Source: an uncultured Holophagaceae bacterium (GTDB taxonomy: Bacteria; Acidobacteriota; Holophagae; Holophagales; Holophagaceae). From it: a stretch of 64,000 nt of DNA. Under the pieces are notes generated by a model. The model was not told the origin of the DNA and did not search any database. It saw nothing but the letters and a program-made list of their open reading frames with translations. The position numbers were made by a program, and so were the translations under genes. Positions within the stretch are counted from its first letter, which is position 1; every line of letters starts with the position of its first letter. The stretch covers positions 1 to 64,000 of the forward strand of contig CAIWKE010000003.1 in NCBI GenBank assembly GCA_903913215.1. The letters run 5' to 3'. Below, piece after piece: positions 1 to 64,000 of this stretch.

Positions 1-218
1 ATCCCCGTCCATCACCGTTCATCCCCGGCGAAAAACGGCTCTGAGTTGTCTCCGCCTCCAGCCCATTTCCGCGTCTTCTGCGTCAGGTTTTTTCAGGGGT
101 GCAACCCAGCCGACCCCATGGTTGGATTGGCCCGAGACTCCACGGTAAAGCACGATGAACCAAAAAAGTTAGCGGCCCGAATGGGCCGCTAACTTTGCGA
201 GGGCCCATGGCCCACAGC

Positions 219-629
219 TTAGAAAATCGATTCGCCGGGTTTGCGGCGCCACGCTTCGGAGCGCTTCTGGCCATCAGCCTTGGGCTTGGCATCCTTGGCG
301 GCGGCGAGGGTCTGCAGGAGGGAGCCACCCATTTTCGTGGCAACGCTCTTGGCCAGGGCGGGACTGGTGGACTGGCTTGGAGCAGCCGGAGCGCTCACGG
401 GACCAGAGGCCATGCTCTCGGTAGCAGCCACCTTGCTGGTGACCTCCTTGAGCCGCTTCTCGTACCAGACCTTCCGCTTGGGATCCATGACCCGCATGGT
501 GCCGGCCTTTTCTCCCTTCTTCAGAACCTTGGGCTTGGGCTTTTCACGGTCTTCCCGCAACACGGAATCGGGCTTTGCAGCTTCTTCTAGGATCTTCGCC
601 AGGTTTCCAAGGCCACGCAGGTTCATCAT
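219..629 (-). CDS. hypothetical protein, basic, low complexity
   Basis: ORF track; plausible start MMNLRGLG; no recognised domain. Confidence 0.45.
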   Translation of the reverse strand: MMNLRGLGNLAKILEEAAKPDSVLREDREKPKPKVLKKGEKAGTMRVMDPKRKVWYEKRLKEVTSKVAATESMASGPVSAPAAPSQSTSPALAKSVATKMGGSLLQTLAAAKDAKPKADGQKRSEAWRRKPGESIF

Positions 630-766
630 GTGCGGTTATTGCTCCAAAAGGGGCCACGGGCCACCACAAACCAGACTACAGGCGATGCCTTTGCTTACAT
701 AGTGGTTTTAGCCAGGAAGTGCGTTTTTTTAATCCAGGACCCCCCGGAGGCCTGAGACTGGGGCAC

Positions 767-1639
767 ATGGGAATTGCCGTAGCCACTCTGAAGGCCCGCC
801 TGGATGGCCTCTGCACCCAGTACGACACGGCCCCGGCCCTGGAGCGGGATCCCCTCAGCGTGCCCCTGACCTACGCGGAGCCTCTGGATCAGGAACTGGC
901 AGCGTTCGTGGCGGCCCATTTGGCCTATGGCCGCGTGGACCCCATGATCCGTGCCGTGCGGGCCGCCCTGACCCCGCTGGGGGAGCAGCCGGCTAGCTGG
1001 CTGCGGGACCATTCGGCGCCTGCCATCCAGAAGCATCTGGGCCAGGCGCTTCAGGCCTGGGCATGGCGCTTCCACACGCAGTTGGACCTGACAGCCTGGC
1101 TGCTGGCCTGGAAGCGCCTGGACGCCGAAAGCGGCATGGGCCTGGAGACCCACTTGCTGCCGGGCCCCGGCCTCAGCACGGATGCTGCCCTCTCCCGCTT
1201 GGTCCAGCGGCTGCGCCGGGAACTGCCAGCCAGTTATGGAACCCGCTTCTCGCTCCCGGATCCACTGGAGGGAGCCGCCTGCAAGCGCTGGCGCATGTTC
1301 CTGCGCTGGATGGCCCGCACTGACTGGCCAGACCTGGGCATTTGGACCGGCTACCCCGTGGCCAGTCTGGTGATCCCCCTGGACACCCATGTGGCGAGGG
1401 TCTCCCGGTTCATCGGGCTCACGGCCCGCGCCACGCCGGACGGGCGCATGGCAATGGAGATCACCGACGCCCTGCGCCGCCTGGACCCCGCAGACCCCCT
1501 GCGCTACGACTTCGCCCTCAGCCACCTGGGAATCCTGGGGGATTGCCCGGGGGTGCGGCAGCGGAGCACCTGTGGGGAGTGTGCGCTGTACTCCGTGTGC
1601 CGTGCGGGCTCCAAATCCGCTGCGCGGATTCGGAGTTAG
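767..1639 (+). CDS. TIGR02757 (DUF2400) family protein
   Basis: Start at ATG 767 (MGIAVATLKARLD); DPLSVPLTYAEPLDQELAAFVAAHLAYGRV and GILGDCPGVRQRSTCGEC are typical of the family. Confidence 0.8.
   Translation: MGIAVATLKARLDGLCTQYDTAPALERDPLSVPLTYAEPLDQELAAFVAAHLAYGRVDPMIRAVRAALTPLGEQPASWLRDHSAPAIQKHLGQALQAWAWRFHTQLDLTAWLLAWKRLDAESGMGLETHLLPGPGLSTDAALSRLVQRLRRELPASYGTRFSLPDPLEGAACKRWRMFLRWMARTDWPDLGIWTGYPVASLVIPLDTHVARVSRFIGLTARATPDGRMAMEITDALRRLDPADPLRYDFALSHLGILGDCPGVRQRSTCGECALYSVCRAGSKSAARIRS
1609..1635. repeat. short palindrome CTCCAAATCCGCTGCGCGGATTCGGAG
   Basis: Near-perfect dyad at the 3' end of the CDS; core AAATCCGCTGCGCGGATT recurs at 9178-9198. Confidence 0.7.
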
Positions 1640-1870
1640 AAAACGACAGTGAATGTCTGTTTTAGGTGAGCGTGGGGGGGGCTCTGCGGAGCGGGGACCC
1701 ACTGGGAGCGCAAGCCAGTGGCGACTCGCTCTGGCGGAGCCGCTCTCTGCCGGGCGATCTCCTCAACCACGAATCCGCTTTGCGGCTTCGCGGGCTGCGG
1801 TGATTCCTTTTACTGTCGAACGCGGCATTTAGCCGCGTCCGACTCGCGCTACGCGCTTGACGTAAAAGGA

Positions 1871-1966
1871 GGGCCGGGCTTGCCACGGCACTCGGGGGAA
1901 CGACTTAGGGCTGCTTCTTCCGACCTGACCCGGTTCATCGCACCCCGATGCATGGGGCCCGGCTTG
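1871..1966 (-). ncRNA. ffs: signal recognition particle RNA, small bacterial type
   Basis: Reverse complement reads GCCGGGCCCCATGCATCGGGGTGCGATGAACCGGGTCAGGTCGGAAGAAGCAGCCCTAAGTCGTTCCCCCGAGTGCCGTGGCAAGCCCGGCCC; contains the GGTCAGGTCNGGAAG..AGCAGCC domain IV hallmark and closing GC stem. Confidence 0.9.
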
Positions 1967-2097
1967 GATTCAGAGTAGCCGGGATGCTCGTTCCAACGCC
2001 ACCGGGTGGCCCTTCGGCGATTGCTGGGAGCCTTCGAAGTGCACGATTCATGGGACTTTTTTCGATCCTGGAAAATTACGGTGCCTCACCCTTGACA

Positions 2098-2113
2098 CCC
2101 CTACATGTTGGGG
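2098..2113. promoter_or_regulatory. perfect 16-bp dyad with symmetric centre adjacent to a TTGACA box upstream of nrdJ
   Basis: TTGACA at 2092-2097 followed by CCCCTACATGTTGGGG. Confidence 0.4.
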
Positions 2114-2253
2114 CCATCCTTTTCCTCCGGCACAACCCATAGAGGTCGACTGCAGAATTCCCCACTGCCTGGGGAGCGTCCTGTACCCCTCGATGGACCG
2201 GTTTGAACCTCCCGAAATCTCCTCCATCCACACTCTTAACCCAGGACTGTCTC

Positions 2254-5200
2254 ATGAAGATTGCCCGTCACTTCACGAAGGCCGGTCACGACCCCCTGGA
2301 AGGGATCCCCTTCGTCCCGCGCACCAGCCGCATCTCGAAGCTCGACGGCACGGTGGTCTTCGAGGCCAAGGACGTGATGGTGCCTGAGACCTGGTCCCAG
2401 GTGGCCGTGGACATCCTGGCCCAGAAGTATTTCCGTCGGAAGGGCATCGACGAAGCCAATGGCGGGGAGAAGGACGCGCGGCAGGTCTTCCATCGCCTAG
2501 CGGGCTGCTGGCGGCATTGGGGCGAGTCTCACGGCTATTTTGAGACGGGTGAGGACGCCCAGGCCTTCTATGACGAGCTGACCTACATGCTCGCCAACCA
2601 GATGTGCGCGCCCAATTCGCCCCAGTGGTTCAACACCGGCCTGCACTACGCCTATGGCATCTCGGGCCCGGCCCAGGGCCACAGCTTCGTGAATCCCGTC
2701 ACGGGCGGCATGGAGAAATCCACTTCGGCCTATGAGCGGCCCCAGCCTCATGCCTGCTTCATCCAGAGCGTGGCCGATGACCTCGTGAACGAGGGCGGCA
2801 TCATGGACCTGTGGACCCGCGAGGCCCGCATCTTCAAGTACGGCTCCGGCACCGGCACCAACTTCTCCAAGGTGCGCGGCTCCGATGAGAACCTCTCGGG
2901 GGGAGGCAAGAGCTCGGGCCTCATGAGCTTCCTGGCCGTGGGCGATCGCGCCGCCGGCGCCATCAAGAGCGGCGGCACCACGCGCCGCGCCGCCAAGATG
3001 GTCTGCCTGGACCTGGACCACCCCGACATCGAAGCCTTCGTGGACTGGAAGGTCACGGAGGAGCGCAAGGTGGCCATGCTGGCCGCGGGCAGTGCCCTGG
3101 TGCGCCGCCACTGGGACAACATCTGCCTGAGCGTGGAAGGCTCCACCTCCAGGGACACCAATCCCCTGACCAACGAGGCCCTGCGAAAGGCCCTGGCCAA
3201 GGCCAAGCGCGAGGGCGTGCCCGCAGCCTTCCTGACCCAGTGCCTGGGCCGCTTGGCGGAAGGCGACCTGACCCGCGACCTCCTGGGCTATGACACCTCT
3301 TGGGATGGTGAGGGCTATGCCACCGTGGGCGGCATGAACTCCAACAACAGCGTGCGAGTCCCGGATCCCTTCATGCGCGCCCTGGAGATGGACGGCGACT
3401 GGGAACTCAAGCGCCGCACGGACGGCAAGGTCTCGAAGAAGCTCCGGGCCAAGGATCTCTGGGAGAAAGTGAACCGCGCCGCCTGGGCCTGCGCCGACCC
3501 CGGAATCCAATTCAACACCACCATCAACGACTGGCACACTTGCCCCGAAGACGGCCCCATCAACGCGAGCAACCCCTGCTCTGAATACATGTTCCTGGAT
3601 GACACGGCCTGCAACCTGGCCTCGCTGAACCTCTGCACCTTCCTCACGGAGGACGGCGGCTTCGACCTGGCGGGCTATCGCCACGGCATCCGCCTCTGGA
3701 CCGTGGTGCTGGAAATCAGTGTGCTCATGGCCCAGTTCCCCAGCGACTCCATCGCCCGGCTCAGCTACGAGTTCCGCACCCTGGGCCTGGGCTACGCCAA
3801 CCTGGGCGCCATGCTCATGCGCATGGGCATCCCTTACGACAGCACGGACGGCACCCAGTGGTGCGCGGCCCTCACGGCCATCCTCACGGGTGATGCCTAT
3901 GCCGCCAGCGCCGAAATGGCACGGGAGCTGGGGCCCTTCCCCGGCTACCAGAAGAACGCCGCCCACATGCTGCGCGTCATTCGCAACCACCGCCGCGCCG
4001 CCTACAATGCGCCTGCCTCGGAGTACGAGCAGCTCTCCATCCGGCCTCAGGGTCTGCATGGCGCTGGCGTGCCCAAGCGCATCGTGGAGGCCGCTCGCGA
4101 AAGCTGGGACACGGCCCTCACCTACGGCGAGCAGTGGGGCTTCCGCAATGCTCAGGTGTCGGTGCTGGCCCCCACGGGCACCATCGGCCTCCTCATGGAC
4201 TGCGACACCACCGGGGTCGAGCCCGACTTCGCCCTGGTGAAGTTCAAGAAGTTGGCGGGCGGCGGCTACTTCAAGCTGGTGAACCGCGCCATCCCCGAGG
4301 CCCTGGCCCGCATCGGCTACTCCTCCAAGCAGATCCAGGAGATCGAGCGGCACGTGGTGGGCTGGCTGCAGATCACGGACGAGACCCCCGGTATCACCCG
4401 CAGCATGCTCAAGGGTGCCGCCTGGGCTGAGGAGGAGATCGCCTCTGTGGAGCAGAAGCTCCCCACGGCCTTCGACCCCGCTTACGCCATCGACGTGGAC
4501 CGCCTCAAGAACGACTTCAGCGCCGAGCAGGTGGAGACCTTCCTCCTGGCCCTGGCGGGTTCCATGACCGTGGAGGGGGCGCCCTACCTCAAGGATGAGC
4601 ACCTGCCCATCTTCGATTGCGCCAACCGCTGCGGCCGGACCGGACGTCGCTACATCGCCCCCATGGGCCACCTGCGCATGATGGGCGCTGCCCAGCCCTT
4701 CCTCAGCGGCGCCATCAGCAAGACCATCAACCTCCCCGCCGAAGCCACCGTACCCGAGATCGGCAGCATCTACGAAGCCAGCTGGCAGCTCATGCTCAAG
4801 GCCGTGGCCCTCTACCGTGACGGCTCCAAGATGAGCCAGGCCATGGCCACCAGCCTGGACCTGCTGGACGGCGTGGATACGCTGATGGACGAGCAGGCCA
4901 CCCCTGCCGAGAAGACGCCCGTGCTGGCCCAGGCCCTGACCAATCAGCTGGTCCGCACCTACCGGCGCCGCCTGCCCAACCGCCGCGGCGGCTACACCCA
5001 GTCCGCCACCATCGGTGGCACCAAGCTCTACCTGCGCACCGGCGAATACGAAGACGGCAGCTTGGGCGAGATCTTCCTCGACATCCACAAGGAGGGCGCC
5101 GCCTTCCGCGCCGTGCTCAACTGCTTCGCCATTGCCGTCAGCATGGGCCTTCAGCACGGCGTGCCCCTGGAAGAGTTCTGCGATGCCTTCCTGTTCACCC

Positions 5201-5643
5201 GCTTCGAGCCAGGTGGCATGGTCATGGGCAGCGACACCATCAAGCTCAGCACCAGCCTCATTGACTTCGTGTTCCGGGAACTTGCCATCAGCTATCTGGG
5301 CCGCTATGACCTGGCCCACGTGGAACCCGAGCAGCTCATGACCGCTGCGGGCGTCCGGCCCAACAGCCAGGCCCCCGGCGTGAATCTGCCCAGCCTGCCC
5401 ACGGGCACCCCCCTGCCCTTCCCCGAGGCCACTGGACCGGGCGCTCCCGCCCAGATTGCCTCCACACCAGCCCCCGTGCTGGTGGGCGTCACGGGTGCCC
5501 GGCAGGCGGTGTCGGCCGCCCAGGCCGCTCGCGAGAAGGGTTACACCGGGGATCCCTGCCCCGAGTGCGGCCACCTCACGCTGGTGCGCAACGGGGCCTG
5601 CATGAAGTGCCAGACCTGCGGCGCCACCACCGGCTGCAGCTAG
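2254..5643 (+). CDS. nrdJ: adenosylcobalamin-dependent (class II) ribonucleotide reductase
   Basis: ANQMCAPNSPQWFNTGL, GSGTGTNFSKVRG, NPCSEYMFLDDTACNLASLNL, APTGTIGLLMDCDTTGVEPDFALVKFKKLAGGGYFK; C-terminal Cys pairs CPECGH..CMKCQTCGATTGCS. Confidence 0.95.
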   Translation: MKIARHFTKAGHDPLEGIPFVPRTSRISKLDGTVVFEAKDVMVPETWSQVAVDILAQKYFRRKGIDEANGGEKDARQVFHRLAGCWRHWGESHGYFETGEDAQAFYDELTYMLANQMCAPNSPQWFNTGLHYAYGISGPAQGHSFVNPVTGGMEKSTSAYERPQPHACFIQSVADDLVNEGGIMDLWTREARIFKYGSGTGTNFSKVRGSDENLSGGGKSSGLMSFLAVGDRAAGAIKSGGTTRRAAKMVCLDLDHPDIEAFVDWKVTEERKVAMLAAGSALVRRHWDNICLSVEGSTSRDTNPLTNEALRKALAKAKREGVPAAFLTQCLGRLAEGDLTRDLLGYDTSWDGEGYATVGGMNSNNSVRVPDPFMRALEMDGDWELKRRTDGKVSKKLRAKDLWEKVNRAAWACADPGIQFNTTINDWHTCPEDGPINASNPCSEYMFLDDTACNLASLNLCTFLTEDGGFDLAGYRHGIRLWTVVLEISVLMAQFPSDSIARLSYEFRTLGLGYANLGAMLMRMGIPYDSTDGTQWCAALTAILTGDAYAASAEMARELGPFPGYQKNAAHMLRVIRNHRRAAYNAPASEYEQLSIRPQGLHGAGVPKRIVEAARESWDTALTYGEQWGFRNAQVSVLAPTGTIGLLMDCDTTGVEPDFALVKFKKLAGGGYFKLVNRAIPEALARIGYSSKQIQEIERHVVGWLQITDETPGITRSMLKGAAWAEEEIASVEQKLPTAFDPAYAIDVDRLKNDFSAEQVETFLLALAGSMTVEGAPYLKDEHLPIFDCANRCGRTGRRYIAPMGHLRMMGAAQPFLSGAISKTINLPAEATVPEIGSIYEASWQLMLKAVALYRDGSKMSQAMATSLDLLDGVDTLMDEQATPAEKTPVLAQALTNQLVRTYRRRLPNRRGGYTQSATIGGTKLYLRTGEYEDGSLGEIFLDIHKEGAAFRAVLNCFAIAVSMGLQHGVPLEEFCDAFLFTRFEPGGMVMGSDTIKLSTSLIDFVFRELAISYLGRYDLAHVEPEQLMTAAGVRPNSQAPGVNLPSLPTGTPLPFPEATGPGAPAQIASTPAPVLVGVTGARQAVSAAQAAREKGYTGDPCPECGHLTLVRNGACMKCQTCGATTGCS

Positions 5644-5668
5644 AGCCTTCCCGCAGACCTAGGCATTC

Positions 5669-5733
5669 CCGCGAAGACGGGAAGACCACGAAGAAGATCC
5701 TCTTCTTTCTTCGTGGTCTTCCTGTCTTCGCGG
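5669..5733. repeat. heptad-type inverted repeat, ACGAAG variant
   Basis: CCGCGAAGACGGGAAGACCACGAAGAAGA / TCTTCTTTCTTCGTGGTCTTCCTGTCTTCGCGG. Confidence 0.85.
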
Positions 5734-5943
5734 ATTTTCTCTCCCCCCGGGCGATTCAGGACGGCTGGCTGAACTCGACCTCCACCGGCATAAGCCCACA
5801 CAAGGGCCACCGATGGATGAATCCATCCCTTGTTTTTCGCCCCCCCACCCCACTTGCTTGATTTTTCTATGTGCCGCACCCGAACCTCAGTTTCCCCGGA
5901 ACCGGATTTGTGTTTAGCTGGGCCATCCCTGCCTTGGATTCCC

Positions 5944-6705
5944 ATGCCCGACCTGCTGGACGCCACCACCCTGGACCTGGCCCTCGACCCGGAGTTGCAA
6001 AGCCTCCTCGCCACCTGTCCGGAGATTGCCCTTCTGCGCTTCCGGGATGGCGAGTGCCTGGTGGAGGAGGGGGACGGGGGCCAGGACTTCTATCTGGTCC
6101 GCAGTGGCAGCCTCGTGGTGGAGCGGGCCATGCCCGACGGCACGAAGCGCGCCCTGGCCCAGCTGACCTGTCACCCCGAGACCCCCAGCATCATCGGCGA
6201 GATGGCCTCCCTGGGCGCCGCCCGACGCTCGGCCACGGTGCGAGCCGTGGGCAGCTGTCAGGCCCTGCACCTGCAACCCGCGCACCTGGACACCCTCATC
6301 GCAGGCTACCCCGGGCTCACCCGCCTGCTCTGCCGCCAGTTCACATTGCGCCTGCGGGAGGCCATCGACGAGGTGCGGGATCTGCGCGCCTGCTTTGATC
6401 TTGGCGCTCAACGCCGCCTGGTCCAAGCCGGAGAGCGGCTCTTCGAGGTCGGCCGTCCGGCGAACGAGTTGTTCCAGTTGGCCATGGGCGCCCTCAGCCT
6501 GGAATCTGAGACGGAGACCCGCACCGTACGGGCCGAGGACCTCCCGGGCGGCTTCCTGGACCTGGGGCCCTTCCTGCGCAACCAGCCCCACAGCGCCACC
6601 GCCATGGCGTCGGAGACCTGCTTCCTGGCCGTCATCAGCGCCGAGCGCCGGGAGGCCTTCCTGCGCAGCCATCCCGGGCTCGTGCTGGAGCTATTCCAGA
6701 ATTAG
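5944..6705 (+). CDS. cyclic nucleotide-binding domain protein
   Basis: FRDGECLVEEGDGGQDFYLVRSGSLVVE...IIGEMASLGAARRSATVRA is a cNMP-binding fold signature; a second weaker one follows. Confidence 0.8.
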   Translation: MPDLLDATTLDLALDPELQSLLATCPEIALLRFRDGECLVEEGDGGQDFYLVRSGSLVVERAMPDGTKRALAQLTCHPETPSIIGEMASLGAARRSATVRAVGSCQALHLQPAHLDTLIAGYPGLTRLLCRQFTLRLREAIDEVRDLRACFDLGAQRRLVQAGERLFEVGRPANELFQLAMGALSLESETETRTVRAEDLPGGFLDLGPFLRNQPHSATAMASETCFLAVISAERREAFLRSHPGLVLELFQN

Positions 6706-6947
6706 TGCCTGTCGTGCCCCTTGTGCTCGCCGCGCTCACGATTCTCGTGCTTCTCCTGGCCCTTGTGCTTCCCGCGGTTGCGGTGGCGGGGAGCGGGCCT
6801 GCGCTCCTCGCGGCGACCGGACTGTGAGGGGGCGGGCTTCTTTGACAGGCCCAGGGGGTCGGGCAGTCCCAGAGGGTTGGGCAACTGGGCCAGGAGCAGG
6901 GAACTGCCGAACAGCAAGACAATGAACGTGCGGGTCAATCGGGTCAT
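6702..6947 (-). CDS. small secreted His/Arg/Lys-rich hypothetical protein
   Basis: Signal-peptide-like MTRLTRTFIVLLFGSSLLLAQ then basic low-complexity tail; stop overlaps end of convergent gene. Confidence 0.5.
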   Translation of the reverse strand: MTRLTRTFIVLLFGSSLLLAQLPNPLGLPDPLGLSKKPAPSQSGRREERRPAPRHRNRGKHKGQEKHENRERGEHKGHDRH

Positions 6948-7041
6948 GGCATCCTCCCGGAGCGGATTCTGCAGGGTGCAGCGGCCCCGTTCCGGTGCTC
7001 TCTGATCTTACTCGCTCCGATGAAGAACCCCGCGGCATCGC

Positions 7042-7251
7042 CTACTCGAAGCGCGTTGGATCGTACCAGTGCTGCTCGGCCAGGCGCTCCCGTTCCTGCT
7101 CCTGCCGCTGCTGCTTGGAGGGGAAGTCCTCGTCTTCCAAGAGGGTGGGATCCGGGAGGGGCTGGCCATGCAACTCCTGGAGGGGAGCCGCGCGGCGCTC
7201 CACGCCAATGATCCGACTCCAGGTCTGCCTTCGTTCCAAAGGACTTAACAT
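7042..7251 (-). CDS. hypothetical protein
   Basis: MLSPLERRQTWSRIIGVERR...; RBS-like GAGGTGG before ATG 7251; longer ORF starts inside the upstream terminator. Confidence 0.45.
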   Translation of the reverse strand: MLSPLERRQTWSRIIGVERRAAPLQELHGQPLPDPTLLEDEDFPSKQQRQEQERERLAEQHWYDPTRFE

Positions 7252-7306
7252 CGTCCACCTCGGGCCTGCTCTCAAGATAGGCATCTGGTTTTGTCTTGCC
7301 ATTGTC

Positions 7307-7339
7307 AAAAAAAGCAGGGGCCGAAGCCCCTGCTTTTTT
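7307..7339. terminator. intrinsic terminator downstream of mdh
   Basis: AAAAAAAGCAGGGGCCGAAGCCCCTGCTTTTTT. Confidence 0.85.
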
Positions 7340-7357
7340 GCCTTCTGGAGGCGGAGT

Positions 7358-8344
7358 CTAGATCAGGCCCAGATCCTTCACGGCCTGGCGCTCTTCGTCC
7401 AGTTCCTTGGCGGTGGCGTCCATCTTGGCGCGGCTGAAGGCGTTGATCTCCAGGCCCTGCACGATGCTGATGACGCCGTTCTTCACCGTGACGGGGAAGC
7501 CGTAGACCAGACCCTTGGGCACGCCGTAGCTGCCGTCGGACACGAAGGCCATGCTGGTCCAATCGCCCTCGGGGGTGCCCAAGGCCCAGCTGTGCATGTG
7601 GTCGATGGCAGCGTTGGCGGCGCTGGCGGCGCTGCTGAGGCCGCGGGCCTCGATGATGGCGGCGCCACGCTTGGCGACGGTGGGGATGTAGGTGCTCTCA
7701 TACCAGGCCTGGTCGTTCACCAGGTCCGCGGCATTCTTGCCGTCCACGGTGGCGTGGTAGAGGTCCGGGAACTGGGTGACGCTGTGGTTGCCCCAGATGG
7801 TCATGTTCTTGATGGCCGTGACCGGCTTGCCAGTTTTTTCAGCCAGCTGCGAGATGGCGCGGTTGTGGTCCAGGCGCACCATGGCGTGGAACTGCTCGGG
7901 CTTCAGCTTGGGGGCGTTGGACAGCGCGATGAAGGCGTTGGTGTTGGCGGGGTTGCCCACCACCAGCACGCGCACGTTACGGCTGGCCACTTCGCTCAGG
8001 GCATGGCCCTGGGGCTTGAAGATGCCGCCATTGGCGTTCAGCAGGTCAGCCCGCTCCATGCCGGCCTTGCGGGGCAGTGCGCCCACGAGGAGGGCATAGT
8101 CGGCATCCTTGAAGGCCACCATGGGATCGTCGGAGGTGACCACGCCCGCCAACAGCGGGAAGGCGCAATCCTTGAGCTCCATGACCACGCCCGCCAGGGC
8201 CTTCAGGGCCGGGGTGATCTCCAGCAACTGGAGGATCACGGGCTGGTCTTCACCCAACATCGCGCCGCTGGCGATGCGGAAAAGCAGACTGTATCCGATC
8301 TGGCCGGCAGCGCCGGTTACGGCCACGCGAACGGGGGGCTTCAT
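7358..8344 (-). CDS. mdh: malate dehydrogenase
   Basis: [56 protein letters not shown]. Confidence 0.95.
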
Positions 8345-8443
8345 GCTGATTCCTCCTGGTAGATGGGCCTCATTCTATACCGCGTAAGGCAGATGAAAAC
8401 CAGAGGGTCAGGAATCGTGACCATTGACCGGGGCCAGTGCTCC

Positions 8444-9163
8444 TCAGCCGCCCAGATCCTTGACCAGCTGGGCGCCACCCAGCTGGCGCATCTGGTTGAG
8501 GATCCAGGCCTGGCGCCCGCGGATGTACTCGCTGGGGGCCGCCGCGTGGAATTTCCGGGGATTGGGCAGCACGGCGGCCAGGAGGGCGGCCTCCGATGGC
8601 GTCAGGCGCTTGGCGGACTTGCCAAAGCTGGTGCGGGCCGCGGCCTCGGCACCGTAGACGCCATCACCGAACTCCACGATGTTGAGGTAGACCTCCAGGA
8701 TCCGCTTCTTGGACCAGCCCACCTCGATGAGGAGGGTGAACCAGGCCTCCAGGCCCTTGCGGGTCCAGGAGCGGCTGTTCCACAGGAAGAGGTTCTTGGC
8801 CGTCTGCTGGGAGACCGTGGAGGCGCCCCGCTTCCGGCGGCTCTTCTCGTTGTGCTGAACGGCCTTCTCGATGGCCTGCCAGTCGAAGCCGAAGTGGTCC
8901 GCGAAATTCTGGTCCTCGGCGGCAATGACCGCCGCGCCCAGGCTGGGGGAGATCTCCTCCAGGGGCACCCAGGTGTGGTGGGACTGGTAGGGCTTGTCTG
9001 AACCCCAGGCCTCCACCCGCCGCTGGATCATGAGCCCCGAGACCGGCACTGGCACGAAGCGGAAGGTCAGCACCAGCATGACGTTGAGGGCCAGGAATCC
9101 GCCCAGAGCCCAGGCCAGCCCCTTCAAGATGCGCCGCAGCCAGCCCCCCTTGCGCTTCACCAT
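8444..9163 (-). CDS. mtgA: monofunctional biosynthetic peptidoglycan transglycosylase
   Basis: [61 protein letters not shown] (GT51); ORF extends to 9181. Confidence 0.9.
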
Positions 9164-9174
9164 GGGCGCGGCCT

Positions 9175-9203
9175 CCTGCAAATCCGCTGCGCGGATTTGC
9201 AGG
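9175..9203. repeat. perfect palindrome CCTGCAAATCCGCTGCGCGGATTTGCAGG
   Basis: 13-bp arms, 3-nt loop; basal stem CCTGCAAATC/GATTTGCAGG shared with 59451-59488. Confidence 0.8.
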
Positions 9204-9300
9204 GTAAAAAGATCGGGTGGGGGAACACCATCGGCATGAGTTCAGTCTGCCATTGCCAGGGCGGCTTGTGGGCAGGCTGCGGCGGTGCTAGGTTGTTTTC

Positions 9301-9354
9301 ATGTACTGCTGCCCCGTTTTCATTTCCATGATTAGCATCCCCCACGGGGGCTAG
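9301..9354 (+). CDS. putative ilvA leader peptide MYCCPVFISMISIPHGG
   Basis: 18-codon mini-ORF with three Ile codons and one Val, upstream of a terminator and of ilvA. Confidence 0.5.
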   Translation: MYCCPVFISMISIPHGG

Positions 9355-9380
9355 GACGGGTTCTGACCGCTTCCATGCCG

Positions 9381-9410
9381 CCCCCCGCACCCACAGGTCG
9401 GGGGGTTTTT
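9381..9410 (+). terminator. putative attenuator terminator upstream of ilvA
   Basis: CCCCCCG(9381-9387)...CGGGGGG(9399-9405)TTTTT. Confidence 0.7.
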
Positions 9411-9431
9411 CGTGCTGCTCCCGGAGTCTCC

Positions 9432-10985
9432 ATGTCGCCTGAAGTCCTCGTTTCCGCTGAAACCGCCCCCTCCCGGGACCTGCTGGACCGCATCCTCACG
9501 GCCCTGGTCTACGACGTGGCCATCGAGTCGCCTCTGGAACCCGCCCGGCAGCTGACGGCGCGCCTGGGGGAGCAGGTCTGCTTCAAGCGGGAGGACCTGC
9601 AGCCGGTCTTCTCCTTCAAGCTCCGGGGCGCCTACAACAAGATCGCCAACCTGGACGAAGCCGCCCGGCAGCGCGGCGTCATCGCGGCCTCGGCGGGCAA
9701 CCACGCCCAGGGCGTGGCACTGGCGGCCCAGCATCTGGGCTGCCGGGCCACCATCGTCATGCCCGTGACCACCCCCAGCATCAAGGTCGAAGCCGTGCGG
9801 GCCCGGGGCGCGGAGGTGGTGCTCCACGGGGACACCTTCGAGGGGGCCTTCGCCCACTCCCAGGCCCTCCAGCGGGAGGGTGGCGCCACCTACATCCACC
9901 CCTACGACGACCTGGATGTCATCGCGGGCCAGGGCACCATCGGCATGGAGCTGCTCCGCCAGATGCCCCGGGGCATGGAGGCGGTCTTCGTGCCAGTGGG
10001 CGGCGGCGGCCTCATCGCAGGCATCGCGGGCTACCTCAAGCGCCTCTGCCCCGGCATCCGCATCATCGGCGTTGAGCCCGTGGACGCCGACGCCATGGCC
10101 CGCTCCTTGGCGGCCGGGCACCGCGTGAAGCTGGACTCGGTGGGCCTCTTCGCCGATGGCGTGGCCGTGAGTCAGGTGGGCGAACACACCTTCGAGCTCT
10201 GCCGCCAGCACGTGGACGAAGTGGTGCTGGTGAGCACGGACGAGATCTGCGCCGCCATCAAGGATGTCTTCGAGGAGAACCGCTCCATCCTGGAGCCCGC
10301 CGGGGCCCTGGCCGTAGCAGGTCTCAAGGCCTGGGCGGCCCAGCACCCCGAGCGCCCGAAACCCGGCGCCCTGGTGGCCATCCTCTCGGGGGCCAACACC
10401 AACTTCGACCGCCTGCGCTTCGTGGCCGAACGGGCTGAACTGGGCGAGCGCCGGGAGGCCATCCTGGCCGTCACCATCCCCGAGCGGCCCGGCAGCTTCC
10501 GGGCCTTCTGCGAGCGCATCGGCCGCCGCTCCATCACCGAGTTCAACTACCGCTTTTCGGACCCGGAGCGGGCCCACATCTTCGTGGGAGTCCAGGTCAC
10601 CAGCGCCCAGGAGACCCACCAACTGCTGGAAGACCTCCGCTCCGACGGCCTGGAGGCCCAGGATCTCAGCGACAACGAAATGGCCAAGCTGCACATCCGC
10701 CACCTGGTGGGGGGCCGGGCGCCTGCCGTCAGCCATGAGCGCGTGTTGCGCTTCGAGTTCCCAGAGCGCCCCGGCGCCCTGCTGCGCTTTCTCGACCACA
10801 TGAGCGGCGGCTGGAACATCAGCCTCTTCCACTACCGCAACCATGGCGCCGACTATGGCCGAGTCCTGGCAGGCATCCAGGTCCCCCCCGAAGATCACGC
10901 CGAGTTCCAGGCCTACCTCGACAACCTCGGCTACGCCTGGGTGGACGAGGGCGAGAACCCGGCGTACCGGTTGTTCCTGGGATAG
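9432..10985 (+). CDS. ilvA: threonine ammonia-lyase, biosynthetic, with two C-terminal ACT-like domains
   Basis: VCFKREDLQPVFSFKLRGAYNKI, AASAGNHAQGVALAA, PVGGGGLIAGIAGYLK; ERPGSFRAFCERIG and ERPGALLRFLDHMSGGWNISLFHYRNHG. Confidence 0.95.
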   Translation: MSPEVLVSAETAPSRDLLDRILTALVYDVAIESPLEPARQLTARLGEQVCFKREDLQPVFSFKLRGAYNKIANLDEAARQRGVIAASAGNHAQGVALAAQHLGCRATIVMPVTTPSIKVEAVRARGAEVVLHGDTFEGAFAHSQALQREGGATYIHPYDDLDVIAGQGTIGMELLRQMPRGMEAVFVPVGGGGLIAGIAGYLKRLCPGIRIIGVEPVDADAMARSLAAGHRVKLDSVGLFADGVAVSQVGEHTFELCRQHVDEVVLVSTDEICAAIKDVFEENRSILEPAGALAVAGLKAWAAQHPERPKPGALVAILSGANTNFDRLRFVAERAELGERREAILAVTIPERPGSFRAFCERIGRRSITEFNYRFSDPERAHIFVGVQVTSAQETHQLLEDLRSDGLEAQDLSDNEMAKLHIRHLVGGRAPAVSHERVLRFEFPERPGALLRFLDHMSGGWNISLFHYRNHGADYGRVLAGIQVPPEDHAEFQAYLDNLGYAWVDEGENPAYRLFLG

Positions 10986-11010
10986 GTCAGTCCTGAGGCC
11001 CGGAAAGCAA

Positions 11011-11079
11011 TACTGATCAACACCAAGACACCAAGGAAGAAGTTCTCTTGGTGGCCTGTTTGGTGTCTTGGTGGTTATC
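11011..11079. repeat. heptad-type inverted repeat, ACCAAG variant
   Basis: CTGATCAACACCAAGACACCAAGGAAGAAG / TTCTCTTGGTGGCCTGTTTGGTGTCTTGGTGG. Confidence 0.85.
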
Positions 11080-11107
11080 TTTTTTCATTAGCAATCGAGG
11101 ACTCAAT

Positions 11108-12256
11108 ATGACTGAAGAACTGAGTGGTTCCGAGCTTCTGGCCCTGGTCCAGCGGGTGTTCCAGCCCCAACCGGGTGAGGGGGATGTGGCGATCCTCGTG
11201 GATCTGCCGGACGCCCACGTGCAGGACGACACGGCCTGGGCTGCGCGCCGGGTCATGGCCGCAGATTGGGTGGTTCAGCTCTCGGCCCTGGCCCCAGCCC
11301 TGGGCCGCGCCACGCACCTGGTGCTCTATCCGAACGTCCACACCAACAACGGCGACCTGCCCGCGCGGGCCTGGCTCCACGAAGGAGGCCCCCTGCCCTC
11401 CGCTGAGGACCTGGATCCGGCCTGCTCCATCAGCTTCGCGGAGCTCTACGCCCAGCACCCCATCCTCATCGCCCTGACCAAGTTCTCCGCCACGGCCCCT
11501 CTGAAGCTGGCGGCCAAGTCCTTCCCCATCCGCGCTGCCACCATGCCGGGCTTCCGCGCGGACATGATCCCTGCTTTGCGCCTGGACTATACGGAGGTGA
11601 ACCGGCGGGTGGAGTTGCTCAAAGACCTGCTGGACCGGGCCGAGGGCGCGGACTTCGGCTTCCTGACCCCGGCGGGCCCCTGCGACCTGCACCTGGACTT
11701 GCGGCACCGGACGGGCCACGCCTCCGGCGGCTTGCTGCCCAGGCCCGGCGTGGCGGGCAACTTGCCCTCGGGCGAAGCCTACATCGTGCCCTACGAGGGG
11801 GAACGCCCCGGCGATCCCAGCCGCAGCCAGGGCATCATGCCAGTGCAATTCGGCACCGAGATCGTGCGCTATCGCATCGAGCAGAACGTGGCCGTGGCCG
11901 TGCTCAGCGAGGGACCGAGATCAGAGGAGGAGGCCGCGCACCTGGCCGCCGAGCCCGCCTATGGCAACCTGGCGGAACTGGGGCTGGGCGTGCTGGCGGC
12001 CTTTGGCCTCAAGCCCATCGGCGAGATCCTCCTGGATGAAAAGCTGGGCCTGCACCTCGCCTTCGGCCGCAGCGACCACTTCGGCGGCCAGGTGGGCCCC
12101 GGCCAGTTCTCCGGCCCCGAGGCCGTCATCCACATCGACCGCGTCTATGTCCCCGAGACCCAGCCCGACGTACACGTGCAGAGCGTGAACCTGGCCATGG
12201 CCGATGGCAGCACCGTGGCCCTCATGCGGGACGGGGACTACGCGGTTGCCTTCTGA
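11108..12256 (+). CDS. M29-like leucyl aminopeptidase family protein
   Basis: Overall architecture with GGLLPRPGVAGNLPSGEAYIVPYEG and HLAFGRSDHFGG..GPEAVIHIDRVY resembling metal-binding segments; family call tentative. Confidence 0.5.
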   Translation: MTEELSGSELLALVQRVFQPQPGEGDVAILVDLPDAHVQDDTAWAARRVMAADWVVQLSALAPALGRATHLVLYPNVHTNNGDLPARAWLHEGGPLPSAEDLDPACSISFAELYAQHPILIALTKFSATAPLKLAAKSFPIRAATMPGFRADMIPALRLDYTEVNRRVELLKDLLDRAEGADFGFLTPAGPCDLHLDLRHRTGHASGGLLPRPGVAGNLPSGEAYIVPYEGERPGDPSRSQGIMPVQFGTEIVRYRIEQNVAVAVLSEGPRSEEEAAHLAAEPAYGNLAELGLGVLAAFGLKPIGEILLDEKLGLHLAFGRSDHFGGQVGPGQFSGPEAVIHIDRVYVPETQPDVHVQSVNLAMADGSTVALMRDGDYAVAF

Positions 12257-12317
12257 AGCGCGGATCTGGGGAGTCTTCACTCGCCGAATGGGGGCGAGAA
12301 CGCTTCGGAAAAGCAAT

Positions 12318-12432
12318 CAACCGCAGAGGCAGAGAACGAAACCGCCAGCCGCTCAGCCTCAGAACTGGAACCGCGAAAGCAGCGTGGATGGTGCTAAAAG
12401 CGGAAAAGGAATTCGCCACAAAGGCCACAAAG
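12318..12432. repeat. degraded heptad-type repeat arms
   Basis: CAACCGCAGAGGCAGAGAAC, GAACCGCGAAAGCAGCGTGGATGG and GCCACAAAGGCCACAAAGGG without full opposing arms. Confidence 0.6.
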
Positions 12433-12589
12433 GGCCCAAAGCAATGCGTGGCCAGCCTAGATTTTCTGCCTTTCAGAGTGCCTTGGTGTTGATCAGCTTT
12501 TCTTCTAACTCAGCGCGGCCTCAATACCTCTCATGCCGGTTCTGCCCCAGCCGCGCTGAGTTCCCCTGGGGACGTTTAAACGGTGCGCC

Positions 12590-15500
12590 CTACCGCTTGG
12601 GATAGGCGGGCACGGGCGGGAAGGCTGGGGTCGGGTGCTCCTTGAGCTGCTTGAGGAGGGTCTCGACGCCCACTTCCAACTGCCGGTCATGGCCCTGCAG
12701 CTGGCTAGCGGGGTCGTTCTCCACGGCAATATCTGGCTCGGCACCGTGGTTCTCCACCCACCACTGGCCTTCGCGGCCGTAGAAGGCGTTGTTGCTCTGC
12801 TCCACGGTGCCGCCATCCAGAGTGAACTGGGTGTTGATGATGCCCACCAGGCCACCCCAGCTGGGCATGCCCACGATGGTGCCCAGGTTCCGGGCCTTCA
12901 CGTGGGACAGGAAGGCTTCGCCGTCGCTGCCGTTCTGCTCGTTGGTGAGGAAGACGTAGCGGCCATCCGAGGCGGTGTTGGGGTAGCGGAAGGGGGCCAT
13001 GCCGCGCATGACGTTGAAGCCCACCTGCTTGCGCTCCAGCTTGTCGATCATGAAATACTCGGTCCAGCCGCCTCCATTGCCGCGCACATCGATGACAAGG
13101 CCCTTCTTGTAGCGGAAGGCGCGCCAGTACTTGTCGAACTGGCCGATGTTCTGGTCCCCCATGGCCGTGAGGTGCATGTAGCCCAGCTGGCCCCCCGAGG
13201 CCTTGTCCACGGCGGCGATGTTGTCGGCGATCCAGTGCTCGTAACGCAGGTTCCAGTCGTTGGCCACGGGCTCCACCTCCACGCTGCGGGCGCCTTCCAG
13301 GCTGGGCTTGCTGTTCACCGTGAGGCGCAGCTTCTGGCCCTTGACCACCTGCAGCCGGGCCCCGATGGCATCGGGAGCCGACAGGGGCTGGCCATCGATG
13401 GCCAGGAGATACTCGCCCTCCTTCACCTTGGGCTCAGGGTCCGCCAGGGGCGCCTTGAGGTCCCGGGCGTAGGCGGTGGGGCCATAGACGGTCGCGAAGC
13501 GGTAGTGCCCCTGCTCGGCGCGGAGGTCCGCCCCCAGCAGGCCCGTGTACGTGGGGCTGGGCGCCGGGCGGCCAGGGCCGTTGTCGCCGCCGCCCACATA
13601 GGTGTGGCTGGCGCTCAGCTCGCCCACCATCTGGCTCAGGAGCCAGTTCAGCTCCTGCCGCGTGTTCAGGTCCGGCAGCCAGGCCCGGAACTTGGCACCG
13701 ATGGCCTCCCAGTTGTTGCCGTTCATATCCTTGTCGTAGAAGAAGTCGCGATACCAGCGCCAGGTGTCCTCGAAAATTTGCGTCCACTCCTCCCGAGGCG
13801 CGGCGGTCATGGTCATGCGCTCCAAGTCCAGCTTCTCGGGCAGGACCTTGGACGTGAACACCGCGGCAGCCTCCCCCGTGAAGTAGGTGCCACCCTTGCG
13901 GAGGAGCAGTCGCCGCCCTGCGGTGTCGAAGGTCCAATCGCTGATGGGTTCGGCGAGCACCGCCTCCTTGTCCTTCTTGGCGGCAGGATCGTAGAGGTGC
14001 AGCTTCCACTTTTCCGCGCCGCGGGGCCCGTAGAGTTCCTCCACCACACTGTCGTCCCAGCCGTCCACCTCGTCCCAGCCCACAAGGCCCTTGCCGGCCT
14101 TGAGGTGGAAGTAGTTGCCCGCCTTCACGGGCAGGGGGGCGACGCGCTCCGCCAGGCCCGCGAGGTCGATGCGGAAGGCGCTGGCGGCACTGGAGGCGCC
14201 GAGCTTGTCCTCGCCGGCACGGAGCTTCACGGCCATCACCTCCACGGGGGAAGGCTGGATATGGTTGTCCTGGCTGGGGTCCAGCCGCGTGTGGAAGTTG
14301 CTGTAGCTGAGGAAATAGAGGGTGCTGCCATCCAGGTCGAAGCGGGGGTTCAGGCAGTCGAAGAAGCCATCCGTGAGGCTGACCTTCTGCTTGGTGGCCA
14401 GATTGTAGAGGTGGATGCGGCTGTTGTGGCTGGGTTCCACGAAGCTGTAGGCGATCCAGTTGGAGTCCGGAGCCCAGGCATAGTCGCTGGCCTCCCAGGT
14501 GAACTGGTCGTTCTTCAGTTCGTGGGATTCATCGATCTTGGTGAGCTTCCGGTTGGCCACATCCATCACATAGAGGGCGAAGCTCTTGTCGCCAAAGAGC
14601 AGCTTGGTGCCGTCCGGGCTCCACTCCAGGTGGTAGAGGGCCGTCTTCAGGCCCGTGGCCAGGCGCTCGGGAGCGCCGTCCAGGGCCTGCACGTAGAGGT
14701 CGTAGTCGCCGTTGGCATCGCTGAGGTAGGCCACCCGCTTGCCGTCTGGCGAGAGGCGGGGAAAGCGCTCGCGCACGCCCGGCGTCTTGGTGAGGTTCCG
14801 GGTGGCCTGGGTGGCGTCGCTAGGCACCAGGAACACATCCCCCCGGGCCTCGAAGACCGCCGTGGTGCCCACGAGACTCATGGATTGGATCCAGTCCTTG
14901 GGGTTGAGGGTGCGGGGTGCGGCCTTCCACCCATCACTCGCCGTGGTGATGGGCACCGGAGTGACGGTCCGGTTGCCCAGGTCCAGGGCCTGCAGGTGGC
15001 CCCCCTGTACGAAGACCACGGTGCGGCCATCGGTGCTGGGCTGCTGCACATCGAAGTCCTTCACGTTCGTGAGCCGCTCCACGGCCTTGGTGGCGGGATC
15101 CACCGAGTAGAGGTCCGTGAGGCCGTTGCTGCCGCGGTCCGATTCGAAGAGCACCTTGCCCTGGGCCCAGATGGGGGCCCCATTGCGCCCCACGAAGTCC
15201 GTGAGCTGCACATAGGTCCCGCGCTTCAGGTCCGCCAGCCAGAGGTCCTGGTGCTGGCCCCCCTTGTAGCGCTTCCAGTAGTACTCCAGCCGCCCCTTGG
15301 TGCTGTAGGCGAGCCGCTCCCCGTCCGGGGCCAGGCTGCCCTGGACGCCCCGGGGTACGGCCAAGCGCTCGGGCTCATGACCCGCCAAGTCCACAGTGAA
15401 GAGCTGCTCCACGGGCCGGAAGCTGTGGTCACCGATGGCCTTGAACACCACCTTCTGGCTGTCCGGGGTCCAGCCCTGCACGGTGGCGAAGCCGCACCAG

Positions 15501-15805
15501 GTGAGGCGCCGGGGCACGCCGCCACCGGCGGGCATCAGGTAGACCTGGGTGGCGCCGTCGTACTGGGCGCTGAAGGCGATCCACTTGCCGTCCGGGCTGA
15601 AGCGGGCGGAGGTCTCCAGGCCTGGGTGGGTGGTGAGGCGCCGCGCGGGGCCACCCTTCAGGGAACCGAGCCAAAGGTCATCCTCCCAGGTGAAGACCAC
15701 CTGGTCGCCGCGTACATCCGGGGCGCTCACGAAGCGGGGGGCACGCTCCTGGGCCACCAGGGCGCAGGCCACGAGGAGCAGGGCAGTGGTATGCAAGCTC
15801 AGCAT
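12590..15805 (-). CDS. tricorn protease homologue (S41 peptidase with WD40/PD40 beta-propeller)
   Basis: Signal peptide; repeated SPDGK.IAF propeller motifs; PDZ segment; KGLVIDVRGNGGG and FLTNEQNGSDGEAFLSHVK. Confidence 0.92.
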   Translation of the reverse strand: MLSLHTTALLLVACALVAQERAPRFVSAPDVRGDQVVFTWEDDLWLGSLKGGPARRLTTHPGLETSARFSPDGKWIAFSAQYDGATQVYLMPAGGGVPRRLTWCGFATVQGWTPDSQKVVFKAIGDHSFRPVEQLFTVDLAGHEPERLAVPRGVQGSLAPDGERLAYSTKGRLEYYWKRYKGGQHQDLWLADLKRGTYVQLTDFVGRNGAPIWAQGKVLFESDRGSNGLTDLYSVDPATKAVERLTNVKDFDVQQPSTDGRTVVFVQGGHLQALDLGNRTVTPVPITTASDGWKAAPRTLNPKDWIQSMSLVGTTAVFEARGDVFLVPSDATQATRNLTKTPGVRERFPRLSPDGKRVAYLSDANGDYDLYVQALDGAPERLATGLKTALYHLEWSPDGTKLLFGDKSFALYVMDVANRKLTKIDESHELKNDQFTWEASDYAWAPDSNWIAYSFVEPSHNSRIHLYNLATKQKVSLTDGFFDCLNPRFDLDGSTLYFLSYSNFHTRLDPSQDNHIQPSPVEVMAVKLRAGEDKLGASSAASAFRIDLAGLAERVAPLPVKAGNYFHLKAGKGLVGWDEVDGWDDSVVEELYGPRGAEKWKLHLYDPAAKKDKEAVLAEPISDWTFDTAGRRLLLRKGGTYFTGEAAAVFTSKVLPEKLDLERMTMTAAPREEWTQIFEDTWRWYRDFFYDKDMNGNNWEAIGAKFRAWLPDLNTRQELNWLLSQMVGELSASHTYVGGGDNGPGRPAPSPTYTGLLGADLRAEQGHYRFATVYGPTAYARDLKAPLADPEPKVKEGEYLLAIDGQPLSAPDAIGARLQVVKGQKLRLTVNSKPSLEGARSVEVEPVANDWNLRYEHWIADNIAAVDKASGGQLGYMHLTAMGDQNIGQFDKYWRAFRYKKGLVIDVRGNGGGWTEYFMIDKLERKQVGFNVMRGMAPFRYPNTASDGRYVFLTNEQNGSDGEAFLSHVKARNLGTIVGMPSWGGLVGIINTQFTLDGGTVEQSNNAFYGREGQWWVENHGAEPDIAVENDPASQLQGHDRQLEVGVETLLKQLKEHPTPAFPPVPAYPKR

Positions 15806-15973
15806 CAAAGACTCCGGAGACGGGTACAGGAATATACCTCGTTTCACGATGATTCGACAGGCCCGCCCCGGGGCCCACTCCCGGAGCCGGGGGACCTAGT
15901 GGTGAAGAACTTCCAACCTCGCCCCATGACTAATTCTTATGAGGCCTTGGGCTGGATTATTCCTGGCCTGATT

Positions 15974-16678
15974 CTAGAAAAGCCGACCCACCAGGGTCGC
16001 CAGGGCCGTTTCCGTGCGAAGGATGCGGGGCCCCAGGTCCAGGGGGCGCAGGCCCGCGCGGTAGAGGCTCAGCAGCTCCGCCTCGATCCAGCCCCCCTCG
16101 GGGCCGATGGCCAGGGTCAGGGGCTCCCCGCGCAGGCCGGACTCACCGCCTGCGCCGGGATGGGCCACCAGGGCCCGCCCCGCCCCGATCAGCGCGGGCA
16201 GCTCATCCTCCACAAAGGGCCGGAAAAGCCGCGCCAGGCGCAGCTCCGGCAGCACCGTGTCCTTGGCCTGCTCCAAGCCTAGAAGCATCTGCTCGCGGAG
16301 GTATTCCGGCCCCATGCGGGGGCTGGCCCAGTAGGCCTTCTCCACCTTCCAGGCGTTCAGCAGGATGATGCGGGCCGCGCCCAGGCTGGTGGCGGCGGCC
16401 ACCACGCGGTTCAGCACCTTGGGCCGGGGGACGGCGATGACCAGCGTCAGGGGCAGCTTGGGGGGCGGTTCCTGATCCAGCACCAGGGCCATTTCCAGGG
16501 CCTCTGCGTCAAGGCTCAGCACAGTGCCGCGCCCCATGGCGCCGCCGAGAAGCCCCACGCTGAGTTCCTTCCCCACTCCAGCCCGGTACACCTCGCGCAC
16601 ATGGGCCAGACGGCGACCCACCAGGCGCGCCCGGTCCGGGGCCACCAGGTCCTTGGGTAGCAGCACCACCAGGTTCAA
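15974..16678 (-). CDS. rsmE: 16S rRNA (uracil1498-N3)-methyltransferase
   Basis: TTG start; LTLAIGPEGGWIEAEL and LDLGPRILRTETALATLVGRL. Confidence 0.9.
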   Translation of the reverse strand: MNLVVLLPKDLVAPDRARLVGRRLAHVREVYRAGVGKELSVGLLGGAMGRGTVLSLDAEALEMALVLDQEPPPKLPLTLVIAVPRPKVLNRVVAAATSLGAARIILLNAWKVEKAYWASPRMGPEYLREQMLLGLEQAKDTVLPELRLARLFRPFVEDELPALIGAGRALVAHPGAGGESGLRGEPLTLAIGPEGGWIEAELLSLYRAGLRPLDLGPRILRTETALATLVGRLF

Positions 16679-17202
16679 GCCAGATCCTTCGCGAGGACGA
16701 GATCCCGGTCCACCTGGTCGCCGATGGTGAAGTGGTGCTCGCCGACCTCGCGGAAGCCCCAGCGGGCATAGAAGGCCAGGGCCTTGGCGTTGTGCTCCCA
16801 GACGCCCAGCCAAATCTGGTCCGCGCCCCAGCCTCGGGCCAGGTCCATGGCCGCGGCCATGAGGGCCGCACCACAGCGATGGCCCTGGGCCTCCCGCAAC
16901 ACGTAGATGCGCTGCAGCTCCACAGGACGCGTTCCGGTCACGCAGGGCTCCTGGTGCCCCAGGCGCAGCTGGGCGAATCCAACAGGGCGGCCAGCCAGTT
17001 CAAGCACCAGGCCCGGACGGGTGGGGTCAGCCAACTCGGCCTGCTGCAGCGCCTCGCCATAGGCCGAATCCAGGAAGAGTTGGAGGTTCGCGGGGGTGAC
17101 CTGGTCCTCGAAAGTCTCGCGGAACGTGCGGACGCCCAGGTCCGCCAGGAGGGCGGCGTCGCCCAGAACCGCGGGACGGATGATTTGGTATGGAGCGCTC
17201 AC
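16675..17202 (-). CDS. GNAT family N-acetyltransferase
   Basis: ELQRIYVLREAQGHRCGAALMAAAMDLARGWGADQIWLGVWEHNAKALAFYARWGFREVG. Confidence 0.9.
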   Translation of the reverse strand: MSAPYQIIRPAVLGDAALLADLGVRTFRETFEDQVTPANLQLFLDSAYGEALQQAELADPTRPGLVLELAGRPVGFAQLRLGHQEPCVTGTRPVELQRIYVLREAQGHRCGAALMAAAMDLARGWGADQIWLGVWEHNAKALAFYARWGFREVGEHHFTIGDQVDRDLVLAKDLA

Positions 17203-17588
17203 TTGGAGGCCTTTTTCCTGGGGGCTAATTTGGCCTTGGGTTTGGCCTTGGGCTTTGCCTTGGCTTTGGCCCGCTGCGCCACCGCAATGGCCTTGGCCAT
17301 CCACTGGGTCAGCTCATCGCTGTCCTCCAGGACCTCCTCGGGTAGCTGGTAGTACTGCATGGGCTTGTCCGGATCGCCAAAGGGCAGGAAGGGCCCCATA
17401 CCTGCGGCCACGAAGTCTGGGCGGTTGCCGTCATCCACTTTGAAATAAAGGGTGTCATCGGCCACCAGGGCGAAGGTCAGCCCCTCGGCGAAGAAGGCCA
17501 TACCACCGAACATGGCGCGGCTGCTGATGGGGCGAACCTGCCCCAACTGCTCCAGGAGGTATGTGCGGAAGCTCACTGAGACGGCCAT
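17199..17588 (-). CDS. TfoX/Sxy N-terminal domain protein with Lys/Ala/Pro tail
   Basis: ISSRAMFGGMAFFAEGLTFALVADDTLYFKVDDGNRPDF. Confidence 0.85.
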   Translation of the reverse strand: MAVSVSFRTYLLEQLGQVRPISSRAMFGGMAFFAEGLTFALVADDTLYFKVDDGNRPDFVAAGMGPFLPFGDPDKPMQYYQLPEEVLEDSDELTQWMAKAIAVAQRAKAKAKPKAKPKAKLAPRKKASK

Positions 17589-17645
17589 GGGACAATGCTA
17601 CCCTCCTGGCGGAAGCGTTTGGAGCGCTTCTGCACCGGAGCAGCC

Positions 17646-18548
17646 ATGGCCATCAAGACCCTCGACGACCTCCTCCGCGCGGTGCAGGACCGCCCGCGCA
17701 AGCGGCTGGCCGTGGCCTGGGCCAACGATGCGCACACCCTGGAAGGCGTGAACGCCGCCGTGGAGGCAGGCCTGGTGGAGGCTCTCCTCGTGGGCGACGA
17801 GCCCACCATGCGCCAGGTCTGCCAGGAGCTGGCCCTGCCTCCAGAGCGATTCTGCTTCATCCACGCGGCTTCGGATTCCGAGGCCGCCGCCAAAGCCGTG
17901 GGCCTCATCCGCAGCGGCGAGGCGGACCTGCTCATGAAGGGCCTCCTCAGCACGGACAAATACATGCGGGCGATCCTGAACAAGGAACAGGGCCTGCTGG
18001 AGCCTGGGGCCATCCTCAACCACGTGACCGTCATGGAGCACCCGGGCCACCCCAAGCTCATCATCGCGGGCGACGTAGCCATCATCCCCGAGCCGGACCT
18101 CAAGGAGAAGCTGGCCATCCTGGCCTCACTGGTGAGGACGGCTCAGGCCCTGGGCATTACGCTCCCCAAGGTGGCCGTGCTGTCAGCTTCGGAAGTGGTC
18201 ATGCCCAAGCTGCGCTCCAGCGCGGAGGCCGCCCTCATGTCGAAGATGGCTGAGCGGGGCCAGATCAAGGGGGCCCTGGTGGACGGTCCCATGGCTCTGG
18301 ACGGCGCCCTTGATCCCGAATCCGCCCGCATCAAGGGCATGGGCGGCCCCGTGGCCGGCGACGCGGACTGCCTGCTCTTCCCCTTCCTGGAAGCGGGCAA
18401 CACCTTCTACAAGGCCGGCACCAAGCTGGGCGGCGCTGAAGTGGCCGCCGTGGTGGCCGGTGCCCGCGTGCCCTGCGTCCTCAGCAGCCGTGGGGACAGC
18501 GCCAAGACCAAGCTCAGCTCCATCGCCCTGGCGGCCCTGCTGGCCTAA
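17646..18548 (+). CDS. phosphate butyryl/acetyltransferase family enzyme
   Basis: EADLLMKGLLSTDKYMRAILNKEQGL, NHVTVMEHPGHPKLIIAGDVAI, MSKMAERGQIKGALVDGPMALD. Confidence 0.9.
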   Translation: MAIKTLDDLLRAVQDRPRKRLAVAWANDAHTLEGVNAAVEAGLVEALLVGDEPTMRQVCQELALPPERFCFIHAASDSEAAAKAVGLIRSGEADLLMKGLLSTDKYMRAILNKEQGLLEPGAILNHVTVMEHPGHPKLIIAGDVAIIPEPDLKEKLAILASLVRTAQALGITLPKVAVLSASEVVMPKLRSSAEAALMSKMAERGQIKGALVDGPMALDGALDPESARIKGMGGPVAGDADCLLFPFLEAGNTFYKAGTKLGGAEVAAVVAGARVPCVLSSRGDSAKTKLSSIALAALLA

Positions 18549-18549
18549 C

Positions 18550-18727
18550 AACTGATCCACCACGAAGACACTAAGACGCCAAGAAAAAAAGAACAAAATC
18601 ATCCACAGAGGGCGCAGAGGGAGAAACGCAATCGGGGACAGGTCTTGGCTCTGCGAGGTACGACAATCATCAATGAATCAAGGCCAGCTTCCCTTTATTC
18701 TCTGCGCCCTCTGCGTCCTCTGCGGTT
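18550..18727. repeat. composite heptad-type repeat: ACGAAG half-arm plus GCAGAG inverted repeat
   Basis: AACTGATCCACCACGAAGACACTAAGACGCCAAG; ATCCACAGAGGGCGCAGAGGGAG...CTCTGCGCCCTCTGCGTCCTCTGCGGTT. Confidence 0.8.
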
Positions 18728-18763
18728 CAAAATCAGTAGCCCCTAAGTCGAAAAGGACCACCC

Positions 18764-19477
18764 ATGAACCCCTTCGAACAGCCCAGCCCCGCCGAGGCCG
18801 CCGCCGTGGATGCGGCCATCACCAGTCGCCACTCCATGCGGGCCTTCCTGCCCACGCCCATCCCCCGCACCACCATTGAAGACATCCTGCGGGTGGCCTC
18901 GCGCGCCCCTTCGGGCACCAATACCCAGCCCTGGCAGGTGCACGTACTCACAGGCGCGGCCCGCCAGCGCCTGTCAGATCGCATCAGCGCCATCTACGCC
19001 AACCCCGAGGAGCTGGCCACGCATGTGGAGGAGTATTCCTACTACCCGAAGACCTGGGCCTCGCCCTACATCGAGCGCCGCCGCAAGGTGGGCTGGGATC
19101 TCTACGGCCTGCTGGGCATCGCCAAGACCGACAAGGACCGCATGCAGCAACAGCACGGCCGCAATTACCGCTTCTTCGACGCCCCGGTGGGTCTCATCTT
19201 CAGCATCGACCGCGCCATGCAGGCGGGCAGCTGGCTGGACTACGGCATGTTCCTGGAGAACATCATGATCGCCGCCCGGGCCCGGGGCCTGCACACCTGC
19301 CCCCAGGCGGCCTTCACCCAGTTCCACAAAGTCATCGGCGAGGAACTCAACTTCACCCCCGACCAGATGCTCGTCTGCGGCATGGCCCTGGGCTACGCCG
19401 ATCCCGACGCCGTGGAGAACAGCCTCGTCACCGAGCGCGCGCCAGTTTCCGAGTTCGCCACCTTCATCGAAAACTAG
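18764..19477 (+). CDS. nitroreductase family protein
   Basis: AAITSRHSMRAFLPTPIPRTTIEDILRVASRAPSGTNTQPWQVHVLTG. Confidence 0.92.
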   Translation: MNPFEQPSPAEAAAVDAAITSRHSMRAFLPTPIPRTTIEDILRVASRAPSGTNTQPWQVHVLTGAARQRLSDRISAIYANPEELATHVEEYSYYPKTWASPYIERRRKVGWDLYGLLGIAKTDKDRMQQQHGRNYRFFDAPVGLIFSIDRAMQAGSWLDYGMFLENIMIAARARGLHTCPQAAFTQFHKVIGEELNFTPDQMLVCGMALGYADPDAVENSLVTERAPVSEFATFIEN

Positions 19478-19486
19478 AAACCACAA

Positions 19487-19576
19487 AGAACAGCTTTAAC
19501 CACAAAAAACACAGAGGGCACAAAGAAATGCCCCTGGGTTCTTTGTGTTCTTTGTGTTTTTTGTGTTCTTTGTGGC
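19487..19576. repeat. heptad-type inverted repeat, ACAAAG variant
   Basis: ACCACAAAGAAC..AACCACAAAAAACACAGAGGGCACAAAGAA / TTCTTTGTGTTCTTTGTGTTTTTTGTGTTCTTTGTGG. Confidence 0.85.
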
Positions 19577-19615
19577 CAATTATCTTTCCGGCTTTGAGGT
19601 AAATTCCCAAGCAGC

Positions 19616-19660
19616 CCTGCCCCTTTAGCGCCCTTTAGCGCCCTTTCGCGCCTTTTACGG
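19616..19660. repeat. 10-bp tandem repeat CCCTTTAGCG x2 plus degenerate units
   Basis: CCCCTTTAGCGCCCTTTAGCGCCCTTTCGCGCCTTTTACGG. Confidence 0.75.
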
Positions 19661-19692
19661 TTCCGTTTTTTTACGGTAAACCCTTCGCGGAT

Positions 19693-21903
19693 TCATCCCT
19701 GCGGCGGATAGTCCTGGGCTATTTCGCGGCCACTGAGCACGCGCAGGGCGCCCTTGGCGAGGGCGGCCATTTCGTTCTCGCCGGGGTAGACCACCACGGG
19801 GCAGCCGAGCGCTGCGGTGAGGCGGCGCAGTTCGTCCACCAGCTTGGCGGAGCGGGCCATGCCTCCGGTGAGGAGGATGGCGTCGGTGGGTTCACCTTCG
19901 AAGGCGGGAGCCAGGGCCGTGATGCCCTTGGCGATCTGATAGACCATGCCGTCATAGACCAAGCTTGCTTCCGGGTCTCCGGCCGCCACACGGCGCTCAA
20001 CCTCGCGCAGGTCCGCAGTGCCCAGCAGGTTCAGGAGGCCGCCTCGCCCCTTGTTGAGGAGCTTCAGCTCGGCCTGGGTGTACTTGCCCGAGAAGCAGAG
20101 CTCAATGAGTTGGCCCGGGGGCAGGCTGCCGGTGCGTTGGGGTGAGAAGGGGCCTTCGCCGTCCAGGCCGTTGTTCACGTCGATGTAGCGGCCTCGGCAG
20201 TGGGCGCCCACGGTGATGCCGCCGCCCATGTGGCTGACGATGACATTGATTCGCTCATAGAAGGTCTCGTGCTCCTCCGCGTAGCGCCGGGCCGTGGCGA
20301 TCTGATTCAGGGCGTGGCTGATGATGCGCCGGGGCAGCTCCTTCAGGCCTGAGATCTTCACCTTGGGCGCGGCCTCGTCCACCACCACCGGATCTACGAT
20401 GTAGGCGGGCTTGCCCGTGCCCGCCACCAGTTCCGCGGCGATGAGGGCCCCCAGGTTGGAGGCGTGCTCCCCGCGCTGCCCGGCCCGCAGATCTGCCAGC
20501 ATGGCGGGCCCCACGTTCCAGGTGCCGTGGGGGATGGGCCGCAACAGCCCGCCCCGCCCGGCCACGGCATCCAGATCCTCCAGCTGGAAGCCCTTTTCCG
20601 CCAGGAAGGCGAGGACCGCGTCCTTGCGGAAGCCAAACTGCCCGGTGATGGGCTGGCCCTCGAAGGCCTTGAGGGCCTCAGCAGGATGCTGGATCTCCTC
20701 CGTGAAGCGCTCCTCGTCGCCTTCGAAGAGCGAGGTCTTGGTGGAGGTGGAGCCGGGGTTCAGCACCAGCACCCGGTGGCGGCGGAAGAAGGTGTCCTTG
20801 GGGGTGCGCTGCCATTCGCCGTAGTGGTGCAGGCGCATGACCGAGGCCTTCACCGCCAAGCGGATGTCCTCGGGGGTGCAGTCCATGGGCAGGTCCACGC
20901 CCTGGAACCAGAGCCCGAACATCACCGGGAATTTGCGGGCGCCGGGGAAGCGCGTGCCGTAGAGGCTGTAGAGCAGGTTCCCCATGTCCAGGTTGGGACA
21001 GACGATGACGTTGACGCCGCCCTCCCAGGGCAGATCCTCGGCGTGGTAGAGGCCCGCGGAGCGCCGGGACAGGGCCACGCTCACCTTCACCTCGCCCCGG
21101 ATGCGGATGCTGGCGTAGCGCTGGGCGTGCTTGACCCGCTCCGCAAGGATGGCGGGCACCAGGTCCGCGGCCTCCCGCACCAGCTGTGGCGAAGGACCTT
21201 CGTCGCTGCCGCGGTTGGAGTAAGACACCATGGCGCAGCGGATCTCAGGCAGGACGTCCTCGGGGATGAGGTCCCGGGCCACGGCGCAGGTGCCCACAGC
21301 CACCTCCGCCAGGGTGCGGGGGCTCATTGTGGCGTTCACGCCCACATCGCCGAAGACCACGATGTTATGGGGGTAGACCTCCTCGGGATGCTCGTCGGGC
21401 AGCACGAAGACGCCAGCCTCGCAGCAGACGCTGCGCTGGGCCAGCAGCTCCACCATGGGCCGGAAAAAGGCCTTGGCCTCGTGGCTCGCGCCGCCCACCA
21501 CCATGTCCGCGTGACCCAGCTTCACAGCCCAGATGCCGAAACGGCCAGGCTCCGAGACCAGGGCGCGGGCCTCCTCGATGCACATGGGCCGCTCGTGCTC
21601 CTGGCACCAGGCCAGGCAGGCGGCGGCAAAAGACTCCACCAGGTCAGGCCGCTCCGCGGGAACCACGAAGGCGCTCTCGGCCAGGGTGTAGGCCACCCGG
21701 TCCTCAGACAGGTGTTTCAGATCCCGCGCCGCCAGGGCGCGCAGCTCGGCCTCGGAGGCCAGGAAGACCGGCCGGATGAAGCGGCTCAAGTGGCAGGCCG
21801 CCTCGAAGGTGCGGGGCTCCAGGGCCTCAGGAAACACCACCGTGGGGCGGTTCCGGGGCAGGGCCAGCAGGCGGCTGTCGAGGGAGGCTTCGATGTCAAA
21901 CAT
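19693..21903 (-). CDS. fused phosphate acyltransferase-butyrate kinase
   Basis: N-terminal PTA/PTB-like fold (GHADMVVGGASHEAKAFFRP, DVGVNATMSPRTLAEVA, GGVNVIVCPNLDMGNLLYSL) then butyrate kinase (RVLVLNPGSTSTKTSLFEGDE, DAVAGRGGLLRPIPHGTW, VIVSHMGGGITVGAH, DGEGPFSPQRTGSLP). Confidence 0.9.
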   Translation of the reverse strand: MFDIEASLDSRLLALPRNRPTVVFPEALEPRTFEAACHLSRFIRPVFLASEAELRALAARDLKHLSEDRVAYTLAESAFVVPAERPDLVESFAAACLAWCQEHERPMCIEEARALVSEPGRFGIWAVKLGHADMVVGGASHEAKAFFRPMVELLAQRSVCCEAGVFVLPDEHPEEVYPHNIVVFGDVGVNATMSPRTLAEVAVGTCAVARDLIPEDVLPEIRCAMVSYSNRGSDEGPSPQLVREAADLVPAILAERVKHAQRYASIRIRGEVKVSVALSRRSAGLYHAEDLPWEGGVNVIVCPNLDMGNLLYSLYGTRFPGARKFPVMFGLWFQGVDLPMDCTPEDIRLAVKASVMRLHHYGEWQRTPKDTFFRRHRVLVLNPGSTSTKTSLFEGDEERFTEEIQHPAEALKAFEGQPITGQFGFRKDAVLAFLAEKGFQLEDLDAVAGRGGLLRPIPHGTWNVGPAMLADLRAGQRGEHASNLGALIAAELVAGTGKPAYIVDPVVVDEAAPKVKISGLKELPRRIISHALNQIATARRYAEEHETFYERINVIVSHMGGGITVGAHCRGRYIDVNNGLDGEGPFSPQRTGSLPPGQLIELCFSGKYTQAELKLLNKGRGGLLNLLGTADLREVERRVAAGDPEASLVYDGMVYQIAKGITALAPAFEGEPTDAILLTGGMARSAKLVDELRRLTAALGCPVVVYPGENEMAALAKGALRVLSGREIAQDYPPQG

Positions 21904-21990
21904 GGGACTCCAAGGCCAGCAAAGGCCTGTCGGCGCTGAGTCTAGCAGGGGGATCCGCCCCCCTTCCCGGGGGCTACCTCAGTTGTGATG

Positions 21991-22614
21991 TCAGCGGTCT
22001 GTGGCCCGCACGGATTCCACCCAGATCACCTCGCAGGAGCCGTCCCCCGTATCCAGTCGGCTGAGGCTGCTGACCCAGTGCCAACCATCGGACCCGTCGG
22101 CGCGGATGAGCTGTCCCTGCAGCTCCAGGAGCTGACCTGGTCGCACCGCCAAGAGCTTATTCTCCACGACGCGACTGGCGGGGATCATGTGCATGTTCGC
22201 GGAGTGGGAGCTGACCTCCCCCGCAGGAATGGGCAGGTGGGTGGCCGTCCAGAAATACCAGCGCCCCCGCTGGGAGATGGAGAGGCTCTGCAGGACCCGG
22301 GTATCGGACATGGGGCCCCAGCCCAGGACGAAGTCCACCGGCGAGAGCTCGGCGGCCCGGTCGAACCGGTAACGCTCCCGGCTCAGCACCCGGGCCCGCA
22401 GGGTGAAGTCCGCCAGGGGGGTGAAGGTATGGTTCCGGCGGGTCCAGGTGCTGCGGGAAGCCGGCTCCGTCTGCCGAGGTTCCTCTGCGACCAGGATCCC
22501 CGGGGGCTGAGCCAGGGCGCGGCCCTGCCACCAGGTGAAGCCCGCCATCGCCAGGAGGCCGACCAAGACCAGCCGGCCCAGGCGCTCCTTCAGCCAATCG
22601 ATCCATTCGTCCAT
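21991..22614 (-). CDS. hypothetical membrane-anchored protein
   Basis: MDEWIDWLKERLGRLVLVGLLAMAGFTWW; single N-terminal TM. Confidence 0.65.
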   Translation of the reverse strand: MDEWIDWLKERLGRLVLVGLLAMAGFTWWQGRALAQPPGILVAEEPRQTEPASRSTWTRRNHTFTPLADFTLRARVLSRERYRFDRAAELSPVDFVLGWGPMSDTRVLQSLSISQRGRWYFWTATHLPIPAGEVSSHSANMHMIPASRVVENKLLAVRPGQLLELQGQLIRADGSDGWHWVSSLSRLDTGDGSCEVIWVESVRATDR

Positions 22615-22816
22615 ATCCAAGCCTAGCGGATCGGTGACGGCCGTCACGGCGCCAGGGAAGCCTTTGCCTATTCTTTGTGCCTTCGTATGGTTCTTTCCGC
22701 CCTGGTTCCCAGTCGCCCGCTCCCCCCGGAGTCGGGGCGCAGGGCTGCGGAAAACCACTCCGACCCGGGCGGGACGGCGCCCCGGGTCGCCCCCCTTCCC
22801 GTCCCCTGGAGTAACC

Positions 22817-24853
22817 ATGAACCTCGTGTGGTTCGCTGAAAATCCCGGCCTGAGCATCCTGTCGCTGCTGCTCCTGGCCTTCACCCTCCTATTGCTCTCC
22901 AAGTGGATCCGCTACATCCCGAACAACCGGGTGGGCGTTGTGGAAAAGCTAATCAGCGGCAAGGGCTCCGTGAAATCCGGCCTCATCGCCATGGGCGGCG
23001 AGGCGGGCTTCCAGCCCCAGCTGCTGCGGGGCGGCTGGCACCTGCTGACCCCCTTCCAGTACCGCATCCACAAGCTGCCCTTGGTAATCATCCCCCAGGG
23101 CAAGATCGGCTACGTCTTCGCCCGGGACGGCAAGGACCTGCCGCCCTCCCAGGCCCTGGCCAGCAACGCCCACGGGGCTGATTTCCAGGACCTCTTGTCC
23201 TTCATCCAGGGGGGCGGCGAGAAAGGCCCCCAGCGCCAGGTCCTGCGCGAAGGCATGTACGCCATCAATCTGGCCCAGTTCGTGGTGCTCACCGAGGACC
23301 AGCTCTACTACCTGCCACTGGACCGCAGCGAGCTGGAGACCTTCCAGAAGATGAGCGCCATCATCAGCGAGCGGGCCGGCTGGCGTCCGGTCATCATCCG
23401 GGGCGCCGACGACGCCGTGGGCATCGTGACCGTCCACGACGGGCCTTCCCTGGCCAGCGGTGAGATCATCGCCCTCACCGTGGGCGAGGACACGAAGCAG
23501 GTCAGCTCGTACCACAACAACTTCCAGGACGCTGACAAGTTCCTGGTGGCCGGTGGCCGTCGTGGCCGCCAGTACCAGGTGCTGGTGGAAGGCACCTATT
23601 ACATCAACCGCCTCTTCGCCACGGTGGAGCTGATTCCCAAGACCGTGGTGGAGGTAGGCACCGTGGGTGTGGTGGTGAGCTACACCGGCGAGATCGGCGC
23701 CGACATCAGCGGCCAGGAGTACCGCCACGGCGAGCTGGTGGCCAAGGGCAGCCGCGGCGTCTGGAGCGAACCCCTGCTGCCGGGCAAGTACGCCTTCAAC
23801 ACCTACGCCGGCAAGGTGCTCATGGTGCCCACCACCAATTTCATTTTGAAGTGGAGCAAGGGCGAGGTGGGCAGCCACAAGTTCGATGAGAATCTGGCTG
23901 AAGTCAGCCTCATCACCAAGGACGCCTTCGAGCCCAGCCTGCCCCTCTCGGTGGTGGTGCACATCGACTACCGCAAGGCCCCCCTGGTCATCCAGCGCTT
24001 CGGCGACATCAAGAAGCTGGTGGAGCAGACCCTGGATCCCATGGTCAGCGCCTACTTCAAGAACATCGGCCAGACGCGCACCCTCATCCAGCTCATCCAG
24101 GACCGCAGCAATATCCAGGAACAGAGCGGCACGCAGATGAAGGAGAAGTTCGCCCAGTACAACTTGGAGCTGCAGGAGGTCCTCATCGGCACGCCCACCA
24201 GCGGCGCCCCCGGCGGGCAGATCGAACAGATCCTCGTGCAGCTGCGCAGCCGCCAGATCGCCGACGAGCAGGTGGAGACCTACGGCCGCCAGCAGAGCGC
24301 CGCCGTGAAGGAGCGGGAGCTGCGTGAGGCCGAGGCCCGCGCCAAGCAGCAGACCCTGCTGACGGAATCCGCCATCGGCATCGAGGTGCAGAGCAACACC
24401 GGCAAGGCCGAGTACGCCAAGGCCCAGCAGCAGGCCGCCCAGATCCAGACCCTGGCCGGCGCCGAGGCGGAGAAGGTGCGCCTCATGGGCGAAGGCGAGG
24501 CCAAGCGCATCAAGGTCATGGCCGAGGCCCAGGCCGAGCAGGCCGCCCGGGTGGGCATCGCCCAGGCCATGGCCATCGAGGAACAGGTTCGCGCCTACGG
24601 CGGCCCGCAGTTCCAGCTGGTGCAGCAGGTCATGAGCCGCTTCGCCGAAGCCATCGAGAAGTCCCAGGTGGACGTCGTCCCCAAGATCCACATGGGCGGC
24701 GGTGCCCAGGGCGGTGGCAGCCTCATCGAAAGCCTGCTGGGCCTCCTGCTCAGCGAGAAGGCCGGGCAGCTGGCGGGCGTCACCACCGGCACCCCGCCCA
24801 ATCCCGAGGCCGAGGCCCTGAAGGCGGTGATGCGGCAGAACTTGATGAAGTAG
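22817..24853 (+). CDS. SPFH/Band 7 (flotillin-like) protein
   Basis: N-terminal TM, SPFH body, coiled-coil with REAEARAKQQTLLTESAIGIEVQSNTGKAEYAKAQQQAAQIQTLAGAEAEKVRLMGEGEAKRIKVMAEAQAEQAARVGI. Confidence 0.88.
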   Translation: MNLVWFAENPGLSILSLLLLAFTLLLLSKWIRYIPNNRVGVVEKLISGKGSVKSGLIAMGGEAGFQPQLLRGGWHLLTPFQYRIHKLPLVIIPQGKIGYVFARDGKDLPPSQALASNAHGADFQDLLSFIQGGGEKGPQRQVLREGMYAINLAQFVVLTEDQLYYLPLDRSELETFQKMSAIISERAGWRPVIIRGADDAVGIVTVHDGPSLASGEIIALTVGEDTKQVSSYHNNFQDADKFLVAGGRRGRQYQVLVEGTYYINRLFATVELIPKTVVEVGTVGVVVSYTGEIGADISGQEYRHGELVAKGSRGVWSEPLLPGKYAFNTYAGKVLMVPTTNFILKWSKGEVGSHKFDENLAEVSLITKDAFEPSLPLSVVVHIDYRKAPLVIQRFGDIKKLVEQTLDPMVSAYFKNIGQTRTLIQLIQDRSNIQEQSGTQMKEKFAQYNLELQEVLIGTPTSGAPGGQIEQILVQLRSRQIADEQVETYGRQQSAAVKERELREAEARAKQQTLLTESAIGIEVQSNTGKAEYAKAQQQAAQIQTLAGAEAEKVRLMGEGEAKRIKVMAEAQAEQAARVGIAQAMAIEEQVRAYGGPQFQLVQQVMSRFAEAIEKSQVDVVPKIHMGGGAQGGGSLIESLLGLLLSEKAGQLAGVTTGTPPNPEAEALKAVMRQNLMK

Positions 24854-24862
24854 CCCGCACTG

Positions 24863-24896
24863 CTCCCGATTCGGGGCCCCTGCCCCGAATCGGGAG
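24863..24896. terminator. strong hairpin lacking U-tract
   Basis: CTCCCGATTCGGGGC-CCCT-GCCCCGAATCGGGAG, 15-bp perfect stem. Confidence 0.6.
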
Positions 24897-24914
24897 ATGG
24901 GTTAATATTGCCGA

Positions 24915-25772
24915 ATGCTCTTCAATACTCTGCCCCCGGTTCCTCCAACCGCCCAGGTCCAGGCCGCACCGGCCGAAGCCTTCAGTGCCGCCATGGAGGC
25001 CCTGCTCAAGGCCAAAGACTGGGCGGGACTGGCGGACTGGTTCGAGAGCGCCACCCCTTCCATCCGCGGAAAGCACTACGACGTCTGGCTCCAAAGCCTG
25101 AACCGGAGCCGGCGCTGGGCTCGGTTGGTGGAGGTCTGCGAGGCCCTGCAACCGCAGTTGGAGGCCAAATCCGGTCCCCGATTGGGCATCTACCGTCTCT
25201 ACCGGGCCCAAGGTCTCGGCCAACTGGGCCGCCATGCGGAGGCTGCCTTCGCCTACATGGAGGTGGCCCGCCTGGGCGGCCTGGCTGGCTTCACCAATGC
25301 CTGCTCCGAGGCCCAGATGGGCGAGGACTGGGATGACATGCTGGCCTGGTCCGAAGAGTGGCTCCAGAAATACCCAGGCGACGCCGCAGGCCAGGCCTGG
25401 CTAGGCGACGCCCTGGCCCACCAAGGCAAGCTCGTGGAGGCCGAAGCCTACCTGCGGGCCGCCGTGGAGAAGGATCCCAAGCTGGCCTACGCCTGGAACA
25501 ACCTGGGCCGCTGCCTCAACCAGAAGAAGGCCTGGGCCGAGGCCCGCACCGCCCTCACCCAGTCGCTGGCCCTGGAACCCGCCCAGGTCGAGCCCTTGAT
25601 GAGCCGGGGCAAGGCCCAGTTTGAGTTGGGGCAATACGCAGAAAGCCGGGACGACTTCCGCGCTGCTCTGGCGTTGCGGCCTGGCGACCCGGTGTTGCGG
25701 GAGAATCTGCGCCAGGCGGAGCGGTACCTGCTGACCCAAAAGCCCCGCAAGTCAGGCGCAGCCAAGCCCTAG
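24915..25772 (+). CDS. tetratricopeptide repeat protein
   Basis: AYAWNNLGRCLNQKKAWAEARTALTQSLALEPAQVEPLMSRGKAQFELGQYAESRDDFRAALALRPGD. Confidence 0.85.
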   Translation: MLFNTLPPVPPTAQVQAAPAEAFSAAMEALLKAKDWAGLADWFESATPSIRGKHYDVWLQSLNRSRRWARLVEVCEALQPQLEAKSGPRLGIYRLYRAQGLGQLGRHAEAAFAYMEVARLGGLAGFTNACSEAQMGEDWDDMLAWSEEWLQKYPGDAAGQAWLGDALAHQGKLVEAEAYLRAAVEKDPKLAYAWNNLGRCLNQKKAWAEARTALTQSLALEPAQVEPLMSRGKAQFELGQYAESRDDFRAALALRPGDPVLRENLRQAERYLLTQKPRKSGAAKP

Positions 25773-25779
25773 CCCAGGA

Positions 25780-26334
25780 CTACTTCCAGGGCTGCTCCAC
25801 CAGCAGAGCCTCGATCACCTGCTCTACGTAGTCGGGCTTCAGGCCGATGGCCCGCAAAGTGCCGCTGCGGTCGATGACGGCGTAGGTGGGCCACCACTGG
25901 ACGTTCCAGGCACTGGTGCTGGCCTTGGCGACACGGGCGGTGGGATAGGCCAGGCCCGTGGCCTTGGTGACCTCGGCCATCTTCTCCTCGCCGCGCCCGC
26001 TGCCGCAGGCGCCAAAGAGCACCACGCCCCGGTCGGCGTACTTTTTCGCCAGCACATTGTTGTGCGGCACCGAGGCTCGACAAGGACCGCACCAGGTGGC
26101 CCAGAAGTCCACCACCACGATCTTGCCCCGCATGGCCGCAGGTGACACCTCGCCATTGAGCCAGCCATCCAGGTCCAGCTTCGGCGCGGCCTTGCCCAGC
26201 ATGGGGGCGTGGGCGGCCCAGCCGCTTGCCAGCCAGTGCCCCTCCTTGGCCAGGGCCGCCACCTTGGGGTTCTCGGCAGCCAGGGCCAGGGTGGGGACCA
26301 ACAGGCCCGTGAGGAGCAGAGAGCAGAGGCGCAT
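25780..26334 (-). CDS. TlpA-like thioredoxin-fold protein, secreted
   Basis: Signal peptide; GKIVVVDFWATWCGPCRASVPHNNVLAKKYADRGVV. Confidence 0.88.
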   Translation of the reverse strand: MRLCSLLLTGLLVPTLALAAENPKVAALAKEGHWLASGWAAHAPMLGKAAPKLDLDGWLNGEVSPAAMRGKIVVVDFWATWCGPCRASVPHNNVLAKKYADRGVVLFGACGSGRGEEKMAEVTKATGLAYPTARVAKASTSAWNVQWWPTYAVIDRSGTLRAIGLKPDYVEQVIEALLVEQPWK

Positions 26335-26401
26335 GGGGACTCCAGGAATGGCCCAGCATAGACCCGGGGCAGCCCCACGGGCCATGTTCTACACTGGTGC
26401 C

Positions 26402-27049
26402 ATGTCCGATCCCCTCCTCCAAAGCCTCCTCGATGCCTGCCGTCAGCTCCACGCGGGGGGCCTGCTGGCGGCCTCCGATGGCAACCTCTCCCTGCGCCTG
26501 CCCAACGGCCTCATCGCCATGACGCCCAGTGGGGTGCCCAAGGCCAAGGTGCGGCTGGAGGACCTGGCCTACCTGAACCTGGAGGGCGAGATCCTCTCGG
26601 GCCGCCCCAGCAGCGAGCGGGCCATGCATCTGGCGGTGTACCGCGCCGTGCCTGAGGCCAAGGCCATCGTCCACGCCCATCCCCCCACGGCCATCGCCTG
26701 GTCCCTGGCTCGGCCGGAGCTGGCGGAACTGCCCGCCGATGGCCTGCCCGAGGTGATTCTGGCCGCAGGCCGCATCCCCATCGTGCCCATGGCCCTGCCC
26801 GGTACAGACGCCATGGGGGCGAACCTCCTGCCCTTCCTGCCCGCCCACCGCCTCCTGATCCTGGCTCGGCACGGCGGCCTGTGCTGGGGCACGCACCTAG
26901 AGGAAGCCGTAGGTGGCATGGAGCGCCTGGAACAAGTGGCCACCATCCTCTGGAAAGCCGAGACCCTCGGCGGCGCCAAGCCCATGGCCACAGCCGACCT
27001 CCAGGAACTTCGAGCTCTTCGCGCCAGGCTGGGGCCGAAGGTCATCTGA
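26402..27049 (+). CDS. class II aldolase/adducin family protein
   Basis: LAASDGNLSLRLPNGLIAMTPSGVPKAKV, AIVHAHPPTAIAWS, LARHGGLCWGTHLEEA. Confidence 0.88.
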   Translation: MSDPLLQSLLDACRQLHAGGLLAASDGNLSLRLPNGLIAMTPSGVPKAKVRLEDLAYLNLEGEILSGRPSSERAMHLAVYRAVPEAKAIVHAHPPTAIAWSLARPELAELPADGLPEVILAAGRIPIVPMALPGTDAMGANLLPFLPAHRLLILARHGGLCWGTHLEEAVGGMERLEQVATILWKAETLGGAKPMATADLQELRALRARLGPKVI

Positions 27050-27067
27050 ATGGGGTTAGCATTTCCC

Positions 27068-28063
27068 ATGGACGCCTTCGAATCCCTTGGTCTGAAACAC
27101 GACGGCCGCAAGCTTTGGGTGCTGGACCAGACGCAGCTGCCAGATGCGGAGGTCTGGCTGGACGGCAGCACGCCGGAGGCCATGATCGCCCTCATCCAGC
27201 GGCTGGCAGTGCGGGGAGCGCCGCTCATCGGCGTGGCGGCGGCGGCCTGCCTGGCCACCTACGCGCACCGGGGCGCCACGGCTGCGGAGTATGCCACTGC
27301 CTGTGCGGCCCTGCGGGCGGCGCGGCCCACCGCCGTGAACCTCATGTGGGCCATGGACCGCATGAAGGGCACCCCTAATCCCGTGGCCGAAGCCCAGGCC
27401 ATCTTCGCCGAGGACGTGCGCCTCTGTGAAGGCATGGCCGAGCACGGCGCGGCCCTCATCCAGGACGGCGAAGGCCTGCTCACCCACTGCAACACCGGGG
27501 GCTTGGCCACGGCAGGCATCGGCACGGCTCTGGGGGTCATCCGGCGGGCCCACGAACAGGGGAAGCACATCCACGTCTATGCGGACGAGACCCGGCCCCT
27601 GCTGCAAGGGGGCCGCCTCACAGCCTGGGAGCTGCAGCGCCTGGGCATTCCGGCCACGCTCATCACCGACAGCATGGCGGCCCTTCTGCTGCGGGACGGC
27701 AAGGTGCAGCGGGTGCTGGTGGGCTCGGATCGCGTGGCCGCCAACGGCGACTTCGCCAACAAGGTGGGCACCTACGGGCTGGCTGTCCAGGCGAAGCACC
27801 ACGGCGTGCCCTTCCATCCCGTAGCGCCCTTTTCCACGGTGGATCTGGCCTGCCCCAGCGGCGCCACCATCCCCATCGAGCTTCGCGATCCCGCCGAGGT
27901 ACGGGGCTATGGCGCCTGGCGCTGGGCCCCCGCAGACATGCCCGCCTGGAATCCCAGCTTCGATGTCACACCCGTGAACCTGGTCACCAGCCTGGTGCTG
28001 GACCGGGGCGTCTACAGCCAAGGACAGCTGGGTTCAGGTGTGCTGGGTCGGGTCTGCGGCTGA
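27068..28063 (+). CDS. mtnA: S-methyl-5-thioribose-1-phosphate isomerase
   Basis: [79 protein letters not shown]; start could be 27050. Confidence 0.93.
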
Positions 28064-30367
28064 GCCGGACCACAGGTCGATCTTCTCGCGCAGGGCCTTG
28101 GTGGTGTAGGGCTTGCTAAGGAAGTCGTCCATGCCCGAAGCCTGGCATTTTGCCACGTCCTCGCTGGTGGCGTTGGCCGTGAGGGCCAGGATGGGCAGGC
28201 GGGGCAGGCCCCACTCCAGTTCCCGCTGCCGGATACGGCGGGTGGCTTCGTAGCCATCCAGCTCGGGCATCATGCAGTCCATGAGAACCAAGTCATAGTG
28301 TCCCTTGGTCACAGCCTGGACAGCTTCCAGTCCGTTGCTGGCCAGCACGAAGGTGCAGCCCAGCTTCGTGAGGAGGGCCCCGGCCAGCTTCTGGTTCACG
28401 GGGTTGTCTTCGGCCAGGAGGATGTGGATGCGGCGGGCAGGGCTGGCCAGCTGCGCCGCAGGTGACTCGATCGGACTTGGCTTGGCGAGCGGCGCCGCCG
28501 TGGGTTGGAACTCGGCCTCCAGGAAGAACTCAGAGCCCTTCCCGGCCAGGCTCTCCACACCGATCTGGCCGCCCATCAGTTCCACCAGCCCCCGACTGAT
28601 GGCCAGGCCCAGGCCCGTCCCCCCATAGCGGCGGGTGATGGTGCCATCCGCCTGGACGAAGGGGCTGAAGAGCTTGGACCGATCCTCCGCGGTGATGCCG
28701 ATACCGGAATCCTTCACGGCGAGGCGCAGCCGGGCACCCAGGATGCGGGTGGCGGAGATGGCCACCGTGCCCGACTCCGTGAACTTGATGGCATTGCTGA
28801 TGAAATTGGACAGCACTTGGCGCAGTCTGCCGGGGTCACCCAACACCCAGGGTGGCAGCTCCGGGTCCAGCCAGGTCTCCAGCTGGAGCCCCTTCTTGCG
28901 GCAGTTCTCGGCGTAGAGGGCCGCCAGGTCCGCCACCAGGGCCCCCGGATCGAAGGGCACGCTCTCCAACTGCATCTTCTCCGCCTCGATCTTCGAGAAG
29001 TCCAGGATCTCGTCGATGATGGCCAGCAGGTGGCGCCCGGAGCCGAGCACCGTCTGCACGTACTCGTCCTGCTCGGGGGTGAGCGGGGTGTGGAGCAACA
29101 GCTCGGACATGCCCAGCACCCCGTTCATGGGGGTGCGGATCTCATGGCTCATGGTGGCGAGGAAACTGGACTTGGCGGCATTGGCAGCCTCGGCGGCCTG
29201 CTTCAGCTCCAGGGTCTGGGTCATGTCGGCCTCCCGCTGGCGGATGGCCCGCAGCAGCACCGCCATGGCCGCCAGAATGAAGAGCAGGCTGCAGATGGCC
29301 ACGCCCACGATGAGCTGGGCCAGGTGCCGCCAGTTGGCCAGGAAGAAGCCTTCGGTGAGGGTGATGTTCACAATGAGGGGGAAGCGCTCCACCACCCGGG
29401 CGGCGCCGAGCCGGGCCACGGCGTGGCCGTCCACCATGCGTTTATCATTGCTATAGGTCGTGCCTTCCTTCCGGCCCTGGATCCCCACCGTGGTATAGAC
29501 GGTTCCCACGAGGTTCTTCTGCCCGATCTGCTCCTCCACCCGGGGCCACCGGGTCAGCAGTGTGAAGTCATCCCGATAGAGCGTGATGGAGGTGCCCTCG
29601 CCCAGGTTCGAACCGAAGCGCTGGTAGAAGTCGGTGAAAACGTCCACGGAGAAGCCCACCAGCACTAGGCCCAGGAACTGGCCCTGCCGGTTCTGAAGGC
29701 GGTGGCTGATGTAGAAGACCCATTTCCCGTTCCCCTTGTTCCGCACGGGCACGCTGATGAACTGGCCCAGGTTGGGGTCCTTCAGGCGAGCCTGGAAGTA
29801 GTCGCGATCCCCCAGGTTGATGGCCGGGGCTGGATAGCTGCGGGTGAAGTTGATGACGTCCCCGTTGTCCGCCACGATGGTCGCCACGTCCACCTGGGGC
29901 ATGCCGGCCGTGCGCTCCCGGAGCATGTGGAAGCTATCCTCGCCGCTGAAGCGTCGCCGCAGGTCTGCGGGTGTCTCCACCTGGGCCGCCTCCACCCGCT
30001 CGGCAATACCATCCAGGGCCAGGTGGGCCGTGGCCATGTTTTGGAAGGCGTGCTCCGCCAGAACCAAGGAGTGGCTACTCATCTGCTTCCGCCAGAGCTC
30101 CACCTCCCGCCGGCGCAGCAGCAGGATGGAGCCCACGGTGGCCACCACCACCAGGACGATGAGAAGTCCCCCCAGACCGAAGGCCAGCTGGCTGGTGCGG
30201 AGCCGGGGCAGCGGCTGGGGAGGGGCTGGGGGCTGGGTCACGGGGTGGGCAATCTTGGCCAGTTCACCCTTTTTGTATCGGTCAACCCGCACCTGCCATG
30301 AATCAAGGACAACTTTCGCCCCTTTCAATCTGTGACCTTTGCCGCAATGAGGAATCTTGCCCCCCAA
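28034..30367 (-). CDS. hybrid sensor histidine kinase/response regulator with dCache-like sensor
   Basis: Two TMs flanking a sensor; [24 protein letters not shown], HATPase, receiver [43 protein letters not shown]; exact start uncertain. Confidence 0.9.
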
Positions 30368-30485
30368 GGCGCTTTTCTTGTAATGTGACGCAAAGCTCCA
30401 TTTTCAATTTTGTAATTCACCCGGGATAGACCTGTCCACCCATCAGGCGGGACAGGTCTCTACACCTACAGGAGGGGACCCTGCC

Positions 30486-30806
30486 ATGAGCAGTGAGATG
30501 TACGAGCACATGCGCTCCAATCCCAAGTTCCAGGAGCTGGTCTCCAAACGGAGCCGCTTCGCCTGGACCTTGGCCTTCATCGTCCTGACGATGTTCTACG
30601 GCTTCGTCCTGGTGGTGGCCTTCAAGCCCGCCCTCCTGGGCCAGCCCATCCATCAAGGCTCCATGGTGACCATCGGAGTCGTGGTGGAGCTGTTCATGTT
30701 CATCTTCTTCTGGGTGCTCACCGGCGTGTACGTCTACCGCGCCAATGGGGAATTCGATTCCCTGACCCAGGAGCTCATCAAGGATGCCTGGAAGGAGAAC
30801 AAGTGA
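30486..30806 (+). CDS. DUF485 domain protein
   Basis: [40 protein letters not shown]; directly upstream of an actP-like gene. Confidence 0.9.
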
Positions 30807-32488
30807 TGGGCCGTCTGAAGCGCATCGGCACCACCCTGGGCCTCTTTGCCCTCACGACCATGGCGACCCTGGCCCACGCGGGCCCACCCCTGGGCGGGAC
30901 CATGGAGAAGCAGCCCATCAACGTGCCAGCCATTGTCATGTTCTGCCTCTTCGTGTGCCTCACCATGGGCATCACCTACTGGGCGTCCAGGCGCACCAAG
31001 TCCACCTCCGACTTCTACACGGCGGGCGGCGGCATCACGGGCTTCCAGAACGGTCTGGCCATCGCGGGCGACTACATGTCCGCGGCCACCCTCCTGGGGC
31101 TCAGCGCCATGGTCTACGGCCAGGGCTATGACGGCTACATCTACATGCTGGCCTTCTTCGCCGGCTGGCCCATCATCCTGTTCCTCATGGCTGAGCGCCT
31201 GCGGAACCTGGGCCGCTTCACCTTCTCGGACATCACCGCCTACCGCCTGGACCAGGGCAAGGTCCGCACCATGGCGGCCATCTCCTCGCTGACCGTGGTC
31301 TGCTTCTACCTGCTGGCCCAGATGGTGGGCGCCGGCCAGCTCATCAAGTTGCTCTTCGGCCTGGAATACAAGGTTGCCATATTCGCCGTGGGCATCCTCA
31401 TGATGGTCTACGTCATCTTCGGCGGCATGGTCGCCACCACCTGGGTGCAGATCATCAAGGCCTGCATGCTCCTGGTGGGCGGCACCCTGGTGGCCATCCT
31501 GGCCATGAGCCGCTTCGGCTTCTCCTACACCAATGTGGTGGCGCAGGCCCAGGCCGTTCACAAGCTCGGCCCCAAGCTCATGTATCCCGGCAGCCTCCTG
31601 GCGGATCCTGTCACGGCCATCTCCCTGGGCCTGGGCCTCATGTTCGGCACCGCCGGCCTGCCCCACATCCTTATGCGGTTCTTCACCGTCACCAACGCCA
31701 AGGAAGCCCGCAAGTCCGTGCTCTACGCCTCGGGCTTCGTGTCCTACTTCTTCAACGTCATCTTCCTGCTGGGCCTCACGGGCATCATCATCGTGGGCCA
31801 GAACAGTGAATTCTTTGTGGGCGGCAACATCAAGGGCGCCCTCATCGGCGGCGGCAACATGGTGGCCATGCATCTGGCCAAGGCCGTGGGCGGCAACCTC
31901 CTCCTGGGCTTCCTCGCCGCAGTGGCCTTTGCCACCATCCTGGCCGTGGTCTCGGGACTGGCCTTGGCTGGTGCCTCCGCCATCTCCCATGACCTCTATG
32001 CCCGCGTCATCATGAAGGGCAAGGCTTCGGAGACCACCGAGATCAAGGTCTCCAAGGTGGCCACCATCTGCCTGGGCTTCATCGCCATCGTCCTGGGCAT
32101 CCTCTTCGAGAAGCAGAACATCGCCTTCATGGTGGGCCTCGCCTTCGGGGTGGCCGCCGCGGCGAACTTCCCGGTGCTCATCCTCTCCATGTATTGGAAG
32201 GGCCTCACCACCCGCGGCGCCCTCTGGGGCGGCTACGGTGGTCTGGTGTCCGCCTTCCTCTTCGTGCTCTTCTCCAAGTCCGTGTGGGTGGATGTGATCC
32301 ACTTCAAGGCCGCCCTCTTCCCCTACACCCAGCCCGCCCTCTTCGCCATGCCCATCGCCTTCGGGCTGGCCTTCATCTTCTCCAAGCTGGACGGCAGCGA
32401 GCGCGCCAAACTGGAGATCGAAGCCTTCGAGGACCAGTACGTGCGGGGCCAGACCGGCTTTGGGGCGGAGACAGCCTCCAAGCACTAG
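30806..32488 (+). CDS. actP: cation/acetate symporter, SSS family
   Basis: [71 protein letters not shown]. Confidence 0.92.
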
Positions 32489-32502
32489 GATTCGCGCAGC
32501 AT

Positions 32503-32539
32503 AGAAAAAGGACGGGGGAAAGCGCCCCGTCCTTTTTCT
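32503..32539 (+). terminator. intrinsic terminator after actP
   Basis: AGAAAAAGGACGGGG-GAAAGCG-CCCCGTCCTTTTTCT. Confidence 0.9.
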
Positions 32540-32571
32540 GTGCCAGAAACAAAATAAATGAGCCAGGTGAA

Positions 32572-33123
32572 TCACCCCAGCGCGATGGACAACTTGCCGC
32601 CCAATAGCGCCATTAGAGCGCCCCATTCGATGGGAGCACTATCCAGGTAATGCCCACCCTCTAGCCGCAGGAGCATCGCCACTTGTTCTGAGGGATCAAC
32701 GATCAGATATTCAGGGATACCAGCTGCTGCATAAGCCCAACGCTTCTTCATGTTGTCTCGGCTGGCAGTCGAAGGGCTCAGGATCTCCACGATCAAGTCA
32801 GGGGCGCCGACGATCCCGTGTAAGGCAACCTTCGCGGGATCGCACACGATCAAGAGGTCGGGCTGGTAGACGCTCTGCTGGTCCGGAAGGTAAAGGTCGA
32901 TGGGCGCCGCGAACACTTCACAATCCCCACTTCCCGCCCTTCGCTTTCCTTCCTCCAGAGCGTGAAAAATGGCAGCGTGAAGCCGGGAACTCACCCGCTG
33001 ATGCTCCACGGAAGGCCCAGGTGTCATGTCATATGCCACACCGTTGATCAGCTCCCAGCGCCCCTCCCAGGTCTTCCATTCCTCGACGGTATGGCCGTGG
33101 CTTTTCAGTTGCGGCAAGTTCAT
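32572..33123 (-). CDS. Uma2-family (DUF820) endonuclease-like protein
   Basis: WELINGVAYDMTPGPSVEHQRVSSRLH, YQPDLLIVCDPAKVALHGIVGAPDLIVEILSPSTASRDNMKKRWAYAAAGIPEYLIVDP. Confidence 0.9.
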   Translation of the reverse strand: MNLPQLKSHGHTVEEWKTWEGRWELINGVAYDMTPGPSVEHQRVSSRLHAAIFHALEEGKRRAGSGDCEVFAAPIDLYLPDQQSVYQPDLLIVCDPAKVALHGIVGAPDLIVEILSPSTASRDNMKKRWAYAAAGIPEYLIVDPSEQVAMLLRLEGGHYLDSAPIEWGALMALLGGKLSIALG

Positions 33124-33255
33124 AGGCCACCCCTCCCTGCCCAGTTTACCCCCAATCGATTCGACCATCTCTGAAGCTCGGAAGGGCCTGCGCTAGCCGA
33201 AACCGAAAAGGGGAGGCGTCCCTGGTAAGCCAGCTCACCCGATTTCGTTATGAAC

Positions 33256-33954
33256 CTAAAAATGCGCGTGTCCTGGCTTGGCGCTGAGACTCGCGGTGGC
33301 CTGATCGGGGTCGCCCACGCGGCGGAGGCTGGCGAGGGTGTCCACACCGGCTTCCTTCAGGAGGGGCAGGAGGCGCTGGAAGAGCTGGGCCGTGACGAAG
33401 GCGTCACCCAGGGCGGTGTGGGCCGTTTCCACGGGGATGTCGAAGGCCGCAGCCAGGTCGAAGAGGCTCAGGTGGGCCGTCTCCAGGGCGAAGGTCGGGT
33501 GCTCGCTGCCCCGGTGGCGGAGCCAGCCGTACAGGGCCAGGGTGTCCACCGCGGGCTGGCGGAAGGCTCCCACCTTCAGGCGCCGGGCGTCCCGGTTGAG
33601 GAACCCCAGGTCGATGGCCAGGCAGTGGCCCAGCAGCACCGTGTTCGCCGAATAGGCCTTGAAGGCCGTCAACACGGTGGCGATGGGGGGACTGGCTTCC
33701 AGCTGCTCGGGCGTGATGCCATGAATGACCACGGTACGGCCGTCCAGCGTGGCGCTGGGCTTCACCAGTTCCTGGAAGGCCCCGCCCAGCTCGATGCGGC
33801 CCCCCTGCATGTGGAGGGCGCCCAGGGACACGATGTCATCCCGTCGCTCGTCGAGGCCCGTCAGCTCCGTGTCCAGCACCGTGAAGCGGAGGGCGCCCAG
33901 GGCCTGGGTGCCGCCCCCGCCCCGCCGCTCCTGCCACCACATCGCCAGACCCAT
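33256..33954 (-). CDS. 3'-5' exonuclease, DNA polymerase III epsilon-like
   Basis: FTVLDTELTGLDERRDDIVSLGALHMQGGRI, LLGHCLAIDLGFLNRD, HTALGDAFVTAQLFQRL. Confidence 0.9.
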   Translation of the reverse strand: MGLAMWWQERRGGGGTQALGALRFTVLDTELTGLDERRDDIVSLGALHMQGGRIELGGAFQELVKPSATLDGRTVVIHGITPEQLEASPPIATVLTAFKAYSANTVLLGHCLAIDLGFLNRDARRLKVGAFRQPAVDTLALYGWLRHRGSEHPTFALETAHLSLFDLAAAFDIPVETAHTALGDAFVTAQLFQRLLPLLKEAGVDTLASLRRVGDPDQATASLSAKPGHAHF

Positions 33955-33962
33955 GCGCTGCC

Positions 33963-35864
33963 TCAGAGGATGAAGGACTTGTAGCGGTCCATGACCTGGT
34001 CCTGGATCTTGATGATCAGGCGGAAGGCGTTCTTGAGGGACTGGCGCTCCAGGTTGCTGAGCGAATCCAGACGGATGAAGTTGTCGATGGGCTGGCCCGC
34101 CTCCAGTTGCTTGAACTGGTGGTGCACCCGCAGCAGGGTGACGAATTCGAAGGCATGGACCAGCTCGTCCACCTGCTCCGCCACCAGGGACGTGGTGCTC
34201 CGCAGAGCCTCCAGGCGCTCCATGGTGGAGGCGTGGCGGATGCCCTTCTCCAGCGAGAAGAAGCGGGCGATGTCCACCAGGGGGGCCACGCCCTTGATCT
34301 TGAGGTTGAGGCCATCCTTGTGCTCGCCGCTGCGCTCCACGGCCACGCCCCCGAAGAAGCCGATGGGCGGGCGGTTCCGGGCCAGCATGTTGGCCAGGAA
34401 GCCCAGATAGGACGGGTATTCAGGGATGAGGCGGATGTAGTGTTCCCGAAGCTCCCAGGCCAGGGATTCCTCCCCGTAGAGGGGCCGCAGATCGAAGAAG
34501 ATGAGGGAGTTCAGCACCGCCTCCGGCGAGGGCTCTGAGATCCAGCGGCTGAAGTAGCGCTTCCAGGCTGAGAGGGGCTGGCACCAGTCGGGATTGCTGG
34601 CCATGTAGTTGGCGGGGCAGGCCTCGAAGCCGCAGCGCACCAGGCCATTGCGCATGTAGACGCTGAAGCGCCGGAAGTAGTCCGTGACCTTGGCCTGCCG
34701 GTATTCCTCCACGTCCGCGTAGACCAGGGCGTTGTCCTGATCCGTGCGGAAGGTCTGCTCCTTGCGCCCCTCACTGCCCAGGCACAGCCAGCAGTAGGGC
34801 GTGGGTGGCGGCCCGAACTCCTGCTCGGCCAGTTCCAGCACCTTGCGCACCACCCGGTCGTTCAGCTCCGAGATGATGCGGATGATGTTGGTGGCCTTGG
34901 TCCCCTCCCGCAGTAGGGCGCCGATGATGGTGAGGGCCTTCTGCGACACCGGGGCCAAGCCCTCCAGGCTGGTCTGGCGCTCAATGTCCTCGGAAAAGGC
35001 CAGGGGACTGCGGCCCTGGAGCACCATGAAATCGTGGTTGGTCACCACCCCGTGGAGCAGCCCCTCGCGGAGAACGGCCACATGGTGGATGTCATCCTGG
35101 AGCATCTTGAGGACCACTTCGAAGCAGGGATCCTTCTCGTCCACCATGACCACCGGTTGGCTCATCACCTGGGAGACCGGCAGATCCCCGGAGAGGCCCT
35201 GGGCCACCACCTTGGTGCGCAGGTCCGAGTCCGTGAGGATGCCGATGGGCCCGCCGCCCCCGCCGATGACCAGGGCCGCACTCTGGCGTTCCTCGGCCAT
35301 GCGCTTGGCCGCCTGGCGAATGCTGGTGCCCGGCGTCACCACGGTGCTGGCGTGCCGGCAGATCTCCCCCACGGAGGTGGTGAAGAGCAGGTGGTCGCTG
35401 CCGCCCAGGAAGAGGCTCTTGCCCTGGATTTCCCGGGAGGTCATGTCCAGGTACTTGGTGAGATGGAACTGGAGCAGGTACTCGGAGATGGCCGGGTGGC
35501 TGGTGGTCAACTCCGTGAGCCGCGCCTTGGGCAGCAGGTAGCAGATGGTGTCCTGCACCGCCACGATGGTGGTTCGCTGGGCCCCACCCATGAGCGAGAC
35601 CAGGCCGAAGATCTCCCCCTTCTCGCGGTAGTCGATGACCACGTCCTCGGCGCCCGCCGCCTTGGCCCGCTGGGTGATCTTAACTACCCCCTTCTGGATG
35701 ATGTGCAGGTGCTCCGGCAGAGGCCCATCCTGCTGGAGGATGGCCGTGCCCCGAGGGTGGAACTCCAGGGTGAGGCTTTGCGCCAGTTCCCGCAGCAGGG
35801 GCGCCTCCAGGAACTGGAAGGGCGGGATCTGGGCCAGGAACCGGACCGCCTCGTCGATCAGCAT
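33963..35864 (-). CDS. cNMP-binding/CBS-pair/DUF294 nucleotidyltransferase-like signalling protein
   Basis: cNMP-binding N-terminus, two CBS motifs, CLGSEGRKEQTFRTDQDNALVYAD of DUF294. Confidence 0.9.
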   Translation of the reverse strand: MLIDEAVRFLAQIPPFQFLEAPLLRELAQSLTLEFHPRGTAILQQDGPLPEHLHIIQKGVVKITQRAKAAGAEDVVIDYREKGEIFGLVSLMGGAQRTTIVAVQDTICYLLPKARLTELTTSHPAISEYLLQFHLTKYLDMTSREIQGKSLFLGGSDHLLFTTSVGEICRHASTVVTPGTSIRQAAKRMAEERQSAALVIGGGGGPIGILTDSDLRTKVVAQGLSGDLPVSQVMSQPVVMVDEKDPCFEVVLKMLQDDIHHVAVLREGLLHGVVTNHDFMVLQGRSPLAFSEDIERQTSLEGLAPVSQKALTIIGALLREGTKATNIIRIISELNDRVVRKVLELAEQEFGPPPTPYCWLCLGSEGRKEQTFRTDQDNALVYADVEEYRQAKVTDYFRRFSVYMRNGLVRCGFEACPANYMASNPDWCQPLSAWKRYFSRWISEPSPEAVLNSLIFFDLRPLYGEESLAWELREHYIRLIPEYPSYLGFLANMLARNRPPIGFFGGVAVERSGEHKDGLNLKIKGVAPLVDIARFFSLEKGIRHASTMERLEALRSTTSLVAEQVDELVHAFEFVTLLRVHHQFKQLEAGQPIDNFIRLDSLSNLERQSLKNAFRLIIKIQDQVMDRYKSFIL

Positions 35865-35971
35865 CGTGCGTCCTCTAGCGCTGGGACCATGGGCACTGGG
35901 TTGAGTTTAAGTTCCCAAAGATAGCATTCGAAGCGGCTTGGGTTTGGGTAATGGGGTCTTGGAACAGAAGA

Positions 35972-36086
35972 TTAACCACAGAGGACGCAGAGGAGCTTGG
36001 GTTTCACGGGTGAGGAACAGGGAGGAACGGAGAGACCACAGTCCCATTAATTTTTCTCTGCGCCTTCTGCGTCCTCTGCGGTTAAT
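35972..36086. repeat. heptad-type inverted repeat, GCAGAG variant
   Basis: TTAACCACAGAGGACGCAGAGGA / CTCTGCGCCTTCTGCGTCCTCTGCGGTTAA. Confidence 0.85.
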
Positions 36087-36091
36087 AATTT

Positions 36092-36469
36092 TTAATTCCC
36101 GCGCCCACTGAGGGCCTGCAGGCCCACGCCCAGCACGATGACGCTGAGGGCCACCCAGCGCATGGGGGTCATGGCTTCGCCCAAAAAGGCGCGGGCCATG
36201 AGGGCGTTGGCCAGGAACCCCAGGGCCAGGAAGGGGTAGGCGTAATTCACCTGCACCAGCGAGAGGGCACCCAGCCACACCACCACGCTCACGGCGTAGC
36301 AGGCCAGGCCCGTCAGCACCCAGGGCTCCAGCATCAGCCGGAACAGCGGTCCCACCTCCAGCGTCATGCCCCCGGCGGCGTTGAGGCCCTTCTTCAGGCA
36401 GATCTGGGCGGCGGCGTTGAGCAGCACCCCAAGCACGATGAGGGGAATGGCCTTTACGTTGGGGCTCAA
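36092..36469 (-). CDS. EamA/SMR-like small transporter (ArnE-like)
   Basis: Four-TM protein; NAAAQICLKKGLNAAG, VQVNYAYPFLALGFLANALMARAFLGEAM. Confidence 0.75.
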   Translation of the reverse strand: MSPNVKAIPLIVLGVLLNAAAQICLKKGLNAAGGMTLEVGPLFRLMLEPWVLTGLACYAVSVVVWLGALSLVQVNYAYPFLALGFLANALMARAFLGEAMTPMRWVALSVIVLGVGLQALSGRGN

Positions 36470-38274
36470 GGGGCCTCCTGGGGACTGGGCTGAGGACTGG
36501 ATGCGGGACGTTTCTTAAGCAACAGGATCTCACCTCCACCTGTGGGTACGGCGAGGAGGATCTCGAAGCGGGCCCGGACTGCGGCGTCCAGGCCCCGGTC
36601 GTCCTGCTCCCATTCCGTGCGCTGGGCCACCAGGCGGGCTTCGGGAGCCATGGCCTCCAGGGCCTTGGCATCCCGCAGTTCGGGCATGAGATGATCGGTG
36701 TAGACCATGACCCCGCTGCGGATGGTCTGCCAGTAGAAGACCGGACGGCCCTGGATGAACGGTTGGACAGCGGCTGTCCAGCGGCGGTAGCTCTTGGGCG
36801 GATCCAGGCGGGCGAAGAGCCAGGTGCCCCCCGTGAGATAGAGCAGGCCCAGCGCGAGGGCCGCAGCGGGCACCAGGCCGGTCCCCCTGCCCCGCCGGAC
36901 CTGCAGCAGGAGCAACAGCCAGCCCGCGCCCAGCCCCAGAGCCATGAGCCGCAGGGGCCCCAGAAACGGCGCGGCCTGGGCCTGGAGCTTGGCACCGCCC
37001 AGGCCCAGCGCCAGGGCCGCCAGTCCCAGCGTGGGGATGGCCAGGCCCCCGGCCAGGAGGCTGCCCAGGCGCCGGGCGCGGGACGCGTCCAGGGTCTGGA
37101 GGAAGTCCGCCAGCAGCAGGGCCAGGAAGGGGTAGGCCATGAGCAGGTACTTGCCCTGCTTGCTTTGCACCAGGCTCAGGAACGCGAAGGGCACCAGGAA
37201 GGCCAGGAGCAGGAAGCGGCGGGTCGGATCCGCCAGCCCCTTCGTGCGGCGCAGATGCAGGGCCAGGGCCGGGAGCAGCAGCACCCAGGGAAAGAAGTCC
37301 CCGAGGATGTACTCGGCGTACTTGTACATGGGCTGGATGTGGTCCCAGGCGTGGGTGGCCCGGTTGAAGTTCTGGAGGATCACCAGCTCGTAGACGTAGT
37401 GGGCCCCACCCTTCAGCCCCGCCGCCACATACCAGGGCGCCACGATCACCAGCGTGATCCCCAACCCCGCGAGGATCTGAGTGCGCCGCAAGATCTTCAA
37501 TTCCCGCTGCCAGGCCAGGAACACGCCGATCAGCAGCACCGACAGCACCGGCGCCAGAGGCCCCTTCGCCAAGAACGCCAGCGCCAGCCAGACATAAGCG
37601 CCCAGGAACCAACGTCGAGATTCCCGTTCAATTACAGATCCACCACGAAGACCCGAAGGCACAAAATAGAATTCCTTCTTCGCTTCACTTTGCGTCTTCG
37701 TGTCTTCGTGCTGGATCAGTTGATCTTTTCCAGCCCTGAGTAGGAGGTATCCCCCGAGCCAGGAGAGCCAGCTCCAGGCAAGGAGGGCGCTGAAGAGGAG
37801 GTCGATCTGGATGAACTGGCTCTGCCAGAACCAGAGGGGCGTGGTGGCGAGGATGAGGGCGGCGGGCTCGGCGCAGCGGGGCTCCAGGAAGCGCTGGGCC
37901 CAAGCGCGGAAGGCCGCCAGGAAGGCCACGGCGGTCAGCACCGAGGGCAGGCGCAGGGCCCAGGCGGCCACGCCTTGCGTGAAGCCCAGGCCGCCGGTCA
38001 GGAAGTCGAGCACCTGCGCGAAGGCCTTCATCACCCAGTAGTACAGGATGGGCTTCTCGCTGTAAGGCAGGCCGTTGAGATAGGGGAGCAGCCAGGTTCC
38101 CCGCAGGCGCATCTCCTTCACGCACTGGGCGAAGTCCGGCTCATCCGGGGCCCAGAGGTCGCGCATGGGCAGCACCGCCAGCAACAGGGCGGCGAAGAGC
38201 AGTTCCGGCAGGTGCGCGCGCAGCCAAGTCGCAATGCGTGACGGGAACAGCGAGGGGGACGGGGCTGCGGACAT
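36466..38274 (-). CDS. ArnT-like glycosyltransferase (GT39/GT83 family)
   Basis: MRDLWAPDEPDFAQCVKEMRLRGTWLLPYLNGLPYSEKPILYYWVMK; polytopic. Confidence 0.85.
   Translation of the reverse strand: MSAAPSPSLFPSRIATWLRAHLPELLFAALLLAVLPMRDLWAPDEPDFAQCVKEMRLRGTWLLPYLNGLPYSEKPILYYWVMKAFAQVLDFLTGGLGFTQGVAAWALRLPSVLTAVAFLAAFRAWAQRFLEPRCAEPAALILATTPLWFWQSQFIQIDLLFSALLAWSWLSWLGGYLLLRAGKDQLIQHEDTKTQSEAKKEFYFVPSGLRGGSVIERESRRWFLGAYVWLALAFLAKGPLAPVLSVLLIGVFLAWQRELKILRRTQILAGLGITLVIVAPWYVAAGLKGGAHYVYELVILQNFNRATHAWDHIQPMYKYAEYILGDFFPWVLLLPALALHLRRTKGLADPTRRFLLLAFLVPFAFLSLVQSKQGKYLLMAYPFLALLLADFLQTLDASRARRLGSLLAGGLAIPTLGLAALALGLGGAKLQAQAAPFLGPLRLMALGLGAGWLLLLLQVRRGRGTGLVPAAALALGLLYLTGGTWLFARLDPPKSYRRWTAAVQPFIQGRPVFYWQTIRSGVMVYTDHLMPELRDAKALEAMAPEARLVAQRTEWEQDDRGLDAAVRARFEILLAVPTGGGEILLLKKRPASSPQPSPQEAP
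37635..37722. repeat. heptad-type inverted repeat inside a CDS, ACGAAG variant
   Basis: AGATCCACCACGAAGACCCGAAGGCACAAA / TTTGCGTCTTCGTGTCTTCGTGCTGGATCAGTT. Confidence 0.85.
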
Positions 38275-38326
38275 CCCCCATCTTCGCCCGGAAGGGCCCT
38301 CCTCGCCCAGCGCGATAGAATGAGGC

Positions 38327-38611
38327 ATGACTCCCGCGCTCCTCTCCCTCCTGCTGCTGGCCGCCCCCATGGAAGGCGCGGGGGAAGGGCCCAAGGAGGA
38401 GATCAAGCAGGCCGCCAAGGAAGTCGGCCACGCCGTGAAAGAGGGTGCCAAAGAGGTGGGCCACGCGGCCGCCAAGGCCGGGAAGGTCGTGGGTCATGCC
38501 GCCGCCGAAGGTGGTAAGGCCGTGGGCCGGGGCGCCAAGACCGCCGCCAAGGGCGTGGCGAAGGGGGCCAAGGAAGGCGCTGCGGGCGTGAAGGAAGCGG
38601 TCAAGAAATAG
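38327..38611 (+). CDS. secreted six-fold 11-residue repeat protein, LEA-like
   Basis: Signal-like N-terminus; KQAAKEVGHAV/KEGAKEVGHAA/AKAGKVVGHAA/AEGGKAVGRGA/KTAAKGVAKGA/KEGAAGVKEAV. Confidence 0.7.
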   Translation: MTPALLSLLLLAAPMEGAGEGPKEEIKQAAKEVGHAVKEGAKEVGHAAAKAGKVVGHAAAEGGKAVGRGAKTAAKGVAKGAKEGAAGVKEAVKK

Positions 38612-38616
38612 TCCAC

Positions 38617-40284
38617 CTACCTCCGCCGCGCCATCACCGCCATGGGATTCCGTCCAAGGATCTCCCAGCGGCCCTGCTCGTCGATGTCCAGGCGCCTCCA
38701 GTCCGAGGCCTTGGCCAGGACCAGCACAGGGCGGCCGGGATTCTCCGCCTGGAGGCGCTGGGCTGCGTCCCCCAGGGCCGTGGGCCCGTCCTGGAACCAC
38801 TGGTGCTCCTCCCGGCCCAGGCGCTCACGGCCGAAGGCCAGTTCACCCGTGCCCTCCACCACCACCACCCGGGTGCGGGCGTAGAAGGGCAGGCCCTGGA
38901 AGTAGGTGCCATAGCTGATCCAGCGGACCTCTGGAGGGGCCTGACGCACCAGATCCGTCACGGTCTTGCCCGGTCCCGCCGAAAATTGGGCCACCAGGAC
39001 CAGCAGCCACAGCGCCGCGGGGAGGGCCGCCCGGAGCCGGGGGGCCGTGAGGCTCTTGCCCACCTGGGCCCAGATGCCCAGTCCGGCAAAGGCCGCGCCC
39101 AGGGCGTAGATCCAGGCCAGGCCGCCCAGGTCCTTGCGAAAGAGGGTGGCAGCCAGGAGGAAGAGCGCCCCGAGGACGATGAGTTCCCAGCCCATGCGGC
39201 GCTGAGCCTTGGCCTCCTCGCCCTGCCGTTCGAAGAGGCAGACCAGCACGGCCAGAGGCACGATGGCGGGCAGGATGTAGGGGGCCAGCTTGGAGCCGGA
39301 AGCGCTGAAGAAGACCAGGGGCCAGAGAAAGGAGAGGGCCACGATGGCGATGCTCCAGCGGGCCAGGTGGTCCTGGGACTGGGGCCCCCGGCCCTTCAGG
39401 AAGGTCCAGGTGCGGCGCAGGGCCACCAGGGTGGCCGAGAGCCAGGGCAGCAGGCCCAGGGCCAGGACACCCACGAAGTAGAGCTTGTCCAGCAGCCAGT
39501 TATTGGAGCCCTGGCGTGCGTGTTCATGGGTGAGGAAGCGCGTGAAGTGCTCGTGGATGAAGAAGAACTGCGCGTGGCCAGGGTTGGCGCGGTTCACCAG
39601 CCAAAACCAGGGCACCACCAGCACCAGGTAGAGGGCCCAGCCCAGGGGGTCCAGGGCCGTGCGCAGGACGGCCTTGCGTAGGGTCGTGTCCTTCCAGGCG
39701 AAGGCCAGTGAGAAGGCCAGGATGCCGCCGGTGAGAATCACTTCCGCCAGGCCCTTGGTGAGCATGGCCGCCGCCAGCAGGGTGAACGTGGCCAGGGTCC
39801 AGGCGGTGCCAGAGCGACCCTCGTGGCGCTGGGCCACGGCCTCCACGAAGGCGGCGATGCCCGCCACGAGGAAGGCACTGAAGAGGGCGTCCAGAGTGAG
39901 GAACTGACCCATGAGGAAGCCCAGCAGACCCGTGGCGGCCAGGAAGGGCGCCCAGAGGGGTTCCCGCGCACCCAGGCGCTTGGCCAGGCTCCAGGCAGCC
40001 CAGAGGAAGAGGGCCGAGGCCAGGGCCAGGGGCAGCCGGGCCGCGGCCCCATTCACGCCGAACAGCTTCATGCTGAGGGCCGACAACCAATACTGCAGGG
40101 GCGGTTTCTCGAAGTAGAGCACCCCGTTCAGGTGGGGCGTGAGCCAGTCCCCCGTGGCCAGCATCTCGCGGGGGATCTCCCCATAGCGCCCTTCATCCGG
40201 CTCCCACAGCGGCCGCACCAGCAAGGGCAGGAAGCCGAGGAAGAACCAGAGCGAGAGTAACGAAGAGCGGACACGGCTGTTCAT
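38617..40284 (-). CDS. second ArnT-like glycosyltransferase
   Basis: RPLWEPDEGRYGEIPREMLATGDWLTPHLNGVLYFEKPPLQYWLSALSMKLFG. Confidence 0.88.
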   Translation of the reverse strand: MNSRVRSSLLSLWFFLGFLPLLVRPLWEPDEGRYGEIPREMLATGDWLTPHLNGVLYFEKPPLQYWLSALSMKLFGVNGAAARLPLALASALFLWAAWSLAKRLGAREPLWAPFLAATGLLGFLMGQFLTLDALFSAFLVAGIAAFVEAVAQRHEGRSGTAWTLATFTLLAAAMLTKGLAEVILTGGILAFSLAFAWKDTTLRKAVLRTALDPLGWALYLVLVVPWFWLVNRANPGHAQFFFIHEHFTRFLTHEHARQGSNNWLLDKLYFVGVLALGLLPWLSATLVALRRTWTFLKGRGPQSQDHLARWSIAIVALSFLWPLVFFSASGSKLAPYILPAIVPLAVLVCLFERQGEEAKAQRRMGWELIVLGALFLLAATLFRKDLGGLAWIYALGAAFAGLGIWAQVGKSLTAPRLRAALPAALWLLVLVAQFSAGPGKTVTDLVRQAPPEVRWISYGTYFQGLPFYARTRVVVVEGTGELAFGRERLGREEHQWFQDGPTALGDAAQRLQAENPGRPVLVLAKASDWRRLDIDEQGRWEILGRNPMAVMARRR

Positions 40285-40293
40285 GGCCGCAGG

Positions 40294-41346
40294 CTAGTTC
40301 TCCGTCTCGACGACCTTCTCCTGCGCCTTGTGCTCTTCCACGAAGAAGTCGATGGTCTTCTTCAACGAGTCGGTCATGGAGACCTTGGGCTCGAAGCCGA
40401 AGGTGTCCTGCATGCGCTTGATGCTGGGGGTGCGGCGGGCCACGTCCTGGTAGCCCTTGCCGTAGAACTCGCCGCTGCCGGTCTCGACCATGCGGCCCTC
40501 GGGGATGCCGCGCTCAATGCGGAAGGGATGGTCCTTCCAGATGGCGATCATCATCTCGGCGATCTCGCGCACGCTGAAGTCGTTCTTGGGGTTGCCGATG
40601 TTGAAGATCTGGCCATCGGCCTTGCCACCCTCATTACGCAGCACGGCCATGATGCCGTCCATGGCGTCAGCCACGTCGATGAAGCAGCGTCGCGCGGTGC
40701 CGCCATCCACCAGCTGCAGGGGTTCGCCGTTGAACAGGTTCCAGCTGAACTGGGTCACCAGGCGGCTGCTGCCCTCCTTGGCGGTGTTGAGGCTGTCGAG
40801 CTTGGGGCCCATCCAGTTGAAGGGACGGAACAGGGTGAACCTCAGGCCCTGCTGGAAGCCATAGGCCCAGATCACACGATCCAGCAGCTGCTTGCTGGTG
40901 CTGTAGATCCAGCGGTTCATGGGGATGGGGCCCGTGACCAGGGGGGACTCGTACTCGTCGAACTCCGCGTCCGGGCACATGCCGTAAACTTCCGAAGTGC
41001 TGGGGAAGACCACGCGCTTCTTGTATTTCACGCACTGGCGCACCACCCGCAGGTTCTCCTCGAAGTCCAGTTCGAAGACGCGCAGGGGATCCGTGACGTA
41101 GACCTTGGGGGTGGCGATGGCCACCAGGGGCAGCACCACGTCGCACTTCTTGATGTGATATTCGATCCACTCCTTGGAGATGGTCACGTCGCCCTCCACA
41201 AAGTGGAAGCGGGGGTTGACCAGGTGGTCCGCCACCTTGTGGGCGCCCAGGTCCAGGCCGTAGACCTCCCAGTCCGTGTCCGCCATGATGCGGTCCACCA
41301 GGTGGGATCCAATGAATCCATTGACGCCAAGAATGAGAACTTTCAC
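40294..41346 (-). CDS. NAD-dependent epimerase/dehydratase, ArnA C-terminal-domain-like
   Basis: MKVLILGVNGFIGSHLVDRIM, VVFPSTSEVYGMCPDAEFDEYESPLVTGPIPMNRWIYSTSKQLLDRVIWAYG, DGGTARRCFIDVADAMDGI. Confidence 0.88.
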   Translation of the reverse strand: MKVLILGVNGFIGSHLVDRIMADTDWEVYGLDLGAHKVADHLVNPRFHFVEGDVTISKEWIEYHIKKCDVVLPLVAIATPKVYVTDPLRVFELDFEENLRVVRQCVKYKKRVVFPSTSEVYGMCPDAEFDEYESPLVTGPIPMNRWIYSTSKQLLDRVIWAYGFQQGLRFTLFRPFNWMGPKLDSLNTAKEGSSRLVTQFSWNLFNGEPLQLVDGGTARRCFIDVADAMDGIMAVLRNEGGKADGQIFNIGNPKNDFSVREIAEMMIAIWKDHPFRIERGIPEGRMVETGSGEFYGKGYQDVARRTPSIKRMQDTFGFEPKVSMTDSLKKTIDFFVEEHKAQEKVVETEN

Positions 41347-41388
41347 GGCAACTCCAAAGACAAACGGATAAGTCTACCAGCTAGCCCT

Positions 41389-42387
41389 TCACTCGGACTT
41401 CAGCGACCGCGTCATGAGCCTTCGCACAGCCTCCTCGGGGCGCTCGCCATTGAGCAGGCGCTGCACTTCAGCGGCGATGGGCAGGTCCAAACCATGCGCT
41501 GCCGCCAGGGCCAGGGCGGCTTCGGTGGTGAACATCCCCTCGATGACCTGGCCGCCCAGGGCGTCGCGGGCCGCAGCCACGCTCTGCCCCTTGCCCACCA
41601 GCTCCCCGAAGGTGCGGTTGCGGCTCTGGGGGCCCGTGGCCGTGAGCAAGAGATCGCCCATGCCCGCCAGCCCCATGACTGTGGCGGGCTGGCCACCCAG
41701 CACTTCCACCAGGCGTGCCATCTCGGCAAGGCCCCGGGTGATGAGGGCCGCCCGGGCGTTGTAGCCCAGTTTCAAGCCGTCCACCAGCCCCGCGGCGATG
41801 GCCAGGGAGTTCTTGAGGGCGCCGCAGAGTTCCGTGCCCACCACATCGCGGCTGAGGTAGATGCGCAGCTTCTCCGAGGAGAGCTGGGCCTGGAGAGCCT
41901 GGGCCCGCGCATCCGGGACACTGGGTGGCAGGGCCAGCACGATGGCCGTGGGGACGCCGCGCGAAACCTCATCCGCAAAAGAGGGCCCCGACAGCACGCC
42001 CACAGGCAGGTCCCACACGCCCGCCAGGGCCTGGGAGAGGGTCTGGTGGGTGCTCTGGAGGATGCCCTTGCTCACGTGGATGACGGATTCCGGGGCCCGG
42101 GGTGCCTGGGGTCGCAGCTTGGCCCAGGCCTCGGGCGTCACCTGGGTGGGCATGGCCGAGATCCAAAGCGGGGCCTCGAAGGCCTCGGCAGGGTCGTTGG
42201 AGGTGTGCAGCGAATCTGGGAAGACCACGTCCTTGAGGCGCAGGTGTCGCCGGGTGGCGGCCATCAGGGCCATCTCCTCCGGGAAGCTGCCCCACAGGGC
42301 TACCTTGGCGCCGGCTCGCGCCCAGGTGATGGCCAGGGCCGTGCCCCAGGCGCCGGAACCGAAGACGCCGATATCAGGCCTGGTCAT
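41389..42387 (-). CDS. gpsA: glycerol-3-phosphate dehydrogenase [NAD(P)+]
   Basis: IGVFGSGAWGTALAITWARAGAKVALWG, VLSGPSFADEVSRGVPTAIV, ALKNSLAIAAGLVDGLKLGYNARAALITRGLAEM. Confidence 0.95.
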   Translation of the reverse strand: MTRPDIGVFGSGAWGTALAITWARAGAKVALWGSFPEEMALMAATRRHLRLKDVVFPDSLHTSNDPAEAFEAPLWISAMPTQVTPEAWAKLRPQAPRAPESVIHVSKGILQSTHQTLSQALAGVWDLPVGVLSGPSFADEVSRGVPTAIVLALPPSVPDARAQALQAQLSSEKLRIYLSRDVVGTELCGALKNSLAIAAGLVDGLKLGYNARAALITRGLAEMARLVEVLGGQPATVMGLAGMGDLLLTATGPQSRNRTFGELVGKGQSVAAARDALGGQVIEGMFTTEAALALAAAHGLDLPIAAEVQRLLNGERPEEAVRRLMTRSLKSE

Positions 42388-43006
42388 GGGTGGTCCCCTT
42401 CTTGGCGCCCCACAGGGGCGACTCCTCGCCCTTGAAGAGCCGACGGATGTTCTCGTGATGCTTGACGATGACCAGCAGGGCGATGTCCGCCCAGAGGAGC
42501 AGCACCACGGGCGAAGTGCCCAGCTTGACCAGGACCAGGGGCAGCGTGAAGGCCGCCAGGACACTGCCCAGGCTCACATAGCGGAAGACCAGCAGGAAGA
42601 CGATGAAGACCCCCAGGGCCGGCATTACCATGGCCGCCTTGTAGGCCAGGGCCACCCCCAGGGCCGTCGCCACGCCCTTGCCCCCCTTGAAGGCCAGCCA
42701 TGGGGTGAACACGTGGCCCAGCACCGCGCAGAGGGCGATCAGCGAGAGGGCGCTGTCCGCCAGCCCCAGGTGCTTGGCCACGAAGACCGGCAGGAAGCCC
42801 TTGAGGATGTCCAGCAGCAGGGTGACGATGCCCAGGGCCTTGCCACCCACGCGGCTGACATTGGTGGCACCGATGTTGCCGCTGCCGTGGGCGCGGACAT
42901 CCCCCTTCCCAGCCAGCTTCACCAGCAGCAGGCCAAAGGGGATGCTGCCGCACAGAAAGGCGCCCAGACACCAGAGGGTGAGAGACAAAGGAGACATCGA
43001 GGACAT
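42374..43006 (-). CDS. plsY: acyl-phosphate:glycerol-3-phosphate acyltransferase
   Basis: GSIPFGLLLVKLAGKGDVRAHGSGNIGATNVSRVGGKALG, FKGGKGVATALGV. Confidence 0.95.
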   Translation of the reverse strand: MSSMSPLSLTLWCLGAFLCGSIPFGLLLVKLAGKGDVRAHGSGNIGATNVSRVGGKALGIVTLLLDILKGFLPVFVAKHLGLADSALSLIALCAVLGHVFTPWLAFKGGKGVATALGVALAYKAAMVMPALGVFIVFLLVFRYVSLGSVLAAFTLPLVLVKLGTSPVVLLLWADIALLVIVKHHENIRRLFKGEESPLWGAKKGTTHDQA

Positions 43007-43019
43007 GGGAGCCAGTGTA

Positions 43020-44249
43020 TCAGCGGCCCGCCGAGATGGCCCGCCGCAGCAGGTCCAGGGCCAGGGCCGAGGCCCGCAGCTGGATCTCGACCCGATCCCC
43101 CGCCATGGTGATGGGCTTCACAGTGGTGCCGCCGGGTCCGCTGAGGCCAATGAACACGGAGCCCAGGGGCGCGCCACCCTCGGTGCCGGGGCCCGCGTTG
43201 CCGCAGATGGCAATCGCCCAGGTGGCACCCAGGCGCTGCCGCACGGCTTCCGCGAGCGCCGTGGCGCAGGCTTCGGACACGGTACCCACACGCTCAAGCC
43301 ACTCGGGATCCAGCCCCAGCAGCGCAGCCTTGGCAACCACCGAATAGACCGTGACGCCCCCCAGGAAGGCCTCGCTGGCGCCGGGGATGGCCGTGAGCCG
43401 CGAAGCCAGCAGGCCACCCGTCATGCTCTCGGCCACGGCCAGGGTCTCGCCCCGCTGGCTCAGCTCAGCGAGGATCGCGTCCTCCAGGTTGCCGTCCCCC
43501 AGGCTCACCAGGTCCGGCCCCAGCACCGGCGCGAACGCCAGCCGTGCGGCTTCGAGCGCGGCAGCATCCGGGCCCCGGGCCAGCAGCTCCACCTGCGTGA
43601 GGCTGGCGAGGATGCTCCAGTCCAAGTGGCCATGGGCCTCCCGGACCTCCCGGGTGCGCTCGTCCAGGGTGCTCTCCGGCACGCCGGCCACCACCATGCG
43701 CAGGGTCTGCACGGCTGCTCCCGCCAGGGGCCGGATGCGGGGCGCCACCTGGTCCTCCCACATGCGCTTCATCTCCCGGGGCACGCCCGGCATCATCACG
43801 ATGCGCACACCAGGGTGTTCCGGCGGATCCTGCCACCAGACCCCGGGCGCCGTGCCCACGGGATTCCGCAGGGCCTCGGCACCCACGGGAATCAGCGCCT
43901 GCTTGAAGTTCACCGCGGGTGGCACCCGCTTGCGCGCCGCATAGAAAGCCAGCATATCGTCCCGGGACTGGACGTCCTCCACCAGCTCCACACCCATGAT
44001 TTCCGCGAAGAGTTCCTTGGTGAAGTCATCGAAGGTGGGCCCCAGCCCCCCAGTGGTGAGGATGAGGTCCGAGCGGGTGAGTGCCTCGCGAAACAGCGCC
44101 GCCAGATCCTCGCGACTGTCCCCCACGGCGGTCTTACGATGGAAGGCCAGCCCCAGACCCGCCAGTTGCTCCCCCAGCCACACGGAGTTCGTGTCCAGGC
44201 GCCGCGTGGTGAGAAGTTCCGTGCCGATGGCAATACATTCGATGCGCAT
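43020..44249 (-). CDS. cinA: CinA-family protein
   Basis: IAIGTELLTTRRLDTNSVWLGEQLAGLGL, LILTTGGLGPTFDDFTKELFAE, AVAESMTGGLLASRLTAIPGASEAFLGGVTVYS. Confidence 0.93.
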   Translation of the reverse strand: MRIECIAIGTELLTTRRLDTNSVWLGEQLAGLGLAFHRKTAVGDSREDLAALFREALTRSDLILTTGGLGPTFDDFTKELFAEIMGVELVEDVQSRDDMLAFYAARKRVPPAVNFKQALIPVGAEALRNPVGTAPGVWWQDPPEHPGVRIVMMPGVPREMKRMWEDQVAPRIRPLAGAAVQTLRMVVAGVPESTLDERTREVREAHGHLDWSILASLTQVELLARGPDAAALEAARLAFAPVLGPDLVSLGDGNLEDAILAELSQRGETLAVAESMTGGLLASRLTAIPGASEAFLGGVTVYSVVAKAALLGLDPEWLERVGTVSEACATALAEAVRQRLGATWAIAICGNAGPGTEGGAPLGSVFIGLSGPGGTTVKPITMAGDRVEIQLRASALALDLLRRAISAGR

Positions 44250-44606
44250 GTTGGAATGGAACCATGGGATGGGGTGGCCTGGGCGCCCGATCTTGCAGAT
44301 CGGCCGGGAGAAAATAACAGGCCTTGATCAGCGTGGGGGGCGGGATCAGCTTGGCGCGCCCAGACGGGCTATGAATTGCGTCGAAAAGGCTCGGGTATAT
44401 TTTACCCATCCTCGAAGCAGCCTGCATCTGAAGTCGCCCATGCCTGACCACTCCCAGTCTGCCGCGCCGGTTCCCGCTGGGGAGCGCCTCCACCAGCCAG
44501 ATCGAGCAGCTGCGCAAGACTCAGGAGGCTCATAACATGGCCGCCAAGCCGCCCTCCCTGCTAGGTTGGAGAGTCCCTGGCTCGCCCAGAATCCACGGAG
44601 CCCTCA

Positions 44607-45173
44607 GTGCATGAATGGTTGGAAGACCTGAAGGAGCACCTGACCCAGCCCTGGGAACCGGCTACCTGGCCCGCGTTGGTGGCGTCGGTGGCTTTCCCGG
44701 TCCTGGTCCTCCTGGTGCGGAACCCCGTGGGCTGGACGCCCTTCCTGGATGGCGTAAACCTGCTCTTCCACGAGGCGGGGCACCCCCTCTTCGGGCTGTT
44801 CCACTGGGAGACACTCACCATCCTGGGCGGCACCCTCATGGAGCTGCTGGTACCCGCGGCCCTCTGTCTGGCCTTCGTCTGGAAACGGCAACCCCTGGGC
44901 ACGGCGCTCTGCGGGCAGTGGGCGGCCCAGAACCTGCTCTACATCGCCTCCTACATGGCCGACGCCCGGGCCCAGGAGCTGCCCCTGGTGGGCGGCGGCG
45001 AGCACGATTGGACGGCCCTCCTGACCCAGTGGGGCCTACTGGAGCGGGACACGGTTCTCGCGGGCCGAGTGGCCTTCCTTGGCTGGACCCTGATGCTGGC
45101 CTGGGCGACTTGGCTGGGCTGGCGGCTGTGGATGCGGTACCGGGACGGAGGCCACCCCAGTTCATCGAACTGA
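44607..45173 (+). CDS. polytopic membrane protein with HEAGH motif
   Basis: GTG start; GVNLLFHEAGHPLFGLFHWETLTILGGTLMELLVPAALCLAF. Confidence 0.75.
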   Translation: MHEWLEDLKEHLTQPWEPATWPALVASVAFPVLVLLVRNPVGWTPFLDGVNLLFHEAGHPLFGLFHWETLTILGGTLMELLVPAALCLAFVWKRQPLGTALCGQWAAQNLLYIASYMADARAQELPLVGGGEHDWTALLTQWGLLERDTVLAGRVAFLGWTLMLAWATWLGWRLWMRYRDGGHPSSSN

Positions 45174-45311
45174 TTGTTTAGCCGGTGATGCACGGCTCTC
45201 GGCCCCATCCACGGATTCATGACCTCCCGCAGCCCTGCCGACTGGCTGCTGTAGGTTCACCTTGGTTTCAATGCGTTTTCTACAGTCTACGACCCCAGCA
45301 CGGAGCGCCCC

Positions 45312-45779
45312 ATGGCTGAGAATCCCTTCCTGAGCGCCAACGCGGAGGTCGAGGCGGCGAGCCGCCTGAGCCGCCTGGCGGCGCGGTTCCTGGATGGCCT
45401 GCTCCTGTTTGCCCCCCTGCCCCTGCTGTTCATGGGCGCCCCCGCCATGCTCCTGGGTTTCGCGGTCCTGCTGATAGGCCAGATCTGGCTGCTGGTCACT
45501 CGGGGCCAAACCCTCGGCAAGAAGGCCCTGGACATCTACATCATGCGCTCCGATGGGGGCCTGCCCCATGTGGGTTGGCTGCTGCTGCGGGAGTTCGCCA
45601 TCCCGGCCGCCGTGGGCATCCTGCGCTACGCGGGAAGGCACGACCCCTCACCCATCGGGCAGGCCTTCCAGGTACTGCTGGGCTTCGTGGGCCTCATCGA
45701 CATCCTCTTCATCTTCAGCCCCACCCGCCGCTGCCTCCACGACCTGGTGGCGGGGACGCATGTGGTGAAGCTGAGCTAG
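45312..45779 (+). CDS. RDD family membrane protein
   Basis: SRLSRLAARFLDGLLLFAPL...GQTLGKKALDIYIM...SPTRRCLHDLVAGTHVV. Confidence 0.88.
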   Translation: MAENPFLSANAEVEAASRLSRLAARFLDGLLLFAPLPLLFMGAPAMLLGFAVLLIGQIWLLVTRGQTLGKKALDIYIMRSDGGLPHVGWLLLREFAIPAAVGILRYAGRHDPSPIGQAFQVLLGFVGLIDILFIFSPTRRCLHDLVAGTHVVKLS

Positions 45780-46235
45780 GGGCCCGGACTTAGGTCTGGA
45801 TTCGCCAATTCTGGAGGCGGATGGAGCCTGGGAGGGATCTGCCCAACCTTCATGTATACGGCCCACTCCGGGCTTGTGCCTGCATCAAGGGCCAGCCTCC
45901 GAACTTGAACCTCCAACCGCCCGATCCCACCCACAACCGCTTCGTGTTCAAGGTGGACCTGGGGAACTGGAGCTGGACCCGCTTCCAGGGCCGGTCCATG
46001 GACCTGGACAACGGTGAGCTACTCCAGTCCACTGTACCGGGCGAATTGACGTTACCGGCGGCAGGCTCCAGCACCCGTCAAAGACTGAGCCCAGTAGGTT
46101 CTATGGCCGCATCGACTGAGATTTTGAGAGCTAAGGAAAATGCTCCCATGACCTCCCATCCCTGTTAAAAAATGCATAGGGATGAAAGGGATGCAGGGGA
46201 TACCCTTCGCTCACCCTGATTCAAAAAGGGCACCC

Positions 46236-46502
46236 ATGACCTCACTGCACCTGCTCTCCGAAGCCTCTAACACGATGGCCGCGGCTCACGCCCTGCTGCT
46301 GGAACGGGATTATGTCCTGAGCCACGTGGACAACGAGGAGGGGGTGCACATCCTCGTCAAAGCCGAAAAGGGTGGCAACTGTTTCGTGGGGGAAAACCCC
46401 CTGACCCTGCTGGGGCTCATCCATCTGAACATGACCCGGGGCGAAGCCTGGCCCCCCACGCCCCAGCAAAGGGCGGCCTTCATGCAGTTCTTCTACATCT
46501 GA
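46236..46502 (+). CDS. hypothetical protein
   Basis: MTSLHLLSEASNTMAAAHALLLERDYVLSHVDNEEGVHILVKAEKGGNCFVGENPLTLLGLIHL. Confidence 0.65.
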   Translation: MTSLHLLSEASNTMAAAHALLLERDYVLSHVDNEEGVHILVKAEKGGNCFVGENPLTLLGLIHLNMTRGEAWPPTPQQRAAFMQFFYI

Positions 46503-46545
46503 GGCCAGTAGAGGCCCTAACAAGACCCGACACGGTCCCGACTTC

Positions 46546-46710
46546 TCAACCCTCCAGCCAGCGCCGGGCCGCCCAGCGGCCGGCCCAGAGGCCGAAGCCC
46601 GTGCCCACCATGCTCAGCACGACGGCAGTGGTGAAGCCCACCAGCATGCCCAGATACCAGCCGAGGGTGCTGACCACGGTCATGCCCACGAAACCCATCA
46701 GCTTTTCCAC
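46546..46710 (-). CDS. small membrane protein
   Basis: GTG start; VEKLMGFVGMTVVSTLGWYLGMLVGFTTAVVLSMVGTGFGLWAGRWAARRWLEG. Confidence 0.55.
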   Translation of the reverse strand: MEKLMGFVGMTVVSTLGWYLGMLVGFTTAVVLSMVGTGFGLWAGRWAARRWLEG

Positions 46711-46756
46711 GCAGTTCCTCCACGAGATAGGATGGGCCCATGCCTGAGGTGTTGCC

Positions 46757-47053
46757 ATGATCATCCCCGATCTCGATGACCTGATCCTGGAATCCGACGA
46801 GGAATCCGGGATCCGGGAGCTGGGTCGCCGCTTCCTGGCCCGGGGCCCCTGGACCACCGTGGCCTTTCTGGTCATGACCAAGACCGATCCCGAGGGCGAG
46901 TGGGAAGGCCCTTCGCTGTGGCTGCACCGCTACCAGAAGGTGGCCCAGGGCTGGAAGCTGGTGAGCCGCTTTCGTACCACTGAGGCCAGCCAGCTGCAGA
47001 AACTGGCGGACGCCTTCAGGGACTGGGAGACCTACTTCAGCCCTGGCAAGTAG
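46757..47053 (+). CDS. hypothetical protein
   Basis: MIIPDLDDLILESDEESGIRELGRRFLARGPWTTVAFLVMTK. Confidence 0.65.
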   Translation: MIIPDLDDLILESDEESGIRELGRRFLARGPWTTVAFLVMTKTDPEGEWEGPSLWLHRYQKVAQGWKLVSRFRTTEASQLQKLADAFRDWETYFSPGK

Positions 47054-47559
47054 CGCTCGCGGATCACGTCCAGGTGGTGGGCGGCATGGCCCAGTACCAG
47101 GTAGGGGAAGCAGCGGGCCGTGATGTGCCGACCATTGGTGATGCCCGCGTGGTTCCAGGCGGCGGCAGGGAGGCTGCGGAAGAGGGCCAGGCTGCCCTCC
47201 CGAGCCAGGCGGAAGTCCGCCAAAAGGCCTCCGAGGCTGTGGATGTCCGCCTGCGCGGCATGGGCGTAGTCGTCCTCCTCGAAGCCCTCGATGGGGGTGG
47301 CGTCCCCCCGGCCAATGCGCAGGCAGCGGTAGGTAAAGATGCGCTCCACGTCGCTGAGGTGCTGGAGCAGGTCCTTGAGACTCCACTTGCCCGGGGCGTA
47401 GCGGTAGAGTCCCTGGATCTCGCTGAGACCGATCACCAGGGCCCCGACCTCGGCAAGCTGATCCTCCAGGTGGGCCAGCACGTCGCCCTCGGGAGCGGCG
47501 CCCAAATAGTGGGCGTAGCCCTCCGCGAATTCGCCGGGAAGTGGTCGTCGCAGGCCCAT
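47032..47559 (-). CDS. DinB family protein
   Basis: GKWSLKDLLQHLSDVERIFTYRCLRIGRGD, RCFPYLVLGHAAHHLDVIRERYL. Confidence 0.88.
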   Translation of the reverse strand: MGLRRPLPGEFAEGYAHYLGAAPEGDVLAHLEDQLAEVGALVIGLSEIQGLYRYAPGKWSLKDLLQHLSDVERIFTYRCLRIGRGDATPIEGFEEDDYAHAAQADIHSLGGLLADFRLAREGSLALFRSLPAAAWNHAGITNGRHITARCFPYLVLGHAAHHLDVIRERYLPGLK

Positions 47560-47576
47560 GGTCGCTCCTTGGAAGT

Positions 47577-49034
47577 CTAGAAGATCATCACCTTCATGGT
47601 GTTCGTGGTGCCGGATTTCCAGAGGGGCAGGCCCATGGTCATCACCACGCGATCCAGGCTGCCCGCCTGATGCTTGGTGATGAGGAGTTCCCGCACCACC
47701 TCCACCATCTCGTCCGTGCTGGCCACGCGCGGGATGATGAGGGCCGTGACGCCCCGCAGCAGGCCCATGCGGCGCCCGGTCACTTCGTCGACGGTGGCCC
47801 CCAGCACGGGCGTGCGACCTGCCAGGCGGCTCACCATGCGGGCCGTGCCGCCGCCCTCGGTGAAGGCCACGATCCAGCGGGCATTGATCTCATCCGCCGT
47901 GCGACAGGCTGCGAAAGCCACAGAGATATCCGTGCGGGCCAGGACCTTTTCCGCCAGTTCCTCGGGCAGGGTGGTGGTGCGCTGCTTGACGTTGGCGTCA
48001 GCCTCCGCGGCGATGCGCGCCAGCCACTGCACAGCCTCCACGGGGTAGGCGCCCGAAGCACTCTCGGCGCTGAGCATCACAGCGTCCGTGCCGTCCCAGA
48101 TGGCATTGGCCACATCGCTGGCTTCAGCCCGGGTGGGCTGGGCGTGCTCGATCATGCTCTCCAGCATCTGCGTGGCCGTAATGACGGGCTTCAGGGCGCG
48201 GCGGGCAGCCTTGATGATCTGCTTTTGAAGTGCCGGGACGCGCTCGACGCCCAACTCCACGCCCAGGTCGCCCCGGGCCACCATGACGCCCCATGAGACG
48301 TCCAGGATCTCGCCCAGGTGGGCCAAGGCGGCGGGATGCTCGATCTTCGCGATGACCGGCTGAGTGCCGCCCAGGTGGTGGATGATGGCCTGCAATTGCT
48401 GCACGTCCGAGGCCCGGCGTACGAAGCTCTGGGCGAAGAGGTCCACCTGGTGTTCCACGCCCCACCGGATGTCCACATGATCCTTTTCCGTGAGGGGATC
48501 CATGGCGATATCCAGCCCAATGGGATGCAACCCCTTCCGGGCCTTGAGGGGGCCTCCCACCACCACCTTGGCCTTGAGCAGGTCCGTACCCTTGGCCAGG
48601 ATCTGGATGGTGATGGCGCCGTCATCCAGCAGCCAGTGCTGTCCGGGTTCGGCGCCTTCGAAGAGTTCCGGGTGCGGCAGGGGCACGGCCCAGGTGGCGC
48701 CCACGGGCGCGGGGGTGCCGGGCAGGAAGAAGAACCCCTCGCTGCCTTCCGCCAGATCCACCGGGACTTCCAGCAGGCCCACCCGCCACTTCGGTCCCTG
48801 CAGATCCAGGAAAACCGGAATGGAGCGACCCAGTTCCACGGCCAGGGCCCGGACCGTGGCCAGGGACTCGGCGCGGGTCACGGGGTCGCCATGGCTGGCG
48901 TTAATGCGCACAGCATCGGCTTCTTTGAGTGCTTCCCGCAGACGATCGCCCTGCATGAGCGCGGGCCCCAAGGTCATCACGAGTTTAGTCTTGCGCACGA
49001 TCGCCCCCAGTTCTTGCACAGGTATTCCACACAC
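47577..49034 (-). CDS. pyk: pyruvate kinase
   Basis: VRINASHGDPVTRAESL, PVIAKIEHPAALAHLGEIL, GVMVARGDLGVELGVERVPALQKQIIKAARRALKPVITATQMLESMIEHAQPTRAEASDVANAIWDGTDAVMLS; start may be GTG 48998. Confidence 0.95.
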   Translation of the reverse strand: MCGIPVQELGAIVRKTKLVMTLGPALMQGDRLREALKEADAVRINASHGDPVTRAESLATVRALAVELGRSIPVFLDLQGPKWRVGLLEVPVDLAEGSEGFFFLPGTPAPVGATWAVPLPHPELFEGAEPGQHWLLDDGAITIQILAKGTDLLKAKVVVGGPLKARKGLHPIGLDIAMDPLTEKDHVDIRWGVEHQVDLFAQSFVRRASDVQQLQAIIHHLGGTQPVIAKIEHPAALAHLGEILDVSWGVMVARGDLGVELGVERVPALQKQIIKAARRALKPVITATQMLESMIEHAQPTRAEASDVANAIWDGTDAVMLSAESASGAYPVEAVQWLARIAAEADANVKQRTTTLPEELAEKVLARTDISVAFAACRTADEINARWIVAFTEGGGTARMVSRLAGRTPVLGATVDEVTGRRMGLLRGVTALIIPRVASTDEMVEVVRELLITKHQAGSLDRVVMTMGLPLWKSGTTNTMKVMIF

Positions 49035-49137
49035 TTTTCCACATATTGATCGCAGAAAACCCAGTTGTCATGGGGTTTCCCTTCGTCCAGTGCGGTGCTA
49101 CCTTCATTCTCCCGATACGGTTGATGGAGAAGATGGA

Positions 49138-49353
49138 ATGCGCGAAAAGCTGCGGACGCTCGTAGCCGAGATGGTTCATGGCGGCATCCCCCTGGAGCTG
49201 GCCCGCCGCGAGTTCGAGCGGGTCTACCTGGAGGAGGTGCTGGCGGCCCACGAGGGCAACCACAGCGCCGCCGCGCGGGAATTGGGCATCCATCGCAACA
49301 CCCTGGCCAAGAAGCTGGAGACGCCCCCCAGTCGCCTGCGCCGCGTGAGCTAG
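49138..49353 (+). CDS. Fis-type helix-turn-helix protein
   Basis: ARREFERVYLEEVLAAHEGNHSAAARELGIHRNTLAKKLE. Confidence 0.88.
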   Translation: MREKLRTLVAEMVHGGIPLELARREFERVYLEEVLAAHEGNHSAAARELGIHRNTLAKKLETPPSRLRRVS

Positions 49354-49373
49354 CCTTTGCTTGTCCATCCGTC

Positions 49374-49400
49374 AAAGCCCGGCCCCGCGCCGGGCTTTTC
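49374..49400 (+). terminator. intrinsic terminator
   Basis: AAAGCCCGGCCCCGCGCCGGGCTTTTC. Confidence 0.85.
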
Positions 49401-49449
49401 TTTCGACAGGACCCGCCTGGGCCGGTAGAACTAAGGGCTGGAGTGACGC

Positions 49450-50460
49450 TTGAAGCAGTTAGCCATCAACGGACTGGGACGCATCGGGCGCATGGCCCTG
49501 CGCCACCTTCTGGCCACACCAGGCCTGCGGGTCACGGCCCTCAATGACCGCTGCGACGCCCCCACCCTGGCCCACCTGCTGAAATACGACTCCGTGCACG
49601 GCCGAGCTCCCTTCAGTGTGGCGGTGGCTGGCGAGGACCTGATCCTGGACGGCCAGTTCGTGCGGGTGTTTCGGGAAGTGACGCCGGGGCGCGTCCCCTT
49701 TGGCGAGACTGGCGCTCGCGTGGTGCTGGAGTGCACCGGCCAGTTCACCCAGCGCGCCCAGGCCGCAGCCCACCTCAAGGGCAGTGTGGGCCACGTGCTC
49801 ATCAGCGCCCTGTCCGAGGACGCGGACCGCACCGTGGTCCTGGGCCTCAATGACGAGCTGCTGGACCTCGACCGCGACCGCGTGATCTCCAGTGCCAGCG
49901 GCACCACCCAGGGCCTGGCCCCCCTGGTGAAGGTCCTGGATCAGGTCTTCGGCCTGGACTATGGCTTTGTGACTGCCGTGCACAGCTACACCACAGAACA
50001 GCGCATCCTGGACCTGCCCCACCCGGATCTGCGCCGGGCTCGCGCCGCGGCCACCAACATGATCCCCACTACCAGCCGGGCCGCCGGGGCCATGGGCCTG
50101 CTGCTGCCTCACCTCCGGGGCCGCCTGGAAGGGCTTTCGGTACGGGTGCCCACACCGGATGTGAGCCTCGTGGACCTCACAGCCACCCTATGCTCGGACG
50201 TGTCCATGGAGGGCCTGCAGGCGGCCTTCCGCCACGCCGCCGAGAGCGGTCCCCTGGCCCCCTATCTGGAGGTGCTGGACGCCGAACTGGTGAGTGTGGA
50301 TCTGGTGGGCAACCGCGCCAGCTGCCTCTACGACCCCTTCCTCTCCAAAGTGCTGGGGCCCCGGCTGGTGAAGGTCTTCGGCTGGTACGACAACGAGTGC
50401 GGCTACGCGGCCCGGCTCTGCGACCTCTGTCTGCGCGTAATGGAAGGGGCGCAGCCATGA
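49450..50460 (+). CDS. GAPDH-like protein lacking the catalytic cysteine
   Basis: INGLGRIGRMALRHLL; VISSASGTTQGLAPLVKVLDQVFGLDYGFVTAVHSYTTEQ, with Gly at the SNASC-T-T position; FGWYDNECGYAARLCDL. Confidence 0.9.
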   Translation: MKQLAINGLGRIGRMALRHLLATPGLRVTALNDRCDAPTLAHLLKYDSVHGRAPFSVAVAGEDLILDGQFVRVFREVTPGRVPFGETGARVVLECTGQFTQRAQAAAHLKGSVGHVLISALSEDADRTVVLGLNDELLDLDRDRVISSASGTTQGLAPLVKVLDQVFGLDYGFVTAVHSYTTEQRILDLPHPDLRRARAAATNMIPTTSRAAGAMGLLLPHLRGRLEGLSVRVPTPDVSLVDLTATLCSDVSMEGLQAAFRHAAESGPLAPYLEVLDAELVSVDLVGNRASCLYDPFLSKVLGPRLVKVFGWYDNECGYAARLCDLCLRVMEGAQP

Positions 50461-51506
50461 ACGCCCATCCGCCCCATCCACTCCATCCCTTGCACCCCAG
50501 GACCATCGCCATCAACGGCCTGGGCCGCATCGGACGCCTGGCTGTCCGGCGCCTAGGCGCCGCGCCCGAGGAACTGCTGGCCGCCGTGAACGATCCAGCC
50601 CCCCTGGACCAGGTGCTCCACTTGCTGCGCCAGGATTCGGTGCACGGCCGCAGTGCCCTGCCCATCGAGGGCCACACGGAGGCGGGTCAGGACTACCTGC
50701 TGCTGGGCGCCCGGATGGTGCCGCTCTACCACGAGCCCGACCCCGCCCTGATCCCCTTCCCCGAAGCCACCCGCCTGGTGGTGGAGGCCAGCGGGCGCTT
50801 CACCAGCCGCACCGCCGCCGCCCAACACCTGAAGGGTGCCGTGTCCCACGTGCTCATCAGCTCTCCCAGCCCCGACGCCGACTTCACGGCCATCGCCCCA
50901 GTGAATGGCGAGGAGCTGGACCCCAGGCGCCACCGCATCATCTCCAACGCAAGCTGCACCGCCCACGCCACGGCCCCCATGCTGAAGATCCTGGACGAGG
51001 CCTTCGGCCTGGATGCCGCGGGCATGAGCACTGTGCACGTGGTCACCAATGACCAGCGCCTCCTGGACCAGGCCCACCCGGACCGCCGCCGGGGCCGCGC
51101 GGCCTTCCAGAGCATCATCCCCACTACCTCCAGCGCCTTCGGCGCCCTGCACCGGGCCCTGCCTGACCTGCCGCCGGGCTTCGACGGCGTGGCCGTGCGC
51201 GTGCCCGTGCTGAGCGTGAACCTGGTGGACCTGGTGGCCACCCTGCGGCACGACACGGACCTCGAGGGTGTGAAGGCCGCCTTCGCCCGCGCCGCCGCTG
51301 GCCCCTGGCGGGGCCTCGTGGCCCTGGCCGACCCCCACACCGTCAGCTGTGATATCACCGGCCGCAGCGAAAGCGTCATCGTAGATCTCGACCTCACCCA
51401 CCTGCTGGGGCGGCGCTTCGTGAAGGTCCTCGGCTGGCACGACAACGAAACCGGCTACGCCGCCCGGCTCTGCGACCTCGTGGTGGACCTGGCCGGGCGG
51501 ATTTGA
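50457..51506 (+). CDS. GAPDH/erythrose-4-phosphate dehydrogenase-like protein
   Basis: INGLGRIGRLAVRRLG; IISNASCTAHATAPMLKILDEAFGLDAAGMSTVHVVTNDQRLLDQAHPDRRRGRAAFQSIIPTTSSA; ATGA overlap with upstream gene. Confidence 0.9.
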   Translation: MNAHPPHPLHPLHPRTIAINGLGRIGRLAVRRLGAAPEELLAAVNDPAPLDQVLHLLRQDSVHGRSALPIEGHTEAGQDYLLLGARMVPLYHEPDPALIPFPEATRLVVEASGRFTSRTAAAQHLKGAVSHVLISSPSPDADFTAIAPVNGEELDPRRHRIISNASCTAHATAPMLKILDEAFGLDAAGMSTVHVVTNDQRLLDQAHPDRRRGRAAFQSIIPTTSSAFGALHRALPDLPPGFDGVAVRVPVLSVNLVDLVATLRHDTDLEGVKAAFARAAAGPWRGLVALADPHTVSCDITGRSESVIVDLDLTHLLGRRFVKVLGWHDNETGYAARLCDLVVDLAGRI

Positions 51507-51520
51507 GCGACTGAAAAGAT

Positions 51521-51612
51521 GGACCACCAAGACACCAAGCCACCAAGAAAAGCGCACCAACTAACGATCAACTGTCCCCCCTACCCTTCTTGGTGCCTTG
51601 GTGGTGATCAGT
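51521..51612. repeat. heptad-type inverted repeat, ACCAAG variant
   Basis: GGACCACCAAGACACCAAGCCACCAAGAA / CTTCTTGGTGCCTTGGTGGTGATCAGTT. Confidence 0.85.
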
Positions 51613-51619
51613 TCAATTT

Positions 51620-52852
51620 TTAGATCAGGCTGCCTGCCGCGTACCCGGTGCTGAAGGCGGCTTGCAGGTTGTAGCCGCCCACAGGGCCGTCGAGATTCAG
51701 CAGTTCGCCGCAGACCCGGAGGTTCTCCCAGCCGCGCAGCAGCATGCGGTGGGGATCCACGGCCCCCAGGTCCACACCCCCGGCGGCGACCTCCCCCCGG
51801 GCCAGGGGCACGGGCTGGGGCTCGCCCAGGGGGAGGGCCGTCACCAGAGCCACCAGGGCGCGGCGATAGGGCTTGGTAAGGTCCTTGAGCATGAGGTCCT
51901 TCGGCAGGCCCGCCGACGTCAGGAGGGGCTCCACCAGCCGCTCGGGCAGGTACCGCTGGGTCCAGGTGGAGGCGAGGAGGCGCGGGTTGTCTCGCTGTTC
52001 CGCCTGTATGGTCGCGTCCAGGGCCTCAGGAGATTCAAGGGTGCTGGCGTAGCTGAGCCAGGCCGCGCCCTCGCGGCGGGCCCGCTCCACGGCCTGGCTC
52101 AGCTCCAGGGCTGCGGGGCCCGTGATGCCCGCGCGTGTGAACAGGATGTCGCCCTCGAAGGCGGCGAGGCGGCGGCCCTCGGGGCCGACGCTGAGGCGCA
52201 GGGAGCCTCCGCGCAGGGCCACGCCCTCCCTGGCGGGGCGGGCCTGCTGAAGCGGGATGGGCGCCAGGGCCGGAAACCAGGGTTGCACTGGGACGCCCAG
52301 GCCCTTGAGCCAACCCAGCACCTCGCCCCGGGTGCCGGTCTCGGGGTAGCTGGCGCCCCCCGTGGCCAGGATGATGTGCTCAGCTAGGAGGCGCTCCCCG
52401 TCCACCAGCAGGCCTTCCAGGTGCGGGCTGCGGCCCAGGAGTCCCGCGACCCGGGCGCCCAGGCGGACCTCGACCCCCGCGCGGCGCACCAGGGCCTCGA
52501 AGGCCTCCACCACGGCGCCGGCGCTGCCGGGCCGATCCAGGGGAAAGACCCGGCCGTTGTCCCGCACGTAGGTGTGCAGGCCCTCGCGGCGCAGCAGGTC
52601 CTGGAGATCCTCATTGTCGAAGGCGTGGAGGGAGGGCCGCAGGAAGCGGGCCTGATCCTTGGCGAAGGCGCCCAGCAGTTCCTTCGGCGGCCCTGCATGG
52701 GTGAGGTTGCACTTGCCCCCGCCGCTGATACGCAGCTTCACGCCCAGGCGGCCATTGGCCTCCAGGAGGGTGACCCGGTGCCCCAGGCAGGCCGCCCGCC
52801 AGGCCGCCACCAGCCCCGCCGCACCCCCACCCACCACAATCACAGTCGCCAT
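51620..52852 (-). CDS. NAD(P)/FAD-dependent oxidoreductase (HI0933/BaiN-like)
   Basis: VIVVGGGAAGLVAAWRAACLGHRVTLLEANGRLGVKLRISGGGKCNLTH; GPVGGYNLQAAFSTGYAAG. Confidence 0.93.
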   Translation of the reverse strand: MATVIVVGGGAAGLVAAWRAACLGHRVTLLEANGRLGVKLRISGGGKCNLTHAGPPKELLGAFAKDQARFLRPSLHAFDNEDLQDLLRREGLHTYVRDNGRVFPLDRPGSAGAVVEAFEALVRRAGVEVRLGARVAGLLGRSPHLEGLLVDGERLLAEHIILATGGASYPETGTRGEVLGWLKGLGVPVQPWFPALAPIPLQQARPAREGVALRGGSLRLSVGPEGRRLAAFEGDILFTRAGITGPAALELSQAVERARREGAAWLSYASTLESPEALDATIQAEQRDNPRLLASTWTQRYLPERLVEPLLTSAGLPKDLMLKDLTKPYRRALVALVTALPLGEPQPVPLARGEVAAGGVDLGAVDPHRMLLRGWENLRVCGELLNLDGPVGGYNLQAAFSTGYAAGSLI

Positions 52853-52875
52853 GGATTCATCATGGCCTAGGTGCT

Positions 52876-53028
52876 ACTGACCCAACACGAAGACTCGAAG
52901 ACGCGAAGAAGGAAAAACATGAAGGCACCCTGGCCATCTGGGGCATCCCCATGGGGCCGGAGGTCAGGGCAGCGGGCAGGTTGCACCTTCGTGTCTTCGT
53001 GTTAGATCAGTTAATCAGCTAATCAGTT
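52876..53028. repeat. heptad-type inverted repeat, ACGAAG variant, long loop
   Basis: AACACGAAGACTCGAAGACGCGAAGAAG / CTTCGTGTCTTCGTGTTAGATCAGTT. Confidence 0.8.
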
Positions 53029-53069
53029 AACCTTGACGTTCACTCGACCGTCCACACAGGAGGCTCTTC

Positions 53070-53561
53070 ATGGCTAACTCACCGCTTGTGGGCCTCATCA
53101 TGGGCTCTCGCTCGGACTGGGAGACCATGGAGCATGCGGCGGCGACGCTGAAGGACCTGGGCGTGCCCTTCGAGGCGGAAGTGGTCAGCGCCCACCGCAC
53201 GCCGGACAAACTCTTCAGCTACTGCGAGCAGGCCGAGGGCCGGGGGCTGCGCGTGATCATCGCCGGGGCCGGAGGCGCCGCCCACCTGCCGGGCATGGCC
53301 GCCGCCAAGACCGCCCTGCCCGTGCTGGGCGTCCCCGTGCAGAGCAAGGCTCTGAATGGCATGGACTCTCTGCTGTCCATCGTGCAGATGCCCGCAGGCA
53401 TCCCCGTGGGCACCCTGGCCATCGGCAAGGCCGGGGCCGTGAATGCAGCCCTCCTGGCGGCGGCCATCCTGGCGGGCACCGACGATTCCCTCCGCGCCCG
53501 CCTGCGGGCCTACCGCGAGGCCCAGACGCAGAAGGTCCTGCTGAATGACCGCCTGCCCTGA
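53070..53561 (+). CDS. purE: 5-(carboxyamino)imidazole ribonucleotide mutase
   Basis: [73 protein letters not shown]. Confidence 0.95.
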
Positions 53562-53597
53562 GGCTCTGAAGGTGGCCCCGAGCGGCTAGACTGAGGC

Positions 53598-54725
53598 ATG
53601 TCCCGCATCGGTTTCAGCACCCCCCACCCCGCCCAGCTCCGCCGCTTCGGCCGGGTGTTCTACCCCGCGGGCCAGCGGCTGCAGAAGGCCCTGGCGGAGT
53701 ACGTGAACGAACCCGACCGCCCGGATCAGCTGGTGATCCTGGAGCATGACCCGGTCTTCACCCTGGGCCGCAACGCCACTCCTGCCGATATCCATATGAG
53801 CGACGACTTCCTGGCCACCCAGGGGGTCAGCGTCCACCGCACGGATCGCGGTGGCGAGGTCACCTACCACGGCCCCGGCCAGATCGTGGCCTATCCCATC
53901 TGCAACCTGCGTGGGGGCCGCGAGGATGTGGGCCGCTTGGTGCGGGGCCTGGAGGAGGCCATGATCCGCACGGCTGCGGACTTTGGCGTGGTGGCGGACC
54001 GCCTCAAGGGCGCTCCCGGCATCTGGGTAGAAACCACCCGGGGCCCTGAGAAACTGGGCGCCATCGGCCTCCACCTCAGCCGCTGGATCAGCACTCACGG
54101 CATCGCCTTCAACGTGGCCCCCAACCTGGACCACTTCAAGTGGATCACCCCCTGCGGCTTCACGGACAAGGGCGTGTGCAGCCTGGCCTCCTTGCTGGGC
54201 GACGCAGTCCCCACCTGGACCGAGGCCACGGACCGCCTCCAGACCCACCTGATCGAGCAACTGGCCCTGGAGCTGCAGCCCACCCGGGCCCCCAGCCGCA
54301 GCGTCTCCGCCCTCACCTGGCGCCGAGGCGCCGGGGGGCCCGAGGTCCTCATGATGCTGCGGGTGCCCTCCCATGGCCTCTGGTGGCAGAGCGTCACGGG
54401 CATGATGGAGCCAGGCGAGGAGCCCGAGCAGACCGCCCACCGGGAGCTCATGGAAGAGACGGGGCTCACGGGCACGCTGCGCCCCCTAGGCCTTTCCCAC
54501 AGTTTCTGGGTGGATTCCACCATCATCCACTTCCCGGATCCCGAACCCCGCTTCAATACCGAGATCTGCTTTTCCATGGAGGTGGCCCCGGAGGCCTTGG
54601 TCCGTCTGGAGCCCGCAGAGCACAGCGAGTACTTCTGGTGCGGCCTGGCTGAGGCCCACGACCTCACCAAGTGGGAGGGCTCCAAATCCGCCATCCGGCT
54701 GCTGCAGGCGGTACTTCAGGCCTGA
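53598..54725 (+). CDS. lipB: octanoyltransferase LipB fused to a C-terminal Nudix hydrolase domain
   Basis: LipB: DRGGEVTYHGPGQIVAYPICNL, KLGAIGLHLSRWISTHGIAFNV, PCGF; Nudix box GMMEPGEEPEQTAHRELMEETGL. Confidence 0.9.
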   Translation: MSRIGFSTPHPAQLRRFGRVFYPAGQRLQKALAEYVNEPDRPDQLVILEHDPVFTLGRNATPADIHMSDDFLATQGVSVHRTDRGGEVTYHGPGQIVAYPICNLRGGREDVGRLVRGLEEAMIRTAADFGVVADRLKGAPGIWVETTRGPEKLGAIGLHLSRWISTHGIAFNVAPNLDHFKWITPCGFTDKGVCSLASLLGDAVPTWTEATDRLQTHLIEQLALELQPTRAPSRSVSALTWRRGAGGPEVLMMLRVPSHGLWWQSVTGMMEPGEEPEQTAHRELMEETGLTGTLRPLGLSHSFWVDSTIIHFPDPEPRFNTEICFSMEVAPEALVRLEPAEHSEYFWCGLAEAHDLTKWEGSKSAIRLLQAVLQA

Positions 54726-54769
54726 GGAGCCCCGGGGCCGATTCCTCAGCCTCGTGACGCCCAGGGCCG

Positions 54770-56527
54770 ATGAGAAGGCTACAGCCCGCTTCCCAGGTGC
54801 TCATGGCTTCAGGCGCTCCCATTCAGCCCAGGTACTCCCTCCCCCTCATCCTGGGCGGAAGCACGCTGCTCCTGGCCAGCTTTGGGGGTTTGCTCTCCGT
54901 CCTGCCCCAGCCCATGGTGCAGCCCGCGGTGGGCTTGGGGCTCCTCGGCGCCAACCTGGTGGTCCTGGCCCTCATGATCCGCCGGTCCTCGGAACCGGGT
55001 CCTGAGCAGTGGGGCTGGCGGCTGCTGGCCCTCAGCTTCGTGGGGGCCGTGGTCTCCAACCTCTTTCTTGCAGCGACGCCCTCTCCGCTGACCCGGGTCA
55101 GTCCCGCCGAGGTGGCCTTCTTCAGTCTGCATGGCGTCATGGCCTGCCTTCAGGCCGGCGCCCTCCTCGCCTGGCCCCTGCGCACCCCAGACCGGCGCAG
55201 CCACCAGCTCATGAGTTTCCTGGGCAGCCTCCTGTTCGCGGCCTCACTCTTCCTTCTCGCCTGGACCCTGACTCTCGGGCCCGAGCTGGAGCGGGGCCAC
55301 TGGCCCATCTTCTTCCGGATGCTGGGCCTCAGCCTGCGCCTGGCCCTGGTGGGCGGGGCCACCTCCTACTTCCTGGCGGACGACCCCCGGCGGCTGCGGG
55401 GACCGATCGGGCTGGTCTTCCTGGCGGCCGTGGTGCTGGGCACCGTCATCCTGCTCCTGCGGCCCGTCCTCTACGACAGCCACTCCGTCCTCCAGGGCTC
55501 CCCCTTGCTGGGCATCGTCCTGGGTGCCCCCGTGGCCTTCGGCCTCGCGGCTTGGCTGCGGCTGCCCGTGGAGGTATCCGAAGGCCAGGCCCGGCTCCGG
55601 GTGCCCCTGGTGGAGGGCCTGCTCTACCTGCCCTTCCTGGCCGTGGGGGGCGTGCTGATCCGCGCTGCGCTGCAGCACCGGGGCCAACTCACCATCCCCC
55701 TCATGGGCTTCGTGGCGGTGAGCGCCCTGCTCCTGGTGCGGCAGTTCCTCCTGCTGCGTGAGGTGCGCCGGGCCAACGAGCACCTGGAGACCCGGGTGCT
55801 GGAGCGGACCCGCAAGCTGGAGGAGATGCAACGCATCATGCTCCGCTCGGAGCGCCTGAACGCTGTGGGGGTGCTTGGCGCTGGCTTGGCGCACGACCTG
55901 AACAACGCCCTCATGGTGGTGCGGGCGTCCACGGAGTTGGCCTGGCTCAAAACCCAGGAGGGCCTGCCTCCAGCCATGGCCGACCTGGACCGGATTCTTG
56001 TAGCCGCGGACCAGTCCGCGGCCCTCACCGGACGGCTCATGGCCTTCGCCCGCCAGGAAGATGAGCAGCTGGGCCTCCTGAATCTGGTCGAAGAACTCGG
56101 CCACCTGGAGCCCATCCTGCGAATGATCCTGGCCAAACAAATCGCACTGCGCCTGGACCTCTGCGAAGGGCTGGTAGCGGTCACGGGCTCGCGCAACCAC
56201 CTGGAGCAGATCCTCGTGAACCTGGTGGCCAATGCCCGCGACGCCATGCCCGACGGCGGGTCCATCCAGATCCGGCTCCGGGCGGAGCGGCAGGGCAAGG
56301 CCCCCGTGGCCATCCTGGAGGTGGCCGATGATGGCCACGGCATGGAGGTAAAGGTGCTGGAGCGAATCTTCGAGCCCCTCTACACCACCAAGGCCCCGGG
56401 CAAGGGCACGGGCCTGGGCCTCAGCTCCGTGCGGCACCTGGTGCTGGCCTGTGGCGGCACCATCGAGGTGGTCTCCGAGCCCGGTCAGGGCAGCTGCTTC
56501 TGCCTGAGGTTCCCGCTGCGGAGCTGA
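54770..56527 (+). CDS. membrane sensor histidine kinase
   Basis: Polytopic N-terminus; [59 protein letters not shown]. Confidence 0.9.
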
Positions 56528-56637
56528 GAATCAGGCTCCAGCCCCGTCCCAGTCTGTGATTCCCGTCATGGCCCAGGCTTCCACGCCTGCTGGAAGACTC
56601 TGCCTTGGTAACCTGGAACACACACTCCGGAGATCCC

Positions 56638-57777
56638 ATGTTCCCAGTCTTCACCGAGGACCAGTCTGCCATCCGCGAAGCCGCGCGGGACTTCGCCAGG
56701 GCGGAGATCGAGCCCGGCGCCGCGGCCCGGGATCTCAACAGCGAGTTCCCCGCCGAGATCATCCGGCAGCTGGGCGAGATGGGCTTCCTGGGCATGACCG
56801 TGCCCGAGGCTTACGGAGGCGCGGGTGTGGACTTCCTCAGCTACATCCTGGCCCTGGAGCAGGTGGCCTACGCGGACGCCTCTGTGGCCGTGACCATGAG
56901 CGTGAACAATTCCGTGGCCTGCGGGCCCATCCTCGCCTTCGGCACCGAGGCGCAAAAGCAGACCTACCTGCGGCCCCTGGCCAACGGCGAGCTGCTGGGG
57001 GGCTTCATGCTCACGGAACCCGACGCGGGTTCCGATGCTTCGGCCCTCAAGTGCCGGGCCATCAAGGTCGAGGGCGGGTGGCACCTGAACGGCGCCAAGG
57101 CCTGGATCACCAATGGCGGCGTGGGCCGCTACTTCGTCATCATGGCCCGCACGGACCCCGACAAGGGCAAGCGGGGCATCAGCGCCTTCATCCTCGACGC
57201 CCACCAGCCCGGGGTGCTCATGGGCCGCCCCGAGGCCAAGATGGGCCTGCGCTCCAGCAAGACGGTCATGGTCACGCTGGAGGACGCCTTCGTGCCCGAC
57301 GACGCCATCCTGGGCAAGCCCGGGGATGGCTTGAAGGTGGCCTTCGGCGGCCTGGACGGGGGCCGCGTGGGCATCGCCGCCCAGGCCCTGGGCATCGCCC
57401 AGCGGGCCATGGACGAGAGTCTGGCCTATGCCCGGACCCGGATCTCCTTCGGCAAGCCCATCGGCGAGCACCAGATGATCCAGACCTACTTGGCGGAGAT
57501 GGAGGCCCGGCTCCAGGCCTCGCGCCTGCTGGTCTACCGCGCCGCCGCCCTGAAGGAGGCTGGCCGCCCCTGCACCGTGGAGGCAGCCACGGCCAAGCTC
57601 TTCACCACCGAAAGCGCCGTGTGGATCTGTGACCGGGCCGTCCAGATCCACGGGGGCTATGGGTATTCCCACGAGTACCTGGTGGAGCGCCTTTACCGCG
57701 ACATCCGGGTGACCACCATTTACGAGGGCACCAGCGAGATCCAGCGCATGGTGATCGCCCGGGAATTGTTGAGGTAA
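56638..57777 (+). CDS. acyl-CoA dehydrogenase
   Basis: GFMLTEPDAGSDASALKCRA, GLRSSKTVMVTLEDAFVPDD, QIHGGYGYSHEYLVERLYRDIRVTTIYEGTSEIQRMVIAREL. Confidence 0.95.
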   Translation: MFPVFTEDQSAIREAARDFARAEIEPGAAARDLNSEFPAEIIRQLGEMGFLGMTVPEAYGGAGVDFLSYILALEQVAYADASVAVTMSVNNSVACGPILAFGTEAQKQTYLRPLANGELLGGFMLTEPDAGSDASALKCRAIKVEGGWHLNGAKAWITNGGVGRYFVIMARTDPDKGKRGISAFILDAHQPGVLMGRPEAKMGLRSSKTVMVTLEDAFVPDDAILGKPGDGLKVAFGGLDGGRVGIAAQALGIAQRAMDESLAYARTRISFGKPIGEHQMIQTYLAEMEARLQASRLLVYRAAALKEAGRPCTVEAATAKLFTTESAVWICDRAVQIHGGYGYSHEYLVERLYRDIRVTTIYEGTSEIQRMVIARELLR

Positions 57778-57924
57778 GTTTATTCAACACCTGATGAATT
57801 ACCGCTTGCCCTCATCTTGCGAGGGAGACATCCTTGCAGGTGGGTTAATCTAAACCGGTCCCAGGACTCGTCCGTAGGCCCTGTGTTCCCGGTGGCAGTT
57901 CTTTTCGATCTTCAAGGAGTGGTG

Positions 57925-59430
57925 ATGACGCGTCTCCCGATCCTCCCGGCCCTACTGGTGGCCTTCTCCCTGGTGGCCCAGGATGCGCCCAAGGTGGCCG
58001 CCGCCACCAAGCTGACCCTTCAGGACGCCATCGAGACCTCCCTCAAGAACAACCTTCAGGTCCAGATCGCCAAGGAGACCCGCAAGTCCACCCAGGCTGG
58101 TGTATGGATCGAAGAGGGCGCCTTCGACTGGAACCTCAACGCCGGGCTGAATGTCAGTAAGATCAAGAACGGCATCAACCCCGTCCTGAGTGGAGCCCCC
58201 GGCTTCGAAAGCAACACCAGCTTCAACCGTGGCCTCACGGTGGGCTCTACCAAGGCCTTCGGCTGGGGCGGCAGCCTCAACCTGAGCTACGCCCCCACCT
58301 ATGGCACGGTCGTGGACCCCCGCCTTGGCTACAGTTCCACGGCCACCCCCTATGACGGCAGCTTTTCCGCCACCTACTCCCAGAGCCTGCTCCAGAACTT
58401 CGGCCGCGACGTCACCGAGAGCCGCCTCATCGTGGCCCGCAAGAGCGCCCAGGCTGCGGACCTGACCTTCCAGCTCACCATCATCAACCTGGTGGCCAGC
58501 ACCGAGTCCGCCTACTGGGATGTGGTTTACGCCCAGAAGAACCTGGGCAACAAGCAGCAGGCCCTGGCCCTGTCCCAGCAGCAGCTCAAGGAGAACCAGA
58601 TCCGCGTGCAGGTGGGCACCCTGGCCCCCATCGAGGTCACCTCCTCCGAGGCTTCTGTGGCCCAGGCGGAGCAGGACATCATCGCCGCCGAGGCCCAGCT
58701 CCTCAATGCCAAGGACGCCCTTATCCGGGCCCTCTACCCCGCTTCCGATCGCCCCGCCGGCGTGGAGATGCTCGACGCCCCCAGTGTCCAGCCCCTGGCC
58801 TTCAACGAGGCCGATACCGAGAAGCAGGCCATGGCCAGCCGCCTGGAGCTGAAGGCCGCCCGCCTGGATCTGGAGTCCAAGCAGGTGCTGGAGCACGCCG
58901 CCGCCAACCGCACCCTGCCCCAGCTGAACGCCTTCGCCACCTACAACGCCAATGCCGCCTCACAGACTGCCTCCGATGGCCTCTCTGCCGTGAACAAGGA
59001 CCTCTTCAAGGGCAACTACCCCGGCTACACCGTGGGGCTCCAGTTCTCCATGCCCATCCAGAACCGCGCCGCCAAGGGCAACCAGGCCCAGGCCCGTGCC
59101 AGCCTGCGCTCCAGTGAGCTGAACCTCCACGACCAGGAGCTGGGCATCACCCTCGAGGTGCGCACCGCCTACCGCACCCTGGAGGCCTCCGGCAAGGGCG
59201 TCGCCGCCGCGGAGAAGACCCGCATCTTCCGTGAGAAGGATCTGGACGCGGAGAAGAAGAAGTTCGACAACGGCATGAGCACCAACTTCCTGGTTCTGTC
59301 CAAGCTCAACGACCTGAACACCGCCAAGGGCAACGAGCTGCAGGCGCAGATCACCTACGCCAAGTCCGTGACCGCTCTGGAGAAGGCCATGGGCCACCTC
59401 CTGGAAGCCCGGAAGTTCGAGGTCAAGTAG
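57925..59430 (+). CDS. TolC-family outer membrane efflux protein
   Basis: Signal peptide; KLTLQDAIETSLKNNLQVQIA; two OEP-like coiled-coil halves; SMPIQNRAAKGNQAQARA. Confidence 0.9.
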   Translation: MTRLPILPALLVAFSLVAQDAPKVAAATKLTLQDAIETSLKNNLQVQIAKETRKSTQAGVWIEEGAFDWNLNAGLNVSKIKNGINPVLSGAPGFESNTSFNRGLTVGSTKAFGWGGSLNLSYAPTYGTVVDPRLGYSSTATPYDGSFSATYSQSLLQNFGRDVTESRLIVARKSAQAADLTFQLTIINLVASTESAYWDVVYAQKNLGNKQQALALSQQQLKENQIRVQVGTLAPIEVTSSEASVAQAEQDIIAAEAQLLNAKDALIRALYPASDRPAGVEMLDAPSVQPLAFNEADTEKQAMASRLELKAARLDLESKQVLEHAAANRTLPQLNAFATYNANAASQTASDGLSAVNKDLFKGNYPGYTVGLQFSMPIQNRAAKGNQAQARASLRSSELNLHDQELGITLEVRTAYRTLEASGKGVAAAEKTRIFREKDLDAEKKKFDNGMSTNFLVLSKLNDLNTAKGNELQAQITYAKSVTALEKAMGHLLEARKFEVK

Positions 59431-59450
59431 GCATTCCCTTGCAGTTCATA

Positions 59451-59488
59451 CCTGCAAATCGGGCCCCATGCGGGGCCCGATTTGCAGG
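59451..59488. terminator. 17-bp perfect hairpin after tolC-like gene
   Basis: CCTGCAAATCGGGCCCC-ATGC-GGGGCCCGATTTGCAGG. Confidence 0.7.
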
Positions 59489-59523
59489 GAGCGCCGCTTC
59501 GCGGCCCATGGTTTGATCAGTTT

Positions 59524-61770
59524 CTATCTCCGCCGCGCAGCGGCGGAGCCTGGAGACTCCGCCTTCGAATCAGCATCTTCGGGCAACGTCTCCAACAACA
59601 CTTTCCAGTCGAACCAGGTCTTCTGCCCCTGGATCCATTTCTCAAACCAGTTGAACTCCGCCACCATCTTCACAAGCTGGTAGCGGGGCTCCGTGAGGCC
59701 GTGGGGCATGCCGGGGTAGACCAGGTACTCCACGGGCACGCCCAGCTGCTTCAGAGCCATGTAGAGCTCGTCACTCTGGGGCTTGGGCACCCGCTGGTCC
59801 GCCTCGCCCACGTGGATCAGCGTCGGCGTCTGGGCCTGCTTGATGAACTTCAGCGCTGACTCATTGACGAAGTTGTCCCAGGCCTCGTAGGGCTTGCCGC
59901 CCAGGTAGAACTCGCGCACGGACTGGACGTCGCTTTCCGCATACATGGAGAGCCAGTTCACGGCCCCGGCCCCGGTGCTGATGGCCTTGAAGCGGTTCGT
60001 CTGCGTGAGAGTCCAGCTGGACAGGTGGCCCCCGGCGCTCCAGCCCATCATGCCCATGCGATCTGGATCTGCGAGTCCCTGCGCGATGAGGGCGTCCACC
60101 CCGCTCATGATGTCGGCGTAGGAGAGGCGCAGGAAGTTGCCGCCGATGGCCCGGGTGAAGGCCTCGCCGTAGTTCGTGGAGCCCCGGTAGTTGGGCTGGA
60201 AGACCAGGTAGCCCGCGGCGGCGTAGATGTGGGGATAGGTGACATAGCGGCCCTGGAAGGTGTTCATGTCCGCGGCCGCGGGGCCCCCGTGGAGCTGCAC
60301 GATGAGGGGGTAATTCCGGCCCGGCTCGAACCTCAGGGGCTTGATGAGGAGGCCTTCGACCTCCACGCCATCCAGGCTCTTCCAGCGCAGGGTCTCAGTG
60401 TGGCCCAGGGCCAGCTTCGCCACCTGGGGGTTCGCCCTGGAGACCTGCACCCAGCTCCCGGGTTGGCCCGCCTGATCAGCCTTGAACACCACGTAGTCCA
60501 GCGGCTTGCGGGGCTGGGTCTGGCTCAGCAGGAAGGCCCTGGCCTCGGGGTTGTAGGTGCCCGCCAGGACGCCGATCTCGTGGGTGAGCTGCCTGAGGGT
60601 GCCGTCGGCCACGGACAGCGAGAAGAGGTGCTGATCCACGCCCTGGGCCACGGTGGTGTAGAGGGTGCGGGAATCCTCGGACCAGCTGGCCTGAGCCGCG
60701 CTGAAATCCCGGCCCGCCAGCAGATTCTTCGCCGCGCCGCCCGCCGTGGGCTGCACCCAGAGCTTGCCGTTGCGCAGGCGGCCAGGCTGCTCCGGCGCCT
60801 CATAGGCCAGCCATTGGCCGTCCGGCGAGAAGGCCGAGAACTGGGCCTGGCGCTCCAGCACGCAGCGCGACTGGCCCGTGCCGAGGTCCAGCAGGTGGAG
60901 GCTGGCGGCCTCCTGCGTGATGTCTCCGGGATGCCGCAGCGCGGGCAGGGCCCGGTACGAGGCCCAGTGCCCATCCTTGGAGAGCTGGAAGCCTAGGAGC
61001 GTGATGGCCGCGCCTTCGGTCCAGCGTTTCTCAGGCTTGTCCTTCAGGTCCAGGGACCAGAGGTGCACCGGGGCCTGCTCCGGTTCTGCCAAGCGCACAT
61101 CGAACTTCTTCTCCTTGCGCTTCAGGTCGTCCTTGTCGATGCGGTCGGGGCTCGTGAAGTAGATGCGCTGGGAGTCCTCGCTGAGGCTGAAGTCCCGGAC
61201 GGGCGTGGCGTGTTTGGGCAGGGCCGTGACGGTCAGCTCCTCCGAACTCAGGTCCACCAGGGAGAGCTGACGCTCCTCGGCCTTGCCCGCGCTGAAGACC
61301 AGCCAGCGGCCATCGCGGCTGAAGGCGAAGGCGTGGACGCCCTCCTTGGCCTCCGTGAGCTTCCTGGCCTCGCCGCCCGCAAGGGCCAAGAAGTAAACCT
61401 GCTGAGTGCCATCCCGGTCGCTGAGGAAACCGAAGTGGCGGCCATCCCGGGCCCACTGGGGGGCCGTCTCGTTCTTCTCCCGGGTGAAGGTCATCTGGCG
61501 GATGGCGCCACTGCTCGTGTCGGCCACAAAGAGGTCTGTGAAGACCTTGCCGGATTTCCAGTGCGGGATGCCCACGGTGTAGACCACCTGTGTCCCATCC
61601 GGCGAGAGCTGCCCTGCCCCCACACTGCGCATGTCCATGACGTCCATGAAGGTCATGGGACGTTGGGAGGCTGCCGGCGCTTCCGGCTTGGCTGGCCCAG
61701 GAGCCTGGGCCAGTAAAGGAAAGGCTGCCAACAGCAGCCCGAGCGCGCATCCACCTGGGATTGATTTCAT
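59524..61770 (-). CDS. S9 family peptidase (prolyl oligopeptidase-like)
   Basis: NYPLIVQLHGGPAAADM, MGMMGWSAGGHLSSWTLTQTNRFKA, PTLIHVGEADQRVPKPQSDELYMALKQLGVPVEYLVYPGMPHG. Confidence 0.93.
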   Translation of the reverse strand: MKSIPGGCALGLLLAAFPLLAQAPGPAKPEAPAASQRPMTFMDVMDMRSVGAGQLSPDGTQVVYTVGIPHWKSGKVFTDLFVADTSSGAIRQMTFTREKNETAPQWARDGRHFGFLSDRDGTQQVYFLALAGGEARKLTEAKEGVHAFAFSRDGRWLVFSAGKAEERQLSLVDLSSEELTVTALPKHATPVRDFSLSEDSQRIYFTSPDRIDKDDLKRKEKKFDVRLAEPEQAPVHLWSLDLKDKPEKRWTEGAAITLLGFQLSKDGHWASYRALPALRHPGDITQEAASLHLLDLGTGQSRCVLERQAQFSAFSPDGQWLAYEAPEQPGRLRNGKLWVQPTAGGAAKNLLAGRDFSAAQASWSEDSRTLYTTVAQGVDQHLFSLSVADGTLRQLTHEIGVLAGTYNPEARAFLLSQTQPRKPLDYVVFKADQAGQPGSWVQVSRANPQVAKLALGHTETLRWKSLDGVEVEGLLIKPLRFEPGRNYPLIVQLHGGPAAADMNTFQGRYVTYPHIYAAAGYLVFQPNYRGSTNYGEAFTRAIGGNFLRLSYADIMSGVDALIAQGLADPDRMGMMGWSAGGHLSSWTLTQTNRFKAISTGAGAVNWLSMYAESDVQSVREFYLGGKPYEAWDNFVNESALKFIKQAQTPTLIHVGEADQRVPKPQSDELYMALKQLGVPVEYLVYPGMPHGLTEPRYQLVKMVAEFNWFEKWIQGQKTWFDWKVLLETLPEDADSKAESPGSAAARRR
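59528..59550. repeat. palindrome CTCCGCCGCGCAGCGGCGGAGCC
   Basis: Paired with 61842-61864 copy differing by one base. Confidence 0.75.
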
Positions 61771-61841
61771 GGAGCCCCCAATGATTTTCACGTCATGCAA
61801 ACCATCAATCGCCACCGGAAATTCCCAGTGGTTTTTTCTCA

Positions 61842-61864
61842 CTCCGCCGCCCAGCGGCGGAGCC
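61842..61864. repeat. palindrome CTCCGCCGCCCAGCGGCGGAGCC
   Basis: Second copy, other side of the S9 peptidase gene. Confidence 0.75.
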
Positions 61865-61875
61865 CAACCAGACCC

Positions 61876-62724
61876 TCAGTCCATCCGAAGGCTCAAATCC
61901 ACCGACGGCGCACTGTGTGTGAGCGCCCCCACGCTGAGGAAGTCCACGCCGGTCTCAGCCACGGCCCGGGCCCGCTCCAGGCTCAGGTTGCCGCTGGCCT
62001 CCAGGAAGAGCCGCCGCCCGCTGCGGTCCCGCAGGGCCACGGCCTCGCGCATCTGGTCCAGGTCCATGTTGTCCAGCAGGACGCCGTCCACCTCGGGCAG
62101 TTCCAGGCAGGCCTTGAGCTGGCCGAGGTTCTCCACTTCAACCTCGATCTTCACCAGGTTTGGGGCCGAGCGCCGGCCGGACTCCACGGCGGCGCGGATG
62201 CCCCCGGCGGCGGCTAGGTGGTTCTCCTTGAGGAGGACGCCATCACCCAGGGTGAGGCGGTGGTTCACGCCGCCCCCGCAGCGCACGGCGTACTTCTCCA
62301 GCAGCTTGAGACCCGGCGTGGTCTTGCGGGTATCCAGGATGCGGGCGCCGGTGCCCTCGATGGCCTCCACGAATTTGCGGGTGAGGGTCGCCGTGCCCGA
62401 GAGGCGCTGCAGCAGGTTCAGCATGACCCGCTCCGCCAGGAGGATGCCGTGGCTGGAGCCCTCGATGCGCAGCACTTCGGTGCCCTTGGCCACCCGCTGG
62501 CCGTCCACGGCCGAAAGCACCACAGCCAGCCCAGGATCGGCCAGGTGGAAGACCTCCCGGGCCACGGACAGGCCCGCGAGGACCAGATCCCCCTTGGCCA
62601 CCACCCGGGCCACCATGGGCCTATCCGGCACGGCGGCGGTGGTCCAGTCCTGGGTGCCCCAATCCTCGCGCAGGAAGGCGCGCAGCTGGTCGCGGTAGGT
62701 CTCGGGGTGCGGCGGATGGAACAT
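61876..62724 (-). CDS. nadC: nicotinate-nucleotide diphosphorylase (carboxylating)
   Basis: RVMLNLLQRLSGTATLTRKFVEAIEGTGARILDTRKTTPGLKLLEKYAVRCGGGVNHRLTLGDGVLLKENHL. Confidence 0.96.
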   Translation of the reverse strand: MFHPPHPETYRDQLRAFLREDWGTQDWTTAAVPDRPMVARVVAKGDLVLAGLSVAREVFHLADPGLAVVLSAVDGQRVAKGTEVLRIEGSSHGILLAERVMLNLLQRLSGTATLTRKFVEAIEGTGARILDTRKTTPGLKLLEKYAVRCGGGVNHRLTLGDGVLLKENHLAAAGGIRAAVESGRRSAPNLVKIEVEVENLGQLKACLELPEVDGVLLDNMDLDQMREAVALRDRSGRRLFLEASGNLSLERARAVAETGVDFLSVGALTHSAPSVDLSLRMD

Positions 62725-62754
62725 GGGTCACTCCGCCCACAGCGTACAACACTG

Positions 62755-62933
62755 GAACCACGAAAGCCGCGAAAGGGCGCGAAAGCAGCGTGGATGGGTC
62801 CAACGGGGGCTGCTTCCATGGCGCCGAGGCAACACCCAGCGGTGGATTAACCGCAGAGAACGCTGAGAACGCAGAGGGTGCAGAGGAGGACCGGGCACCC
62901 TCTGCGCCCTCTGCGTCCTCTGCGGTTAATTGC
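62755..62933. repeat. composite heptad-type repeats: GCGAAAGG array plus GCAGAG inverted repeat
   Basis: GGAACCACGAAAGCCGCGAAAGGGCGCGAAAGCAGCG; TTAACCGCAGAGAACGCTGAGAACGCAGAGG / CCTCTGCGCCCTCTGCGTCCTCTGCGGTTAA. Confidence 0.85.
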
Positions 62934-63017
62934 TTGTTCTCAAAGCTCTCCATGACCTTCGTAGTGAGTTTTTGGCTCGACTTGGGCGACAATTCAGAAC
63001 CAAACCCGGAGCCCCCC

Positions 63018-63794
<777 letters not shown>

Positions 63795-63808
63795 GTCCGT
63801 CCAGGCTC

Positions 63809-63836
63809 AAAAAGGGCCGCCTGCGGCCGCCCTTTT
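63809..63836 (+). terminator. intrinsic terminator after crotonase gene
   Basis: AAAAGGGCCGCCTGCGGCCGCCCTTTT. Confidence 0.75.
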
Positions 63837-63919
63837 GGAGTTAAAAACAACTGATTGGCAGCAGGGGCATCGTCCCACTTCGGCGCATGCTGGCAGCACA
63901 GTTCCTTCGTTTTTATTAA

Positions 63920-63960
63920 CTCAGAAAAGGACGGGCCGCTTTTGCCCGTCCTTTTCTGAG
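63920..63960. terminator. bidirectional hairpin terminator
   Basis: CTCAGAAAAGGACGGGC-CGCTTTT-GCCCGTCCTTTTCTGAG. Confidence 0.85.
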
Positions 63961-64000
63961 CCAGGTACGGTTATCGCTTGGAACCCGGCACACCAAGCGC

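Follow-up and report, generated by a model that had tools for sequence, protein, structure and literature searches.

An interspersed palindromic repeat, probably a tolerated insertion, lies in frame in an ArnT-type glycosyltransferase gene of Holophagaceae

Results and discussion

The glycosyltransferase gene and the repeat within it

The window, i.e. the whole 64,000-nucleotide stretch of DNA that was analysed, contains a glycosyltransferase gene (Table 1) that matches PF13231 (PMT_2) with an E value of 2.7e-7. The encoded protein aligns with ArnT (PDB 5EZM) by phmmer (E 8e-13), and its structural model matches the ArnT structures 5F15 and 5EZM by Foldseek (E about 1e-14). Based on the model and these similarities, the protein is assigned to the ArnT/PMT_2 family, with a predicted GT-C fold.

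The minus-strand open reading frame runs without a stop codon through an inverted repeat, where it encodes KDQLIQHEDTKTQSEAKKEFYFVPSGLRGGSVIERES. The two arms of this repeat (37634-37665 and 37689-37720) are 32 nt each, are separated by a gap of 23 nt, and exhibit 84% complementarity. The hairpin on the minus strand has a predicted energy of -27.7 kcal/mol, versus -9.2 +/- 2.0 for 200 shuffled sequences (z = -9.2). On the TGATCTTTTCC side, the adjoining nucleotides resemble the outer ends of the intergenic copies, which are rich in A/T, as judged from a comparison of the flanks of 75 copies. Rfam gave no match at the element; elsewhere in the window, it identified a bacterial small SRP RNA (RF00169, positions 1869-1964, minus strand). 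A role of the in-gene element as a terminator was considered and rejected, as no terminator-like site is present there.

Table 1 Features of the glycosyltransferase locus and related repeat copies in the window
Feature	Positions	Strand	Basis
ArnT/PMT_2-type GT-C glycosyltransferase, 602 aa; probable start codon 38274-38272	36466..38274	-	Profile, sequence, fold
37-codon stretch KDQLIQ...ERES replacing the short loop of empty-site orthologues	37621..37731	-	Protein and DNA alignments, 37 orthologues
Palindromic repeat element, core	37634..37720		Inverted repeat, hairpin z -9.2, family members genome-wide
Probable outer end of the element, TGATCTTTTCC side; putative limit	37721..37734		Flank comparison, 75 copies
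Family copy, CACCAAG type	11015..11079		Arm-unit scan, same architecture as in-gene repeat
Family copy, CACCAAG type	51523..51605		Arm-unit scan, same architecture as in-gene repeat
Family copy, CACGAAG type, 86-nt interior	52876..53011		Arm-unit scan, same architecture
Related hairpin, CGCGAAGACNGGAAG variant	5669..5733		Arm-unit scan, same architecture

In the AlphaFold2 model, the insert forms a predicted loop between the predicted helices 157-192 and 212-237, with a pLDDT of about 41, versus mostly more than 85 for the flanking helices. About 24 residues of the 37-codon stretch are modelled as disordered. Despite the insert, the ArnT fold is kept and the remainder of the protein is modelled well. 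Counting the helices according to the topology of ArnT, the loop is presumably cytoplasmic and away from the active site. The insert therein looks tolerated rather than disruptive, in line with the earlier note on this DNA, which had proposed a tolerated insertion in a membrane-protein loop.

With regard to selection, pN/pS outside the insert ranges from 0.31 to 0.38 between the window allele (WIN) and its relatives, and from 0.22 to 0.25 among other pairs; the first range indicates that the host gene is under purifying selection. Nevertheless, the end branch of WIN is long (0.33) and its pN/pS is slightly raised, which counts to some extent against the insertion being tolerated: selection on the host gene is perhaps slightly relaxed in the WIN lineage.

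The repeat family in the genome and in the genus

The arm unit CACGAAGACACGAAG occurs 19 times in the window with up to three mismatches (0.96 expected) and 110 times in the whole genome with up to two mismatches, versus 15 times for a reversed control. Pattern matches and the stretches around them yielded 75 two-armed copies, to which the classification was confined. They come from three genomes, i.e. that of the window and those of two other carriers of the insert, L018 (AM-2014-D4_bin-538) and L020 (GL140_3). The arms comprise two to four units each of the 8-bp sequence CAC[C/G]AAG[A/G], which face each other across a variable interior. The core typically measures about 65-80 bp, with a median of 76 bp among the collected copies, and the usual outer ends of the 75 copies are AAAAGATCAACTGATC and, at the opposite side, GATCAGTTGATCTTTT.

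The family exhibits two subtypes, CACGAAG and CACCAAG. The outermost units of both arms agree in 69 of the 75 copies (C-G in 39, G-C in 30, mismatched in 6), so the two arms change together. Exact arm matches range from 0 to 136 per genome across 47 congeners, and the distribution within the Acidobacteriota is patchy, with at least one arm match in 49 of 199 genomes. A literature search for the letters of the repeat, which is a weak method, retrieved a single unrelated paper on eDNA and no description of this family. The in-gene copy is a diverged member of this genome-wide family. The hairpin, the open reading frame and the genome-wide copies confirm the earlier description of the segment as an intergenic-type inverted repeat in frame in a glycosyltransferase gene.

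If a typical copy is read together with 18 bases on each side, about 2.2 of the six frames are free of stops. An open frame alone is thus unsurprising, and selection after insertion suffices to account for its retention. When the flanks of 77 copy records were scanned with a codon model, five records proved to be coding on both sides in a single frame, without a stop. Two of the five turned out to be intergenic when inspected, and the remaining three are the orthologous glycosyltransferase copies. L181 was rejected as an in-gene copy because the next gene starts only downstream of it, and L210 because it lies in a spacer with only an antisense ORF. Copies read in frame within a gene are therefore rare and cluster at a single site: they account for 3 of the 75 two-armed copies, one set of orthologous glycosyltransferase codons in the three carrier genomes.

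Occupied and empty sites

Thirty-eight related loci were fetched, and 37 orthologues were included in the protein and DNA alignments. Nearly all of the aligned orthologues exhibit a loop of about 12 residues between the motifs LLLR and RRWF (34 alignment rows have a short loop, and L043 stops short of the site), versus 40, 44 and 42 residues in WIN, L018 and L020, respectively. The three carriers share the position and the reading frame of the insert, which contains no stop codon in any of them. Compared with the usual loop, the protein is longer by about 28 residues, fewer than the 35 or so first estimated.

The site was also scanned in 47 congeners and in 77 genomes of the family, 58 of which have the gene. 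Among these 58, only G000 (the window genome), G057 and G064 match through the insert, and in 34 congeners the two halves of the gene match separately, a few codons apart. G057 holds the L020 allele and G064 the L018 allele, with coinciding contigs (C377 and C107). As the insert is present in three separate assemblies, a misassembly is unlikely. Alignment with relatives lacking the insert, which had been proposed as a check, finds empty-site alleles to be the rule, with 34 congeners exhibiting the short loop.

The same alignment defines neither the exact ends of the element nor a target duplication, because the loops of the empty-site orthologues are too diverged. Intergenic pairs of occupied and empty sites, sought between Geothrix paludis and G. 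terrae or SG200, were not clean either, the spacers being too diverged. The nearest empty-site orthologue is only about 80% identical to WIN in protein sequence, and the partial complementarity of the arms points to decay; these data do not support a recent insertion. The earlier note had further regarded the locus as direct evidence that the element moves and can create protein sequence. The second part stands insofar as repeat DNA became coding sequence; for strict evidence of movement, we found no close strain pair, exact ends, target duplication or linked transposase.

Some loci deserve separate mention. An intergenic remnant of the element (L280 versus L306 and L313) is common to G. paludis and SG200 and is deleted in G. 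terrae, so loss by deletion does occur. In L043 (contig C134 of G063), the contig ends at 3738-3740, a few codons before the insertion site, and over the 85 residues that precede this site the protein is 91% identical to that of the window gene; L043 is possibly a fourth carrier whose contig was interrupted at the repeat when it was assembled. The G. paludis orthologue (L038:3957-4012) seems to be devoid of about 80-100 internal residues (query 327-423) and is otherwise aligned. The orthologue in L044 (3678-3723) is in two pieces, with eight stops if read straight through, which by its sequence suggests a frameshift or an assembly error near query residues 261-278.

Origin and history of the insert

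Taken together, the data make it very probable that a member of this repeat family was inserted in frame into the host gene and was tolerated there. The history of the insert is much less sure than the insertion itself. A tree built from the host gene concatenated with its neighbours places L018 beside the empty-site L012 as its sister (support 100/98), and L020 beside the empty-site L019 and L039 (95/94). The minimum number of changes on this tree is three; the three carriers as one clade are rejected (p-AU 3.5e-5), as is a grouping of L018 with L020 (p-AU 6e-4).

Our preferred history combines few origins, one or two, with passage of the allele between species and/or losses. Few origins are favoured because gene copies are so rare: with no other in-frame gene copy among the 75, three unrelated strikes on the same codons are unlikely. 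Also in its favour are the co-varying arm types, the L018 in-gene copy exhibiting CACCAAG on both arms, as do most copies of its genome. Several observations speak against this history. The in-gene cores are nearer to intergenic copies than to one another, the pattern expected of independent insertions; sliding identity reveals no recombination tract in the codons on either side; losses would need to restore the ancestral 12-residue loop; and the host gene, if its tree is taken by itself, leaves a single carrier clade unrejected at the 5% level (p 0.058).

The strongest competitor is that the three carriers acquired the element independently of one another at the same loop, the loop being a hot spot or a rare tolerant place. 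We consider this a real possibility, to which we nonetheless give less than even chances. It accommodates the three changes on the concatenated tree, where each carrier stands beside empty-site lineages. Repeated insertion is also favoured because the cores resemble intergenic copies, C/G subtype included: each in-gene core is closer to such copies than to the other in-gene cores, which take ranks 13-42 of 60. The outer flanks common to the carriers are also consensus ends of the family. In contrast, the 72 further copies from the same three genomes include no in-frame gene copy. L018 and L020, moreover, align without gaps beyond the element (NPPTIEK and HPNTFGK), and with the subtype masked L018 is the best match of L020, and L020 the third best of L018.

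A single old insertion in the ancestor of the 26-row clade, followed by many losses and no transfer between species, is unlikely. The identical position and frame in all three carriers would fit, and the internal branches are short, which makes the tree hard to resolve. However, L012, L019 and L039, which are sister lineages, exhibit ordinary loops of 12-13 residues like those of the outgroups (RGPGEETAPGEH versus RGHAAPRSAGEH), and an imprecise deletion would not restore such loops. It is highly improbable that the repeat is instead a native, selected part of the gene, e.g. a structured mRNA or a DNA site: the hairpin is recognisable in all three carriers and its first arm encodes similar residues (QIYHEDTK and LIQHEDTK), but it is absent from nearly all orthologues, AlphaFold2 gives it no confident structure, and its pN/pS is 0.41-0.97 (over few codons) versus 0.25-0.38 for the rest of the gene in the same pairs.

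The mechanism that we propose for the insertion is as follows. An interspersed repeat of the genus, which forms a hairpin and is non-autonomous, would have entered the loop codons between two transmembrane helices. The gene would have survived because the insertion did not shift the frame in net terms and because the repeat is open in some frames. The gene now encodes about 28 extra residues that are disordered in the model, probably cytoplasmic, presumably translated and possibly neutral. Under the few-origins history, the occupied allele may then have passed between species by homologous recombination and/or have been lost, and intergenic copies may have rewritten the hairpin core by ectopic gene conversion. 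We only tentatively suggest that the in-gene core was repeatedly rewritten by other genomic copies, on both arms and including the C/G subtype, or that the same codons were re-targeted. If this were true, an interspersed DNA element would keep editing a protein loop across species.

Relation to known repeats

Hairpin repeats that are read in frame within conserved genes have their best-known examples in Rickettsia and Wolbachia, and some occur in enterobacteria. The RPEs of Rickettsia are hairpins found both between genes and in frame, in 19 reading frames (Ogata et al. 2000, reviewed in PMC2229807), and translation and activity have been demonstrated for a guanylate kinase that contains an RPE (PMC2229807). 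Like the RPEs and the palindromic repeats of Wolbachia, which form hairpins of about 100-150 bp, the Holophagaceae element is an interspersed hairpin repeat with intergenic copies that also lies in frame in a conserved gene, for which empty-site orthologues are present. It differs in the phylum of its host, in its arms made of 8-bp units, in its shorter core and in the number of genes concerned, as only one gene among the 75 copies carries it, in the same frame in three carriers. The likeness is one of architecture and in-frame reading; by analogy, the case appears to work as RPE and RU repeats do, and we claim no kinship to them by sequence.

RU-1/ERIC, RU-2 and RU-3 of enterobacteria are MITE-like repeats with open frames, some of which are fused in frame to genes (Delihas 2007, PMC2759123), including genes for membrane proteins. 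The Holophagaceae element shares the in-frame fusion, and its terminal inverted repeats are those expected of a MITE. RU-1 and RU-2 differ in having target duplications (table in PMC2229807), which are not definable for our element.

REPIN or BIME elements, which are moved by REP-associated Y1 transposases (RAYTs; PMC3116915, PMC2817692), are likewise palindromic, mostly outside genes and present in high copy number. That the repeat is of this type is the least probable of the readings considered: the short palindromes in paired arms, the mostly intergenic location and the 0 to 136 matches per genome are in its favour, but the arms are tandem 8-mers with no visible GTAG tag, and the RAYT link was rejected because Y1_Tnp (PF01797), the only transposase covered by our searches, was not found in the window genome and is present in 5 of 47 congeners as IS200-like copies that are never flanked by the element and are unrelated to its copy number (Mann-Whitney p = 1.0).

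By its sequence, the locus appears to be a bacterial case in which repeat DNA of a mobile type has become protein. Rickettsia provides precedents for such events, and the locus brings the in-frame hairpin repeat to a genus of Acidobacteriota (Geothrix-type) with several sequenced isolates. As empty and occupied alleles are available in dozens of species, the arrival, spread and rewriting of such a repeat in a working gene become directly testable. The host protein shares fold and family with ArnT (5EZM/5F15) and differs from it by the extra disordered loop, which makes this ArnT-like glycosyltransferase a simple enzyme for measuring the cost of an added loop. Finally, several copies of the repeat (L186:442-558, L192:1001-1111, L220:1053-1172 and L218:950-1065) exhibit a second small palindrome, CTCGTGTATCGCC..GGCGATACCGAGAAG, nested in an arm or in the interior, which apparently belongs to another repeat family.

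Follow-up and report, generated by a model that had tools for sequence, protein, structure and literature searches.

A tandem pair of GAPDH-fold genes in Geothrix and its relatives whose first member has repeatedly lost the catalytic cysteine

The window, a 64,000-nucleotide stretch of DNA from an uncultured Holophagaceae bacterium, contains two GAPDH-fold genes, here called A and B, and in the first of these the catalytic Cys is replaced by Gly. Comparison across the family shows that Cys loss is not fixed in the pair; it has happened repeatedly, in particular lineages, where a further GAPDH is present. We interpret A and B as the halves of a tandem duplication whose products would form a hetero-oligomeric GAPDH-type enzyme, with the Cys-less (dead) form of A serving as a non-catalytic partner, and from the comparisons below we put the probability of this reading at about 0.6. 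The features of the locus are as follows.

47577..49034, minus strand: divergent pyruvate kinase, a conserved neighbour (the same in G007, G070, G059 and G072)
49138..49353, plus strand: small Fis-type helix-turn-helix protein directly upstream of A (C-terminal part of an open reading frame)
49450..50460, plus strand: gene A, GAPDH-fold, catalytic Cys replaced by Gly, a pseudo-GAPDH in the window's genome (open reading frame and translation, Pfam, AlphaFold model)
49900..49902, plus strand: GGC codon for Gly151 of A, at the catalytic Cys149 position (sequence, alignment)
49987..50058, plus strand: S-loop of A, the inter-subunit loop, approximately residues 180-203 (retention in Cys-less A, low-confidence segments of the monomer model)
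50457..50460, plus strand: ATGA overlap of the A stop and B start (sequence; a four-base overlap or few-base gap is usual in relatives)
50457..51506, plus strand: gene B, GAPDH-fold paralogue with intact Cys, His and Arg and the diagnostic SNASCTAHATAP motif
50955..50957, plus strand: TGC codon for Cys167 of B, the catalytic Cys (sequence, conservation among B proteins)
51069..51074, plus strand: Gln205-Ala206 of B, corresponding to GAPDH positions 187-188, which adjoin the coenzyme of the neighbouring subunit

Gene A starts with TTG and encodes 336 amino acids, and gene B starts with ATG and encodes 349; both reading frames and their ATGA overlap are as the sequence-only reading described them, and the overlap is likely to reflect translational coupling. 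The first part of B (50457-50501) encodes an extra His-Pro-rich stretch (MNAHPPHPLHPLHPRT) that is absent from most other Geothrix B proteins, and it is possible that a downstream TTG is the true start.

A and B each match both Pfam GAPDH domains (PF00044 and PF02800) over their full length, and they share the fold and the NAD-site and Ps-site residues of type I phosphorylating GAPDHs (GapA/GapB). They differ from these enzymes in that A lacks Cys149 and both proteins score below the cut-off of the curated GAPDH-I model (325.7 bits for A and 291.6 for B, against 367.2), although GAPDH-I is still the best model for B; the Cys-bearing A of Geothrix fermentans is above the cut-off at 402.7 bits. 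The active-site stretch of A reads V-I-S-S-A-S-G-T-T-Q, while the NAD-site motifs, the His region (VHSYTTEQ, with the His176 equivalent), the Arg231 equivalent (RVPTP) and the WYDNE motif are all kept, confirming the initial description of A as a GAPDH-fold protein that has exchanged its nucleophile for Gly. B was likewise correctly described as retaining Cys but departing from TTN: Cys149, His176 and Arg231 are all present, and the departures from type I GAPDH are TAH for TTN, Ser for Gly209 and His for Tyr in WYDNE. These changes to phosphate-site residues (TAH, and Ser for Gly209) suggest that the substrate of B may be altered relative to type I GAPDH.

The sequence-only reading had also regarded B as Epd-like, and this does not hold. 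The curated E4PD model gives 249.8 bits for A and 230.6 for B against a cut-off of 530.55, and the motifs that characterise the Epd-like protein from Zobellella (L106) are missing from B. An arsenate (ArsJ-associated) GAPDH was similarly rejected, with 278.7 and 238.8 bits for A and B against a cut-off of 450. The E4PD scores, and the missing Epd-like motifs, also make it very unlikely that B serves vitamin B6 synthesis as an erythrose-4-phosphate dehydrogenase with A as its scaffold. PdxJ, a marker of the route that uses erythrose-4-phosphate, is present in all 11 genomes tested, as that proposal would predict, but it is also found in G051 and G052, which do not have the pair, and is therefore uninformative on a link to vitamin B6.

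The window's A, modelled as a monomer with AlphaFold (pLDDT 88.5, pTM 0.87), superimposes on Bacillus stearothermophilus GAPDH with a TM score of 0.92, and the best fold matches are Cys149 mutants of that enzyme with NAD+. Because Cys149Ala and Cys149Ser GAPDHs have been crystallised with NAD+ (1npt, 1nq5), loss of the Cys need not damage either the fold or NAD binding. The very-low-confidence segments of the model, residues 182-191 and 194-203, lie inside the S-loop, as would be expected of a loop that is ordered only in an oligomer.

A and B are adjacent and in the same order in 56 of the 77 family genomes surveyed (Geothrix and relatives), and in two more (G032 and G068) B lies at the edge of a contig and the tail of A can be read immediately upstream. 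A is thus never apart from B in any of the 58 genomes having either gene, and none of the 77 has only one of the two, although this co-occurrence partly reflects inheritance as one operon. Carriers include Geothrix fermentans, G. campi, G. oryzisoli, G. limicola, G. rubra, G. terrae, G. paludis and G. fuzhouensis; both genes are missing from four genera and from some genomes of genera that otherwise carry the pair, and no B was found in the other two families of the class at an E value of 1e-70. A tree of 116 GAPDHs groups A and B as sisters (100% SH-aLRT) and sets canonical gapA apart as another lineage, and although these are quick-search trees in which exact placements are less certain than the overall pattern, the sister grouping indicates that the pair arose by duplication inside the Geothrix family.

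The order of divergent pyruvate kinase, Fis-type protein and A-B is conserved, and in genera g9 and g10 canonical gapA is in the same run, ahead of the pair. The Fis-type gene is also upstream of A-B in G007, G070 and G072; its position between the divergent pyruvate kinase and the GAPDH genes is kept across genera, making it a candidate regulator of the glycolysis locus. The spacing between the A stop and B start is a four-base overlap or a few bases in most genomes. In Cys-bearing Geothrix loci (L007, L013, L021, L024 and others) A and B are in the same frame, separated by a single stop codon and three bases; the stop is mostly TAG (TAA in G014 and G036), and read-through would yield an A-B fusion.

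The pairing is conserved among relatives that have either gene, but the Cys-to-Gly change is not. Among 54 distinct A proteins the Cys is present in 31 and lost in 23, where it is replaced by Gly, Asp, Ser, Ala or Pro; the A of one genus has lost His176 too (VESYG). The SCTAH core of B is invariant in all 57 distinct B proteins. At least nine changes are needed to account for the Cys state of A on the B tree. It had been proposed that orthologues with Cys would mark the Gly as a strain-specific mutation or a sequencing error. Such orthologues do exist, but both explanations can be rejected, as there are 23 distinct Cys-less A proteins, several of them from complete genomes, and recurrent, independent loss with different replacing residues and changed neighbours is not what sequencing error produces.

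Loss of the Cys tends to go with the presence of a canonical gapA. Where the assemblies lack gapA, A keeps Cys in 18 cases and has lost it in three, against 13 kept and 20 lost where gapA is present (Fisher p = 0.0016 for the 54 A proteins), and in genomes of at least 90% completeness the kept and lost counts are 12 and 2 without gapA and 8 and 17 with it (Fisher p = 0.002); because the lineages are related, these p values overstate the case. A phylogenetically paired test was non-significant with too few independent pairs, and when G046, G069 and G071 are omitted no pair runs against the association. Those three fragmented MAGs are the only genomes in which a dead A was found without gapA. 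The G069 contig stops 158 bases beyond A, and in a sister genome the distance to gapA is 72 bases; the G071 contig stops 1.6 kb beyond A and its sister has gapA 2.4 kb away.

In complete or near-complete genomes such as G011, G021, G036 and that of G. fermentans (G007) the pair is the sole type I GAPDH, and in these A has its Cys. B is never the sole Cys-bearing GAPDH in well-assembled genomes, which suggests that B alone may not serve glycolysis. All of the gapA copies that we read keep Cys. The canonical gapA of G035 (L184) groups away from those of its neighbours in the B tree, a hint of horizontal replacement. The window's genome has two further Cys-bearing GAPDHs. One is the canonical gapA that the sequence-only reading had expected elsewhere in the genome, on contig C20, and the other is a long form of 480 amino acids on the 7.6 kb contig C31 (7629 bases). 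The long form is 100% identical to a sequence on contig C98 of G045, a genome that also has a second long-GAPDH copy at 91%; binning contamination or recent transfer are both possible.

Dead A could be a dying gene that is kept for now solely through translational coupling to B. The ATGA or near-zero spacing seen in most genomes would allow this, and A does evolve faster after losing its Cys: its distance relative to that of B is 0.66 where gapA is absent (A is slower than B) and averages 1.04, rising to 1.7, where Cys is lost (A is as fast or faster), with a Mann-Whitney p of 1e-4 that is not corrected for relatedness. However, none of the 23 distinct Cys-less A genes has a frameshift or stop, and NG86 dN/dS between pairs of Cys-less A genes is 0.13-0.27, with higher values (0.46-0.55) confined to two distant pairs within a single genus, and thus well below 1. 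The intact frames and dN/dS values argue against a pseudogene, and by these sequence measures the dead A genes appear to be under purifying selection.

What is retained in Cys-less A is also not random. At columns conserved in Cys-bearing A, and with position classes assigned from general GAPDH knowledge, retention is 60% for catalytic and phosphate positions, 90% for NAD positions, 97% for the S-loop and 86% elsewhere. That S-loop and NAD residues persist across deep divergences weighs further against a dying gene, a reading that we regard as quite unlikely. The decay of phosphate-site residues near the Cys bears on another proposal, that Cys-less A is an enzyme with a different, Cys-independent chemistry. 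Most Cys-less A proteins do keep the His176 and Arg231 equivalents, but the residue replacing Cys varies among G, D, S, A and P and one clade has lost the His, and we consider such chemistry highly improbable.

The S-loop of GAPDH forms a subunit interface, and Ser188 touches the coenzyme of the adjacent subunit (PMC9287727; also PMC3824636). All 54 A proteins, with or without the Cys, retain L187-P188. Positions 187-188 of B are Leu-Pro in Geothrix whose A has Cys, and L187 of B is changed in 14 of the 16 Geothrix with a dead A (to Q, R, G, A, S or T) and in none of the 22 with a Cys-bearing A, placing it first among 216 testable B columns for association with loss of the Cys in A. Counted as events on the Geothrix tree, all five losses of B L187 occur on branches with a dead A, and these account for 46% of branch length (branch-based p = 0.02, uncorrected), and for the whole family the corresponding losses are six and three (p = 0.07, uncorrected). 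The link fails outside Geothrix, where one clade with a Cys-bearing A has Ala187 and one dead-A clade keeps Leu187. An independent-pairs test of Cys loss against B L187 is consistent in direction without the three fragmented MAGs, with too few pairs. Taken as a predefined region, the B S-loop shows enrichment at p = 0.06; the strongest 24-column window of B is 166-189, with p = 8e-5 before correction for about 300 windows. The B L187 pattern is suggestive, and would fit an arrangement in which the S-loop of B borders the coenzyme site of A and is freed once A is inactive.

These data also bear on whether A might be an independent NAD-binding protein that moonlights or acts as a sensor, and no subunit of B. 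GAPDH-fold proteins moonlight in many organisms, and the 90% retention of NAD-site residues in dead A is in keeping with such a role. However, A is never found without B, its best retained segment is the inter-subunit S-loop, and in Geothrix the S-loop of B varies with the Cys state of A, and we therefore think a free-standing role unlikely. The sequence-only proposal that A is a pseudoenzyme in this genome is upheld, and a role as the partner of B is plausible, with recurrent Cys loss, purifying selection, invariant pairing and S-loop retention all speaking for it.

In the hetero-oligomer reading, A and B would come together at the interface bearing the S-loops. In cells without canonical gapA, such as those of Geothrix fermentans, the Cys-bearing A would be the glycolytic GAPDH and would have to stay catalytic; where gapA carries the flux, as in the window's genome, the active site of A would be free to decay. 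Dead A would be kept because its fold and S-loop are still needed by B, with the S-loop of A being given to a neighbouring B subunit and completing or stabilising its coenzyme site. The comparisons themselves establish the Cys loss and its recurrence, the pairing, the purifying selection, the pattern of retained residues and the distribution of gapA; from these we infer physical assembly of A with B, activation of B by A, and the nature of B's substrate.

Another adjacent pair of GAPDH genes is present in other Acidobacteriota, several Bacteroidota MAGs and one Ca. Eisenbacteria MAG (L100:4586-6609, where the genes overlap, and L101, L102, L103, L105 and L121-L140). As with A-B, the first member is degenerate and the second intact, but here the second member is fully canonical, whereas B is not. 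The first members form their own clade (99% SH-aLRT) and have lost Cys in 13 of 24 cases, R231 in 20 and G209 in 23; all 24 second members retain Cys, His, R231 and G209. As the degenerate first members form a separate clade, the combination of a degenerate first gene with an intact second gene most likely arose at least twice.

There are precedents for parts of this arrangement. Chloroplast A2B2 GAPDH has two paralogous subunits (plant GapA and GapB) in each tetramer, as proposed for A-B assembly. Both plant subunits keep the catalytic Cys. B also differs from the chloroplast enzyme in having no C-terminal regulatory extension, ending at VVDLAGRI after the GAPDH domain. In the prozymes of trypanosomes (the AdoMetDC prozyme and the dead deoxyhypusine synthase paralogue), as proposed here, a dead paralogue is kept as a needed partner, and trypanosome deoxyhypusine synthase shows a 3000-fold rise in activity in the heterotetramer with its dead paralogue (PMC3663545). 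Those systems involve other folds and other organisms, whereas A-B is one overlapping bacterial gene pair with repeated Cys loss in A. Judged by sequence, dead A resembles a prozyme: it is under purifying selection and is the inactive paralogue of an enzyme that is intact, and by analogy dead A may be a prozyme-like activating partner of B.

Few enzymes have been studied as thoroughly as GAPDH, whose catalytic Cys is regarded as near-invariant. Searches of open-licence papers gave no report of a pseudo-GAPDH partner, or of relevant GAPDH work in Geothrix, which is not proof of absence. A broader proposal is more tentative, and we give it somewhat less than an even chance. It holds that the GAPDH is an obligate hetero-oligomer, that one of its subunits has repeatedly turned into a pure pseudoenzyme whose S-loop serves the coenzyme site of the live subunit, and that such an architecture arose at least twice independently in bacteria, in the Geothrix family and in the other Acidobacteriota, Bacteroidota and Eisenbacteria. 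If this is true, pseudo-GAPDH partners would be a recurrent and overlooked means of building or regulating a central enzyme of glycolysis. Annotation of the A and B genes as GAPDH can mislead. The A lineage offers a natural gradation from enzyme to pseudoenzyme, with a Cys-bearing sole GAPDH, a Cys-bearing redundant copy, a Cys-less copy, and a copy without Cys and His all present in living species, so that it is testable whether redundancy or the need of a partner comes first in the birth of a pseudoenzyme.
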